DNA from: Symbiodinium natans
Taxonomy: Eukaryota > Sar > Dinophyceae > Suessiales > Symbiodiniaceae
DNA: 64,000 nt
Direction of reading: 5' to 3'
Assembly (NCBI GenBank): GCA_905221605.1
Contig: CAJNDS010002386.1
Span: forward strand, 310,001-374,000
The translations under genes and the position numbers were made by a program. A model generated the notes under the pieces. The model was not told the origin of the DNA. It did not search any database and saw only the letters and a program-made list of their open reading frames with translations. Below are positions 1-64,000 of the stretch, piece by piece; position 1 is the stretch's first letter; each line of letters starts with the position of its first letter.

Positions 1-1891
1 TGAGGCCAAGGCTGAGGCCAAGGCTAACCTGTAGCCGCCAAGGTGCATTAGCTCTTGCATGAGCTTTTTGCATTTTGCAGATTGACCCCTGTGAAGCTGT
101 GAAGGCTACTCAAGATGAGACGCAAGGAGGCCGAGATGTGCAATGTTTGGCAGTCGCGCTTTGTCGCGCTTCCAAGTTCGCCGAAAGGTTGCATGCTGGC
201 TTTTCCTCATGCCCAGCGAAGCACCACTTGCGCTGCAGTTCATTCTTGGACTTTGCTCTTGCTTCGGCTTCTTTTGCAGGCGATCGCTTGAGCCCAGCGT
301 CACAGAAGCCCGACACCAAAGTGCTCAAATGAAGTGCAACAAACCTGTGTGCCGGGTGCGCCCAGTGGCACCGAAGCAGTTCTCTTGCAAAGTCTGTCAG
401 CGCTGAGGCAATCCTCTGCAATGCCCTCGGCAAGGTCACAGGCTCGCCCCACAAGTTCGAGCCGACGGAATGCGGGTTGCCTTTTGAACTCCCATACGTC
501 TAAACATCTGATGCCTCCAAGCACAGCCTCTGCACAGAGGCATCCTCGGAGGTCGAGGCTGGTTACTTTGTTTTTTGAGGGCGGGAGTGAGTGCAAGGGG
601 CGCAGGTGCAGAGTTGCAGGTGCAGAGTTGCAGTTGAGCTTCTCGGCTGGTGAGACTCAGGAGGAATGCGTGCTGCTCCGTGCGAAGAGCGACTCGGTTT
701 CGTTATGTATCTGTACCGAGCGAAAAAGCTCCAAAGCTGCCTGTAGGCGAGGACGTCCAGGCTCATTTCTATGATCACAACCTGACCCCCCAGTCCCCAG
801 TCCCAATGAGCTTGGGAGCTGGTGCCCGGCTGCTTCTGTTGCGCAGCCAACATAAGGCCAGAAGCTTCAGCAGCGAATCGCTGGTCTTGAGGTGCAAGCT
901 CGATACAGTAGTCGCAGCACGTCGTTTGTTGCATTTTCCTTGCAGTAAACACCATCTCCGTCTCCAGAACTCTCCAGCTACCTCCTTTCCTCCCAACCCG
1001 TTCATACTTTCATACCAATCCATCTCCATCTCCCCAAATATCCCTGAGTCGATTCATAAAGCAGGAAATGGTATAGGCTGTCTCCAGGAGATCAGCGAGC
1101 GCCGTGAGAAGCAAATGAAGAAGCTCTTGAAGCAGAGCCCTTGGAGCGCACCCGGAAATCGATGCTGAGATGCTCAGGATGAGAGCAGACTCTAAGACTC
1201 TAAGGCGCCTCGACGGAGCCATGCAGATGCTGGATGCCTTACAGGACTTCTGCAGAGTCTTTCTAGCGCTCCAGCAGATAGCAGTACCATTTTGCCTCTC
1301 ATTGCTCACGTGTGCTCACATGTGCTCGCACGTGCTCGCAACGTCGCAGTGCTTGCCAAAACTATTCTTGAATAGTTGCTTTTTGGGGCAGCAACATTGC
1401 AGGACATGTGTGGGCAACAGCGCAAGGTGCGCGGCCTGTGAAATTTTTCGTCAACTGCACTCAGGCACTTTCAGGGCCCTCCCTTGACGATGCCAAGGCT
1501 AAGGTGTTGCAGCCCTCAATGCTGCTGGTAAGGCTATGAAAGGCTCTTGCCCGAACTGAAGCCCTTTTCAAGCGTGGGACCGGACGTCCTGTAGTCCTAG
1601 ACGGCCCTTGGATGGTTCCTCATTAGATGCCTTTAGTTTCAGGTTCGGAGTAGACTGTTTATGTTTCTTGTGCCGGAGCTGCTTACATAGAAGTAGGCTT
1701 GAGAGTGTTGAAGTGAAACGAGGAAAGCAGTTCCAAGCGCTCAGGTGATTTCGGCGCAGCAGATCGCCATCTTAGCATTGAAGGACGAAGGTGCGGTGGA
1801 TGAGGCCTGTATTTTAGCCTGCATTTGTTGAGAATCACCGATCTCCTGAGTTGCTTCATCCCAGCAAGGATGCTTATTTCGGGCTTGCAAG

Positions 1892-1963
1892 GCTGAGGCT
1901 GAAGAGGAGGAGGACGAAGATGACGAGGACGAGGTTGAAGAAGCTGAGGAGGAACAGGCTGAG
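1892..1963 (+). CDS. Candidate acidic exon (Glu/Asp-rich)
   Basis: After an AAG|G acceptor-like site the frame encodes AEAEEEEDEDDEDEVEEAEE and then QAE, followed by a possible GT donor (GAG|GTTCCC). Such acidic tails are common in nuclear or nucleolar proteins, but nothing more specific can be said. The downstream sequence (CCCTGAATT repeated) is not coding in this frame. Confidence 0.35.
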
Positions 1964-2428
1964 GTTCCCTGAGTTCCCTGAATTCCCTGAATTCCCTGAG
2001 TACATCTGCTTGGTGTTGCTGACGCTAATCCCTAGCAGCGGAAAAGAGTCGGTGACAAAGTCACTGCTGGATGCAAAGCTGATTCGAGGTTCCCTTGGGG
2101 GCCGGCGCGCGGCCCATGCAGCCCTTCGATCCTGAGGCTGTGCCACGCATCTGCTCGTGCCGTCTTTCTCGTGGCGTCTCGCGCCACCGTTCCGTGCGCT
2201 GGGACAAGCAGACCGGCGAGAGCGAGACAAGCTTGAAATCCTGAAAAGTCATTGGCTTCCTGAGCTGCCTGTTCTGCGCGCTGAATCTTGAATCTAAGAG
2301 AGCTGCTAGGCTCCGGGCAGTCAGCAGCAGATCATGGCCTTGTTGAAACAGGTGCCTTGGTTCTTGTCACCCCGGCAATATGGATTGTGTATGTATGTTC
2401 GTGTATGTCGCTTTTCTTGCCGGAGCAG

Positions 2429-2527
2429 GTCGCTTTGCAATCTGGCGATGTCACGCGAAGTCAGTACGGTTGGGCCTGTCAGGCTGATCAGATGGAGCGT
2501 GCGCTGCGGCAGATTGAGGCACGACCT
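2429..2527 (+). CDS. Candidate exon, unidentified protein
   Basis: An AG|GTC acceptor is followed by 33 open codons (VALQSGDVTRSQYGWACQAD, then QMERALRQIEARP) and a GTGAGG donor. The reading is rich in Gln, Arg and Glu and looks helical. It joins in phase to the next exon at 2570. No family was recognised. Confidence 0.5.
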
Positions 2528-2569
2528 GTGAGGATTGGATGCTGAATGAGGCTGCACAATGTCTGCCAG

Positions 2570-2659
2570 CGAGCTGGACCGGTTGCCCCGCTCCAGTTTG
2601 CGCGTCTGGTGGGAAAGGCAATGGAGAGCGCTGGCCTCCTGAACGAGGACTTTATGCAG
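2570..2659 (+). CDS. Candidate exon with GC donor, unidentified protein
   Basis: A GCCAG|C acceptor leads into 30 codons (RAGPVAPLQFARLVGKAMES, then AGLLNEDFMQ) and ends CAG|GCAAGT, a clean non-canonical GC donor of the kind typical of dinoflagellate introns. It is in phase with the exon ending at 2527. The alternative frame also stays open for much of this stretch, but its codon content is less convincing. Confidence 0.5.
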
Positions 2660-2895
2660 GCAAGTTTCTGGTCTTGGGGCAAGGCTTGTTTTTTTTAATG
2701 TCTCGCTTCTGTCGTAAAGGCGGGCTTGAGGTGGCTGGGGGTATTTGGGCTGTGCTGTGTTGTGTTACAAGGCTTCAAAGGTCCGCAAAGGGACAAACAC
2801 AGCTTGCTACGCGTTTCTTTTCAGTTCTTCCCCACTCGGGGGCGTGGGGTTGTCAGGGGCTCAGGTCTCCGAATCCTGCGGAGAGTCCGGCGATT

Positions 2896-3130
2896 ACCCA
2901 GGAGTGCTCACCCCCAGAGAATCCTCACAATTCCGCCGAGTATCATCGAGTATCCCTGGAGTGACCACTGGAGTGCCCACCATAGAATCACCGAGTACCT
3001 CTGGAATGCCCACCCCCAGAGAATCTCGCCGAGTATCTTGGGAGTGCTCAAACTTAGACAAACAATCCTGCAGTGAATCCTGCCGAGTATCCCTGGAGTG
3101 CCCGCCCGCAGAGAATCCCCACAATGTCCA
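2896..3130 (+). repeat. Imperfect tandem repeat, about 75-110 bp units
   Basis: The phrases 'CCGAGTATC', 'GGAGTGCCCACC' and 'CAGAGAATC' recur three to four times in the same order with substitutions and small indels. No coding function is evident, although frames stay open through it because stops are scarce in the unit. Confidence 0.7.
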
Positions 3131-3820
3131 CCCCAAGTTCAAGAGAGCTTGAAGTGCTGTGTCCAGACATGAAATACAAGTAGCAACCGCGACAGAATCC
3201 TGCCACGAAGTATCCTTGTCTCACAAATTTCTTGCCCGAGACTGCTCCACATGGGTTAGGGTTAACGACTAGTGGCTCAATCCGAGGCTTGCGTTCGATG
3301 GAGATAGTTGAAGTTAGTTCTGAAGCGGGCTTCTTGGGTGCCCCAGCGATCCCCCAATAGGGTCCGTTGGTGTATAGGGGGTCGTAAAGGCAGTCCTAGG
3401 GACCTCCTACTTTTGGACAAAAGCCTTGGCAGGGAGTTCTCTAGCGAGGGGATGAACGGAAGGAAGGCAAAACTCCCCCATGATACTCGGCCAGAGCAGA
3501 GGCGAACTCCAGCTGGTTCAGTCCTACTTCTCTCTTTGAAGCCCCCCTCTTTTACATTAAACGGAGTCCCCTTCGGGCTCCCCCCAACCAATCATGTCTG
3601 CAGCGCAGGATGGACAGGGCGCCGAGGAAGGTGCCCTCTTCAAACACCGGACCTCTCAGACATGTGTGAACAGTGCGCTGGTTTTCTGTTTCTTGATTCC
3701 TTCCTTCAATTCTTCCTTTGCTTCTCCACTTCTATTATCCACTACCTGTGTAGTTCCGTTGCATCCGAAAGCATCGCCTCGCCAAGTACTACGGCCCTTG
3801 AGACCCGCCATGTCTTGCAG

Positions 3821-4083
3821 GTGAGTCTGTGGAGGACGCCAAAGAAATCTTGTCGTTTCGGAGAGAAGGGTCGAGCAGTCTTTGGTGGTATGTGTCTATC
3901 GTTCTCGGTTTGACACGATGCTCGTTGAGGAAATTCTCAGCCGCTTCAACACCTTGGAAAAGGACCCCGTGTCTTTCAACGACCCTCGTGCAGCTTGAGC
4001 TTTACTGTACATAATTCTCTGCGCTTGGCGGTGTTCCTGCTCGTGCACTGGCAAGACAGGAGAAGGCCAAGTTTGAGGAGATG
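3821..4083 (+). CDS. Three candidate exons, unidentified helical protein
   Basis: Three short stretches look coding. 3821-3887 follows CTTGCAG (ESVEDAKEILSFRREGSSSL). 3910-3992 contains MLVEEILSRFNTLEKDPVSF and then NDPRA. 4031-4083 reads VPARALARQEKAKFEEM and ends ATG|GTAAGG, a strong donor. All are polar and helix-like. They probably belong to the same gene as the 2.4-2.7 kb exons. Boundaries between the first two are uncertain. Confidence 0.45.
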
Positions 4084-6137
4084 GTAAGGCAGGCTCAAAA
4101 CGGGAGGCCGCCCACGTCGTGAGACTCTAGCGGATTCTTGCGGCTTCTAGTGCGTTTCCGTGACATGCTATAGATGTGCATGCGAGTCGGTGCCGCACAT
4201 CCCAAGCCGATCGCAAGAGTTCCCCCATCCTCGCACTCCTTGCTGTCAGGTCAGCCCATTGAGCGTGTGAGGGACATCAATAATCATCGCAATGATCTCA
4301 TGCCAGCATGTCCCAACAAAAGGACATGTGGGAGAGCGGTCTGAGGAAAAACAGAGGGATTAGTTGGTTTTTTGCGAGATGCCCCTGGCAGAGTTCATTG
4401 CAAGCAGCACGAACGCACAAGCACAAGAGAAGAGTACGCTGCGCCGATTGGACTCGCAACGGCTCTCACAAAATATACGCCATTTGCAGAAAGTTGCTCT
4501 AGCCAGCTGCAGAAGCAGATCATCTAAGTAGATATCAGCCCTCGCATGCATTCACCAAGGTTAGTGGCATGTGGCATTTTCCAACCCCTGCGCAAATTGC
4601 TTGACGGGCTTCGCTGTGCTGGTAGCTATCCACCGTCAGCCATGTTGGCGCTCACGATTTCCCCGGAGGCCTTAGGCAAGGAAATGCAGCAATACAGCAC
4701 GAAGACACTTTCACACTGCGCATGTTGCGACAGGCTTCAATCGATCTGCAATCTTAGTCTAACTACACACTGTGACTGATCAGATGGCTTTCACATGTCG
4801 GTGGCTTTTGAAGGCTGCACGCGCTGCACCCCGTCGATGCAGCTGCACGCGCTGCACTTGCAGTCAGTGCCGTCGCTGGCGTCTCAGTCCCAGCGCTTGG
4901 ACGCCTCCGCCGGCTTAAGCACATTGCCCCCGACGCCGGAAAGGCCAATCGGCCAATCTCAGGGTCTGGGTGGGGGAGTGGCCTATGACATCCTGCGACT
5001 AATGAGCTAAGCCCGAAGCTTGTTGCAGGCTGAGGCCGCCTGCTTCTCAGTTCGCTGTCTCAGCTTGGCGCGGAGGCTCAGCCATGGATCAGTTGCCTTC
5101 AGTGTCCACCACACCAGTCATCTTTGGCTCTCAAAGCTTGCGAACATTTGCGAACCGTATGCAAGCTTGATGGCTGGCCAAGGCTCGCGGTCTTCGGGGC
5201 ACTTTATCAACGCACACGTCCACTGCGGCGACGACACCTGCTGGAGGTGGGCAGAGCAACATCACCGACAAAAGCTGACATTCTTGTGGCTTGATGTGGC
5301 TTGCAGTTGCGGCTCGCTCCCGCGGCTCCCTCGCAGTTGTGGTGGAGCGGTTGTTTTAATCTGCCACAAGACGTTCTTCTACCCCCATGATCCATCGGCC
5401 ACGCTGCGTGCACACACACACACACAGCTTATCAGCAGCTACTGGTTGGATTCACGATGCACGTAGCACGTCTATCGGAGCCCCGATCGAGCTGGCTTCC
5501 TTTTTGTCCCAACAGCAAGCTCAAAGCGAGCGCATGTCGTGTCAATGTGGAAAATGCAGAACTCGTGTAGGCATCGGTCCAACACGTGGTCTTCGTCGGT
5601 CGGAAGATTGCTGACGGCAGGCCTTCAAGGTCGACAGCGCAAGCTCCGATTCAGGCAGGGGATTTCCAGCCAGATTGGGCTCTAAAGTAACTTACTCGTA
5701 GTGTCGTTCGACATGTGTGCATGCAAGAGTTACAACTTAAACTTAAAGCGCCTTTGTTCGAGCCTCATGCGTAAGAGTAGTGGAAGAGTGACTTTGGCTT
5801 CGAAGCATGAAGCAATCGGAGATGCATGGCATTGCATACATGGCACACTGAACAGCACTGGTGGACAGAACCGTAGCTTCTTGAGAGTGCCATACATAGA
5901 TCCTCGATATTGTGTGTACCAGGCAACCACATGCTTCCGGGCTCCTCAGCCAAATCTCCTCTTGTCAGATGCTGCAGTTCTTCTGGGCGAAATCCTTGGC
6001 GTGCTGCGGAAAGCGAAACGACCCCTTCAGTCACCTGCACGCAGTAAATTGGCATGAAAGAATCGTATGGCACACTATGGCACCATACTAGTAGAGGGAT
6101 AAACTACGAACTTATGACTACTTCAGACTCTAGGCCT

Positions 6138-6178
<41 letters not shown>

Positions 6179-6745
6179 CGTGCGTGCGCGCGCGCGGGTG
6201 TGTGTGTGTGTGTGTATGTATGTGTGTGTGTGTGTTTGAACCTAGAAGGCATTGTTGGCATGATTTTGGGGATTCAGTTGCTTGGATCTGGTCATTTTGT
6301 TTGCTTGCGGTTCTTGGCGCGCCGAGTCTGACGGAGCTCGGGTCCGCCGTGGAATGGAGTGTGGAGCGCCGGCAGAGGCACGGCCGCTTCGCCTCCTTCG
6401 TCCGGAGACGCGCCGCCAGCACTCTTAAGGCAAAATTTCAAAACAAACCCGCAGAGCCCGCATTTTTGCCCGGTGTGGAAGATCTGAGTGAATCCGCATG
6501 TTGCCAAGCTGAGGACAGCGGGAGCTTTGGGTGCCACTCAGAGTGAACAGAGCTTGTGCCCGTGCGTCTTTAGCTGCAAGCGCTTGAAAACGCTTTAGGT
6601 CTGGGGGCGTGGTTGGTGAGGCCAAGCTACGATCCTTGGGAAGAAGATCAGATGATGCGCGCCTAAAGTACAAAATATAGTCGAAAAAACACACACACAC
6701 ACAGAGACATGTCTTCAATTAGAAGATGTCTCCAGGTATCTCCAG
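4084..6745. other. Mostly non-coding; one candidate exon
   Basis: The only stretch that looks coding is about 5084-5170, which starts ATGGATCAG (MDQLPSVSTTPVIFGSQSLR, then TFANRMQA). It may continue around 5209-5275 with a Thr/Ser/Gly-rich reading (TTPAGGGQSNI). Short CA and GT runs occur at 5411-5425 and 6138-6235. The rest shows no domain I can recognise. Confidence 0.35.
6138..6235. repeat. (GT)n microsatellite
   Basis: A nearly pure TG/GC-interrupted dinucleotide tract about 98 bp long, containing GTGC and GTAT variants. The Cys/Val open frames across it are artefacts of the repeat. Confidence 0.97.
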
Positions 6746-9700
6746 GTGCCGTTTCTCCAGCTTAGGCGCCTGGCCGAGTGGCTGCCAAGCCCGGCCGTTG
6801 ACCGAGCTTCGGGCCCGGGTCTAAGATGTGCTCGTGAAGAAAGCGAGAACACGCGCGAGCGTGTGGTCAGCGAGCACATCCGCACATCCTCCGAGGTAGT
6901 GGAGCTTTTTTCAGGCATTGGAGGTGAGGGCTGAAAAGACTAGCCACGCTGCCGTTGGATGGGTCCCATATGTCCCATGACTGACCAATCTGACCTCAAA
7001 CCCATTGCCGCTTTGCCGTGATGCCAATGCGCCGCTGCAGGATTCCGAGCTGCATTCCACCGCGCATGTGCCATGGCAGGAGCTGGGTTTCCAAGCTCAG
7101 CATCAATCATGCAGACGATTGCAGAAGGGATCATCATAAGGGCATTCAGAGGCCTTGGCGAAGATGGCGCAAAAGCTCACGCACAGAACCTGTGTGAAAT
7201 TTGAGGGTCTGAGCTCTCCGGGCTGGATTAGGCGTCGTTGGCGTGCGTCGTTAACCCCTGCAAGCGCGAAACGCCGTTGAAGCTTGCCCTTGTAGGCTTG
7301 AGGCTTTTCGAGGTTTGAAAATGACGTTGTTGCCAAAATTGGTCTTTTGCTGTGAGTTGTCTATATACAAAGTGCTTTGATAGTTGAGGGTCTGCAAAAA
7401 GTTCTCGATTGACCCCGACACACCTCAACAACGCTTCTGTATCTTCTGTGCAGCTCTCGAGATCGAAGCGCAATTCTCGCGAAGTAGGTAGCGCACAGTG
7501 CGTGGTCTTAAGATGTCTTAAGACAGTGTCTTCGGGAAAAGGGCCAGGACGATCCCGAGACGTTCCGTACAGAGTCCCGGAGTCCCGGAAACAATTTGAA
7601 GAACGCAATCTGGCCCTGGGCCATCTTGGCCCCATTCGTCAGGATTCCCCGTGGATGTTGGCGCACCGAAAGAATGGATCAACTTTGAGGCCTCGAAGCT
7701 GGCAAATGAGGCCTCCAGTGCACCAACCTGAGCAGTACTAATCACTATGCCTCCCGGGATGCTATCCCCACGTCATGCGCAAAGTTGTGGGTCTGTGCTT
7801 CTGAGTTGTGCGTGGCTGGGGAGGTCTACAGCAGCAATTTCGGAGTACCATATGCTCCTTTGCTGCCAAAAGATGTTCGTCGACTTCAGCCTAGCGAGGT
7901 GCGATCTGGAGAACTGACCGCTGAAGATCTGAATCCTTCATTTCAAGACACATTGAATCCGTAGCTCTGACGGATTCTGACGGGAGGTAGACTTCGCTGA
8001 TCTTTGGATTCTGTCTCCGCGGCACAGCTGCATGCCATGAAAGGTGCCCGTCATCAGTGAAAGGTGGCGGCTTTTCTCCTTTTCCGTGACATCTGTGCAT
8101 ATCTTTGCTGCTTCGGACTCTGCTTACATGCTTGCATCCAGTTTCAGGCCTTGCCAACCTTACACGCGCCTGGGCCGCCGCGCAGACTTGAAAGATCGAC
8201 GGGCGCTGCCTCTGCAGCACCTGGCATCGTTCGGCCCCGAGGCTCTGCCAAGAGCAAAGAGAACAGATCCCAGCCTAGCTCATTGTATTCATTGTGAATT
8301 TATTGTCATATATGCGAAACAAGGTTTAAAAACAAGCATGTGTATACACGTGTAGTCATGTGTATGCATGTCCTTTATCCTGCAGCAGCACATGCACTGC
8401 ACGCGGCCTGAGGCTCCTGACACAGCTTGAACAGCCACCTCAGGCCGGCATGAGAACCCCAAGCAAGACGGCATCGTACTCTACCGCACACTCCTCGAGC
8501 CAGGCAATCCTGCTGGAGAACGTGGTGGGTGCGGCACTGAGCCTTTAAAGGGCCTTTGGATTCCAGGTACAGCCTGCCGTCGGGATCCGTTGGGTTCAGC
8601 GGATTCCTTCAGCTGACCAGAATGCAACCTCAGTGGCAATCAACGCCTTGCGGGGCTGCATACATGGGCTTGAAGATCTGCAAATAGTTTCTTGTGGCCT
8701 TTCTCGCCAGAGAATCGAGTGAACCCAACGTTGTCAACAGCAAACTGCAGGCTTCGAAGCGTCAGAATCCTTCAGCATGATCACGCAGGTTGGTGCACCT
8801 GCAGCGCCTCATCATGAGCTGCTTGAGGGGCAGTGAGTACGGACAAGTGACTATGAGCATGCTAGGCAGGCGTCTCCTTATCACAAGCACCTTTCCAGTT
8901 GCGAGGCCTTGCTGAAGGCCCACTTCGAGGTTCGTGTGTTTCAGTTGAGCCCACTACAGCTGGGCAGCTTCGACAGAAGCTTCATGGCCAGCCCACGGGT
9001 TTCTGCGCATTTAAGCTGTGATGGTTTGTCAACCACAGATATTTTCAGAGAGAATCTCACAGCAGCTGAGGGTGTCAGATTTCTCAGATCCTCAGGTATC
9101 CCGAACCGGCGGCCACGAATTTACCTCCTGGCACGGCAGTCTGAGGAGCCCAAGGTGCAAGCACTGGAGGAGGACTCAGAACCTTCTTCTTAGATGTGCT
9201 TAGATGTGCTTTGATGTACTGAGAAAACCACCTCAACATCCCACGTCCCTGCATGCTGGAAGGCCGCGTCCTTTCCTGCACGTTGCATTGTCAGAACAGT
9301 TTGCAGTTTGCATCATGACTCAGTGTGCTGTTTACTTCAGGCGCGGTGAGCGTGGCATTTGCACGCATTTGCACAAAGAGCCTTGCTCCTGAGCTATCTG
9401 GTGGTGAATGACGGTGAGTTGTTGCGGCCTCTGATTTACCTGTGGGCCGGTAACCCGTTTCTCGAGCGAACTGTATATCCTTAACCCTAACACTGACCAA
9501 ACACCGACAGCCGCCAAACATGACTAATCGCCGTTCTTCGCACGGCGAAAGTTAGAATAGGGTTGCCAGACATTGACCCGCAACTCCACCAAGTTTTTTT
9601 GACATAGACAAAATGATGTCAACGCAGAAGCCTGCAGGTCCATACACCTGAGCCTGCCGAAGCGCCTGCATTCCTTCCAAAAAAAGCAAAGAAGTCTTGT

Positions 9701-12700
9701 TGGCGCTTAACTGGCGCAGTGATTACTGTAGGTGCATTGCTCCCTGCAGAGTCAGATTTTCCTTCCACACGGACACACCATCCCGAGCCGTTGTTGGGCT
9801 TTTCTGGGTGGGTGGACAGCGTGAGGACTTTCCAGGCGCAGCAACTTTTCGAAGGGCATCACGGCCATTGGCGGAGTATTTGCAGCGAGATGAGGAGAAA
9901 TTCTGGGAACCTTCCGCAGGGCATCTCATCAATTGAGCAGCGAATTGACCTGCAATGTGCTCCAACACGAGACTCTCCTGGTTGGTGAGATACTGGTGAC
10001 CTAATTTCTGCATCGGCTGGTTACTGTAGGAGCTAAACTATTGTGTCATGCGCAACAAAATTAGCAAAACTTGGGGCCCCGCAATCCCGTCAGCAGATGC
10101 TGGATAAAGATGCGTCTCTGACATTCATATCCTCCGGTGAGGACCTGGATCCAGCCACGTGTTCTGTTCCGCTCCGGATGCTTGAGCTTCTGGAATCTCG
10201 AAGCCAGCGCTGGGAGGCTCGGGCCTTATAGCTGCCCACCGTGTGAGTTGCACTGACTGCCCAAGTGGCGCTACACTCGAAGAAGCATGCCGCTGCTCAG
10301 GGCTGTTTGTTGCATCGGTGATAGGAAAATATAGGAAATTAATGATCAGGAAGCGCTAGATGTCTAGGCCGCTTAGGGTCCATCGTCAGGTGTGAACTTC
10401 GAGACCCAACTCCGAACCCTACGTAGTCGGGAAACCCTAGCAGAAACAGTGCAAATTAGCATTGCAGGCAGGGAAAGGGTTAAACCCAACCCCTTGCATC
10501 CCTTGCAGACACCGAATGAGTGGAAGTATGAGAAGGTATCGTATGGGACGGTATCGACCGAGGTGCTAAGTGATGCAGTCTTCACCCTCAAGATGAGTCC
10601 CGCCTGCCTTGCTTTTCCCTTCCCTTGTGCAAAGTCTGCAAGACTTTTGCTGCTGAACTGTTCGACGACCCTTCACGATCGAACCAATCGTCCTCCCCCA
10701 CGCCCTCCCCTTCCCCCCCTTGTCCACGCCTCCCCCGCGCCCTTAAAGCATCATTTTGCGGCATGTTTTTTCGTGTTCCGCATGTTGCTGCTCCTCAGCG
10801 CTCTAGGTGGTGACTCCAAAGAGTACGAGCTCATCCACGTTCACAGCAGGCCAATGAAAGCACCGCAAACGCAAACACTAGATGAATGAGACTTCCAAAT
10901 TAGCAGAACCCCAATCACTGAACTCTTTATTTGAAGTAGGATGGCTCAGCATTTAGTGCGAGTAGTCTTCTGGGGATGTTAATAAAATTAGTGACAGTAG
11001 TCCGGCAACAGAAGCTCAATTGACATCCCACCTTATTCGGCATCTTTCTGATTCTTGTTTAGTGTGGCATTGTTCATGTCAGCAATGTGTATTTTCAGGG
11101 TAAAAATCGCCGTTCTCTTACACTCTTGATTCACTAAGATTCGGTTAGCGTTGTAACTAAGTTACAGTGGCATTGGCACGAGCTTATGGAGCATCAGCTA
11201 GTTTTGCCGGGTACTATGAGTCAGGACAGCACTTGCAAAAACAACAAAGCTTGGCAACCTTTCCTGCTGTTTCGATGAGATTTCAATCGAACTTGCTATG
11301 AGCAAGTTTTCAGCTGACAAGCCTCCAATTGAGTTGTATGAGGAGGCCAGTAGGCTTTTGCGGTTGTAACAGATGCCAGCTGAAGATGAATGTTCACATG
11401 CAGCTATCATTTTTCATGACAGGTATTGGCCGCAGGGTCATGGGTAATCCATGTAACGTTGAGTTGCAATTCCAGTTAATAGCATTCGAATATCTGCTTT
11501 GGAAAGCTATCTGGACCTTATACGAGGAGTGCGCCATGGATGCGATGTCAGAAGGGGTTGTGATTTTCTCGTTTAGAATCCGAATTTGTATGTATAATCT
11601 CTATATATGTATACAATATATGTATCTAGTTTTTTTCTGCGAATTTTTGAGAACGTCTACTGTAGCGGTTGGAATGGATGCGTGGTGGAAGCCGAGGTAG
11701 CCACCAACATGACCCTAAGAAGTGGGACCCCCAACAGAGCCTGTGGTTTGTCCACGCTTGGCAAGACGGTAGGGTCAAACTTTGGTCAATCTGTGCTTTC
11801 CAAGTCCCTGCCTTTAGTGGGAAGTACAGTGCTCGATCGCTAAGACTTCGTCATTGCGTGAGCACGCAGTGACAATGCAGGCTACACCACTACTTGCTTT
11901 GAAGCTTATCGATTCGGACCTCTTCTGGCAAAAGATGAAGGCAGGGAGGCTTGGAGTCTTGTGGAGTACTTCGGGTAAAGCGGCTCTGCTGGAAGGTGGT
12001 GGTGAATACGACGAATGCGACGAGTGTCGTCCAGTCATGCTTCCTGGTGGCCGCGTGAAGCGTCTGGTGATGCCTGGCGAGGCCGTGAGGCCACCAGGGT
12101 TGGCCGCAAGTTTGTCCGCTTTTGTCGTCCTCTATGTTAAAGATGCCGGCTGCTGCTGACGATGGTGACGACGAACCACATCGCCGATGCGTGACAAGAC
12201 ACAGAAGAGTTGACAAGAGAAATCGGTCGGGAGAGGTCCAGGGAAAGTTCGACAGAATGATCAGACGATCTTACAGAGGAAGACAGTGAGAGTGTGAGAG
12301 CTATCATGATACACACACACACACATATCCATAAATGTTTGCTCACATCCCCGCCATGACATACCGGCCAGGCGATAGGTAGCGAAAAAACACATTGTTT
12401 ACATATGTGTCATGTCTTTGGGCTACTGTAGACTGTAGACTGTAGACAGAGCCTCAACATTCGCTCACGGCTTGCGGATGTGAAGGTCTTGGGGGGGGGT
12501 GGGTTGGGGGGTGGGGGGGGCGGTTATATATGTATATAGTCGCGCCCCATCATGTCATAGAAGTTGCCAAGGCATCAACCCACTTGAGCCGCGCAGCAAG
12601 CCATGCTGTGATGATCATGGATACCGATGATGATGAGACTCTGAGATTCCGGGTTGGTGATGTGAAGTAGCTGTTAAGTTATGCAGCCATTGCAGGATAC

Positions 12701-13141
12701 AGAATCCTGGTGCAGGTTCTTCACTCCTCACGAGCTTCTGCAGATCGCCGGCTTCCCTTCCAGCTTCATCTTCCCCAGGACCGTCACACCACACCAGCGC
12801 AACTTGGATCCGCCTGTTTTTGCTGGGCGGTCTTGACTCTCTGTTGAACTGCGCGGGTTGGAAATGAGGTGAAATGAGAAAAGGCATGGAATGCATGTAG
12901 GGGTACTGGTAGTACCCAGTAGGATTCCTGACAAGCAGGACCCCTCCCTTAAAGGAAGAGCTCCCATGAGTGCCATATGTGCCCTTTGCGACAGCGGTAG
13001 CAAGCGCGACGTACGGCTTCAACCGGCCACCAAGGTTACAAGCTCATCGGTGACTCGGTAAATGTCGACGTGGTCGCCCAGCTGCTACGTTTTATGATCT
13101 TTGAGTGGACAAACCTGGGCCTCGAAGCTTGTGGGATGTAG
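6746..13141 (+). CDS. DNMT2: DNMT2-type tRNA (cytosine-5) methyltransferase, multi-exon gene
   Basis: Family role: methylates cytosine 38 in the anticodon loop of tRNA-Asp. Exons were rebuilt by matching the DNMT2 motif order: ~6746-6923 (motif I, VVELFSGIGG), 7041-7086, 7643-7710 (INFEASKLANE), 7824-7898 (VYSSNFGVPYAPLLPKDV), 7987-8018 (ADLWILSP), 8148-8222 (motif IV, PCQPYTRLGRRADLKDRR), 8413-8443, 8504-8528 (motif VI, AILLENVVG), 8551-8566 (16-nt micro-exon), 8899-8963 (FEVRVFQLSPLQL), 9096-~9190 (motif VIII, GIPNRRPRIYLLARQ), 9836-~9936 (RPLAEYLQRDEEKFWEPS), 12696-12798 (motif IX, RFFTPHELLQIAGFPSSF) and 13035-13141 (motif X, YKLIGDSVNVDVVAQLL; stop TAG). Phases match across nearly all junctions. 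The catalytic PCQ cysteine and ENV are intact. The 5' exon(s) with the start codon and the exon carrying the family's CFT motif (expected between 9936 and 12696) were not found. Several introns use GC donors. Confidence 0.9.
9937..12695 (+). other. Large intronic region of the DNMT2 gene, may hide one or two exons
   Basis: This lies between the DNMT2 exons at 9836-9936 and 12696-12798. At least one exon (CFT-motif region) is expected here but was not recognised. Coding-like stretches without clear homology are 10095-10231 (QQMLDKDASLTFISSGEDLD and onward), 11700-11870 (WFVHAWQDGRVKLW) and 11884-12160. A G-rich run lies at 12490-12520. Confidence 0.5.
12490..12520. repeat. G-rich tract
   Basis: Runs of 8-9 Gs broken by single or paired T/A. 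Several G blocks in close succession are potentially able to form a G-quadruplex on the + strand. Confidence 0.8.
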
Positions 13142-13387
13142 GATGGAAGAATATGAACTCGTCACCTGTGTGCAAAGATCGCGTCCGGTGGCGGCAGAAT
13201 GGTGCTGCTGTTCTACCATTTCTATCTGATAATGAGTGCCTGACTCTTAGAGGGTGTGACCCTCCACGGCGTCTGCGAGTGCAATGAGAAAGCATCAAGC
13301 TGCACAGTTATTCAGTGGTAGTGGGAGGTCGCCAATGACCAACAGTTGCCAATGAGATGTGTCGTGTGAGCACAAGCTAGTTCTGTG

Positions 13388-13675
13388 CAGAGCTTGATTT
13401 CAGAAGCGCTTGCTGCCCTTGAAGTTCGGCTCAAGGCCGGCATGGAACATGCATCTACGCATTTGTCTCCTCATCTCCAAATTTGTTATGTTGAAGGAAG
13501 CAAACCACAAGCAAAAGGCAGAGCTTGTAGTGGGGCAAGGGAGCTCCGACTGCGCGTTGGAAGCCTTGTGCAGCACTACTGGCGCCGGCATCTCAGTCTG
13601 GGACACGCGACAGGCCTTGCAGACCTCGCTCCTCAGTCTTTGGGTGTTGGATGACAGAAGATACTGGGCCGGAGC
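13388..13675 (+). CDS. Candidate exons of an unidentified gene
   Basis: 13388-13432 (SLISEALAALEVRLK, then a possible GC donor AAG|GCCGGC) and 13485-13675 (MLKEANHKQKAELVVGQGSS and onward to a TGA at about 13677) read as coding and lie about 250 bp downstream of the DNMT2 stop. The first is clearly amphipathic. I cannot tell whether they start a new gene. No family was recognised. Confidence 0.35.
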
Positions 13676-13679
13676 TTGA

Positions 13680-15418
13680 TTAGGTTTGAATCGCAGATCA
13701 GTCAAAGCAGCGCATTGGCAGAGTGGCAGACTTGTTGTGACGCTCTAGTGCCCAACTAAGGTGACGGGAACCCTTCAGGTGCACAACCATGGCAGAGGAC
13801 GGGACATGGAAACACGGAAAATCAGACCCGCGATGATTTGCGTTTTCAAGAAGCGATGCGAGGAAGCGCTGCGGCCCCGCAAGGTCTTCGTAGCATTTTC
13901 GTAAATCTGTCAAGTAACTTCTCGTAGGGAGGCTAGACTCCGAAAATCGCGACTCGTAGGCTTTTGCAATATCTTGAATGGTGGACCACGATTTTCGATT
14001 TCTCTGGGGTCTGAAGAAGGCGGCGAACCCGGCCTTGGTGGTGAAGACACGCAGCCAATGCCCTGGTCAGACTGGATTTCCGTTCGTTACATTCCGACAT
14101 CAGAGTTCTTCCATGGGTCGATGCCGGATATGCTATGCTAGCTGCAACATGATGACCATCATTTGTACAAGCGTGTGCATTACGGAAAGAGCTTCAGCTC
14201 GCGGAGGCTCTGTTTCGAGGTACATCCAAGCTTCTGAGTTGCTCTCTCAAATATGCTGGCTCAAGCCATCACAACAATGACTAAGACTACCGACAGCGCC
14301 ACACCAACAAAGCGTTGCAGCCCTGACCGAGAGATGGCAACAGCTGCCGCAACTGCAGCAACGCGTCGGCTGAGTCCTAACATGCCCGAACCCGGACACA
14401 CAGCTTCTAATGCTCCATCGAAGATCAACACACACACACAGCCAAAAGCTGATAGTGAGACTCACAGGTGCCCATCTTGACTCGGATCCGAAGATGAGGG
14501 AGCTCAGACATTGCACAAGGAGAGGGCCCGCATCCGAGGTGGCCTCTTCACCTTTGTTCTCAATCAGCTCGACTTCTCAATCTGACCGATGCGGGCTCAA
14601 GTCATGCATCACCATCGCCACGGAGCCAACGTCATTTGGAGAGAACGCATGTCTACTTTGCATACCTGCAACAAGATTTTCTCACTTGTGGTTCACACGA
14701 ATCGCCATGGTGGATGCCTGCGAAGACGAGCAAACAGCACTGCTGAGGAAGCAACTGAGACTGGCACTAACATGCAATCCCGCTTCAGATGGAGGGTAGC
14801 TTTGGGCAGTGACTGGGAACACAGGCTGCAGGGATCTAGGGCCGGCCAAGGTACGTGCTGTCCCGAAAGGGCGAACTGGAGCAATTTGCAGATGCCGAGG
14901 ACGTGCCTCAAGAATAGACACGACGCCCAAAGATGAGGTTGGATGAACTGCGCAAGTTCGAGAGTTTCGCAAGGGGAGTTGCTGTGTTTTTTGACATGTC
15001 TTTCGTTTGGCAAGGACAGCGCCTTTGGCCCGCACTCCGTGTCACCGTTTGTACCGTGTGCGCCTGGACGAATCCCGTATGTGCTGCAGGCCACAGCATT
15101 GCTATGCAGGTATGCAGTGTTCAAAGGTTCACAGAAGACAATGACATTCTCTTCCAGAACCACCATCACAAAAACTTACAAGATTTCAAGATATACTGTA
15201 CCCAATCATAGTGCGTCAATGCAGCTACACATGTGCAACTTGCACAACGTGCGCAGTGCTCCCGTCCTTGGAGGCAGCTCGGCTCGGGCCTGAGGCACGC
15301 ATGCTGCCCGTCTGGGCACGATGCATCGTCATGATTCGTCATGATATCATGTGTGAAGTAATGTCAGCTATATCTGACCATCTCTGTGTCCTGGGACTGC
15401 ACGGTGTGCTTTTCGCAG
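13680..15418. other. No confident gene; weak coding stretches
   Basis: The open frames here (for example about 14340-14480, rich in Ala/Thr, and 14710-14800) have no recognisable domain and no convincing splice context. Any 5' exons of the methyltransferase gene that follows would be expected in this stretch. Confidence 0.4.
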
Positions 15419-18400
15419 GACGTCCTGTGGGACTTGGGCTGTGGAGATGGCGTGGTCCTCATTGAGGCACCTGCTAAGACCCTGCGAGAGGAACAGTTGT
15501 CCTTTATCGACGGCCTTCGTTTGCATTGCAGTCATTTGCAGTCTGTTGGTCTAGCAGTGGGGCTTCAGTGTTGAAGCTTCGGCATCTTCCGAGGTCTGCA
15601 TGAGGCGGTCAAAGCTCCTGCATGCTGATGCCGGACGTTGGTCCTGGCAAGCCCTCAACAATAACTCCACCTGAAGATGCCCAGTTTCGCCCCGTACCAT
15701 GTGATTCGCTTGTTGCTTTTGATCCCAACCATCCTCTCCTCTGCTGCATGTCTACAGCACTCTGCCAGCCTCGGCACACCTTCACCAAAGTAACTTCAAT
15801 CGTGATGCTTGCCCTCGTGGCATTTGGTTCGAACCGCGCGTTCTTGGAGCGCCTTGCGCCCTACAACAGTTACTGGCGTGCGCCAATGCCCTCATGCGAA
15901 ACGCCCTTGTGAAGCCGAGCTTGCTTTAAAGTTCAGATTGAATACATTTGAATCTGCTGGCCAACTGCAGCTAAAGAGAATGCATTTGCGCCATGCAAGA
16001 AAGGAATAGGTAGGCCGCTGTTCATCTTTTCGTCCGCATAGGCGGCGCGCCGCTGTGGCTGCCGCTGTGTAGGGTTGGACATCGATGGGCCGCCTAGGGC
16101 TCAGCTATGCTCAGCTTCGGTTTGCAGTGTGCGCCGCCAATGCTATGACGTTTCCCGATCACAGTGCTTTAGGGCTGGAACAGAAGGAGTGCTGCATGTG
16201 CCTTTGTCAAGTTTCACCTTTCATACCAACCTCAAAAGTTGTGCACATGCCCCGATTCCATATGAAATCGCGCGGTGGAGAAGCCGGGTGTCTGTGTTTC
16301 GTGTGACAAGGTGCATTGCCACGGCAAGACAGCGTGCCAGGGAAGCCAATGTCGAGGCCTGCAGACAGAAGACCCCATAATCAGGGGATTTCACTAGTAA
16401 AGAGAGTAGGCCCTGAGTAGGCTTTTATCAAAGAGCCATGTCCATTTGCTTTGGCCGCGTGTGCAGGAGCGCTGCAAATGGCTGCGCTGCGATATGCTGC
16501 AGCTTCCTCAGGCCGATGCACGTCAAATGCACGTCTGCACATGCCGGCAAGTGGCATTCTTGATGAGATCGTTTTGGTCGATCTCGCTGTTATCCTATCT
16601 GCTTGTGCTTTGTGGAAAGCAGATGAGAATGATTGAGAATGATGCTCATGACACCAATGATCGGCAGGCGATTCATACTTGACAGCATTGCAAAGCCCTG
16701 ACAGAGAAACAGTCAGTTCCCGATAGTTAACTAAACTGGCCCCAAACCACCGTTTAGCTGTACATACCAAGTAGGGTTAGGAGAGCAGATTCGGATGACT
16801 GATTGTATTTTGGCTCAAGGAAAATAGGCGTGCCCGTTGTGCGTCTTTCCTTGTCTTAAGTACCTTTGTTGTACTTAACTGGTTAACAGCCTCAGGCTAC
16901 GTGGTCACTTTGGTAGGAACGTAGGCAAAGCCGCGCGCCGCCATAGTGCCCCCTCCATAACCGCACACCTGCCTTGAGAGTGTGCTTGAAATTGCGCGAC
17001 AGGAGCCGCTGGCCCTGCCTCATTCATACTTCACATCCAGCATTGTGTCGAGCCAGAGCCAGGCTCAGCAATTGCATTCACTTCACCTGCAAGCCACCGT
17101 TGGGCTTTCCACGTGGCATTCCATATCTCGAAATCTTCGATCGTGCATGCAAAGCACTGAGCCGGAAGAGCATTACGCAACACACCTCCACATTTGGGTT
17201 CATTTCATTAAGGCCTTGCGTGAGAAACGCATCACGCGTTTGTTGATTGCTCATCCGCTAAATTGGTGGAGAAGGTTCGTGAGTAATCTTCTTGCTAATC
17301 ACTACAGAGAGGTATCGTTTGACTGGCAGCTTAGGGTCCTTGTCCGTGCTTTAACGTACGCCGACGATAGGTGGGTCCCTAGATTGCCTCAATACTTTCC
17401 GTGACATCCAGGTACATCGTGTGGCTGCGCATCTCCGCTGCGGTGTCGAGGTGCTCGCCCCTCTTGCCCTGGTTGGTTCTGACTTTCGGACTTCACTTCA
17501 AACATTCCTGAACATCTTGCCTTTGTACCCTCTCCTGTGAACCCGTGCACGGTTTAGGGAGGCTAGGCCTTGTGGGTACCCTAGGCGTCTGACGAAGCAT
17601 CACTGCATCACCGTGTGCTTCGCCTCGAACTGCCCAAACAGCAGGTTCAGTTCAGACTTCGATCTTCGCGTGGTTTGTGGTCTCCCTTCGGGTTGAGACT
17701 AAGCCCATCACTCCGCCAACAGCAAACCCACAGTGCCGTCGGCTTGACCACGCACTGTGAACGCAACATCGGACAAAGTCCCAATCCCTAAGAGGTTTCA
17801 GGGTCAAAGCAAAGAGAGTCGCGGGTCTTCCCCACTCTCATCCGTGTGCATTGGCTCAGACAGCCGGTTGAGTGCGTGTCGTTAGTTGAAAGACCTGCAT
17901 TGCCCCAATATCCCATCTGAGGAATCCCGGCAAGGTAGTCAAGCTCAGGCACTCTGCACACATTCTTCTGGCCACTTTCTAGGCTTGTTGGGGTCGCCGC
18001 CCGAATTAGGCTTAGAGGGGTCGCCGCCCGAATCAGGCTGTGCAATTGTCTCTGGTACCATGGGTTGGAACGATTTTTTTGCAGGCGTGGGAACGCGTGA
18101 CCTCTGAAGAGTCCTTTGTGGAGCGTGTGACTGCTGCTTTTTCCAGGGCCACGAACTCGCCTGCGGTCAAAGGCTCGTCTGAGTTCCGTCGGAGGAAAGC
18201 TGTCCTCTTGGTGGTCATCCGTGCGCTGGTGCAGCTTCTCATCGGTACTCAGCAACAGTCTGGGGCCATACGGCTGGTCCGAACTCGAGAAAGAGAGCTC
18301 GAGGGCACGGAGGCATTGCCATATCATCCTTACGCTACGTTCGTCGAGGATACCCTGGAAGAGGTCAGGGGAGTGCTTCAGGCACCTTCGCCGGAGCCTG

Positions 18401-21400
18401 AGATACCGGCTCCGAGGACTCCTCCTGTCGCAGTGCGTTCCAGATCTCCGCCTCGTTCCTTGGTTGAGGGTTCTGACCAAACTCCGGTACCTCCTAGACC
18501 GCGACCGAAACATAAGGGTGATCGAACCCCTGCACCTCCTAGGGCACGACCTAAACATAAGGGTAATAGAACCCCGGTTCCTCCCAAGGCAAGTACCTTG
18601 CCCGGAACACCAGGTCCGTCACGTGCACCGGAGGCTGCAGCAGATCTTCTTGTGTATCGTCCCAAAGCAAAGGCCCGACCCGAGTCCAGACCACCGCAGG
18701 ACTGGGAGTTGGACGAAAGAGAGTATCCAACCATAGCGGATTCGTTCAGGGAACAGGTTGAATTGGGACAACACTCAGATAGAGAAGCCATAAACCGGTG
18801 GACTACTGAAGAGTGGAGAGAGCATAATCAGGCGCTCTCATCTTCTTCTTCTGCCGCGCCGCGTGTTGCACCTTTGGAAGTGGTCGAAGTGCGTGAGGAC
18901 ATCCCTGTCCTGATTTCATTGGATTTCAGCGGGGTGCTCAACATCCACTTTCAGGACAGCCGAGATTTTTTGGACCGTTTGAACGCAGAGCGTCCGAGCC
19001 ACGTGAAGCTGAAGTTTATTTGCACGAGTTACTCTGGGACAGAACGGGCCAAAGAAACGCGTCAGTCGATGGCTTCGGAGCTTCCGGGCGTGCCAGTCTA
19101 CATCACTAGCTCTCCAACGGGCCGTCCTGGAAAAGGAGCCTTCATTAAGCGTTTGATGGACCGGCGGTCGGATCACTTTGCGTGTCATTTGGATGACAGA
19201 TCAGACATCGTGCGGGACGTCGAGGCGTATGGTGTTCACGGTATTTTGGTATCGCCGAATACGTGGCTGACTGATCTCGTGCCCACTGTGTTGTTGTGGC
19301 TGCGGTCCCTGTAAAACGCTAAAAGAGAGCTGCTGACCTTCAGGGGAACCTGGGGTTTCTATTGCCTGGCACCATGGCGATGAGTCCCGAAACTACTGAT
19401 TCCTCGCTCCAGGTGTCCACTTCCAGCACGCCGCCTACACAACAGGCGCGGGCACTCAGTGCTGTAAGGGCACAAGAAGCAAGGGTAGGAGAGAGCAGTA
19501 GTGATTCCACTCCCGTAAGAGCCGTTTCAACCGGAAGGGGAAGGTCCTCTCAACCCTATGCCTTAGCTAGTTCCCGAAATCGCTCTTCCTCCGCTAGGAT
19601 GCAAGCTTTGTTGCCTCCGCCAGCTTATGCATGTGAAGTTGCAAGTCCTGCACCAGCAAGTCAACCTGTTTCGCTTGCACCGGGCGATGGGACAACCACC
19701 CCGGATGTGCACTTGCATCAGCATGTTCAGCGCATTGCCCCAGAATTGCACCTGCGTCAGAGTCGTCAGGAATTGCATCTTCATGGGGTTGATTCCCGAA
19801 CACATTCTCAGGCCGTTGCTGCTGCACAGCTGGCACAAGCGCAAGCACAAAACATTCAACAGGACGCTCAGGTGTTTGCCCAGAACGTTCAGCATGAAGC
19901 TCAGGCATACGTGCAGGTTGCAAAGAGTGAGGCTCAGGCATATGTTCAGAGCGCTGTCACTTCTGCTCAACATGAAGCCATGCAGCACGCACAAGAGTAT
20001 GCAGAGCGCGTTAGGGCTGAAGCTGAGAGACAGGTCCAGAGTGTTTCAGAACAAGCCGGTCAGCATCTTGCACAAGCAAACGAAACCATTGCCTCACTTC
20101 AGGCTAGGAATCGTGAGCTTGAGGAGCAGCAGGAAGAAATGATGAAGCGGATTGCGATGATCCAAGCTGAGATGCAAAGCATCAAAGCTCAACAACAGTC
20201 CCAAGCCGACACATCCCACCTTCACGCAGAGCGAGTGTCGCAGGCCTCAAGGGCTCAGGACCAAAATGGCACGGAGATCAGTGAAGCCCTCAAGGCCTTG
20301 GCTGCAAGTGTTGGTGAGACAATGAAGGAGTTGCGAGAAATCGTCAGTCCCAAAGCATCCAAGCCTAAAAGCAAAGCGAAAGGTTCGGGGCTCCGAAACG
20401 GGACACCCTCCCCTAAGCATAAGAGTCCAAAGGTCTCAGCGACTCAAGGTCAAAGATCTGCTGGTGTGGCTGCTGCGCCTGTTCCAAATCGGTTTGGATG
20501 CTTCTGCGCACCCAGGTTGCCAGTTTTCACCGGTGTTGGTTTGCCGGCTCCGTCTAGATCCAAGAAGGGTTCTTCGAGTGACAATCCCTTCAACGTCTTC
20601 TCCACTCCCAAACCTCCTTCAGTCGTGCATCCCCCAGACCCTCCGATGCACTACGACATCGGGTCCGAACACGAGGAAGGTGAGGAGGAAGAGGAGAGGG
20701 AAGATGACCCCATCATTGATGTCACCGATGCACCGGGGGAAGAAGAAGTAGACTATGAGCAGGATACTTACCACAACAAAGATCTTCGAGACCTGAAAAT
20801 CCCTGCACTTCCTTCGACAGCCGCGGGATATCGAGCATGGAGGAACGGCGTTTTGACATCGTTCAGCAGCATAGACAAGAGTGGGAACGCCAGGATACTG
20901 AGATGGCTCCAGGTCGCCCTTGATCCAGCCATAGGAGACCGACAGATGCGCAATCTGCAGGTCACGTCTGACGGCCTTCCCCGCCTTGATGCATTCCTGG
21001 CTGCACAGCTTACAGATCCAAAACACCTCAAGGGAGACTACGGAGTCGCTGCCCAGGCGTTCACCGAGCGAGCACATGCGTTAGGCGTGCAGCCTTCCGG
21101 GCGTGCGCTGTTGGCAATGCTCAGCCGAAGGTTTCGGGTAGACCGGATCAGGGGGGCGACAGTCTCCCAGCAGACACTCTTAGCCATCCAGCTCGAAGGC
21201 TTCAGCCAACAACAACTGCAAGCCTTTAGAGAAAAGGTTGAGTTTTGTTTGAACGGTTTCAGTCCCGAAGCATGGCCCGCTGAGTCTACCTTGTTTAGCT
21301 GGTTATACTCCAGGCTCAAGCACTGCAGGCTTCTTTCCAGAGCAGTCGACAAGATCAAAGACTCCAATCCAGGTAGCAACAAGCGAACCTTTGCGTGGTT

Positions 21401-24400
21401 GTGGTCGCAGCTTGTCGAATTGCTAGATGAGCTGAGAGAAGAAGCAAACGAAGAGTCAATTCGTGACACTCTCATCAAGCCCAAAGCCAAAGCTGCTCCC
21501 GCCCCAAAGAAAGAGGAGCGTTCCCGCGATAAGCCGGACAAGCCCACTCCTGCCAATCCAGCCCCTCCGGCCAAGACCAAAGGTTCTGGGAAGGATGGGA
21601 AAGACAAGGATGGCAAGGGAAAGGGGGGTAAAGGGAGTGGTAAGGGTGCAGATTCACAGAAAACACCAAACAAGCCAAAGGCGAAATCAGGCGGTAAAGG
21701 CCAGGGCTCCAAAGCTGAAGGCAAAGCCCCAAGCAAAGGAAATGCCCCCAAAGCTACCGTACCATGCCTGTTCTTCCCAAAGGGAACGTGTAACCGGGGT
21801 GAGAATTGTCCGTTTTCGCATGAGACCTCTCCCGGTAACAAGGCCCCAGGGTCAAAGACTACTGGAGCTAGCGCTACGGCAAAGAGCTCTGCCGCAGCTG
21901 TCGCCCTGCTGCTTCCCACTACGGCGCGGGGTGCCTCGGTCGATGGTTCCTCCACACCGAGCAAGACAACCTTTTGGAAGCGTTCAGGATTGAGTAGGTT
22001 CTTCCAGTTCGTTTCGGGGTGGTTTACTGTGTTCAGCAACATCTGCGCTCCTGCCTGTCCCGCCACTGTCACTCCGTTGCTTGTAGCATCTCAGCATCAG
22101 CACCCGCAACAGGGATGGTTCTACCACGAGTGGATCGCTGATAGTGGTGCAGGTAGATCCCTAGAGAGTCGTGAAGCCCTCAATGAACAAGGCATTCCTG
22201 AAGACGCATACGCACACATGGCCGAACAGGCACCCACAGTATCCTTTTCCACAGGGAATGGTGTCGTTGATTCAGGGCTCATGCTTGGCTTCGAGGGTTC
22301 CATTCTAGGAAACAATTCTGCATATCTCCTGGACAACTGCCCTAGTGTAAAATCACTTGGTGAGTTGGTAGAGACAAAGTCTATGCCGTTTGTATGGTTG
22401 CCAGGAAAGCTTCCGATGTTCCTGTCGAGTGTCGAACACGTTCAGGTCATTGAAGAATCCGCCATATGTGCCGATAGAGTTGAGGGAAATGTTCCAATCT
22501 TCAGGGAACAGGTCAGATTCGTCTCGCCTTCCACTGTTGCGATGCCTGGCTTCATGAGCGATGCTAGAAAGGCAAAGCCTCTTGCACGCACTACCATAGA
22601 GCCTTCACGGCACACCACGTATCGACCCTCGCCGCATATCACGGAGGAGTCTACCTTGCTTGAGTTGTTGCAGGATCCAGGGGTGCCGTCAAAGACCGCC
22701 TCCGGGTCTAGAGATCCTCCACCTGACTCTGATGACGAGCTGAAGTCTAGGGCAAAGTCCTCTTCAGCAAGAAAGCCAAAGGCTAAACCAAGTCCAAAGG
22801 ACAAGGTCAAAGGTGCAAAAGCTCCTAAACCTGCTGAAGCAGCGAAGGCTCCGGAACCTCCTGCTCCAGTAGAACCCGAGGTCCCGCCACCTCCACTTCC
22901 TCCACCTGCCATTCCGCCAGGTTCTGGGTCGGACTCAGGAGAGGACGTGACATCAGAACGTCAGAAGCAACTCATCAAGGAGGCCTCTTCAATGGCACAC
23001 AAGTTGACGCATATCCCTAAGAATCCCTACTGTGAGATATGTCAGCGAAGCCGCATGTATCGACAAAGAGTCACCAAGAAGCGTGCAGAGCCTCTCGAAG
23101 ACAGAGGTGACTTGCCTCCTGTTGAACAGTTTGGCGAGAGGATTGCAACAGACTATATAATCCCTTCGAAGCGTGAGCATGCAGTCCATGTCATCAGGGA
23201 TGAATATAGTGGTGCACTGCGAGCTTTTGTCTGTGCGCGCACAGCTGAGAGAGCAGCTCAGAACCTCCTTACCTTTGTAGGCGCCCGATACAAGCACCTC
23301 CCGAACGTGTTGTGTAAGGCTGATGATGCAAAGGAGTTAATAGCTGCCGTCTCACAAATAGGATGGGTGCATGAAGCGACCCTAGAAAACAGATTTCCAC
23401 ACAACGCCCAACTTGAGAGAGAGATAAGAACTCTCGAGGAATCGACTCGCGCGGTGCATTTGGCTGCTGGGTTCCATGTGGTTCCAGATCTGTGGCATGT
23501 GTCCGTGCAGTTTGCCGCGCAGACTTTGACAGTTGTACCGTGGCAGGGCAAAGACAAGTCGCGTTTCGAGGTTGCAACTGGTTCCCCATTCGAAGGCCCA
23601 AGGCTTCCCTTGGGACAGTTGGTGCATTACAGGATCCATGACCCCAGCCGCAGGCATAAGTTCGAAGCTACAACTGCTCCCGGACTATTTGCAGGTTGGA
23701 GGTTTGAGCACGGATTTGTGTATCGTGACGTGATCTGGGTGCTAGACTATGAAGCCGTCAAGTCCAAGTCGATTGGGTATAGGGACATGATCCCCGTGCC
23801 ATATGCGGAAGTGCATGTCCCAGAGACTGAGACCTTCCCGCTAAAGGCCGCGGCGGATCTTGCTCTTCGCGAGTTCCAGGATCCCAAACTTGAGGCTATC
23901 ACAGCGCTGGACATACCATTCAGCTCACTGTCCCCTGCTGATCCTCCTCGAAGGCGCGCAGAGTACATTACGCTTGAACGCATTCTTAAGTTCGGTGCCA
24001 CACCAGGATGCAAAGCGTGCACTTTCGATTCCGTGAAGCATAGTCCTAAATGCCGAGCAAGATTCGATGCCCTGATAAAGGCTGATAGGATTGCGTTGAC
24101 GTCCAAGCCCCCTGAGCCAGTTCCTCCAGCTGAGCTCCCCGAAGGCGTTGGTCTCCACCCTTCGAGTGAGCCCGCTGTAGAAGGTCTTGTTGCGAAGGTC
24201 GAGCTCGGTGTGACGCAAGTCTTTGTCGATGTCAACAGGGAAAGAGTCCGCCAAAGAAAGGTGCAAACGCTCATAGGCAAGGATGTGTTGTTCGAATATG
24301 CGTGTGGCGACAGTTCAGAGCTTTCGCAAGCTGCGTCCGAAATTGGCATCAACAGTATCCGCTTATGCCGAAGCATGATTGATTTGTCCAACGAAGAACA

Positions 24401-27400
24401 TGTCAAACAAGTTCAAGGTCAGGTCGAAGCATCGCCAGGTTGTGATGTGTGGCTCTCATTGCCGTGCACCGAGTTCAGTCCGTGGCAGAACATGAACGTC
24501 CATAGGCATGGGGCGAAGTACGGAAAGGGTCTTCGGAATCGCCAAGAGAAGAGCAAGCTTATGTTCTTGTATGCCCGCAAGGTACTCGCAACTGCCATCG
24601 CAAATCATGGAAGGATCGCAGTCGAGTGGCCCAAAGGGTCCGGCTGGTGGGATCTCCCTGAATGGAAAGAATTTCAGGATGAACATGGTCTACACAAAGT
24701 GTCTTTTGATGGCTGCATGGCTGGAGTGAAGGGCCGAGAGCATCCAATCCGCAAGCCCTGGAGCGTAGCCACTAATGATCTGCGACTTGTTCAATTTCTT
24801 GGACAACTGCAATGTGACGGTAGCCACCAGCACGAGGCCGCCGAAGGCTCACAAACAAAGCAGACTGAAGCATACCCACGAGAGCTCGCTCACAACATCG
24901 TCGAAGCGTGGTATCCGCAACGCTACCATCGCCACATCCCCTCCATGGTCACGAAGAACTTAACAAAGCGGGAATGGAAAGCAGACCCGCGCGGAGTTGC
25001 AGCCGTGAAGAAGGAGGCAGAAGGGTTACGTTCTAACGGAACGTGGGATGATTTGACAGTCTGTCTTTTGTCTTCCTTGCGTGCCGATGCAAAACGGCAA
25101 AACCGTAAACTCAAAATTGCAGAGCTTCTCACATTATGTGGGATAAAACATTTCGAACTCCCTGAGCATGAACACAAGTTCAAAGGGAGAATCGTGTACA
25201 GGGGGGACTGCATTTTTGACCAGTTCGGAAACCATGTTCTTTTTGAAGACGTGGCTACCACACCAACTTCCTTGGTTGCCCTTAACATCGCATTGTTTTT
25301 CGGCTGCCAAGATGGAAACGCAGTGAGCCTTGCAGATGCCATTCAGGCGTTTCTTCAAGCTGACCTCGCTGAGGCAGGAGAGCCCGACACATGGGTTATC
25401 CTCCCCGAGGAGCTGTGGTTGGACACATGGCACAAAGCGTACCCATCAGGGTCGAAGTTGGTGGTAAGGTTGAAGCGAAGCTTATATGGCCATCCGCTTG
25501 CTGGCAAACTATGGCAGAAACACCTAGCCTCTGTTCTCACTTCCTTTGGTGGCATTGAGATGGATTTGTTTCCTTCAAACTTCATCTTTCAAATGGGTTC
25601 CCATACCCTGCTACTTAACGTGTATGTAGATGACCTAACGTTGTCGGGAGCAAAGCATCTTCATGCACAGTTTTGGAAAAGGCTGAGAGCGCATATCAAG
25701 CTGGAAGACGAATGTTACATCGAAGCCTCGAATGCACGGATCCTTGGCAGAGGTCACCGAATCCAACGAGGCAGTGACTTCACAACTCTTGTGCTTGATA
25801 TGTCTGCTTTCGCAGAGCAGGTCGTCGAGGCGTACTGCGAGCTTGCTGATGTCCCAAAGGCAAAGCTCCGTAACGTCACAACCCCAAGTTTGTCCGAGGC
25901 GTTATTGTCAGATGAGGACCTGCAGCAACCCGGCACACTGAGCCATGTAGCTGCAAAGGTACTTATGAAAGCACTTTGGCTGGGTCGGTTGGCTCGCCCT
26001 GATCTGTGTTTCATAATCGGTCGGTTAGCGTCACGAGTGGCCGCGTGGACTAAATGGGAAGACAAGCAGTTACTTCGCCTGATTTCTTATCTTCACGGTA
26101 CAACAGGCTTATGTTTAGCTGCTACTGTGAACCATCACGAAGCTCCCCAGATCCACATCTTCACTGACAGTGATTTCGCCTCTTGTCCGCATAGTGCAAA
26201 ATCGACGAGCGGGATCTACATGACTATAGGGTCAACAGATTTCCGCTTTCCGCTGTGGTGGGCATCTAAGAAACAGACGAGTGTTGCAAGAAGCACTCCC
26301 GAGGCTGAGGCCATAGCAATGGCTTCCGCCATGTTTGGTGAGGCCTTGAACATTCAGGTCATGATGGAGCATCTCCTCGGTCGTGCTATCGACGTCGTAT
26401 TCCATCAAGACAACGAGACCTTGCTCAAAGTCCTGGCTACAGGCTATTCGGCGAAGCTGAGACACTGCAATCGAGTCCACAGGGTCAACATTGCATCAAT
26501 GTCTGAACAGCTAGAGTCGCCACAAGTCACTGCCGTGTACTGCAAGAGCGAATCTCAGATAGCTAATGGCCTAACAAAAGTCATTCCACCTGCAGAATGG
26601 CCACATACTCTCGCACAGTTTGGCTTGACAGCATCCAGCGATGGACCCCACCTGGAAATTGCCGTCGCCGCACTTGCAGAGGCAAATCTTGCCGCAGAAG
26701 TCTTCGCAGGCAGTTGCCCAAAGGTCCCGACTTGTCAGCATCTGGTGCAGCTACTGACGCTGTTACCTCATGGTCCTGATAAGAGGGGGGCACCGGGGCA
26801 CGACTCGCATGTATTTTCTGCGGGCGCATTTGTCTTAGGAGGAGTGTTTGGCCTGCAGACAAACACACACAAATTTCAATATGCAACGGCGTTGATATGT
26901 CGATTCTTTCGACGTTATATGCCATCACACAAGTTCTCAAGCATAATCGTGCAGCAAGGTGTAGTCGCGGGGCTCCACCGAGACTCCAACAATGCAGAAG
27001 GCTCAAAGAACCTCCTTGTAGCGTTAAATCCAACAAGTGGACCCATATTGTGGGTAGAAGATGAGGAAGGGACTGTCCAATGTCCAAACGACGACAGCCT
27101 ATGGGGTCACATGTTGTGTAACCCTGCACTCTTCAATCCCAGAGCACGCCACTGCACAGTCCTGACAGGATGTGAGGCTTCAGAACGAATCGTTGCCATA
27201 GCATTCCTGATCAGAAATGCCGAGCGCTTGAGTCCTTCAGACCGCGCAACACTACTGAGCGCAGGTTTCAACCTGCCCTCAATCTGCTAGTCCAGTCTCA
27301 CCGTTCTGTCTCCTAAAGGGGGGAGTTAACTAAACTGGCCCCAAACCACCGTTTAGCTGTACATACCAAGTAGGGTTAGGAGAGCAGATTCGGATGACTG

Positions 27401-28713
27401 ATTGTATTTTGGCTCAAGGAAAATAGGCGTGCCCGTTGTGCGTCTTTCCTTGTCTTAAGTACCTTTGTTGTACTTAACTCCGATATCTTCCTGACTCAAT
27501 GCAGCATATCCGGCAGTCGGCATACATCTTCCACAGTCTGCGTGCCGTCTTTCGAATTCGGTCAGTTTTCGAAACTCCTTGTAAGACAATAGGTACTCCG
27601 GCCTCCTGTGGAGACATACGGTCATATGGTTAAAAAAGAATTACAAGCCATACTCTTAAATGCTGCTGTATGCGAGCTGTGCTGATCGTAAGCTAGGATT
27701 TGAAGTGGAAGCCCTCGATGGTCGCAGATATCACAGTTTCTAGACCGTCTAGACATAGCTCTTGTACCGGCAAGTGGCATTTCCCAGGGCACGCTCAGCG
27801 CACACTGCCACGAGAATGAGGACTTTCGACCAAAGGGACGGCTTAGGCTGGTGGTCACCCTTTTCAATGTTTGTTTCAGCTACAGGAGCTGCGAGACCTT
27901 CCTGCGGCGACGTGTGCGTTGGTGCTCCTGACGCACTTGTGCACATGCGCATTCATGGCAGTGGTGCTCCTTGTTTTTCATTGCGGCCTTGTCCTCGCCC
28001 TCGCTTCCATCGAGGAATCTCGTCCAGATCTAGGAATGAGAGAAGTGCCCCATCACTGTGCGAAGCTGCAACAGGTTCTTACTTGCTATCACAGCTGAGG
28101 AAGTCCTTGACTCGAGGTTCATGAGTCAGTCGCTGAAGTCCAAACACGATGGAGACTCGAGAGACTTATTCAAGTTTTTTCCAGACAGCTCTTTTCAATG
28201 GTGAGCAGTTCAGTTGGATTCCCCAAGTGAGCTCACAAAAAGTAAAAATGATAAATCTCACTACAACTTGGCACAACTTGGCACAATGGGGGCTGCCGGG
28301 AGCATAACCTTGCAGAAAGGTGCTGTGGAGGTTTCCCAGGCACGGGAGCCACCAAATGTGTAGCAACCCGAGCCCTCGCCTTCTCTACTAGGTCTAGTTA
28401 CTGTGCAGGGAGGGATCGAAGTCCAGCTCTGTGGAAGAAACAAAAGCAGCAAAAGCTTGCATAATTATTAGCACTTGTCCATCTTGCAGTCGCGCCAAAG
28501 ACACGGATGTCTGAAAATGCCAGGTGTTTCTGACTGCGCATGGCCTGGTCAGACTGTCCAAGTGGTTGCATGAGGACTGGGACAGTCATGTGAGTGACGC
28601 CCAAGCGGTCAAGCCATCAAGCCCTTTGCAGTTCTTGCAGGAGTGGCGGGAAGGCTCTTCCAGACAGCTGCGGTTGGTGACATGTGTGGAGCCCCTCGTC
28701 AAGAGAGGAGAGA
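15419..28713 (+). CDS. Class I SAM-dependent methyltransferase, multi-exon gene interrupted by a retrotransposon
   Basis: The exons join in phase. 15419-15466 encodes motif I (VLWDLGCGDGVVLIE, glycine-rich SAM loop). 16042-16088 follows (AARRCGCRCVGLDIDG, with the ribose-binding acidic LDID). 16311-16356 is CIATARQRAREANVE. 16467-16511 is ERCKWLRCDMLQLPQ, with the motif III-region Asp. ~27880-27945 is ELRDLPAATCALVLLTHLC (hydrophobic strand 4). 28632-~28713 is LQEWREGSSRQLRLVTCVEP, a strand-5-like block. All four junctions I could define use GC donors (GCACCT, GCCGCC, GCCTGC, GCCGAT). The intron after 16511 holds the whole copia element, in the same orientation. The layout resembles small protein-lysine methyltransferases of the FAM173/METTL kind, but the substrate is unknown. 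The 5' and 3' ends of the gene were not located. Confidence 0.8.
16720..16724. repeat. Target site duplication, left copy (CCGAT)
   Basis: CCGAT stands immediately before the left LTR and again immediately after the right LTR (27480-27484). A 5-bp duplication is the standard footprint of copia-type integrases. Confidence 0.95.
16725..16880 (+). repeat. Left LTR, 156 bp
   Basis: The LTR begins AGTTAA and ends TTAACT, so its ends form a 6-bp inverted repeat instead of the usual TG...CA. The boundaries are set by the identity of the two copies and the flanking CCGAT duplication. It contains ATTTTGGCTCAAG at 16807-16819, equal to the 3' end of the dinoflagellate spliced leader. There is no TATA box. 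Confidence 0.97.
16807..16819 (+). promoter_or_regulatory. Spliced-leader-like segment inside the LTR
   Basis: ATTTTGGCTCAAG matches the last 13 nt of the 22-nt spliced leader that dinoflagellates trans-splice onto nuclear mRNAs. The preceding 9 bases match poorly (about 3 of 9). The right LTR carries the same segment near 27406-27418. It may mark the start of the R region, fixed from trans-spliced element RNA. That reading is inference. Confidence 0.7.
16881..16896 (+). promoter_or_regulatory. Primer-binding site matching the tRNA-Asn anticodon arm
   Basis: GGTTAACAGCCTCAGG starts at the first base after the LTR. Its reverse complement ends GGCTGTTAACC, the conserved 3' part of the tRNA-Asn (anticodon GTT) stem-loop: loop CTGTTAA, then CC. 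The primer 3' end would therefore fall near tRNA nucleotide 40. This resembles the half-tRNA priming of Drosophila copia, which uses a tRNA-iMet fragment. It does not match a tRNA 3' end. Confidence 0.65.
16897..18059 (+). other. Retrotransposon 5' leader, no supported coding
   Basis: About 1.16 kb separates the primer site from the first plausible start codon. Frames are short and show no domain. A minus-strand open frame at 17788-18558 mirrors the first reading frame and has no recognisable content. Packaging or internal regulatory signals would be expected here but none is recognisable by eye. Confidence 0.6.
18060..19314 (+). CDS. Retrotransposon ORF1 with C-terminal HAD-like domain
   Basis: The open frame runs from 18040 to the TAA at 19314 (about 424 codons) but has no ATG near its start. 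The nearest ATG (18060, in ACCATGG context) reads MGWNDFF and is one base out of frame, across a run of seven Ts at 18074-18080. Residue numbers count from 18040. Residues 1-130 are helix-prone, 130-230 are Pro/Arg/Lys-rich with repeated 'RPKHKG' units, and 285-424 resemble a capless HAD domain. Motif I is ISLDFSGVLN (nucleophile D295), motif II CTS near 329-330, motif III K365 and motif IV HLDD (D385, D386). The usual second Asp of motif I is Ser297, so phosphatase activity may be weak or lost. This frame is not part of standard copia elements. Its role is unknown. Confidence 0.75.
18074..18084 (+). other. T7 run and CAG at the ORF1 start: slippage site or 3' splice site
   Basis: TTTTTTTGCAG lies between the ATG at 18060 and the long open frame. 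Loss of one T (T7 to T6) would fuse MGWNDF directly to LQAWERVT in the long frame. Alternatively, polypyrimidine plus CAG could be a cis- or trans-splice acceptor. Confidence 0.5.
19331..19379 (+). promoter_or_regulatory. Possible splice acceptor and start context for ORF2
   Basis: A short pyrimidine-rich stretch ending CTTCAG|G (AG at 19342-19343) precedes the ORF2 ATG at 19374, which sits in a good ACCATGG context. ORF1 ends at 19314, and the ORF2 frame only opens after a TAA at 19320-19322. The frames therefore do not overlap, and ordinary ribosomal frameshifting cannot link them. Confidence 0.45.
19374..27290 (+). CDS. Copia Gag-Pol polyprotein with methyltransferase-like and 2OG-dioxygenase-like domains
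   Basis: About 2,640 residues, unbroken. Numbering below runs from 19362; the likely start ATG is residue 5. Order: coiled coil 150-286 (Gln/Ala/Glu-rich); Gag-like region 470-705; Lys/Gly/Pro-rich linker; CCCH zinc finger C802-C810-C816-H820; aspartic protease D927-S-G-A; integrase zinc module H1213/H1217/C1224/C1227 and catalytic D1264, D1322, E1352; a Rossmann/C5-MTase-like insert 1640-1850; reverse transcriptase with D1992 (SLADAIQAF) and the YVDD box 2088-2091; RNase H from D2269 (FTDSDFAS) through the SKKQTSVARSTPEAEA region; and a C-terminal domain 2430-2642 with an HxD...H...R iron/2-oxoglutarate signature. The catalytic residues I can check are present, so the element may be competent. 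Stop TAG at 27288-27290. Confidence 0.97.
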   Translation: MAMSPETTDSSLQVSTSSTPPTQQARALSAVRAQEARVGESSSDSTPVRAVSTGRGRSSQPYALASSRNRSSSARMQALLPPPAYACEVASPAPASQPVSLAPGDGTTTPDVHLHQHVQRIAPELHLRQSRQELHLHGVDSRTHSQAVAAAQLAQAQAQNIQQDAQVFAQNVQHEAQAYVQVAKSEAQAYVQSAVTSAQHEAMQHAQEYAERVRAEAERQVQSVSEQAGQHLAQANETIASLQARNRELEEQQEEMMKRIAMIQAEMQSIKAQQQSQADTSHLHAERVSQASRAQDQNGTEISEALKALAASVGETMKELREIVSPKASKPKSKAKGSGLRNGTPSPKHKSPKVSATQGQRSAGVAAAPVPNRFGCFCAPRLPVFTGVGLPAPSRSKKGSSSDNPFNVFSTPKPPSVVHPPDPPMHYDIGSEHEEGEEEEEREDDPIIDVTDAPGEEEVDYEQDTYHNKDLRDLKIPALPSTAAGYRAWRNGVLTSFSSIDKSGNARILRWLQVALDPAIGDRQMRNLQVTSDGLPRLDAFLAAQLTDPKHLKGDYGVAAQAFTERAHALGVQPSGRALLAMLSRRFRVDRIRGATVSQQTLLAIQLEGFSQQQLQAFREKVEFCLNGFSPEAWPAESTLFSWLYSRLKHCRLLSRAVDKIKDSNPGSNKRTFAWLWSQLVELLDELREEANEESIRDTLIKPKAKAAPAPKKEERSRDKPDKPTPANPAPPAKTKGSGKDGKDKDGKGKGGKGSGKGADSQKTPNKPKAKSGGKGQGSKAEGKAPSKGNAPKATVPCLFFPKGTCNRGENCPFSHETSPGNKAPGSKTTGASATAKSSAAAVALLLPTTARGASVDGSSTPSKTTFWKRSGLSRFFQFVSGWFTVFSNICAPACPATVTPLLVASQHQHPQQGWFYHEWIADSGAGRSLESREALNEQGIPEDAYAHMAEQAPTVSFSTGNGVVDSGLMLGFEGSILGNNSAYLLDNCPSVKSLGELVETKSMPFVWLPGKLPMFLSSVEHVQVIEESAICADRVEGNVPIFREQVRFVSPSTVAMPGFMSDARKAKPLARTTIEPSRHTTYRPSPHITEESTLLELLQDPGVPSKTASGSRDPPPDSDDELKSRAKSSSARKPKAKPSPKDKVKGAKAPKPAEAAKAPEPPAPVEPEVPPPPLPPPAIPPGSGSDSGEDVTSERQKQLIKEASSMAHKLTHIPKNPYCEICQRSRMYRQRVTKKRAEPLEDRGDLPPVEQFGERIATDYIIPSKREHAVHVIRDEYSGALRAFVCARTAERAAQNLLTFVGARYKHLPNVLCKADDAKELIAAVSQIGWVHEATLENRFPHNAQLEREIRTLEESTRAVHLAAGFHVVPDLWHVSVQFAAQTLTVVPWQGKDKSRFEVATGSPFEGPRLPLGQLVHYRIHDPSRRHKFEATTAPGLFAGWRFEHGFVYRDVIWVLDYEAVKSKSIGYRDMIPVPYAEVHVPETETFPLKAAADLALREFQDPKLEAITALDIPFSSLSPADPPRRRAEYITLERILKFGATPGCKACTFDSVKHSPKCRARFDALIKADRIALTSKPPEPVPPAELPEGVGLHPSSEPAVEGLVAKVELGVTQVFVDVNRERVRQRKVQTLIGKDVLFEYACGDSSELSQAASEIGINSIRLCRSMIDLSNEEHVKQVQGQVEASPGCDVWLSLPCTEFSPWQNMNVHRHGAKYGKGLRNRQEKSKLMFLYARKVLATAIANHGRIAVEWPKGSGWWDLPEWKEFQDEHGLHKVSFDGCMAGVKGREHPIRKPWSVATNDLRLVQFLGQLQCDGSHQHEAAEGSQTKQTEAYPRELAHNIVEAWYPQRYHRHIPSMVTKNLTKREWKADPRGVAAVKKEAEGLRSNGTWDDLTVCLLSSLRADAKRQNRKLKIAELLTLCGIKHFELPEHEHKFKGRIVYRGDCIFDQFGNHVLFEDVATTPTSLVALNIALFFGCQDGNAVSLADAIQAFLQADLAEAGEPDTWVILPEELWLDTWHKAYPSGSKLVVRLKRSLYGHPLAGKLWQKHLASVLTSFGGIEMDLFPSNFIFQMGSHTLLLNVYVDDLTLSGAKHLHAQFWKRLRAHIKLEDECYIEASNARILGRGHRIQRGSDFTTLVLDMSAFAEQVVEAYCELADVPKAKLRNVTTPSLSEALLSDEDLQQPGTLSHVAAKVLMKALWLGRLARPDLCFIIGRLASRVAAWTKWEDKQLLRLISYLHGTTGLCLAATVNHHEAPQIHIFTDSDFASCPHSAKSTSGIYMTIGSTDFRFPLWWASKKQTSVARSTPEAEAIAMASAMFGEALNIQVMMEHLLGRAIDVVFHQDNETLLKVLATGYSAKLRHCNRVHRVNIASMSEQLESPQVTAVYCKSESQIANGLTKVIPPAEWPHTLAQFGLTASSDGPHLEIAVAALAEANLAAEVFAGSCPKVPTCQHLVQLLTLLPHGPDKRGAPGHDSHVFSAGAFVLGGVFGLQTNTHKFQYATALICRFFRRYMPSHKFSSIIVQQGVVAGLHRDSNNAEGSKNLLVALNPTSGPILWVEDEEGTVQCPNDDSLWGHMLCNPALFNPRARHCTVLTGCEASERIVAIAFLIRNAERLSPSDRATLLSAGFNLPSIC
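21765..21821 (+). other. CCCH zinc finger in Gag (domain)
   Basis: Pattern C-x7-C-x5-C-x3-H (CLFFPKGTCNRGENCPFSH), the single-stranded-RNA-binding CCCH finger of cellular proteins. It occupies the place where copia and retroviral Gag normally carry a CCHC zinc knuckle, between a basic linker and the protease. Probable role: binding genomic RNA. Confidence 0.85.
24285..24912 (+). other. Rossmann / cytosine-5-methyltransferase-like insert in Pol (domain)
   Basis: Between integrase and reverse transcriptase the protein has LFEYACGDSSELSQAASEIG (like motif I FxxxCGxxS), then VWLSLPCTEFSPWQNMN with a Pro-Cys pair at 1701-1702 (like motif IV PCQ-FS), then RIAVEWPKGSGWW at about 1752-1764, in the position of the ENV/ENP motif. 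The order and spacing fit a C5-methyltransferase-derived fold. The glutamate of ENV is E1755 followed by Trp-Pro, and motifs IX-X were not seen, so enzyme activity is doubtful. Confidence 0.55.
26649..27287 (+). other. Fe(II)/2-oxoglutarate dioxygenase-like domain at the Pol C terminus
   Basis: After RNase H the polyprotein runs on for about 210 residues. VVAGLHRDSNNAEGSKN supplies an HxD pair (H2539, D2541). FNPRARHCTVLTGCEASERI supplies the distal His (H2597) and an Arg 12 residues later (R2609). The HxD - about 55 residues - H - 11-12 residues - R spacing is the hallmark of double-stranded beta-helix dioxygenases. Members hydroxylate proteins or remove methyl groups from nucleic acids. The substrate here is unknown. 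Confidence 0.7.
27315..27323 (+). promoter_or_regulatory. Polypurine tract
   Basis: AAAGGGGGG abuts the first base of the right LTR (27324). It is the expected primer for plus-strand DNA synthesis. Confidence 0.93.
27324..27479 (+). repeat. Right LTR, 156 bp
   Basis: Identical to the left LTR on base-by-base reading, including the AGTTAA/TTAACT ends and the spliced-leader-like segment. Confidence 0.97.
27480..27484. repeat. Target site duplication, right copy (CCGAT)
   Basis: Matches 16720-16724 and directly follows the right LTR. Confidence 0.95.
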
Positions 28714-29914
28714 TTTGTCACATCTGACACAATGGCCTCTTCGGAGGGGACCCACGTGGATGCAGCACAGCTTGCCAGCTGCATACTTGTGGGCAACACC
28801 AGCTGTATGCGCATTCAGGAAACAGCAAAAACAGGATCGTGCGCAGGCGATTTGAACAGTTGTACAGTCTCCTGTGTTTAAGAGACTTCTCGGAGAAAGA
28901 TTATTGAATCATTGCATGTGCCCGTTCACTGTACGTGAACATTAGACGTCCTGTTCCTCTCCACACACCTCCACCGCGACATGCGGGTCATGTTCCGGAC
29001 AGAAAGTGGAAACATGAAGTCTGGGCGGAAGCCTAGACTTGGAGCAGAATTGCAACATGCGCTGTTGAGCTTAGAAGGCCTGGCAACAGAAGCAGCATGA
29101 CAATCTGCACAGAAGAGCTTCCATGGTTCGCAGTTCGCATGCACCCTTCAGGCACCCGTTGCAGCTCCGCAATCGGCTGAAACCTGTGCCAACATGAATA
29201 ACCCAACCGTCGGCGCCAAACCTGCTATGCAGCTCTCATTATGTGTTTGTCATGGTTTGTCTATCTGCTTGTCTGTTTGTAAAAATGAATGTATGTATGT
29301 GTGCGTGTGTGCCTGTAGTAGGTGTCGGCGCAGGCGTAGGCGCAGGGCAGGCGTAGGCCCTGGGCGTAGGTGTAGGTATGTGTGAGGGTGAGTGTGAGGG
29401 TGAGTGTGAGTGTGTCTCACGCAAGAGGGATTGTGAGAAAGCAACTGCGAGTAATATGAGGTCCCTGGACTCCGCAGTTGACTTCAACGAGCCAGACGCC
29501 TCTCGGAAAGCAGCTAAACGCAGATTCTGATGACATGTCCGAGCCTAAAAGGACAGAGCGAGAACCCAAGCTGCTTCCAACAGAGAGGGCCATAGCTACA
29601 GTTGCCATAGTGGTTCTGAATTGATGGTACAGGCACTTTTCGCGAATGCGAATGAGCTGGAATGGCCGGTCTGCCGGGACTTGGAGCGCAGCTTGTGCTG
29701 CACAGCGCAAACTGTGTAAGAATCGGTGAATCGGGCTTCCTGTTGAGCGTGTCTCTGAGTTTGCTGCACTGCCACAATGTCCCACGAAGCTCGTGTTGTG
29801 AGGTGCTGGATGTGTGGCGTTGCTTGTGTTGAGGTTGGGGCGTCTTTGTGGTGCCCCCGTTTGGGCAGGACTGGGCTTGTCAAGAGCTGCGCGTGTTTTC
29901 CAACGATGTCAATG
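28714..29914. other. No confident gene; later part of the methyltransferase gene may lie here
   Basis: No recognisable domain. A GT/GTAGGC-rich simple-sequence stretch is at 29280-29415. Readings such as 28740-28860 may be exons, but there is nothing to anchor them. Confidence 0.4.
29326..29412. repeat. (GTAGGY)n / (GTGAGG)n simple repeat
   Basis: Degenerate GGCGTAGGC units pass into GTGAGGGTGAGTGTGAGGG units. Open frames on both strands across it are low-complexity artefacts. Confidence 0.85.
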
Positions 29915-30058
29915 GCCTCGGAGGACGTCTCCACTTGGTCTGAGAGCCTGCCGCCGCTTCAGCTGACACGGGCAGAGGCTGAGGCCACACAAGCGGCTGC
30001 GCTGTCGAACGTCCTCACAGAGGACTTCAGTTGGCCTTGGACGAGTGGCCCATATTGA
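29912..30058 (+). CDS. Candidate terminal exon, unidentified protein
   Basis: The frame reads MSMASEDVSTWSESLPPLQL, then TRAEAEATQAAALSNVLTED and a short Trp-rich tail to a TGA. The Ser/Glu/Ala-rich content is coding-like and an in-frame stop follows. It could be the 3' exon of the preceding methyltransferase gene or of another gene. No domain was recognised. Confidence 0.45.
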   Translation: MASEDVSTWSESLPPLQLTRAEAEATQAAALSNVLTEDFSWPWTSGPY

Positions 30059-30174
30059 ACCAACACCTTCTTGGAAAAATATGTACTGAGCCCTTGCGGC
30101 ATGTTGCGGGGCTGTGGGCCTAAGGCCTAAGGCTCAAGACGGTGTAAGCAGGCACCGTGATGGTACCATGGCAG

Positions 30175-30285
30175 GAGCAAGTGGATCTCCTGGATGCCCT
30201 CGGTTCTAAGCTGTTGGAGTCAGAGGATGAGACCACTGACTCCATTGACCTCTTCGCTCACTCTGAGGAGTCGTGCAGCTGTTGC
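30175..30285 (+). CDS. Candidate exon, unidentified acidic protein
   Basis: Following ATGGCAG|G, the frame reads EQVDLLDALGSKLLESEDET, then TDSIDLFAHSEES. It is acidic, Leu-rich and helix-like. It lies 117 bp after the stop of the previous candidate exon. No family was recognised. Confidence 0.45.
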
Positions 30286-33200
30286 CGCATGCTTCTAACT
30301 GTCAACCGAGATGACATGTTTTCGACATGTCTGGGTCCAGAGCCGAGAGGTCAGCTTCCACAAAGCTGCGGAGGCAGCCCTCCACCGCCTGGGTCAGCAT
30401 CGTGTGCTGTATCTGCACAGTGACGAGGTGCAACGCATATTGCAATGACATTTGCATGACGATTGCAACACGCCACCACCGGTTGCCAATGGGTGCCGCC
30501 TTCGTCGCATATAAGTGACAGGCCACCGCGCAGCTCAGCAGCGACGAGCGCACCTTCTTGCAAACGCTCGAGGAAACGGTTTCCGCACGCATAAGGCACG
30601 ACATCATACATGGTGCTGCATGTATAGTATGTACGAACAGACCTCCTCAAGTGGAGGAATGATGGTGCAGCACAAAGGTGACACATGACGCGACGTCACA
30701 TGAGGTGGTCGTGTGTTCAGGTCAGAAGACGCAAGCCGTCCTGAGCTCAGACACCAGCCAGCAACTGCAAGCGCATTGAAATTAATGATGATTCCTTCCT
30801 TCTTTTCCAGGTACAAGGTTTCCCGTCTTGGTATGTCATATCTCGCAAATCCTGCTTCCGTCATCCCCACCCGATTGTTGAATCAGTCCATGCAAATTCG
30901 GCGTGTTCCAGGGTGATTCGTGGTCTGTCTTCCAAACCACACACAAATACAATGCCTCCAAGTTGAACCTAGAACCAAAAGTCAACAGTTTATTCTGGAG
31001 CTGCAAAACCTCAGGACGCAAGGCCACTCACGACGCTAGTACATCCGAACAACTCACCACCGTTTTGGCATTCGACGAGGGGCCTGCAAAGCACCCGAAA
31101 TATCGCCTCGGTCATCCAAATTCACCAGCGGGGAGCCAACATTCTACAGCACATGTTTGAGTATCGGACTTGTCGGATTGGGGAGGTAGGTCTAGAGCTT
31201 AGAGGGTCCCGTTAGATGCAAAACGTTTCCCCCCCCCCCCCCCCCCCCACCGGTTTGAGGTGCCTCTTCAAATAACCATGGTTTGATCACGAGGCGATAC
31301 AACGCTACTAAGCAGATGGGACCAAGGAACACACAAGGAAAGGAACTGCTTTAACGCCTGCCCAGATTGCGGGTTGGATGTCACGCATCGGACATTTAGA
31401 AGATGTACGATACCTGCGACGTTTTGCTTTCTGAGTTCTGCAGGATTTTGTCACAGTGCTGCAGTTATTATGTGCAATTGCTGTTGCCTCGGCCTCGACC
31501 CTTGCTTAGGCTGGGGCTTGCTTGGGCGACGCGCTGTTGCCCTTCGGAGCATGGAGTGTCCTGCCAGCTGTGTGTGCTTTGTGTGATATGTGTGTCAAGG
31601 ACTTGAACGCGGGATATAATGTATGTGATATTGTGTTATATTTTGTGCACAGCAGGCTCTGCAACCTTTCGCTCACCGCTGCCTTGCAGAGGCATATGTG
31701 TTGCACCTACTTAATCTACTTAAGTTTGGCTTTTTTGAGCCTTGAAGCTCCGAGCTATCTCCGAACTCTGTGGCCCTTGACGTGTGCCTTTACGGCAGAA
31801 GTGATCTCTCGCAGCCATTCTAGGCCACCGACTCGTGAAACCCCGGCCAAAAGGATCTGCACAATTCCCGCCATATCTTCCAGCAGGTCAGTCTTGCAGC
31901 TCGACGATTTCATACACGCACTGAGGCTCTATGAATCGTTGCCCAGTGTTTTGAGTCACGACGCCTGTCCAAGAAGAAGTACTCGCTGGCCGCATTTGTT
32001 GGACACGAATCTGCGGGCCACGTGCAGCTCAGTCGTCTTGGCAGAGCCCTCCCAGGGCCACCGGAGCGCGACGATATGGGAAATACGCGTAGCTAGAGCT
32101 TCCAAGAGATGCGGAATGAGGTCTTAGTCGAAGCCAACGCGACGCCAACATGCCGTAAGCTCTGTACGAGCTCGGCGTCCCTGAGCATTTCTGTGCGCAT
32201 CACAGCTTTAGCCCACGTACGCCTGACGAAACACCAGATAAAGATGGACAAGCTCACCGTGTGCTGACGGAAAGAAAAGCTGCCAAGGCACATGCGCGAG
32301 GTGTGCCCCTTCATTCTTTTTCCGCGCTGTCGATTTTGCCTTCAAAATATGATCAAGTCAAGTGTCAGTACCGGTGTGGCAAAGCGAGGTGGATGCCGAC
32401 ACGCGTAGTCCAAAACGGAACATTGAGCTACGTGCGGCCCGTGCGGCTGTGTCAAGTTGTAGCCGCCACATTTGCTGAACCTTCGCATCCATCGGAGGTA
32501 CCATGCCTACGGAGACGGTGGCTCCGTGATGGATCCTGAACATCGGGAATCTTGGTCAAAGTGTGACCAACTGATCAACTCACAATGTTTTCAGGACAGC
32601 AAGAGTTGTCAGAAGCGTGTACTTTACATTCGTTGGACCACGGAGTCTGCATGATCATTGTGTGACATTGAGCGACAGACTGATACAGCCTGTTCTCCTT
32701 TTGGCGAAGAGGTGCGAGAAGTGCACCCTTGCGGAACCTAGGATGATGGCTCCTTGCTGACAGTCTCAATCCTTCTATCGAGGCTTCGTCAGAGCTTTGT
32801 GTAGGAGATGCGTGGAGATCGATGAGAGTCGATACTTTGACACAGCCGCGATAGATCCAAGCTACGGTTCGACTGTCTCATGCGGAGGAAAGACAACTTT
32901 GAGGGCGGCATCTTCAGCACCTTCGTGGGTTCTCAAAGAGTCGAGCTTGCGATGGGAACTGGAGATGGAGCAGCAGCCCTGGTACACTGCTTCTTTGTTT
33001 CAACCACGAGGCATCCAAGATCCAGTTGAAGGGGCATTACGAATGATCTATTTTTGCCAGGTCTTGTTCGTATCTGAGAAGCGGCATAATGTCCGTAGCC
33101 CAGACGAGCTCTGCATGCAGCAAGTTGTTGCACATACTCACACATGCTGTCGCAGGGAATCTGCTGTCCCAATGTGTTCGAACGGCCAAATTACTACAGC

Positions 33201-33565
33201 ACACAGTATAAGCATCGATGCAGTCGACTCCTCAACCGCTTGTCCAGGTTAGCCCAGTCATTGGCGATCGCAGAACCCTTGTCCTTGAATTTTGGGAAGG
33301 GTGTGAGACTCATACCATTGCTACCGGCATCAGTGAATGCAGCAACTTTGTCAACGGCTTGATGTGAATTCGAGGATGCGGAATCACCATGGCCGACACG
33401 ACTGAGATGAGCCCAGGGCAGTTTGGTCGAAGCCCGATGAAAAAAAGCTGTGCCTTGGCCTGCTCTTGCTGCCTCTTGCGCGCACCTGCGTATTTGGTTG
33501 CCAAGTTGGCTGCATCCATGTACATAGAATATAGAATCTTGCCGTGAAGGACACACGAGGAGGAG
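30286..33565. other. No confident gene; poly-C tract inside
   Basis: Long chance frames occur (31522-32127 and 32797-33252, + strand), but neither has a domain or convincing codon content. A pure C run lies at 31230-31248. Confidence 0.4.
31230..31248. repeat. Poly-C tract, about 19-20 nt
   Basis: Uninterrupted C run between CGTTT and ACCGG. Confidence 0.95.
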
Positions 33566-33569
33566 TCCA

Positions 33570-33820
33570 AGGCGCGACTGGCGAAAGAGATGGAGGAGCG
33601 CTACACCACTGCAGACCAACTGGAAACAGCTCCTAAGGTCCTAAGATACCGAGTCACAGACAGTTGCTATGTTTCACGTTCTCAAGGTCGCGGTGCTCGC
33701 ACAGCTGCTTTCAAACGCTTAAGCTTCTGCAGGAGAAGGTGCTTCAAGCGCAAGGTCTGAAGCCAGGCATCTCTGCAGACCTGAAATTGTGGGTCCCTCC
33801 TGCAGATTCGGAACTTCAAC
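33570..33820 (+). CDS. Two candidate exons, unidentified protein
   Basis: About 33570-33643 reads ARLAKEMEERYTTADQLETA and then PK. After CTTCTGCAG|G, 33733-33820 reads EKVLQAQGLKPGISADLKLW and then VPPADSEL. Both are good coding sequence on the + strand with splice-like flanks. They may be neighbouring exons of one protein. Confidence 0.5.
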
Positions 33821-34515
33821 AGCCACCCCTCAATCGACCTTGAAATTCAAACCTCTACGAAGGCTTGCTCCTGACTCCTGCTCTATTGTTGCTGCAGAAC
33901 CTATGGCGCGACCGATGACGGAACAGACTCTCCGAACAGATGGTGTGAATCTCAGACGTTGAGGCTTGACCGGTAGGCACCAAGCATGATCGAGCAAGGG
34001 CACCCCACCGAATGCTAGCATTGGCTGTAGATGAACAGCCTATACAGCCAATATGATGGAAAAAATGGCTGCATTAGATCGTAGCAATGACAGGCTCAAT
34101 CACGGTACCAACTATGAAGTTCCGTATTTGCATGAGCAAGGAGCCGCAGACGTGCATGGAATCTCAGTTTGCAAACACATCGTTTGCCTGACCTTGTACT
34201 TGTAGTACACGCCGAAGCGGAAATCCTAGCTTCGTGCAGAAGAAAAGCCTCTCTAGCCTCGTCGCCGCCAGCAAGGCTACAAACAGATCAACAGCTGCTA
34301 ATCAGGAAAAGGCCCAGGACCAACAGCCATGCACCATACTCAAGTAACTACTCGCTTCTGCACAACGTTTCAAGTTTAAAGTCTGAGCGGCAAAGCCAGC
34401 AATTTGTACTACACATCAGTTACGCCGACAAGTTTCACAGGAATGCAATGGTCACTCACTGGAATACCTCTGTATTGGATTGTATGCATGCAGCCTACAT
34501 TGTCGTGTTTCAGAG

Positions 34516-34666
34516 GTTCCCTCACCGGCAGCTCTCTTTGTGCCCTGTGGCAGCTGTCGCTTTCCTACTCTCCCTGTTCGAGCCCGAGGTTGTGAGGAGG
34601 TCAACCGCATGCTGCACTCCATTGCCACCGAAGTGGTTCACAACCTCAGCTCTAGCCATGTTCTGG
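34516..34666 (+). CDS. Candidate exon, unidentified protein
   Basis: CAGAG|G opens a frame reading VPSPAALFVPCGSCRFPTLP, then VRARGCEEVNRMLHSIATEV and VHNLSSSHVLG, ending at a GTGAAG donor. Conserved-looking Cys/Pro content is followed by an amphipathic helix. No family was recognised. Confidence 0.5.
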
Positions 34667-35149
34667 GTGAAGCATGGTGAAGCCTTCGCTCATACAACCT
34701 GAGACAGAGAACCATAGTTTCAAACGCTTGCGCGCGCCGCCTCGGCAGCCGGGTCGGGTTGCTGAAACGGAAAGCGGCCGGGGTGGAGGAATAAGACACG
34801 GGATGGCAGTCGACCCGTAATCCCGAAGCCTTGAACTTTAGTGAGCTTGGGGGGAAGTTTATAGGCTTGCAGGACTGAAGCCTGTTTGGCTTGATGAAAG
34901 GCTTGCAGTGTCAGCAGGCTGTGCAGCACCATCGTGGGCTTGTTGCCAAGTGTGGGTGGTGGGAACTGCCCAAAAAAGCCAGCTGCCTGGCGGCTTGCCT
35001 CTGGAGGTTCCAGAGGGAGTGAGGGAGGTCACGGGTTGGAGCCGAATCAGTTTAATCTCGCCCCCCCACCAGATCATCAATATCTGTTCATTGCAGAATA
35101 TGGGGCCGAGGCGAACCCTTTGAGACCCTTTTCATATTTCTGTCTTCAG

Positions 35150-35236
35150 AGTGCTCTGAGACTCTTGAGGCTGATGTTCCCGCCGTGGGAAGCGACAAGA
35201 AGCTCCCCGCGAGCTACCAGAGTCACCGTGGCATGG
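35150..35236 (+). CDS. Candidate exon, unidentified protein
   Basis: GTCTTCAG|A precedes a frame reading CSETLEADVPAVGSDKKLPA, then SYQSHRGMG, ending ATGG|GTTGTT. The codon content is coding-like. A following stretch at 35340-35410 (GDSGEVRLQAVSC) could be the next exon after TTGCAG|G. Confidence 0.45.
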
Positions 35237-36480
35237 GTTGTTTTCTTTCTGTGTCTGTCCATGTCTGCCGTCGTCTGCCGTCACTTCGTCTCAGATGTTG
35301 CATGTCTCCGCGGTGATGTGCCGCATGTGCGTTGCAGGTGACTCTGGTGAGGTCCGACTCCAAGCTGTCAGCTGCAGGAATCACTTTGCCAAGTGTACTT
35401 TTGGTTAGGTGTGGATCTAGGTGTGTTGGAACAACGCGTGGAATTCAGAGGCGCATGTGCAATGGTTTCGATTTAAGGCTGTTGCTACTCTGCATCGGAT
35501 CCTGCTCACAGAAGTTGGCGGAACAAACAATCTTCAATGTTCCAGTAAGGCTGTGGCAGGCAGCCAGATCGGGCACCACTGCACGCACTGTTGTAAAACA
35601 TTAGAACACATCAGAAGAGCACGCTCAACGCTACACCGATGGCCGTTCAACCAAATAGGACCGAAGTACAGCTGTGCTTCGGCTGCAGCGCTCCTTCAAA
35701 GACACCATGAGAGCCTTGGAAACCAAACGCAGCTGAACATGGGACAGAGTCCAGGAGTACTTGACAGGTTGCTCGCTTCGACCATGCCATTCCAAAGCTC
35801 ACAGTTTAGTCGATTCGCTCCAATTCTGGCAGCTCTGACTTAAGAAATTGAAAGGACATAATTCTGAGCGCTGCGCCGGTGAATGAAAGCCCTCAAAGCC
35901 TCAAGAGCAAAAGGGCAAGCGCGTGGCTTTCCGACAATCGTGGGCAGTTCTGCAGCACTTACCATGAAGATCGGTATCATGGTTTCACATCTGAGTAGAC
36001 GCACGCTGCTGTGGTCCAAACAATGAGCTCTGGCAGCCCAACAACCGAAACGTTCGCTGTTGCCGACGGTGGCCACTCGCTTTTGTTTTGACTTTCTCAT
36101 GCCTGCGATCCGGAGGCTTCTCCATCGAGGTCACCTATGTCACCCGGCGCAGTGGTGAGGACTTCTTTCCGCACCGATGCATGACACGAGCAGGTTTAAG
36201 CCCGTTTTTGCATGGAGATCTGCAAGTGCATGTGGGCCTGGGAAGCTTCTACAAGGGGTTCGACGGAGGCGCAAAAGTTACAAGAAGTCGTCGGGAGACA
36301 GGATGAGTCAGACGGATACGCGACTGCAGTGGCGCAACAAAATGGACAACTCGCTGCGGCCCGACTCTCAGATAGAAATGGTAGGTGAATGCAACATGTC
36401 CGGTCTCACACAAGCCGGCTTTGAGGCTCCGGTGGTCTTGGGTGGAGGCTGTTTCAGGGTTTTCAGATGTCCACACTCAA

Positions 36481-36630
36481 GGCATCTTAAGGCCAGGAGT
36501 CACAGCCACTCGTGCTGTGAAAGGGCTTCTTGCAGAGTTTCGGAAGCGTCCGGCGCTTTGGGACACACATACGGGGCTTTTGATCCCCACACCCATCGGC
36601 AACGGCCCCAGGGCATCCCTTAATGTCTAG
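36481..36630 (+). CDS. Candidate terminal exon, unidentified protein
   Basis: The frame reads GILRPGVTATRAVKGLLAEF, then RKRPALWDTHTGLLIPTPIG and NGPRASLNV, ending in TAG at 36628-36630. It is strongly coding-like, with an AAG|G acceptor at either 36480 or 36491. The family was not recognised. Confidence 0.5.
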   Translation, partial: GILRPGVTATRAVKGLLAEFRKRPALWDTHTGLLIPTPIGNGPRASLNV

Positions 36631-37989
36631 GAAGCCGAGGCGCCTGATGTTGAACATGGAGCTGGATGGCGACGAGCGCCTGAGGGACAAATGCGAGCTG
36701 CGAGCTGTCACGTGCTGTGATGTGTTGGCTTATTCTGCGTGTATTCAGCTTGAGAAGCCATCAGGACTTTGCTCATCAGGCTGGTAGCTTAAGAGAAGAT
36801 CTTCGGACCTGCCTCAAAGAACCTGTATATTGCTTGTAGGTTATCCAAAGACACAACCCAGAGTATGATGCATGGAGCTGCTGACATGGTCCTTGGCAAA
36901 GCTTCAACGTTTCAGTGTTTGAGGCCCGATGCAACCATCTCGACAAGATCTTTGATCCTCGCCACGATTTCTCGGGGTTTTGCTGTATACTGTATGGCAT
37001 GACTGAGACAGGGACAGAACCCGGCCCTGCGCTCCAACAGAGTAATGACTGTATGCTCAAGAGCGCGTTCCCCGCTGCAAAGGATTGGTATACCACCCAT
37101 GGAGGCAAAGAGGTACGAAAGGACCCGTAGCAGTAACAGCTTTCGAAGCTGCTCTGCGCTCTCAGCACAACACTTGGATTTTGGACTGCATGTATGGCAA
37201 GCTGTGAATGCCCTTGTGCTTATCAAGGAGGCTCAGAGGGCCACAGCGCCGGCTTTCGTCGTGGACTTAAAGCACCAGGAATCGACGTTTTCTCTCCGTT
37301 GCTGTGCATCGCTCTGCCACATCTATCGCATGCAGCCACTTGCTCCAAGGTGCGCTACAACCAGGATGGTCCCGTAATGCCCGGCTCACTGCGCGTGCCC
37401 AAAACGTTCGGATCTCGGACAGTGAGGAAAGTTCACGTGTGGTACCGGCGCATGCGAACCTACACAAACGCAAGACATGCCCAAAAGTACGTCAAATCGA
37501 ACGTTTCTAGAATTGGTAAGCAGACCAGCTAGTTCCACGATCTGAGATTGAACACATGAACAGTCCCGCGAGTCCCACAGTAGAGGTTTTGCACAGCTGC
37601 TGTAGCATCCACTCTGTGTGCGGTACTGATGTACAGTGCCGGCTACAACTACGCGCTTGTTGCGCAAGCGCTTTCCAACCGAGCAATGAAGCATGACCAG
37701 AGCTACAAGTTTGAGGGTTGGAAAGTTTGAGGGATGTGAGGGTTCAGGAAGTTCAGGGCAGAGGAATGGTCTGCGGGCGGGAGCGGTTCGTTTCGCAAGG
37801 CCGAAGCTCGACAAGCAGAAGGCGCAGAAGCTGAGTCTTGAGAGAGAGAGAGAGAGAGAGAAACCCTACTCTAAAACTGACTCTATAAAGCTCTCTCCAC
37901 CATCCTAAACCTCTCAAACGGGCATTATCGGTTTTCTCATCCTCTGCTGTGGCTTCTTTCTTCTCTTTTTGCTCACTTTGTGCTCTCAA

Positions 37990-38050
37990 TCTCTCGCTCT
38001 CTCTCTCTCTCTCTCTCTCACTCTCTGTCTCTCCCTCTCTCTCTCTCTTT
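37990..38050. repeat. (CT)n microsatellite
   Basis: A CTCTCT run with a few substitutions. A shorter GA run at 37841-37861 lies 130 bp upstream and is its complement, so a hairpin is possible. Confidence 0.9.
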
Positions 38051-41000
38051 GTGCTTGGGAGGTGCCGACCAAGAAGGACCTGGCTCTGCCGGGCCTCACT
38101 CGTGGCGTCTCCTCGCCGGCCCTTGTCGTAACCGGGTGGCATCTTTGGAGAGTTCAATTGGAGAGGGAAATGTTTATTTCCAATACAGCGAAGACCCCAG
38201 AATGAGTCGATTCAGACCTTTCTGTTCAGAATGTTTCAAGTTTGTGTGGATTTGGCCCGACTGCGATTGTGCAAGTTCGCTGTGGAAGCAGGGAAGTCCG
38301 CTGGGCGATCATCAGTCGTTCTTCTCATTCTTCTGCTTCCTACGAAGAACCTTCCGCTCCAACATATGAAAGAAAGAACTTGCGACAGCCCCACACGCCT
38401 CGACCCCACGGCGCACCCACCAAGCACGGGAGCCATGAAGGAGCCAGGAAACCACGCGGGGAACCACAGAGTTCCGGCCTTGTGGGTACTGTGGGTACTG
38501 TGGAGACCTACGAGACGAGCCGACGAGCTGCATGAAAGAACTTGAAGCCCGCGGCGACCCGCCATCCAACGAGCCGTGAAAGCGGGGCCATGAAGGAGCC
38601 AAAGGGAGCGCATGGAGGAGCCATGCAGCGCCAATGTTCCGGTCCGGTGGAGTATCCATCTTAGTAGCTATATTCTGTTGCGGCACGAGTCGGCTAATGA
38701 ACACGAGGGGTCTGAGGGGTTCCGGCCCCACGTTGGCCCCATGTTCCGGCCGCACGACCCATTCATCAGCGCATTTGACCATGAAGGAAGCCACAAGGAG
38801 CCCAGGTTCCCTCACAGCCGGCCAGCGCGGCCGCAGCCCACCTTGTTTTACGGCAGGACCCCAAACGGTTATTGTTTCGGGAAAGGGGCGCTCTTGCCAT
38901 CACCTTTTTTTGGGGCATATTTGAGGGGACAAGCAATTCTCAACACATAATGTCAACCGGATGTGGTGGCAAGTCCTTCCAAGTTACCGTCCGTCTCGCC
39001 AACTGCCGATGGGCTAAGGCTGCAGGCACCTTGAATGTGGAGAGCCCCGCGAATTCTCCTTGCCCATCGCCCAAGGCAGGAGCTTGTACATTAAATCATT
39101 AATCAGAATGCAGATGGTAGCGGCGCCGCAGTCTATGCGGATGACCAGGCGAAGGCAGCAAGATGATGCCCAGTGCTTATAAGTGGACAACAGGCCTCTT
39201 TGTTGCCACGCGTCTGTGCGTTCTATGGGTTGGGCCCTTATGAAGCAGAAATCGTATAGGATTTCGTATAGGTGGGGGCGGTACTTGACACCAAGATATT
39301 GCGAGGCATCTGCGGCATGTGATCACATGCACGCCCATGATCTGCGGGAATGTTCGTTGAGGTTCAGTGCTAAGACAAGGTCTGTATGCCGGCAGACTTC
39401 CAAAAGCAGATCGAAAGTCTGCAAGTTCTCGTAGCACATGATCTAGCAAGCAGTGGCTGACATGCAAGCAAGCATAGGTATGACCAGAGGCGTTAGACTC
39501 TGCAACAAGCATGGGCATGAGTCCATTGCATGGCTTTGACAGGCAGACAAAGCAATGTGTTTAAGTGAGTGGCATACTTGTTTTGCAGAGTTACTAACAT
39601 CTAGGATCTGCTGACAGCCTTTCAGGCTGCTCAGCATTGGTGCAATCAGTTTACATTCCAGCCTTCCGCAAGCTGCTAGTTCGGAGCACCTATCGCAGCC
39701 TTTCAATCAGCTTTCGTGGTGGGGTGGAATGACGCTGTGTGGCCACCGATGTATGGTCACACTACTGCTCCGCTGCAGCTCAGAAACCTGACGGCACGCA
39801 GAGCCCCGAAATTCCTGGAAGACTTCCGGATCTTTCCGGATTCCTCGGCCGACATGCAAGAGCAAAAACCATCAGAACAGACGGGCAGAGCATCAGCGGG
39901 CATTAGGCTACGCGGCTACATGGTGCGTCATGGTGCAAGCATCCTCAGGCCCTTAGGCCCACGCCAGCCAGACCTCGGGGTGTGGTCTGGTGCGCGTCTC
40001 ACCCGTCTCAGTGTTTATGGCCAGGATGCCTGTGGCCTCTCCCCAAAATGGTGTGAGTTCGCATGGTACACCTGGCCTTTCTCCGGCGGTCTTTAACGTA
40101 TTTGAGGCTGACAGCTAGTTGCATCTTCGCCTAATCCGCCTTTCTTTCCAGCAGAGTGTGCCCAGAAATCTTTATATTTATCCGAGTGCTGAGTTTTACA
40201 CAACAAAACACAACTAGCCTTTCCAGCCTCACCAAGAGTGGGCCGCTGCAGGCTGCCGGAGTCCTTCAAGCCATCCATATGATATGATGCTCCTGACTAC
40301 AGAGAAAGTTTCGTACACATACTGATAATGGCAATGTGTTGGCCACGGCTCTTTGAAGGGAAGCTGGGAGGTCCTGTAGCAGCAAGCCCCGGAGGGTTTT
40401 GGCGCTTGAGGGCACGTCTGGACATGTCCTTCCCGTGAGGTCGCTAGATGTGCTCACTTTTGGTGATTGCATAGTTCGTCCAAGCATCCATAGGGACACG
40501 AGCCAAATTCGCGTGTGCAAAGACGTGCGTGATCGCTGTGGCAGGATTTGCTGGTTTACTGCCTGCCCGGAGCATATGACCTTCATTCGACCCATCTGCC
40601 AGAAGTACTAGCGCAGTCTTGCAATGCTGAACAAGAACCCGCTGAATACACAGCTGATGCATCCAGGATCGGCGGAAGATCTCGGAACACTGTATTGGCC
40701 CAAATGATGTGCCCAGCTGCCTCGAGCTTCAGACATGATGCAATATGTGAGCCTGCCAACGTCAAAATCGTGGTTGGACGAACTGACATAGAGATACTGA
40801 GATACTTAAAGCTCCGACTCTCCTTCCTTTCCTTTCCGATGGCTGGTGCGCTTCTCTGGCTGATCTGGCAGCTGGAAGGCTTTCCTGTCCTGACCCAGGC
40901 CGGAAAGAGTGGTTCGTACCACTGTAGTTCTCAAGGTTGTACAGTTATCCCTGTCACTTAGGCATATCTGGCAAAGTCTGTGGACACGCTGAAGGCACGG

Positions 41001-41839
41001 AAATGACAGAAGCATGCTGCAACATCGAGAGTCAGAAGTCGGAGCATTGCAGGACAAAGCTCCTCCACTCGTCCTGCTTCAGCAGGCCATGTGCAACTCA
41101 CTCCATCAACAGAAAAAACACATACCATTGCTGCACGGCTGTCGGGTCTGCTGATGCTGGTTAACTTGTTAGGCGGGCGTGCTCCGCTCGGGCAGAGAGA
41201 GCCTCGCTGCCAAGGAGGCAACAAAGATTTCTAGTTGATAAAGGCTTGAAGCCTGCAAGCCTGACTTCATTGCAGTAGGTCTTCGAATGCAGGCTTGGCA
41301 CATGTCAGACTTTGGCAGTCAGACCGGACGTGGTGCCCTCAGACTTGAAGCATCTCGACCCTTTCTGGCTGTTAGAACACCCTGCTTTCCAAGGTCAGGC
41401 GGCGCACCTGCAGACAAGATACAGTCAGCTCTGCCTTGATGTAAAGGAGGATGGCAATGCGCCACTTGATCGCAAGATCGCAGGCGGTTCCGGGTGGGAC
41501 AGAACGATGGACAGCGCATACTGAGAAAAGGCTAAGCGATTACTTGAAAACCTCTTGCTCGATGACATGTTCTCTTCAGGTACATGGGCGACTGCCAGGC
41601 AGTAGATCGACAGCACCTGGATGCACTGGACTGCTTTTGCTATCATGCTGGGGGATGGGCCCTGGGCTTGCGAGTGTACACCCTGTCACCAAGAGCCGCA
41701 AGCAGGCGTTAAGTTCCAAGCTTGACAGTATCTTGACAGTCATCCACCCACAAGATGCTCTCCTCTCTCTGTTTAGGAAATCTCAGCGAGACATCTCTAA
41801 TCGCATCCCCCTTTTATTACATACCCCCCCCCCCCCCCC

Positions 41840-42106
41840 CCCCCTAATTATAAACACTATCCGGACAATCCTGCCGAAACCGAACTCACCTTTTCAAACC
41901 TATTCCGAATTAGGGGTGGGTTCAGGCCTCTGTCTGAGCCTAGCTGTGCTGCGTGAGCTGGCCTCTCTCTCTCTCTCTCTCTCTCTCTCTAGACCCTAAA
42001 CCCTTAGACCCCAAACGTGACATTTGGATAGAAACATCCCCCTAATAATAAAAGCGCATTTCGAGTTTCTATTGGGGGCGGGGACCCCGCGTTTAATATT
42101 AGGGGG
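41840..42106. mobile_element. Possible MITE-like element with 16-bp inverted ends
   Basis: CCCCCTAATTATAAAC at 41840-41855 and GTTTAATATTAGGGGG at 42091-42106 are inverted repeats with two mismatches. A third copy of the word (CCCCCTAATAATAAAA) lies near 42039. The interior holds a CT microsatellite and CCCTAAA-like words. No target duplication can be called because the left end merges into a poly-C run. Confidence 0.35.
41972..41991. repeat. (CT)n microsatellite
   Basis: Pure CT run followed by AGACCCTAAACCC. Confidence 0.9.
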
Positions 42107-42602
42107 AAGAGATTAAGCCTAACAGAGGGGTCAGAAGTGGCAGAATCTCCTCACCAGACCTCGGGCGTCGCCGGCGTGCACATTTCAGAAAAATGTCACG
42201 CACGCACTTCCAGCACGGAGCCACTGATCCCATGCAAAAAGCAACCCAAAATCTAAAGGTGGGATTTACTTTCGAGCTTGGGCTGGCCAGAATGTCGAGT
42301 TTGGGGTAACTTGTTGAAGCCATTTGCGTACTTTTCATACTTCCGTTTGACCGCTGAGGATGTTCTATTTCGAAGGCTCGCGTATAAAGTCTCTCGCGGC
42401 GCGCCAAGCTTCTGATTTGAGTTCGGCAGTGCCTTCCTGCAAGTTGCTTGCAGCACGAAGGCTTGCTGTCACAATGGTTCGTTCACATGCGCCTGAAGAT
42501 CAGGTGCACAGCTATATCGTGCTATAGATGCTAACTGATTCAGCAGATGCCGAGCCACTGCTGTGCAATGCTCCCACTCAACTCCATTGCCTAGAGCTGC
42601 GC

Positions 42603-43806
42603 ACATGGAAGGAGGATCTCTGCACTAAGGCCAGCAACAAGTGCCTCGATTACGACCACTTCAATGGCAACGTGCACATGCCACTCTCCGCTAATGTGTT
42701 GCCACAAACATGCTTGAACACCGTGCTTGGCTGCTTGTCCTATCCCATTGCAGTGACTGGTTCGAGGTATCCATGCCACGAGCATGACAATCAGAAGTGG
42801 CCCGAGGCCCAAGTCCGCTCAGACGGAGTCCATCTCGGTGCTTTTTTGGGGGCTTTGGTGCAAATTGCCCAGCAAGGTTCTTCCGTGGAGAACAGTTGAG
42901 CACAATGTGGGATGACAAATGCCTGGCACTTTGGCTGAAGCACCGTGCCTGGGTTCTCACGGGGGGGTTCTCCTCGTCTCCAGTCAGTGCACGTGCAAGT
43001 TGAAGGGCATTGGTGGCATTGCAGAGCCAAGCTGCTTTTAAGCGTGCAGTCAGCTGTGGATAACTGTGGGATATAGAGCGTAAGATGGGACTTCCAGCTG
43101 ACCGAACACCTTCCGACTGAGGACTACAACTACAACAGCCAGAACGTGGCCTGATGTGCACCTTCCGTTGGCCTTTCACCTGCTGTGTCTCCGAAGATGC
43201 GAATGTAGGACGACATGACTGGAGACCAGAGTCATGTAACAAAACAAACTACGCTGCGATGTCCGACCATCAGACCATCACCGGCCCGAGGTGTACATGT
43301 GGTGGTGTCATGGCGGCGACAACCAGAAGTGGTTTTTTGCTTCGGGACCATTTCCGCCAGCTTCTTCGAGCACCTTGCCTGGGAGCAGCACAGCTACCAC
43401 CACAAGCCGTGACACAACGCCGGTGAGCAATGTACCCCCGACAACAACCAGCCAGGCTATCGGCACTACCACAAGCACCCGCAGCAGCACACCCACCCCT
43501 AGCAGTAGCACCACCAGCACAACCACCACGACTACAACCACCACCACTACAACCACCGCCACTACAATCACAGCCACCACAACCACCACCACTACAACCA
43601 CCACCACAACAAGCACCACAACCACCACCACAACCACCACCACAACCGCCACCACAACTACCGCCACGACCACCACCACCACCACAACCACCACTACCGC
43701 AAGAGCTCCCACCACAACCACCGTCGCCGCCACCACAGCCATCTCGTGCCTCGGCTTGGTCCAATCAGCCACAGTAACAGCACGGGTGTGCAGGATCTCG
43801 CTGTGA
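42603..43806 (+). CDS. Ricin-B-lectin-like protein with Thr-rich mucin-like stalk, partial gene
   Basis: Pieces of QxW-type lectin repeats appear in three places. These are LCTKASNKCLDYDHFNGNVH (about 42621-42680), YPCHEHDNQKW (about 42768-42800) and VYMWWCHGGDNQKWFF (43291-43338, after CCCGAG|G). The CLDY...GNV(Y/H)M...CH-x-(G)-DNQKW pattern is the carbohydrate-binding beta-trefoil repeat in the form seen in dinoflagellate proteins. The third piece runs straight into Ser/Thr/Pro-rich sequence and then long poly-Thr encoded by ACC/ACA/ACT codons (43495-43735), a likely O-glycosylated stalk. The frame ends at 43806. The first two pieces lie in one open frame but are separated by about 30 non-lectin residues, suggesting an intron. 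Possible further exons lie around 44073-44170 (CRYEVWDTQATTTCLPLGG). The protein is probably extracellular or on the cell surface, though no signal peptide was found. Confidence 0.65.
43495..43735 (+). repeat. (ACM)n trinucleotide tract coding poly-Thr
   Basis: ACC, ACA and ACT codons alternate with a few GCC/AGC, so the tract is a coding low-complexity repeat in the + frame. The minus strand reads as poly-Val or Gly/Cys, which is an artefact. Confidence 0.9.
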
Positions 43807-44170
43807 TATGCTGTGATCCCTCAGGGCCATTCCAATTTCCGATCGTCCTGTCTGCAATGGCGGCATGGCCCCAGAGGAGCCTTTCATGTTGCCAGAGTGC
43901 AGAACAATGCAGAGCACGTGAAGGCAATGTACATCATCATCATCAGTTTCGGACTGAGCAGGTTGCAGGACATCTCGCCTGGAACAAACATTGGGTGCTT
44001 GATGCAGGCAGGCACGACTTTTCCATGTCTGCGATTGACAAATTGAAGCCTCGTGTGTGTCGACCCCTGCAGGCTGCCGCTATGAAGTGTGGGATACCCA
44101 GGCCACAACCACCTGTTTGCCACTCGGAGGAGAGAACAGGCATGGAATGCAACCCGTGACTCATGGCTTG

Positions 44171-46405
44171 TGTAGTTTTTTTTGAATACCAGCAGCGGCA
44201 AGGTCAGGAAGCTGGGTGGTACTACAGGCCCTGCGTAGGAAAGTAGAATCGATGCCGATACCGATCTAATAGGCAGGCTCAGTGACGTACCAGGTCTCCG
44301 AGTGCGCCTGGTTCTGGCGGGATCAGAACAGAGTCGGAAACGAAAGGTGCAAGTGAGTCGTTGACAGTCTTCGAGTTTTATGGGGTCTCCCAAAGAAAGT
44401 TTGTTTTCAAATCAACTTCGAGTCGCTCTCGGCTCCCCTCGTCTTAAAGTGCCCGTGCCCACATGCCTCCAGCCTTCTAGATGAGGATCTTCTCATTCTA
44501 CTGTTGCCTAGGAGTGACTGCATGATGCACGCATGAAGTCCGTCGGCAGGGTGCATCAAACGTGCTGCTCATGTTCCACACGCTGCTGATGATGTTGCCC
44601 GACTTCACTGATAAGGGCGCAATCGCAGATGATTTCGGCAAAATGCGCATTGAACATCGTCGAACTGTCAAGGCTGACACCTCCGTCGACGAACCGCATT
44701 CGCTCAGGACGGTTTGGTGGTCGAGCAGCCGCCTGGTAGCATTTGTAGTGCTGCATAAGTTCAGCACAAACGACTGCGGATTCATACTGTAGGTTTCATA
44801 ATCCTCATTCTTAAACGGGTGTCAGCGGCCCTGCCGGTTTCCGGAGCGAGAGGACAGTACCACATACTGAGCCATCCTGCCTGTACTGTATCGGCTTCGA
44901 GCCCTGACATCTTGAACGCAAGGGCAACAGCATGGCGGCACAGTAGGTGACACATGGTGTGACATGCTGCTGGTTTGCTGCTTTGTTGTTGCGCCCCCAC
45001 TCATCTCGTCAACTTGCTCGCAGCACCCTCAGACTCCGCAAGAGGAAGTGTCTCCTCATGTCCCTTCTGTCCCTAAATATCCTAAATCGACAGGCGTAGC
45101 TTCCTTTTGGAACTGCCGAGCTCATCTAAGCTCCCTGTAGCATCTATAGCAAAGAAAGCGGCAAGTACGGAGACCTTGCGGCAGCGATTCAGGCTTCGTA
45201 GTCGCCAGCAGAGGCAAGGCACGCAAGGTTCAGCAGCACCTCTACGGACACTTACCAAAAAAGTGCAGCACTGCAACGCACGGATTGACATAGGGATTAG
45301 CCGCTCCATATTTCAAGATTTCTCTTGAGAATGTCGTAGACACCGCAGCGGCTCAGATGCGAACCGCTAGTCTCCAGGCAACGTTTGCCAAGTTTTGCCA
45401 ACTCGTCGATGGCATTCCGTGTTGCAGAATGTGTTACTGTTACGTGCGTTGTACGGTTTGTGCAAAGCACACGCAACACATTCTGAAAGACACAGGTCGG
45501 AAAGCTGTCACTGCGATTTGCAATGGTGCTTGCTTGTGAAGTTGAACTCAGTCACCCCAGGCCGTAGTAGTACTCTGCCAAGAAAGAGTTTAACATCATG
45601 TTTGGGCTCCTGCTACGAACTACGAACCTTAGGTCATCGATGTTTTCATTCGAGATGGACACATCCTTGACTACAGCACGCTGCCATCCGTTGGAAATCC
45701 TTGTGAGGAGGTAAAGCACCTTGGCAGCAACATGAAACTGTAAGGCTTGGGTTCTGCGCACATCATTCTTGGAGTGGCTACTGTAAAAAGATGGATTCAA
45801 AGGTATCTGCTGCAATTGAGAGGCATGGAGTGATGGGGGCTTCTGACAACTGCAAGCAGCATGTGCTGAATCACTGGGCGGACTTGCCAAAGCATGATGG
45901 CGACGTCTGTCGGCAGCAAGAAATCCTCAGAAAATCCAACAAAGCTTCAAAGGTTCTCTCTTGCCCGTGCCGGGTTGCATTGGCATGCAGTGTGGCAGTG
46001 CTGAAGGTGCTCCGGATCACCATCTTTTGCTGGTGGTTCTGGGACTGAACCTCAGGAAAATCGTTTCAGTGCACATGGCAAGGGACGACTTGCCCGCTTA
46101 GGACGCAACACCGCTCATCCTCGACATTGTAGAAGCAGACCAGCGCTGGGCCGAGGCAGACGTCGCGCTGATTGTCCAGGTGCACTCACCACTCGCTGTA
46201 TGTGTGGAATAACGATTGGTCCCTGTCTTGATTTTATAACCCTATCTCTGGGACGCCACTGCCGAGCCCCTGCCCTCCCATCTGCTGACTTTGGATTGAG
46301 GGAATGGACGCTTGTAGCTGCTCGTAGATTCTGACTGGTGATCTAACTGGCACTTGAAGTTGTTCTCGCGTGGCAAGGTGTCTGCCTGGTACACGATCTG
46401 CAACT
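44171..46405. other. No confident gene
   Basis: Frames at 45340-45540 and 45790-46050 are short and without domains. An exon upstream of the 46406-46677 coding stretch is likely to lie here. Confidence 0.4.
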
Positions 46406-46677
46406 ACATCAAGACACATGAATGCCCACGTCAGGACAGTCCGCTGCGCCATGAACCTGTTCAAGATTCTTTCTGTTTCCAGACTGACTCCAGCTACCTT
46501 TATCGGCTTGAGTTTCAGATACCACTACCTTGCGAGCCCGCTTTTGCCGAAGACGATTCACAGGACTTGCTCGAGGTCAGCGAGGCTGAAGCCGTGAGAA
46601 GCTTCACTTCCGAGATGCAGAGCGCTCTTCAGAGGCTGAACTGTTGGGATGCTGCTCATGAGTGGTTGAGGAAGTAA
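46406..46677 (+). CDS. Candidate terminal exon(s), unidentified protein
   Basis: The frame reads TDSSYLYRLEFQIPLPCEPA, then FAEDDSQDLLEVSEAEAVRS, then FTSEMQSALQRLNCWDAAHE, ending WLRK and TAA at 46675-46677. Very coding-like, with an acidic and then an amphipathic helical tail. The 5' limit is uncertain; an AG at about 46482 is one option. The family was not recognised. Confidence 0.55.
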
Positions 46678-47029
46678 AGCCTTCACCCGTCTGATGGCCT
46701 TCGTGTGTGCTGAGCGCCTCTAGCAGACTCTAGCACGCGAGAGCACCTGCAGGATTTGTTTGTGTTTGTACCGAGCAGACTCCGGGTGCAAAACAGGACG
46801 GAGTCCACTCATGTCCATCTCCACAAAACAACCAATCAAAAACCCGCTGATGCTGGACAACGTTCAGTTTACATGATTGAAGTGTTGGCCGCATTTGGTT
46901 GTATATAATATAATATATATATATGGTCACCCCCCCCCCATGATCCATATGTATCCTTTTCTTGCTTGTCCTTCTGCACCTGTGCTTACTTACACATATT
47001 GTTGAAGTGAAAAACACCGGTATTTACGA

Positions 47030-48425
47030 TACTTTCGTGTCTTGCCATGTCTGAAGCTACAACTTGCTATTGATTATCTACACTTTTAAACAACAGAAAT
47101 CTACAAACAGAATCCGTTTCTGGATTTGGTTTTGTGTGGTTTGCTAATCTCTGTTATTCACTCTATAATGGCTTTCAATATACACCTTCTTCAAAGTCAA
47201 CAATATTCATTGATTAAATAAAAATGATTTATAAACCATTGTATAATGCATAAACATAAAAGAAGAGATGAAGGGGTTTCAAATAAAGCACCTAACACAA
47301 GAAGCAGACTACATAGTGAAGTTAGAAACGAATTCGCAAAGACAGAGACATTCTTAACGGACACGCAAGGACTTAAATTAGCGTATGAGAATCCTGACGG
47401 GATATATCAAAAAATGGTTATATTTTATACATTGCTGGGACGAAAAGCGGTAGAGATGTTTATGATGATTGAAACCTTCCTTTATACAAGACGCAACAGA
47501 CTCAGCGTTAGAAAGATGTAGGTAAGTTCATACAAGATGGTTTTATTGAAATAGACGGTTAAAGAAAGAAAAAACTGGCATTTCTGGTATTGTAAGTCAT
47601 AGTTTAGGTTCAGCATCGGGACAACAAATAAACAATGATTATGGTAATGCATTCAGAAGTCGTAGTTATGGTTCTCCTTTTGTATCAGGACAGCGACCAG
47701 AAGACACTGGGACAAATTTAAGAATACGGAAAGCAGGAGACCCCGTTGGTATGTTTGATTAAGGAAGTATAACATCAAAGAAATCAACATTAGACCCTCT
47801 ACAAAATCATCCTTATGAAGATATAGGCAATGTTAAAAACAAAGCAGGAAATCTACCTATAACCGAAGAAGAGTTTTTAACAACGGTTTGATGCACTAAT
47901 CGACATAATATTCATAATTCATAGCGTTTCATAAGAAAGCAACAACATACGAACATATAGAAAAATCGAAGATAGAGAAGCAATTTAAACAAAATGCTTA
48001 CGAAGAGATAAGAAAGTTAGTTGAGAATAATGAAGTAAATGAAGCAGTTAAGCAGGTGAAAGGTAGGAAGAAGAACAATAGTAAAGACAATTCATATAGT
48101 TTTGAAATACTTGATTGGATACAAGTTGAAGGTATGTATATGTAATTAAATTATCTATGCTATTTATATATAATGGGAACTTTTAATCCCGAAGATATCC
48201 TCATTGATAGTTTAAGGTTTAAATTACACAAAAGAAGTTCTTATGTTAAATGTCAAGGGTTTAAGAACAAAACGGCTGTTGGATTTAAACCATTGCGTGG
48301 CCTCTTCTCACAAGTTAGATATTTGCCGTTAAAATATATGGGAAACTTAACAATTGAATTAGAAATAGTAACTAATGCTACTAATTGTATCAATTACCGC
48401 AGTCAGAATTTCAAGAGATATAGGG
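47030..48425 (+). pseudogene. AT-rich island with broken, virus-like reading frames
   Basis: Base composition drops sharply to A/T-rich with A-ending codons, unlike everything around it. Four coding remnants follow each other on the + strand. 47246-47521 is a 91-codon frame. 47550-47891 is one frame with an internal TAA at 47760 (contains GQQINNDYGNAFRSRSYGSP). Frameshifted pieces reach about 48145 (Lys/Glu/Asn-rich, ending DWIQVEG). 48173-48425 starts MGTFNPEDILIDSLRFKLHK. Stops and frame changes show decay. The island probably came from a different genome, most likely a DNA virus or virus-like element. Confidence 0.6.
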
Positions 48426-48508
48426 AAAAATCGAGCCTGCTCGAATTTTCCGAAAATTCTCGAGGCACCAGGTCACCAAAACTCGAGCAGGCGCGAATTT
48501 TCCAATAA
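48173..48508 (+). pseudogene. Possible capsid-like protein fragment
   Basis: An ATG frame in which the core PLRGLFSQVRYLPLKYMGNL, followed by TIELEIV, looks like the conserved strand region of jelly-roll capsid proteins of small algal DNA viruses and virus-like elements. This is a resemblance by eye only. The frame is short for a capsid protein, and its 3' part runs into the palindromic repeat array from about 48425, so it is truncated. Codons are A/T-rich like the rest of the island. Confidence 0.35.
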
Positions 48509-49160
48509 AACCTAAATGATGTCATCTATGAGGCCTTGGGGTCACACAGCCATGGTTTCAGCATTTTTTTAGAAAATTCGAGCCGGCTCGAATCGAATTT
48601 CCTAAAATTCTTGAAGCTCCAGCTCTCGAAAACTCGAGCAGGCTCGAATTTTCCCAAAAAAACCTAAATTATGTCATCTATGAGGCCTTGGGGTCACACA
48701 GCCATGGTTTGAGCATGTTTTAGAAAATTCGAGCCGGCTCGAATTTTCCGAAAATTCTTGAAGCACCACGTCTCGAAAACTCGAGCAGGCTCGAATTTTC
48801 TAAAAAAAACCTAACTTTCAGGATCTAGCGGGCTGCTGGAACCATAGATCTTGAAATTTAGTGTTGTTTTTGAAAATTCGAGCCTGCTCGTGTTTGGGCG
48901 ACCTACTGTGTCAGTTTTTTTTGGAAAATTCGAGCCGGCTCGAATTTTCCCAAAATTCTTGAAGCTCAAGGTCCCAGAAACTCGGAAGGCTCGAATTTTC
49001 CAAAAACAAACCGAACTTTCAGGATCTAGCGGCCTGCTGGAGCCATAGATCCTGCAGTTTATGTTTTTTTTGGAAAATTCGAGCCTGCTCGCGTTTGGGC
49101 GACCTACTGTGTCTTTTTGGAAAATTCGAGCCGGCTCGAGTTTTCTTAAAAATCATGATT
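48425..49160. repeat. Tandem array built on a perfect palindrome
   Basis: Units of about 150 and 200 bp each contain a self-complementary core: AAAATTCGAGCC followed by its exact reverse complement. Perfect copies are 48723-48748 (26 bp) and 48923-48950 (28 bp). Near copies with CGAGCCTGCTCG or CGAGCAGGCTCG lie near 48430, 48475, 48575, 48640, 48780, 48880, 49080 and 49125. Spacer words repeat as well: 'GTCATCTATGAGGCCTTGGG' at 48521 and 48673, 'CAGGATCTAGCGG' at 48819 and 49020, 'GGGCGACCTACTGTGTC' at 48896 and 49098. Confidence 0.92.
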
Positions 49161-50566
49161 TTTTCGGGTGCTTTTCTACCTTGTTGATGTAAATGACCTG
49201 CCTGACTTGAAATGATATAGGTCTTTATCGGCCCTGTCGGTGTTTTTGTCGCTAGCTCATGGCCCCCTCTCCTCCCAAGATCCATCTGTTTCGAAGCAGA
49301 AACGTGGATCATGGGGGGGGCGTGAGCATATATATATATATATTAGTTGGGTATGGCCCGGTATATGGGCTCTTGGACTCCTAGCGGATTCTTTGAGTGT
49401 TTGTTTTGCAACCAAAGTTTTCACGCCTTTCCCATCCGAACTGAGTTTCCCAAGCCCAGCGACTCGTGGGGTCATGCGATGTCATGCCTGCGCAACCAAC
49501 CTGAACGTCCAGCCTTACAAAACTTTTTTTTGGCCGGAGGTTGAAGCCCTTCTGCCATGGACGAGCTCAACGTCATGGCTGTGTTGTGGGCACTAAGTCA
49601 TGGCTCCTCTGCTATATTTGTTCGGGACTGCGCTAGACTGCGCTAGCCTCAGCAGCATGCGCATGAAGCGTGCGAAATCCCAGCGAGAAGAATGACTGGA
49701 GCCACAATGGCTGGAATGACGTGTTTCAATGCTGTATAAGGAGTGCTGCAGGAGGTGAGCTGGGTGCTTCCTTTGCGCGCTTTGATGCGCCCTGGCGGGT
49801 ACTGGCAAGACAGCCGTAAGGCTGGTGCATGGCCAGCGCATTGGCAGGTCTGCGCACCGCAGGGCTCTTGGATGTAATTTGGATGTATCAGCATTGTACA
49901 AAATCAGGAGGTGGTGCGGCAGAAGATGACGGACTTGGATGGCCCTGCAGAGCTGCGAATGTTCGCCCCTTGGCGATCCAGAAGTAAAGCACTTCTTTGT
50001 CCAGCTTGCATTGCAGATCAATACTGTCAGGCTGTCAAGCCTAGCATGGCAGTGATGAACTCATAGTTCTCTGAGAGAATCTGCGATAGCACTCCAAAAG
50101 TCTGTCTCAACAATTATATAAGTCGTGGCCAGTTTTATGGTCGCTTTGAGCAGTTGCTTCTGCCCTGTTAAGTGGCTGCAGGACTTCTTCAAGTTTGGAG
50201 CTGGTATGCGACCCGGCTGAATACAATGATCTGGTAGCAGTCTGTCGGCAGTTGCGATCATCTTTGCGATTCATCGATGTGAGTATCTGTTTCCCTTGGC
50301 CAGGCCAGAGCAGACCATATTGGGACACGGTTCACAGATCCTGCATTCCTGGGCCTGGCAAATCATGCTCAATGGCTTCTGTCCTAAAGCCGATGCGCCT
50401 GGGACACAGGTCTGTAAGAATCAAGGCTCGAGCACCATTGGTGGCGTATCTAAAGCCGCAAGTCTCCCAATCATTGATCGCAGCAGTGCTACGGTAGGCA
50501 TGGTATGAGATCATTTTGGCGATGACAATCGCAGATCGTAAGTGGAGTGCTGCAATCAACTGACCT
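49161..50566. other. No confident gene
   Basis: Short frames only, and a short (TA)n run at 49329-49344. Nothing recognisable on either strand. Confidence 0.45.
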
Positions 50567-50706
50567 GGCAGAGGCCATGAAAGTCTCGGGCCTGACCTTT
50601 GCTGGGCCTCTTTGTTCTGCTGAAGACGTGAATCTGGAGAAGTGTCCCGAGTATGCTGAGCTTTGCCATCAATGGGGAAGGCCCGCGTTTCTCAGCGAAT
50701 GCACAA
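50567..50706 (+). CDS. Candidate exon, unidentified protein
   Basis: After TGGCAG|A the frame reads EAMKVSGLTFAGPLCSAEDV, then NLEKCPEYAELCHQWGRPAF and LS. Good coding content with three cysteines. A possible following exon lies at 50800-51009 (FDLRSFDADAPTKRQIGQMQ and onward). The family was not recognised. Confidence 0.45.
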
Positions 50707-51011
50707 ATAGCAGTAGAAGCACTGTAGAGCTCTAAGCCAACAGAGAAGATTCTTTGTCCAGAGGTGCACCATGTGGATGTGTATGAACAGCATTCCTTGC
50801 CAGCTACTTCCGTTTGATCTTCGATCCTTCGATGCCGATGCACCAACAAAGAGACAGATCGGACAGATGCAGGAATCGGCAGCAACCTGGCGCCAACATG
50901 CATACACTTTAGCCGGCTTGGTGCTAGGGATAAGCAAGTGTGGAGTAGAATTGAAAAGTGAATTGAAGGTGGACGCCAGATTTTCCACACGTAAACTTCT
51001 AGAAGGTTGAA

Positions 51012-52082
51012 ACGAACTCTCGAACCCTCGGTGCACCAGACACAGTTCATCAAGCTCCCACATCTCACAAGCCTCCGGCAAGCCGTTTACGCAGGCATAC
51101 GCCAGATATCGTTGTAGATTCCTGTATTCCTTTCTACTTCTATTTCAGGTCCCCAAACCCAGCAGACTTCGGGATCCAAGCGGCTGGCAGCTCAACAGAT
51201 CCTAGTTTCCTTTCCCGATGAGGTCACCCTTGCTATTTGTGGATGTCCATAAGTCTTATGATTTCACACGAGCAGCACCTGGCAGCAGGCTTTGAATAGT
51301 TATCCGTCCTGGCAACGTCAGGAGATGCTTTCAGGTTCCAGCTTTTCAGGCTGGCAGCATGGAACAATCGTGATGTTGGGTTTGACCTGGCTTGACTCAT
51401 AGGTCGTTGTCTCGACTACTGTAGCCCATATCACCCCTTTGTCTCGCTTAAGGAAGGCTCCAATTACAGACCCTGAAGAGGTGCGCTACGGTGCCGTATG
51501 GTGCTCGTGCTCTGCCATGCCGAGGCTTCACCCGGCGAGCTCGTGAGCCTTCTTCCTACAACGCATCCGGTCTCAAGAGACAGCAGCTCAAGTTTGCAGC
51601 TTCATCATGCAGGCCAACGGGATGTAGAGGAGATGCGATCAAGGTTGGTACATCAAGCTTGGTCATAGGCGTCTGGAGAATAAACAAACATGTCTTGTCC
51701 TTTGCCGCAGCATCACTGAGCAGCTTCCGCTGTGACACATGCTGCTGGACAAGGACCTTTTACGTGGCTCTATTTGCAGCGCAATGGCATGCTAACAAAA
51801 GTTGGCACCCATTGTGCAATATGTGCAGGCTCTGCATCTGCATATCGTGACACAATGTGTTCACATGTGCACGGTTCTGTACAGGAAAGCAACGGCCAGC
51901 TAGATGATGGCTGATGCTGACTACAGTTGCAAGGGGTCCGGACGCATATTGTGGCGGACCTGAAGTGTTTGTAGACTTGACTTGGAGTTTGGTGTGCCTC
52001 ATAGCCCGAACTGGAGGCCAAGACATCAGAATGCTTGTCTGACCTTATGACATTCGAGGCTTGAGCGGGCATCAAAGGCTCG
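51012..52082. other. No confident gene
   Basis: Short frames without domains on either strand. Confidence 0.45.
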
Positions 52083-53068
52083 ATGCGAAAGTCATTCGCT
52101 CAACCGCTCTACACGCATAGGTGCAGTCTGGATCGAATGCTGGACGATTTGGGGCTGTTTTTTGAAATTGTACTCGGTGCTGTGCGTGCGCTGGTCTCAA
52201 GTAGCGGAGACGATTTGTGGTCGCGGCCGGCCACAGCAGCTTGGCTCGTTCATTCAGATGTCTCTTTGGTTGCAAGGACACTGCTGCTGCCGCTGCGAGC
52301 CCTGTGGCTGCTGCTTCCATGGTTGGTGTTGAGTTTACTAAGGGCATGGCATCCGGAACGGTACAGATGAGGACTACAAGATTTTACAAGTGATCGCTTC
52401 CCTGAGTGCAAAAGCTTCTGTTCCGTGAGCGCCTTGCAAGGCTCTCGCCTCGTTTCCTGGGAAAGCTCACAGAAGGTCGTGCTTGAAGTCAGAGTCTGCC
52501 GTAGTTTGCCATTGCAATTCTAAGCGAAAACTGCCTGAATTGACAGGTGCTGGGGAAGGACTTCTGCTGCGAGCTGTGGAGGAGACACGCCTTCGAGCCT
52601 TTAATCTTTGGCAAGAACACCCATGGACGCCCACGCCTGAGCATGTCTACTCCCAGCTGGAGAATTCACAGTTGGCAGGCTGCATGACGTCAAGTACCCG
52701 GGCTCTGTTTTGACAGCTGCATGTGGCCATGTCATCTCCTGTTGTGCTATTTGTTAACATCGTTGCAACATGTGCGTTCATGCAGTTGCGCACTGTGCGT
52801 CCCCCACACATGGTGTTATGTCACACCCGAGCATGGTATCCCTCCCCGCATGGTGTCCGCTGCGACCACATCCCTGATGGGTCGCCAAGCTGTGGAGATC
52901 TGTTCGCCTGGCTCAGTGTCAGTAGCAATAGGCCTGGAGGATTCTGGCCAAGGGCGGCCGCATTTGTCCATGGTCTTCCAGCTTCTCCGAAGATCAGATG
53001 AGACGCTGCAGGAGCTTACGCTGCACGAGCTTCCGGAAGCTTTCAAGGCTTTCAACCCTCAATTGTGA
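52083..53068 (+). CDS. Candidate exons of a membrane-associated protein, unidentified
   Basis: Three coding-like stretches are on the + strand. 52083-52370 ends in a strongly hydrophobic Leu/Trp-rich segment (LPLRALWLLLPWLVLSLLRA), a probable membrane helix. About 52545-52685 reads GAGEGLLLRAVEETRLRAFN, then LWQEHPWTPTPEHVYSQLEN. About 52965-53068 reads MVFQLLRRSDETLQELTLHE, then LPEAFKAFNPQL to a TGA. Their order and orientation suggest one gene, but the junctions are not proven and no domain was recognised. Confidence 0.4.
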
Positions 53069-53557
53069 TGCCGGCGGGGGCCATTACCCCTCCCAATGAG
53101 ACAAGACGCCAGGCAGCCACAGCCGACTTTACAAGCTTTCTCCCAAAAGCATATTCAGGTCCGCCACAGCACATCCCCAGCAACAGGTTCAAGTGTTCTG
53201 CTATGCAGCTTTTGCAACACGGAATGGAGAAGAAACATCAACAAGAAGGTCTTCCGGCCGAGTACGCAACCTTCTGTCGGAAGCGTCTATCATGTCCAGA
53301 TTTCTTTCCAACAACAGGTCTTTCGCCATGCAGCCTTGACAATCCAGAGATATCCAGAGTCGAGAATAAAGCCAAAGTCTTTCGCTCATCAGGTCCTTCA
53401 ATTCTAGCTCCAAGGAGGCATATGTATCAGCTCCACAAACCCGAAGCACAGGGTTGGGTTCGTCCGCCTCTGGTTGGCTTCGTTTTGAGTCGCCCTTGGA
53501 CGGTCTTGCGTGCAGCTGACTGACCACTGCTCTACTATACAAAGCCCAAAGCCTTCT

Positions 53558-53670
53558 CCCCTAAACCCTAAAGTCCTGAACCCCAAATACCATGAGCCCC
53601 AATTCCTAGAAACGTTTAAGACCCCAAACCACATAACCCCTCAACCTTAAGCCCTCAACTCCAAAATGCT
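53558..53670. repeat. Degenerate CCCTAAA-type (telomere-like) sequence
   Basis: CCCTAAACCCTAAAG, then loosely related words (CCCCAAA, ACCCCAAAC, ACCCCTCAAC) over about 110 bp. CCCTAAA/TTTAGGG is the plant-type telomere unit also reported in dinoflagellates. Similar words occur at 41992-42015. Confidence 0.6.
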
Positions 53671-53993
53671 CTGAACCAGCGAGCGGGCGAGGGAAGGCAA
53701 CGGGGGAAGCGAAGGGGGAGGGGGCCCGCAGTAGCACAAGCATACATACAGCATGCACGACGAGACATGAGGTCCATGCGTTGTGTCCACCCAAGGTCCA
53801 AAGAAGAGAACTGGATTGCTGCTGAGCGGAGCCTTTTGCATCCAGTCGTGCAAAGTTGGAGCCCTACTGTATACACCTCGCCTTGTTAAAGTGCGGTGGC
53901 GATGCCCGCCGTGTCCATCAGGTTAAGAATGGCAGGATTGTACATGATAGTACATGTGTCGATTGGAAATATCCGCGTGCTTGAGATTCTTGA

Positions 53994-55250
53994 GGTGCGG
54001 TTGTGAAGTTCGAAGCGTCCACGCAGACCGAGTGGGAAGAAGCGGATCCAGAATGGCATAAGAGAGGCGCATCAATGAGACTGCCAATGGATGCCTTCCG
54101 ATGTGCCTTTGACTCACGCTCTGCCACCCCGGACGCCATGCAAGAGGCCGCAAGGCATGCAAGCCTGAGGAGCACTCAATGCAAAGACAATCAACAAGTC
54201 CGACAAGTCACGCACTCTGACAATGACACCGTCGAGTGCAAAGATCCTGCATTCGATAGTGAGAAGTCCAACACGTGTCCGGGAAGCCTTGCGCCACAAG
54301 CATGCGGACCAAAGTTCAGTGTCTCCCAGAGTGATCGTCCAGACAAACTATCGGAGATAACGCCTGCGGACGCGCGTGCAGATGCAGCTTGCAAAGAAGA
54401 TGTGACTGAGTACACTGCTTTGTCTTCGCGGAAGGGATTTGGCGGCGCAGGGTACCAGAAGAATCGCAAAGAGCGTGAAGTGACAAAGATGACCGGTGGT
54501 GAGGGCGACTTTTTGGAGCAGACAGCATTTCAGGACGTTCAGGAATCAATCATAGCTACGGCTGATTTTGCTGCAGAGGTTCCTCCGTCGACTGAGCTGA
54601 GCCCAGCGGTGGCCAAAATGTCCAAAGTTCAACGGCTGGAGCGGCAGGAGTTCGTGGCAGCTCCTTGTTGGACTGCGTTGAAGGGCGAGTTGAGTACATC
54701 GTTGTGGTGCGGACACCAAGCGAGCATTGACAGCTTCCATTCTCACCATGGTCACGTCAGTCAACACGTGAATGGCAATCAAACCGACAGGGAGAGGAGT
54801 TCTTGGAGTTCTTGGACTTCTTATCGCAATGCTTTTGTCCCCAAGCTAGCTTTGGGCAAGGCCCGACAAGTCAAGAACTTGGCCATGTCAGAACGTTCGG
54901 ATCATGGATCCGCACGCTCTGCGCGCTCACAGACAAGTGGCCGCATGTGTTGGCCTGGCTCCAACATGGAAGTTCCGCCCCTGCCAGCCCCTCCTGAAAA
55001 CCATCCCTTGCTCACCCCTCGCACTGGCGCATGCGCCTGGCAGACGACGCCGAAGCAAGCCAAGCAAACGCCTTTCGTGCCAAGACTTCCTTTGTCTGAG
55101 CGAGTTCGAGCTGCACGAGGCACTCCGCGCGGACTTGACAAGGCAGGCTGTGGTCTTGCGATGTCGTGCAACCGCCTTGCCCCTTGCAGCTCGCAAGTAG
55201 CTGAAGTATATCAGTATATAGAAGTACGACCCCTAATGATTGCGACGTAG
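53994..55250 (+). CDS. Long uncharacterised open frame, about 417 codons
   Basis: The frame is open from a TGA at 53991 to the TAG at 55248-55250. The first ATG is at 54075 (MRLPMDAFRCAF). The sequence just before it (VVKFEASTQTEWEEADPEWH) also looks coding, so an upstream exon may splice in near 53994 (GAG|G). The protein is polar, rich in Ser, Ala, Gln, Asp and Glu, without membrane segments. It carries a Pro-rich stretch near residues 318-345 and a basic Arg/Pro tail containing PFVPRLPLSERVRAARGTPR. This is long for a chance frame in this window and is the best single-exon protein here outside the retrotransposon. Function unknown. Confidence 0.6.
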   Translation, partial: GAVVKFEASTQTEWEEADPEWHKRGASMRLPMDAFRCAFDSRSATPDAMQEAARHASLRSTQCKDNQQVRQVTHSDNDTVECKDPAFDSEKSNTCPGSLAPQACGPKFSVSQSDRPDKLSEITPADARADAACKEDVTEYTALSSRKGFGGAGYQKNRKEREVTKMTGGEGDFLEQTAFQDVQESIIATADFAAEVPPSTELSPAVAKMSKVQRLERQEFVAAPCWTALKGELSTSLWCGHQASIDSFHSHHGHVSQHVNGNQTDRERSSWSSWTSYRNAFVPKLALGKARQVKNLAMSERSDHGSARSARSQTSGRMCWPGSNMEVPPLPAPPENHPLLTPRTGACAWQTTPKQAKQTPFVPRLPLSERVRAARGTPRGLDKAGCGLAMSCNRLAPCSSQVAEVYQYIEVRPLMIAT

Positions 55251-55389
55251 CTTACAGTACTCAGTACATTCACTGTGTCAACCCAATCTGCTCATGTAGG
55301 AGGTCTTCTCGATCAGCACCCCGCACCTGCCCGGACAGATCTCAGGAGGGGTTTGGGACGGGCACGGCTCTGCGAGATCTTGTTAGCTC

Positions 55390-55413
55390 AGTCTCTCTCT
55401 CTCTCTCTCTCTC
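55390..55413. repeat. (CT)n microsatellite
   Basis: Pure CT run, about 24 nt. Confidence 0.9.
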
Positions 55414-55555
55414 GCATGGGCGTCTTGTTAAGGACCTGATGGGGCCAGGTCAAGCTCCTCTGGCCTGGTTAGGTTTGGTTTGGCTGAGCGGCAGAGCATT
55501 CAACCGAACGCGCCCCCTCAGGTTTGCAAAGCATGCTTCAAGCAAGTCTTGAAAC

Positions 55556-55663
55556 ATGTCAGGAAGCGCTAGCCCCAGCAGCTCCGACAGCAGCCTGGAC
55601 TCCTTGGATGTCTACTCTGACTGGGAGCGCGTGGCCTCGCACCTTGCACAAAGTGGCTTTTGA
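55556..55663 (+). CDS. Small open frame, Ser/Asp-rich, 35 codons
   Basis: ATG at 55556 reads MSGSASPSSSDSSLDSLDVY and then SDWERVASHLAQSGF to a TGA. The composition is unlike random sequence and there is an AG|G about 35 bp upstream, so it may be a short protein or a terminal exon. The other two frames are less coding-like. Confidence 0.35.
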   Translation: MSGSASPSSSDSSLDSLDVYSDWERVASHLAQSGF

Positions 55664-56570
55664 GGGATCCCAGAGAGCAGGAAGCTCGGTGAAGATCGAT
55701 TGTAGACGGATGTAGATGGTGAATGATGGTGGCAGATGCAGTGGTAGCACATCAGCAGGCTCATGTATTGGCGCTCAGCGGATGTTTGCCTCATGCCAAG
55801 GATGGAAACATCAGCTTCCGGCGTGCAAGAGGCACAAAGAGCCGACTGTGATCTCTACATCTGACTACCTCTTGGAATCAAATGTCAGAAATCGCTATGC
55901 CATTATCTGCATACATGTTGTACCATCCCGGCCACCGGCTCGCCACTTCCCACCGAGTGCATTGAAACGAAGTGGAATTCAGGTGCCTCCTTCCACAAGG
56001 GCTCCACCAGCTGTTACCCTCACAAACCCTTTCGAGGCCAAGTGTGCCGTCATTTTGCAAAATACAACCTCGTAACACAAACATACCAAGACATGCGCAA
56101 CTGGATGTCTCATGGAAACATATAGTTATTTAATTGATTCATTGTGTATCATTGTGTAGAGCTTTCAGAATGTGGCGCACATGTGGACTTTGCCTTCCGG
56201 AGTTCTGAAGGTTGCCTTGACTCAGCGAAGTCTTCGACAGTTCGGCTCAGTCCGCACCTCAGATGCGGCGCAACGGGCGCAAGGGCTGACAACGCGAAGT
56301 GCATGATAGCTTGAGAGCCATGTCACGCCATGTCGTGAGTATATCGGCGAGCAGCGGGAGAGTAGAGAAGTAACTAAACAATGAATTGAAAACATACACA
56401 CCCCATATACTTCGGGCGCCCACTTTGCCTGGAAGAGCCCTCAGCATCACCCTGCTGTCGTGCACAGCAAAAGCTGTCGCACGCAGGATGAACTGCATAT
56501 CCGGATTTCGGCTGACAGCAAAAGCATCGATGATTCGCCGCTTTTACGAGCTTAAAGTGGCCGAGGGCTG

Positions 56571-56680
56571 TTGATCTTCGGAGAGACGATCACTGAGGAA
56601 GTTGTAAACACTGTTGAGTTTTCTGTGGTTTCCGATGTGGAGCGCAGAAGCTCAATGCTCCAGATTACTCACAAAGGTAC
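56571..56680 (+). CDS. Candidate exon, unidentified protein
   Basis: The frame reads LIFGETITEEVVNTVEFSVV, then SDVERRSSMLQITHKG, up to an AAAG|GTACTT donor. Alternating hydrophobic and acidic residues suggest beta strands. The family was not recognised. Confidence 0.45.
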
Positions 56681-57532
56681 TTTCGTGAAGCATTGGTGGC
56701 CTCTCAACCCTGAAGGACAGTCGTCCTTGCCAGGGTCTTTCTTCCACACGACGTCTGACACCTCAAACTAGTTGCCTCACGCGTCCAGGTTTTCTGCGCT
56801 CGGGTCGCTCTCCGGAGAAATCGCGCAAGGGCTGAATTGCAGGCAGCTGGCCCGCGTGGACCCGCTACGGTAAGCAGAGCTCATCCTGGAGTCGGTGCAC
56901 GTCGGTGTGGTCCAGTGGTAGCGTGTGCTGCCATCTGGAATGCATTCGGAACACTCTGAGCTGTTCATGCCCGTCCGGCATGCCCTGGGGTCGGCAAAGG
57001 CTCAGACTCTGGCGTCTCTGCTTAGCGCCTTTTCCGTGAGCTCTATTTGCCCATGTCTGACGGATGGGGTGCTGCCAGAAGCGCCGTCTGTTATTTGTTG
57101 TGTTTCTCTTCGCTTTGCATCACCCTCAGACGTAGGAGCTTGCGTGCTTGAGAGGTTTGGTAGGTGCACGCTGTGATGGTGTGTCGCGCGTTTCTGTTTG
57201 GCCATATCACGTGGCTGACGCCGAACATGCGGCAAATGATTGCAAATGTCTCCTCAACGAATGAAACGTGTCGGCACGCGAGGAAACATACACGAACGAA
57301 ATCAAAAGGCCAAGAGTTGTACTTCGAAGGGCTTCGAACATCCACGCGGTAAAACTAAGCTTACAATTTGATGGGACTTCGATGATACTCTTCGAGATTC
57401 TCTGGGGTGCGGCCATGTAGATCTAGAGATGTAACACCACCACGCCGAGGGCGTGGAGCAACATGTGCGAATCACAACTGGTGAAATATGAACTAAGGAA
57501 GGAACGGAACGGATCGATTCGAGAGAGGGAGA

Positions 57533-57650
57533 GTGTGTGTGTGTGTGTGTGTGTCGTGTGTGTGTGTGTGTGTTAGAAAAGAATGAAAGAAAAGAGAGAG
57601 AGAAAGAAAGACGAATGAAAGAAAGAATGAAAGAAAGAATGAAAGAAAGC
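57533..57650. repeat. (GT)n then (GAAA/GAAT)n microsatellites
   Basis: GT repeats interrupted once by TCGT, followed after a short gap by GAGA and AAAGAATG units. Confidence 0.93.
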
Positions 57651-58422
57651 AAAGGCCATTGATGTCCTGCGTCGGGGACACACGGGGTGTGGAATTCGCG
57701 GCACCACCCCCCAAGCCATCACCATACCCGAAACCAGATCTGGAGGCGTGGCAGATGAAGTGTATCCGCGCACCGAGGTGCGCGACGCGCAAGGACGCGC
57801 GAGGGTTCGACATCAGACTCACTCCCACCCCAAAAAATCTAATCAGCAACCTAAAGAAGAAAGAGCAAGGCACGGCAAGGCACGAGGATGACATGGACAA
57901 TCACTGATTCCGGATGCCCAGATTTAAAAGCGCTTGCTCTCTGCCAGCTGACTGGGACATTGCACACTCCTGCAAGGCACGCAGCCTCAGCGGCAGCATG
58001 CGAAGCAACTTGATTCTCAATGGCAGGAGTTCTGTGTAAACATGCTTGCACCTACAATCTCCCGTTTCATTTCCTTTGCCAAGCCATGTCAGATCACGGC
58101 AGGTGATTTCAGCGTTTGTGGATTGTATGGCTGCGGCAAGGATGCTGAAGCACAGGTGTTGCGGAAGGCGGGCGGACACGTGCAAGAACTGCAGCTATCT
58201 GCAGCTATCATGTCAGCAGCAGCCTGGGCAATGCACTTCCATTGCCGTACCTGCAATTGCACGGCACGCAAGCTGTATAGGCTTCAGTTTACTGTAGCAA
58301 TGCAAAGCTAGACGATGCCTGGAGAGCAGCAGGTTTTTCATGCATCAGGGAGTGGGTGGAGGGGGCTGGAGTGAAAGGTTGGCAGGAAACCGTGGCTTTG
58401 GGCGGATGGGTGGGGGCAATGC

Positions 58423-58424
<2 letters not shown>

Positions 58425-58490
<66 letters not shown>
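58425..58490. repeat. Poly-G run, 66 nt
   Basis: Sixty-six uninterrupted Gs. The length may be approximate, as homopolymers this long are hard to sequence. Confidence 0.95.
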
Positions 58491-58838
58491 CGCACGAGGG
58501 TGGTCGATGGCTGGATTCGGTTTGAATTGAAACCTGGCGGGTGGAGGCTGATTGATGCTGTGGCAAGATACGGTACGTTGTCGTGTTGCGCACGCTTGCA
58601 GGCACATCAGGCATGCATGCATAGTTGCGCACCTGCTCGCTTGTGTGCGCCCTTGACCCTTCTTTGTGCGCACGCCTGCTTGCCGGCACACCTGCTTGGT
58701 CAGTCCTCGCTTGCTTTGTTGCTGCATGCGCGCACTCTTTCTGGCACGAACGCATTTCAGATGCATGCATGCAACAAGTGCGCACCTGTTCCAGGAAGCG
58801 ATGCGGCACAGCTGATACTAACTATGCCTTGTCTGTAG

Positions 58839-58991
58839 GTCATCCGGGATCTCGAACAGCAACTGCAGGCGGATGATGCCTCCACTTCCAGAGAAGATCA
58901 CAGGCGGCATATACATGATTATCCTCTCTCAGGCCCAAACCCTGGAGCTGGAAGCCCTGAAGGCCCAGGTCGCGACAGCATAGGCGGGTGA
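58839..58991 (+). CDS. Candidate terminal exon, unidentified protein
   Basis: TCTGTAG|G opens a frame VIRDLEQQLQADDASTSRED, then HRRHIHDYPLSGPNPGAGSP and EGPGRDSIGG, to a TGA. The first part looks like the end of a coiled coil, followed by a Gly/Pro-rich tail. The family was not recognised. Confidence 0.5.
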   Translation, partial: VIRDLEQQLQADDASTSREDHRRHIHDYPLSGPNPGAGSPEGPGRDSIGG

Positions 58992-59242
58992 CCCATTTCT
59001 GCCGTGCCTTTCGAGTTATTGCTGAATGCGGGTTCCATCTGGCTACTGAAGGGGAACTCGGCATTCAACAAGACCGGCATTCAACAAGACCGCCTAGCCC
59101 CATGAGGCCTGACAGCGGGTGCATGTTCGCAATGTGTCGTCGGATGCTCAGTCTCTCAGTCTGACCCCTGCTTAGTAGCGGTCATGGAAGTAGGGTCACC
59201 ATACAGCACACATCATTGCACACGTTGCACATTTATAGAATA

Positions 59243-59298
59243 TACGTATATATATATATATATATAAGTCTATATATGCATATATATATATATATACA
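59243..59298. repeat. (TA)n microsatellite
   Basis: Two TATATA blocks separated by AAGTC and GCA. Confidence 0.95.
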
Positions 59299-62200
59299 TT
59301 GCAGGCACAAGCTGGCAATCCAGCCCGCGGCTGAGGCAGCCTTCCAGAATTTTGCTGGCTCAATATTGCACGTGCTGCGCAAAAATAAATGCGCGCACTC
59401 ATCGTTTAAAGTACTACGTTTCAATTACGTCTTCCAGCAGCTTGCACAACTTGCACACCGACGATGTGCGATCCGCGCCATTGCGGGTGACAAGCCCTCT
59501 GTATGAGCTTCGGAGTTGTACTGCGCCTGGCAGCCTCTCCGACCTCCGAAAACAATCAACAGCTGATTGTTTTGTTTTTTCAAGACTTGCAAGTCGCCCA
59601 AGGCGACTTGGTGTGTCTTGCCAGAGTTGCAAGGCGGACTTTCTGGTAATCTGGGAGTTTTTGATGTACCTTTAGAATTGGAAAGCTTTGTTACATCATT
59701 GTGCCATATTTGTATCACGTTAAGTGGTCAATGGTCATTGTAAGTGAAGCGTGGGCTGATTCGAAAGTCAGCCGTTGCGAATGTTGAAATATGAGGCAAC
59801 ATGAGGAATGCCACAGGCACTGCCATGCCGTGGGTAACTGTGGGTACCTCTCACCTCCCATCGCAGAGCGCGCAGTGAAAACCGCAGCGGCAATGGGATG
59901 CACACAAGTTTGAGGGCTGGGTGCGCAGCCATATTTCTTAGACTCATAGAGTAAAAAAACAGGGTGCAACTTACAGTGTTATTCTGAGCAAAGCCTGGTC
60001 AAGTGGTTAGGCACCGAAATCCAAGAAAATAACGCCGTTTCTGCTAGCCCCGAAAACAACTTCCAGATGCCATGCGCGGCAGGAGTGATGCAATGCCAGC
60101 AAGAGCGGGTATGCGGCGGGAGTAGCTAAGACTTTTGAAAGGCAGCTACTCGTAGATTCTAGATGCCTCTGCAGCACAGCATTGATGACATTTATGCCTG
60201 CACGAGCTTCTCACTGTTTCCAGCGAGAACACAGCCAAGAGAAAATCCCATCGGTGTTTCTAGATTCTACATCCTGAAGGAGGGGTTTGGGCAGGATCCC
60301 GCCTTGTTGTGGCCGACGCGAAAGATGCGCACAGGCGTCTTCTGGAGGTGGTGGGTGGGCTCAGTGGGCTCAGTGGGCTCGTCGGGTTTGCGGTGACAGG
60401 GGTTCGGGTAACAAGGGGGTAGGGGGTAGGCGTTTGGGTGTGGGGTTAGGGGGAGCCACAGATGCCCGTGCCCAAACATTTTGATCCTTAAGACAACAAG
60501 TTTGGCTCATTCTGGGATACCTGAGGTCTCCATGGAAACGCCTCAACGCTATCTGAACGCTCCTACGCAAACGGGGATTGCTGGACCGTCCGAAGCCCCT
60601 GAAAAGGTCTTCCGTTTTGGTACGCGAACCGGTATTGGGTCGTTGGTGGTTTTCAGCAAAGGAGTCTGCCCAGAGCAGCGATGGGGAAGGGGGGGGGGCT
60701 GGAGGGTAGGACGCGGCATGCAGCCGGCTTGGGATTTGGTAGGGGTCAGGCGGGGGGGGTCCGAGTTGTGCGAGAGCGGAAATTGCCTCACCGACGCTCA
60801 CCATCGCTCACCCCCAGCTTTGCGGGGATCGGCGGATTCCTCAACTTACCAAGCTTCGATGTGCCTCTCGAAGTTCGAAGGCTTAGTTTGAAGGAGAGCA
60901 TCCCTCGAAACAGCATGCTAGCACGTGCCATGTTCTGCAATGTCACTCACTTGGCTAGGTCTATGCTGCTGCTTCGCAAAGGCAATGCATGAGGAGCTGT
61001 CCTCGACCCTCAGCTAAGTCAGCTAAGCTTACTAGAGTTTGCACTTTCGTGGCGATGCCAAAGTAAAGTCGAGAGTCCAGAAATGTCTAGAACTCAGCTT
61101 CCAGCCACGACATGGTGCGGCGTTGTGAGTTTCATAACTTTCTGAAGCCTGGCCGCTGCTTTGAAGCGTCAAACGAAGTGTGCCACAGCCATGGCGCGGC
61201 TGGGGCTGTTGGCCCTCCTGGCCTCACGCCAAGAGAAGCATAGAGACTGTAGCCGGTGTAGCGATTTTCATGAGGTACCGGGAAAGTACGGAGTCATTCT
61301 GTCAGCACGCCATGCCTAGCTACCACTGCAAGGCCCTTTGTGCAGATGTGGGCCAGGGTCATCTTCACAAGCGGGCTCTGCGAAGGTCATCGGCTGTCAG
61401 ATTTACCGCCCTGCATATCACGTCTTTGACACTCAATCCCACAAAAGGAGTGAGGCGGGTCCTGCGTCTCTGGTTTCGCCAGTGCCACTGACTCCTTTGA
61501 GCAGTGATGCCAGGTCCCAAGCAGTGATCACATTGAGAGATCCTTTAGGGCTGAGAGGCCAAGACCGAAAAGACCAGGCAGAGAGTCATGTCACTTTGTT
61601 TTGATGAAAAACAGGAATTTTGCTGTGCTGGCATTCACCCTTGAACTCGCTGGGGCCATTGCGTCTCTGCAGAGTCACCTGCCTCGAAATGGCCACTGAT
61701 ACCCCACCCTTCAGACCATTCATGGGCTGCATGTGGGTCACACATGTACGGTGGGGATGTCACTCCAAGTGCGAACAAGGGCTTTAGTGAGGTTTAGGGC
61801 GGAATTAAGGCGTCTTGGGGAGTCCTCGCATTGCGTGGTGACGGTGGCAACGGTCACATCGGCAGGAACAGCATGCCTGTTACGACTGGATGTCAACTGA
61901 CCATTTGGACGGATTGTGTTCGTAGCGCGTTGATGCTGATGAACAGGTTACGTGAGGCTCGCAAAGCCAAGTGGTCACTGAAACGACACAGTCGTCGTGA
62001 AAGGCTGCAGTTTTTTGAGCCGCGCCCCTTTAACGAAGGCTTCTGTATCCGCGGTTAGGGGGTTCCCCTGTTCTGTCTGTTTTTGCGGGAGCGAGCGGCG
62101 CGAGGGCTCTTCTCTTGACTGTTTCAATAGTCATCTTGCTGTCACCATGCCTCGTTATTCTGTCGGTCCCAGTCGCTTTCCGGGACACAAATACTCTCAT

Positions 62201-62302
62201 GCGGAGAACTTCCCAAGTGCCACGGGATTGGATTGAAATTTGCCCCGAATTGCACGACCTTCACAGGGGATGGTGTCCCATTTGGTCCTGGAGCAAGCTG
62301 TG

Positions 62303-62440
62303 CGTTACTTAACTCCCTTACTTACATACTTATTTGCTTGCTTACTTGATTACTTGCTGAAATTTAATGCTTACTTGCTTACTTGCTACTAGTTACTTAC
62401 TACTACTTACTACTACAGTACTTGCTACTTCTTCCTACTA
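62303..62440. repeat. (CTTA)n/(CTTG)n simple repeat
   Basis: Irregular ACTTACTTGCTT units grading into ACTACTTACTACTAC. Confidence 0.9.
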
Positions 62441-62884
62441 CTGCTTGTTGAATGAGAAAACCAGGATCTGGTCTCCTTCCCACTGCCCACCTTTGTCGCC
62501 CGGCACGCCAACAAGTATAACAAAAATCTGTGCATGCTGCTTGCCCCTGCGTGATCCAATCGCAGCAGCCAGCATAGGTACAATACAGGGTGCTCTTCGC
62601 ACATGCGCTCTTCATGGGCATTAGAGTGGCAGGCATGCATACGGTGACAGTTTCAAGTCAATTCAAGTCTTCCTTTTTGCCGACGACACCTTCCACTGCG
62701 AACTCCCTTGAAAATGTCCACACTAACCCATAGAAGATTCATGTCAATCAGTTTCGCGCCTTGCTATTCGGACTCTGGATTTATGTTTTGGCCATGTATG
62801 GTTCACATAGCCCTCATCCATCAGGCACATGCTGTGTCGAGAACCGAGCTGGGAGAAGTCTCGCCGATACAGCCCACGCACAGA

Positions 62885-62940
62885 CAAACACAAACACAAG
62901 AACAAACACAAGCACAAACACAAACACAAACACAAACCCT
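62885..62940. repeat. (ACAAAC)n simple repeat
   Basis: Near-perfect hexamer repeats followed by CA-rich sequence to about 63000. Confidence 0.93.
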
Positions 62941-63115
62941 CAGACACACAAACCCGCATGCACGCACACATGCACGCAGGCAGCAGGCACGCAGGCACGC
63001 AGAGGCAGGCGCGCGCACGTGCACGGGCAGGCACTACTTGTAGCACGCATGCTCGCTCGCGCAAACAATGCAAGTGCAAGCCATTGCAAGCCTAGCGCAT
63101 CCTCTGCATCTTGAG

Positions 63116-63345
63116 CTTTGATGAGGAAGTGGCTTCTGCAGCAGAGCTGCAAGAAATCCAGAAGGCCCCGTGGTGTTGATGTTGCAGAGTGGGTTCAATC
63201 TGGAATGCATCAGGACTTGAAGGCATCAGAGGAGGACCGTGTTGGCGCCTCGGCTTCCCAGTCCTTGGTACTTGGGGACTATTACGACGGCTGTCAGGCC
63301 AAGATCACCATGCTGCAAAAGACTGCCGGGGATGCAGCCAGAGTC
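63116..63345 (+). CDS. Two candidate exons, unidentified protein
   Basis: About 63116-63164 reads FDEEVASAAELQEIQK, ending AAG|GCCCCG (possible GC donor). 63188-63345 follows GTTGCAG and reads EWVQSGMHQDLKASEEDRVG, then ASASQSLVLGDYYDGCQAKI and TMLQKTAGDAARV, before a GTTTCT donor. Both are coding-like and acidic. The phase between them does not join perfectly, so one boundary is wrong or they are not adjacent exons. Confidence 0.45.
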
Positions 63346-64000
63346 GTTTCTCCCCAGCATGGATTGCAATGATGTGCCAGACATAGTTGCCACGGAGCCA
63401 CACAGGGCTCCCCATGGCTGCTGCAATCTTCAGGTCTGAGACGATCATCTTACCATTGCGCATACCTACCCACGCAACGAGCGTGACTTTAATTTTGTGT
63501 TCGAGCGGGGCGTGAATGTACTGCGCGCCTCCCGCGACTGCTGAGGCAAGTCCCTCCCCCTAAGGCCCTACTCGCACTCACCTGCACATTTTTACTCTGG
63601 TACTTGCAGCCGCTTTTGATTTCCTACGTTGTGACAGCGAGTCACCAAAAAGTCATGCAGGACTTGACAGAGGGGAATCATGTCTGGCGCACTGGCGCGC
63701 CACCAAGAAAACGTGCACCGCAGACTGCCCGAAGCCTTGGTGCACAAGGCGCACGGCCTAGAAGGAGAAGATGCGCAGCACAAGTGGTGATCACCACTGG
63801 TTTTGCACCAACAATGGCAACGACATGCAATGACTCGGAAGCACAACGTGCGATGTGAAGGCGCTCGCTGAGGTGCAGAAGAAGCATGCGCCCTCATGTG
63901 GCTTTTTCTTCGCGTCTTTATAGGATCCATGCTACACGCTCCGACTGTCGCCACCTGGCAATCTTTCCATGCAACAGGGCACGACTGTAAGTGACTGCAC
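63346..64000. other. No confident gene to the window end
   Basis: An open frame at 63604-63858 starts after CTTGCAG, but its Arg/Ala-rich content is not convincing and no domain is recognisable. Confidence 0.4.

Follow-up and report, generated by a model that had tools for sequence, protein, structure and literature searches.

A conserved, putatively TET/JBP-like oxygenase domain in copia and DIRS-like retroelements of Symbiodinium natans

The polyprotein of a complete copia element of the dinoflagellate Symbiodinium natans continues beyond RNase H into a conserved domain of 213 residues. This domain, translated within the polyprotein, is probably a TET/JBP-like Fe(II)/2-oxoglutarate dioxygenase. 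The element lies in a stretch of 64,000 nucleotides (contig CAJNDS010002386.1, positions 310,001 to 374,000; hereafter the window), where the domain occupies positions 26649..27287 of the + strand. Good support for the originally predicted 2-oxoglutarate/Fe(II) dioxygenase comes from the conservation of the named residues across the domain family and from matches of its relatives to the Pfam family Tet_JBP, along with a weak match to TET2 that is in register. The domain is a family common to other retroelements of the S. natans genome. It is not special to the C-terminal end of copia polyproteins, since it also occupies other places in pol and is found in further kinds of retroelement.

Structure and age of the element

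The element is bounded by two LTRs of 156 bp (16725..16880 and 27324..27479, + strand) that are 100% identical, each flanked by the same 5-bp target-site duplication CCGAT (16720..16724 and 27480..27484, no strand assigned). In the S. natans genome (759 Mb, 2543 contigs), we identified at least 21 copies with 99-100% identity, of which 14 retain an open frame of 2646-2655 aa. Aligned with the window, the other 20 copies cease to match at 27479-27487. Since both LTRs are identical, the insertion is recent, and the window element is complete, young and recently transposed. Its LTRs start with AGTTAAC and finish with TTAACT rather than with the usual TG..CA ends of LTRs.

A single open frame encodes the gag-pol polyprotein of 2642 residues (19362-27290, + strand, stop included). 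The gag region contains a CCCH zinc finger (21762..21821, +; Pfam zf-CCCH, 21.6 bits for a cut-off of 20.5), and residues 1936-2119 (25167..25718, +) match the reverse transcriptase family RVT_2 (E 7.9e-11; 42.4 bits for a cut-off of 31.6), which makes the element copia-type. Four landmarks that we take to be RNase H motifs (TDSD, TPEAE, HQDN and ANGLTK) follow at 26157..26591 (+). The element thus presents the features expected of Ty1/copia (RVT_2 above its cut-off, a pair of LTRs and a target duplication of 5 bp) except that its pol does not end with RNase H and carries 213 further residues.

An upstream ORF of 424 aa (18040..19314, +) did not match any Pfam family at E up to 1. It contains a 45-bp tandem duplication (18474-18563, 80% identical) and, in its C-terminal part, the stretch LDFSGVLN...HLDDRSDIVRD, presumably reminiscent of HAD-phosphatase motifs. 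Between integrase and reverse transcriptase, a segment at 24258..24917 (+) is collinear with the methyltransferase-like segments of the DIRS-like polyproteins described below and aligns with them at the FxG, PPC and ENP positions. Its reading as a DNA methyltransferase is based on these collinear motifs and found no support in profile searches of Pfam and PDB.

Conservation of the putative catalytic residues

The RNase H motifs finish near residue 2410 and are followed by 213-232 residues. The open frame and the four residues H2539, D2541, H2597 and R2609 were found exactly as originally predicted. H2539-R-D2541 (26976..26984, +; codons 26976-26978 for H2539 and 26982-26984 for D2541) would provide two Fe(II) ligands, with N2544 (26991..26993, +) completing an HxDxxN motif. 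H2597 (27150..27152, +) is the predicted distal Fe(II) ligand and R2609 (27186..27188, +) the predicted 2-oxoglutarate anchor. Together they form the putative signature of Fe(II)/2-oxoglutarate dioxygenases, an HxD...H iron triad with a basic anchor shortly after the distal histidine.

We aligned 27 domains less than 80% identical to one another together with L083, L084 and L085 (alignment A4, 30 rows; L083 is the same place as L070, and L081 was left out, being the same place as L064). Of these 30 non-redundant domains, 29 retain the first H, 29 the D, 29 the N, and all 30 the distal H and the R, even though identity to the domain of the window is 22-37% in the remaining rows. The corresponding counts are 26, 26, 26, 27 and 27 for the 27 domains and 38, 38, 37, 38 and 39 when near-duplicates are included (39 domains). 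The latter count excludes L070 and L072, which fell below the tblastn cut-off although each has a domain with intact ligands, as well as L030-L038, six of which are places already fetched and three further copies of the L041 kind. The residues H, D, H and R rank among the 10-11 most conserved of the 213 columns, and four random columns would rank so with a probability of 2.5e-6 to 4e-6. Their conservation is therefore not a matter of chance. All five residues are intact in the 21 near-identical copies. In the window element, R2609 comes 12 residues after H2597; the equivalent spacing ranges from 9 to 12 across the alignment and equals 9 in 24 of its 30 domains.

Some members depart from this pattern. 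The first histidine is lost in L054, the aspartate and asparagine in L074, and the distal histidine in L055. Among database proteins, the closest relative listed (P0008, 57-60% identity) has glutamine in place of the first histidine and P0012 is without the distal histidine; P0011 keeps all ligand residues. The domain of the window itself differs from its family at conserved sites, with P132 for G, T129 for F and T173 for W.

We estimated dN/dS (NG86) for 16 pairs of domains with dS of 0.09-0.42. All pairs come from relatives, none includes the window's own family (its 21 copies show differences at just four codons), and some of the domains sit in shortened frames; because the pairs share members, they amount to few independent comparisons. 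The ten pairs without L050 and L055 yielded dN/dS of 0.13-0.24 (e.g., 0.13 for L047/L051, 0.18 for L067/L071, 0.20 for L056/L058, 0.22 for L039/L040 and 0.24 for L047/L049). The six pairs with L050, which lost the asparagine, or L055, which lost the distal histidine, yielded 0.22-0.50. The domain is under purifying selection in the relatives where this is measurable.

Distribution of the domain

A protein search of the S. natans genome with the domain produced 1454 candidates, of which 150 were scored. All 150 match at E <3e-13, and 149 of them contain no internal stop. Besides the 21 copies, the remaining 129 matches are divergent (28-40% identity); 75 of these lie in open frames of at least 1000 aa and 6 in frames of at least 2000 aa. 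Sequence was fetched for 40 of the 129 divergent places and for two places found with Tet_JBP. Because only 150 of the 1454 candidates were scored, the others may have lost ligands more often.

Searches of protein databases, which required shared 5-residue words, listed 4, 4 and 2 proteins (7999 candidates were scored in one of them). Two proteins are 100% identical to the domain of the window and both are named Symbiodinium natans. No relative outside dinoflagellates was confirmed in the viral_contigs, genome_contigs or phages sets, and a PHROGs search with the domain returned weak unrelated names only.

Comparison with known protein families

The domain of the window (P0001) matched no family in Pfam or NCBIfam, and its search against PDB returned two unrelated chains (E 0.54 and 1.2). 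Its relatives were more informative. Tet_JBP (PF12851) matches six of the 27 members at E up to 5, the best at 1e-4; five of the six were seen singly, when 20 of the 26 other members were scanned individually. Tet_JBP also matches L081 (E 0.026), P0011 (E 0.013) and 400-aa segments of L084 and L085 (E 1e-5 and 4.6e-6). The matches span profile positions 73-162, or 73-116 in three cases, and thus include the HxD portion, in some cases together with the distal H and R. All of them score below the cut-off of 34.9 bits, the best reaching 26.4 bits with hmmscan and 26.7 bits in the genome search. Because the E-values go down to 4.6e-6 yet the scores stay below the cut-off, we call the domain TET/JBP-like and not a certified member of TET/JBP.

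Of 32 candidates from a Tet_JBP search of the 759-Mb genome, three matched at E up to 0.01, and their frames are 2771-2783 aa long; the same search of 14 control genomes returned no match. Two of the three were fetched and both are members of the domain family (the family profile matches one such sequence at E 3e-39 and 2e-43). In a six-frame search, by which intron-split host genes could be missed, these frames are the most TET-like sequence of the genome.

At E up to 10, the A4 profile retrieved four PDB chains, three of TET2 (E 0.5) and, above them, one unrelated chain (E 0.21). The alignment with TET2 is in register, with HRDLHN over HxDxxN and HATTP..R over HATxPW..R, but its second stretch scores 0.9 bits and the overall E of 0.5 is not significant. 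TET2 was not found in PDB with profiles A1 and A3 or with three single domains. Two AlphaFold models built from few sequences have low confidence (mean pLDDT 46 and 40), and fold searches with them gave no usable match. As in the original prediction, the domain may adopt a double-stranded beta-helix fold.

Placement of the domain in retroelements

The domain follows RNase H in the same frame in the window element and in L040. In L039 and L044, it lies 214 and 115 nt after the RNase H match but not in the same open frame, which suggests that both copies are broken. In L081, L082 and L083, it was read by eye after an integrase-like region whose motifs we presume to be those of integrase. A PPC-containing methyltransferase-like stretch was also seen by eye before the integrase-like region in L081 (3-3779, minus strand) and L083, with the dioxygenase-like domain after it. 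P0011 and L081 share 97% identity across the domain region, and in P0011 the RVT_2 match (29.4 bits, just under the cut-off) is located 3' of the domain, which places the domain between integrase and reverse transcriptase. In L084, the domain stands immediately before a pre-integrase-like segment (by eye), and its relative L085 has the same order as far as its sequence was read. Where the surroundings were read, the domain therefore occurs at three different positions in copia polyproteins, and in addition in non-copia polyproteins with a DIRS-like reverse transcriptase.

The reverse transcriptases of L041, L045, L053 and L051/L080 weakly match RVT_1 (E 0.009-0.07) and not RVT_2. Their frames measure 1244-1308 aa, and L046 and L058 were placed with them by their similar layout. 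A methyltransferase-like segment, recognized by motif, is found 5' of the domain in L041, L045 and L053 and 3' of it in L046, L051 and L058. By analogy, these polyproteins look like the SymbioDIRS of de Mendoza 2018 (PMC5890265, available text), and we use the label DIRS-like because of this analogy and of the weak RVT_1 matches. No firm recombinase was detected in six upstream ORFs of DIRS-like elements, one of which has a weak match to Phage_int_SAM_1 (E 0.066).

We also searched for sister elements with the 256-aa stretch of the window element that covers the end of the reverse transcriptase and RNase H (148 of 1498 candidates scored). After the 21 copies, the next long relatives are C769 (53%), C2211 (56%) and C313 (51%), and in all three the domain begins 33-214 nt past the match. 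These long matches are followed by families at 46% identity or less. The frames of C1781 (46%) and C38 (42%) stop 10 and 37 residues after the RNase H match, and no domain was found in the 570 and 480 nt that follow the match. These two relatives fit the original statement that standard copia elements have nothing after RNase H. Short fragments were left out of this comparison (C2108, 87 residues, 91%; C2297, 110 residues, 52%; C1815, 138 residues, 50%), and their contigs had no domain match among the 150 scored. Because the three nearest full-size relatives have the domain and the two next ones read are without it, the C-terminal placement marks the clade of the window element, where it may have been gained or may be the only place where it was kept. 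In the domain tree, the window and L039 form a group (95/76) within a set of low resolution that contains DIRS-like domains. This tree, in which 4 of 27 inner branches are firm, hints at a possible exchange between element classes. Among the relatives of the copia reverse transcriptase and RNase H, some (C1893, C668, C2138 and others) have unbroken frames of 4000-6264 aa, which greatly exceed the gag-pol of the window in length.

Alternative explanations

Three other readings of the domain can be weighed against these results. It might belong to a different group of Fe(II)/2-oxoglutarate oxygenases (Asp/Asn hydroxylase-, AlkB- or prolyl-hydroxylase-like) and would then hydroxylate a protein, such as capsid/Gag or a host factor, or demethylate RNA. 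The HxD..H..R signature is common to the whole superfamily and L061, one of the 27 members, matches Asp_Arg_Hydrox (PF05118) above its cut-off (23.6 vs 22.6 bits, E 5.2e-5). Against this single match, the matches to Tet_JBP are more numerous (six of 27 members plus L084, L085 and P0011) and both HxDxxN and HATxP..R align with TET2, albeit weakly. Moreover, no AlkB or prolyl-hydroxylase Pfam family was found among the 27 members at E up to 5, with filters that drop weak matches. We consider another group fairly unlikely. Of the candidates named in the original prediction, TET/JBP is thus favored.

It is less probable still that the domain is a catalytically dead relative with a dioxygenase fold and a structural use, for example in binding nucleic acids or in holding the polyprotein. 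The members that lost ligand residues (L054, L055, L074, P0008 and P0012) and the off-consensus sites of the window's domain speak for such a relative, but the four ligands are intact in the window and in its 21 copies and nearly invariant across the 30 domains despite their divergence. Finally, the lack of annotation of P0001 in Pfam and NCBIfam would fit an open-frame run that arose by chance 3' of RNase H and contains no domain. This reading, to which we attach almost no probability, is refuted by the 150 scored matches, by the low dN/dS of ten pairs and by the conserved ligands.

Proposed role

If the domain is indeed a TET/JBP-like dioxygenase, it would be released from the polyprotein or stay tethered in it beside reverse transcriptase and integrase, and would there meet the element's cDNA or freshly integrated DNA. 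It could then oxidize the 5-methyl group of a pyrimidine, either 5-methylcytosine or thymine, and this oxidation would alter the marking or silencing of the new copy by the host. With 5-methylcytosine as the target, the product would be hmC and beyond, and CG methylation would be undone; the available text of PMC5890265 describes CG methylation as widespread in Symbiodinium. With thymine as the target, hydroxymethyluracil would be placed on the new copy. Oxidation of thymine fits as well as the originally proposed role of a demethylase or hydroxylase directed against host methylation, and the data do not choose between them. Thymine is an attractive target because JBP enzymes hydroxylate thymine, according to the available text of PMC12730594, and because TET-family enzymes are suggested as makers of 5-hmU in the available text of a review (PMC6723414). 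In dinoflagellates, hydroxymethyluracil is reported to take the place of 12-68% of thymine, and in Breviolum certain repeats are enriched in it (available text of PMC11071213).

More speculatively, and with little confidence on our part, a guild of dinoflagellate retroelements (copia and DIRS-like) might carry base-editing modules that have moved between element classes and pol positions and consist of a TET/JBP-like oxygenase, in many cases with a methyltransferase-like segment next to it. Such modules would write or counter hmU/hmC marks on new copies and would thereby either add to the 5-hydroxymethyluracil found throughout dinoflagellate genomes or escape it. A dinoflagellate enzyme of 5-hydroxymethyluridine has reportedly been described by Li et al. 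(PNAS 2024), whose title is said to speak of a role in the silencing of transposable elements. Given that title, an element enzyme oxidizing hmU further would be an anti-silencing device. An oxygenase-like family has multiplied inside retroelements, and its named residues, together with related elements with and without the domain, open a direct way to test for the writing or erasing of hydroxymethyluracil by mobile elements.

Comparison with known systems

Both halves of this combination have precedents in print: retroelements with cytosine methyltransferases in dinoflagellates and charophytes (PMC5890265, available text) and DNA transposons with TET/JBP in fungi (PMC12730594, available text). 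The present domain itself was not found described in the open-licence literature, within the available text of sources that include PMC11071213, PMC5890265, PMC12730594, PMC12344493, PMC6723414 and PMC12721341. SymbioDIRS-Dnmt3 and SymbioLINE-Dnmt (de Mendoza 2018, PMC5890265, available text) are likewise Symbiodinium retroelements with a DNA-base-modifying domain in or beside pol and with shuffled domain orders, but they carry cytosine methyltransferases where we find an oxygenase-like domain. Copia is said there to lack any DNMT domain, and the available main text has no word beginning with 'dioxygenase' or 'TET'.

The TET/JBP dioxygenases (PF12851; TET2, NgTet1 and JBP1) share with the present domain the HxDxxN motif and the distal H and R in the register of TET2 (E 0.5), in addition to the Tet_JBP matches of its relatives. 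The present domain differs from them in scoring below the curated cut-off and in being encoded inside retroelement polyproteins. In fungi, several mobile lineages likewise have their own TET/JBP-type oxygenase, but according to the available text of PMC12730594 these carriers are DNA transposons and Helitrons, whereas the present ones are dinoflagellate copia and DIRS-like retroelements in which the domain is fused to the polyprotein. Judged from its sequence, the conserved, enzyme-like domain is real, and it would represent a TET/JBP-like oxygenase in copia and DIRS-like retroelements, as opposed to the known retroelements with DNMT and DNA transposons with TET/JBP.
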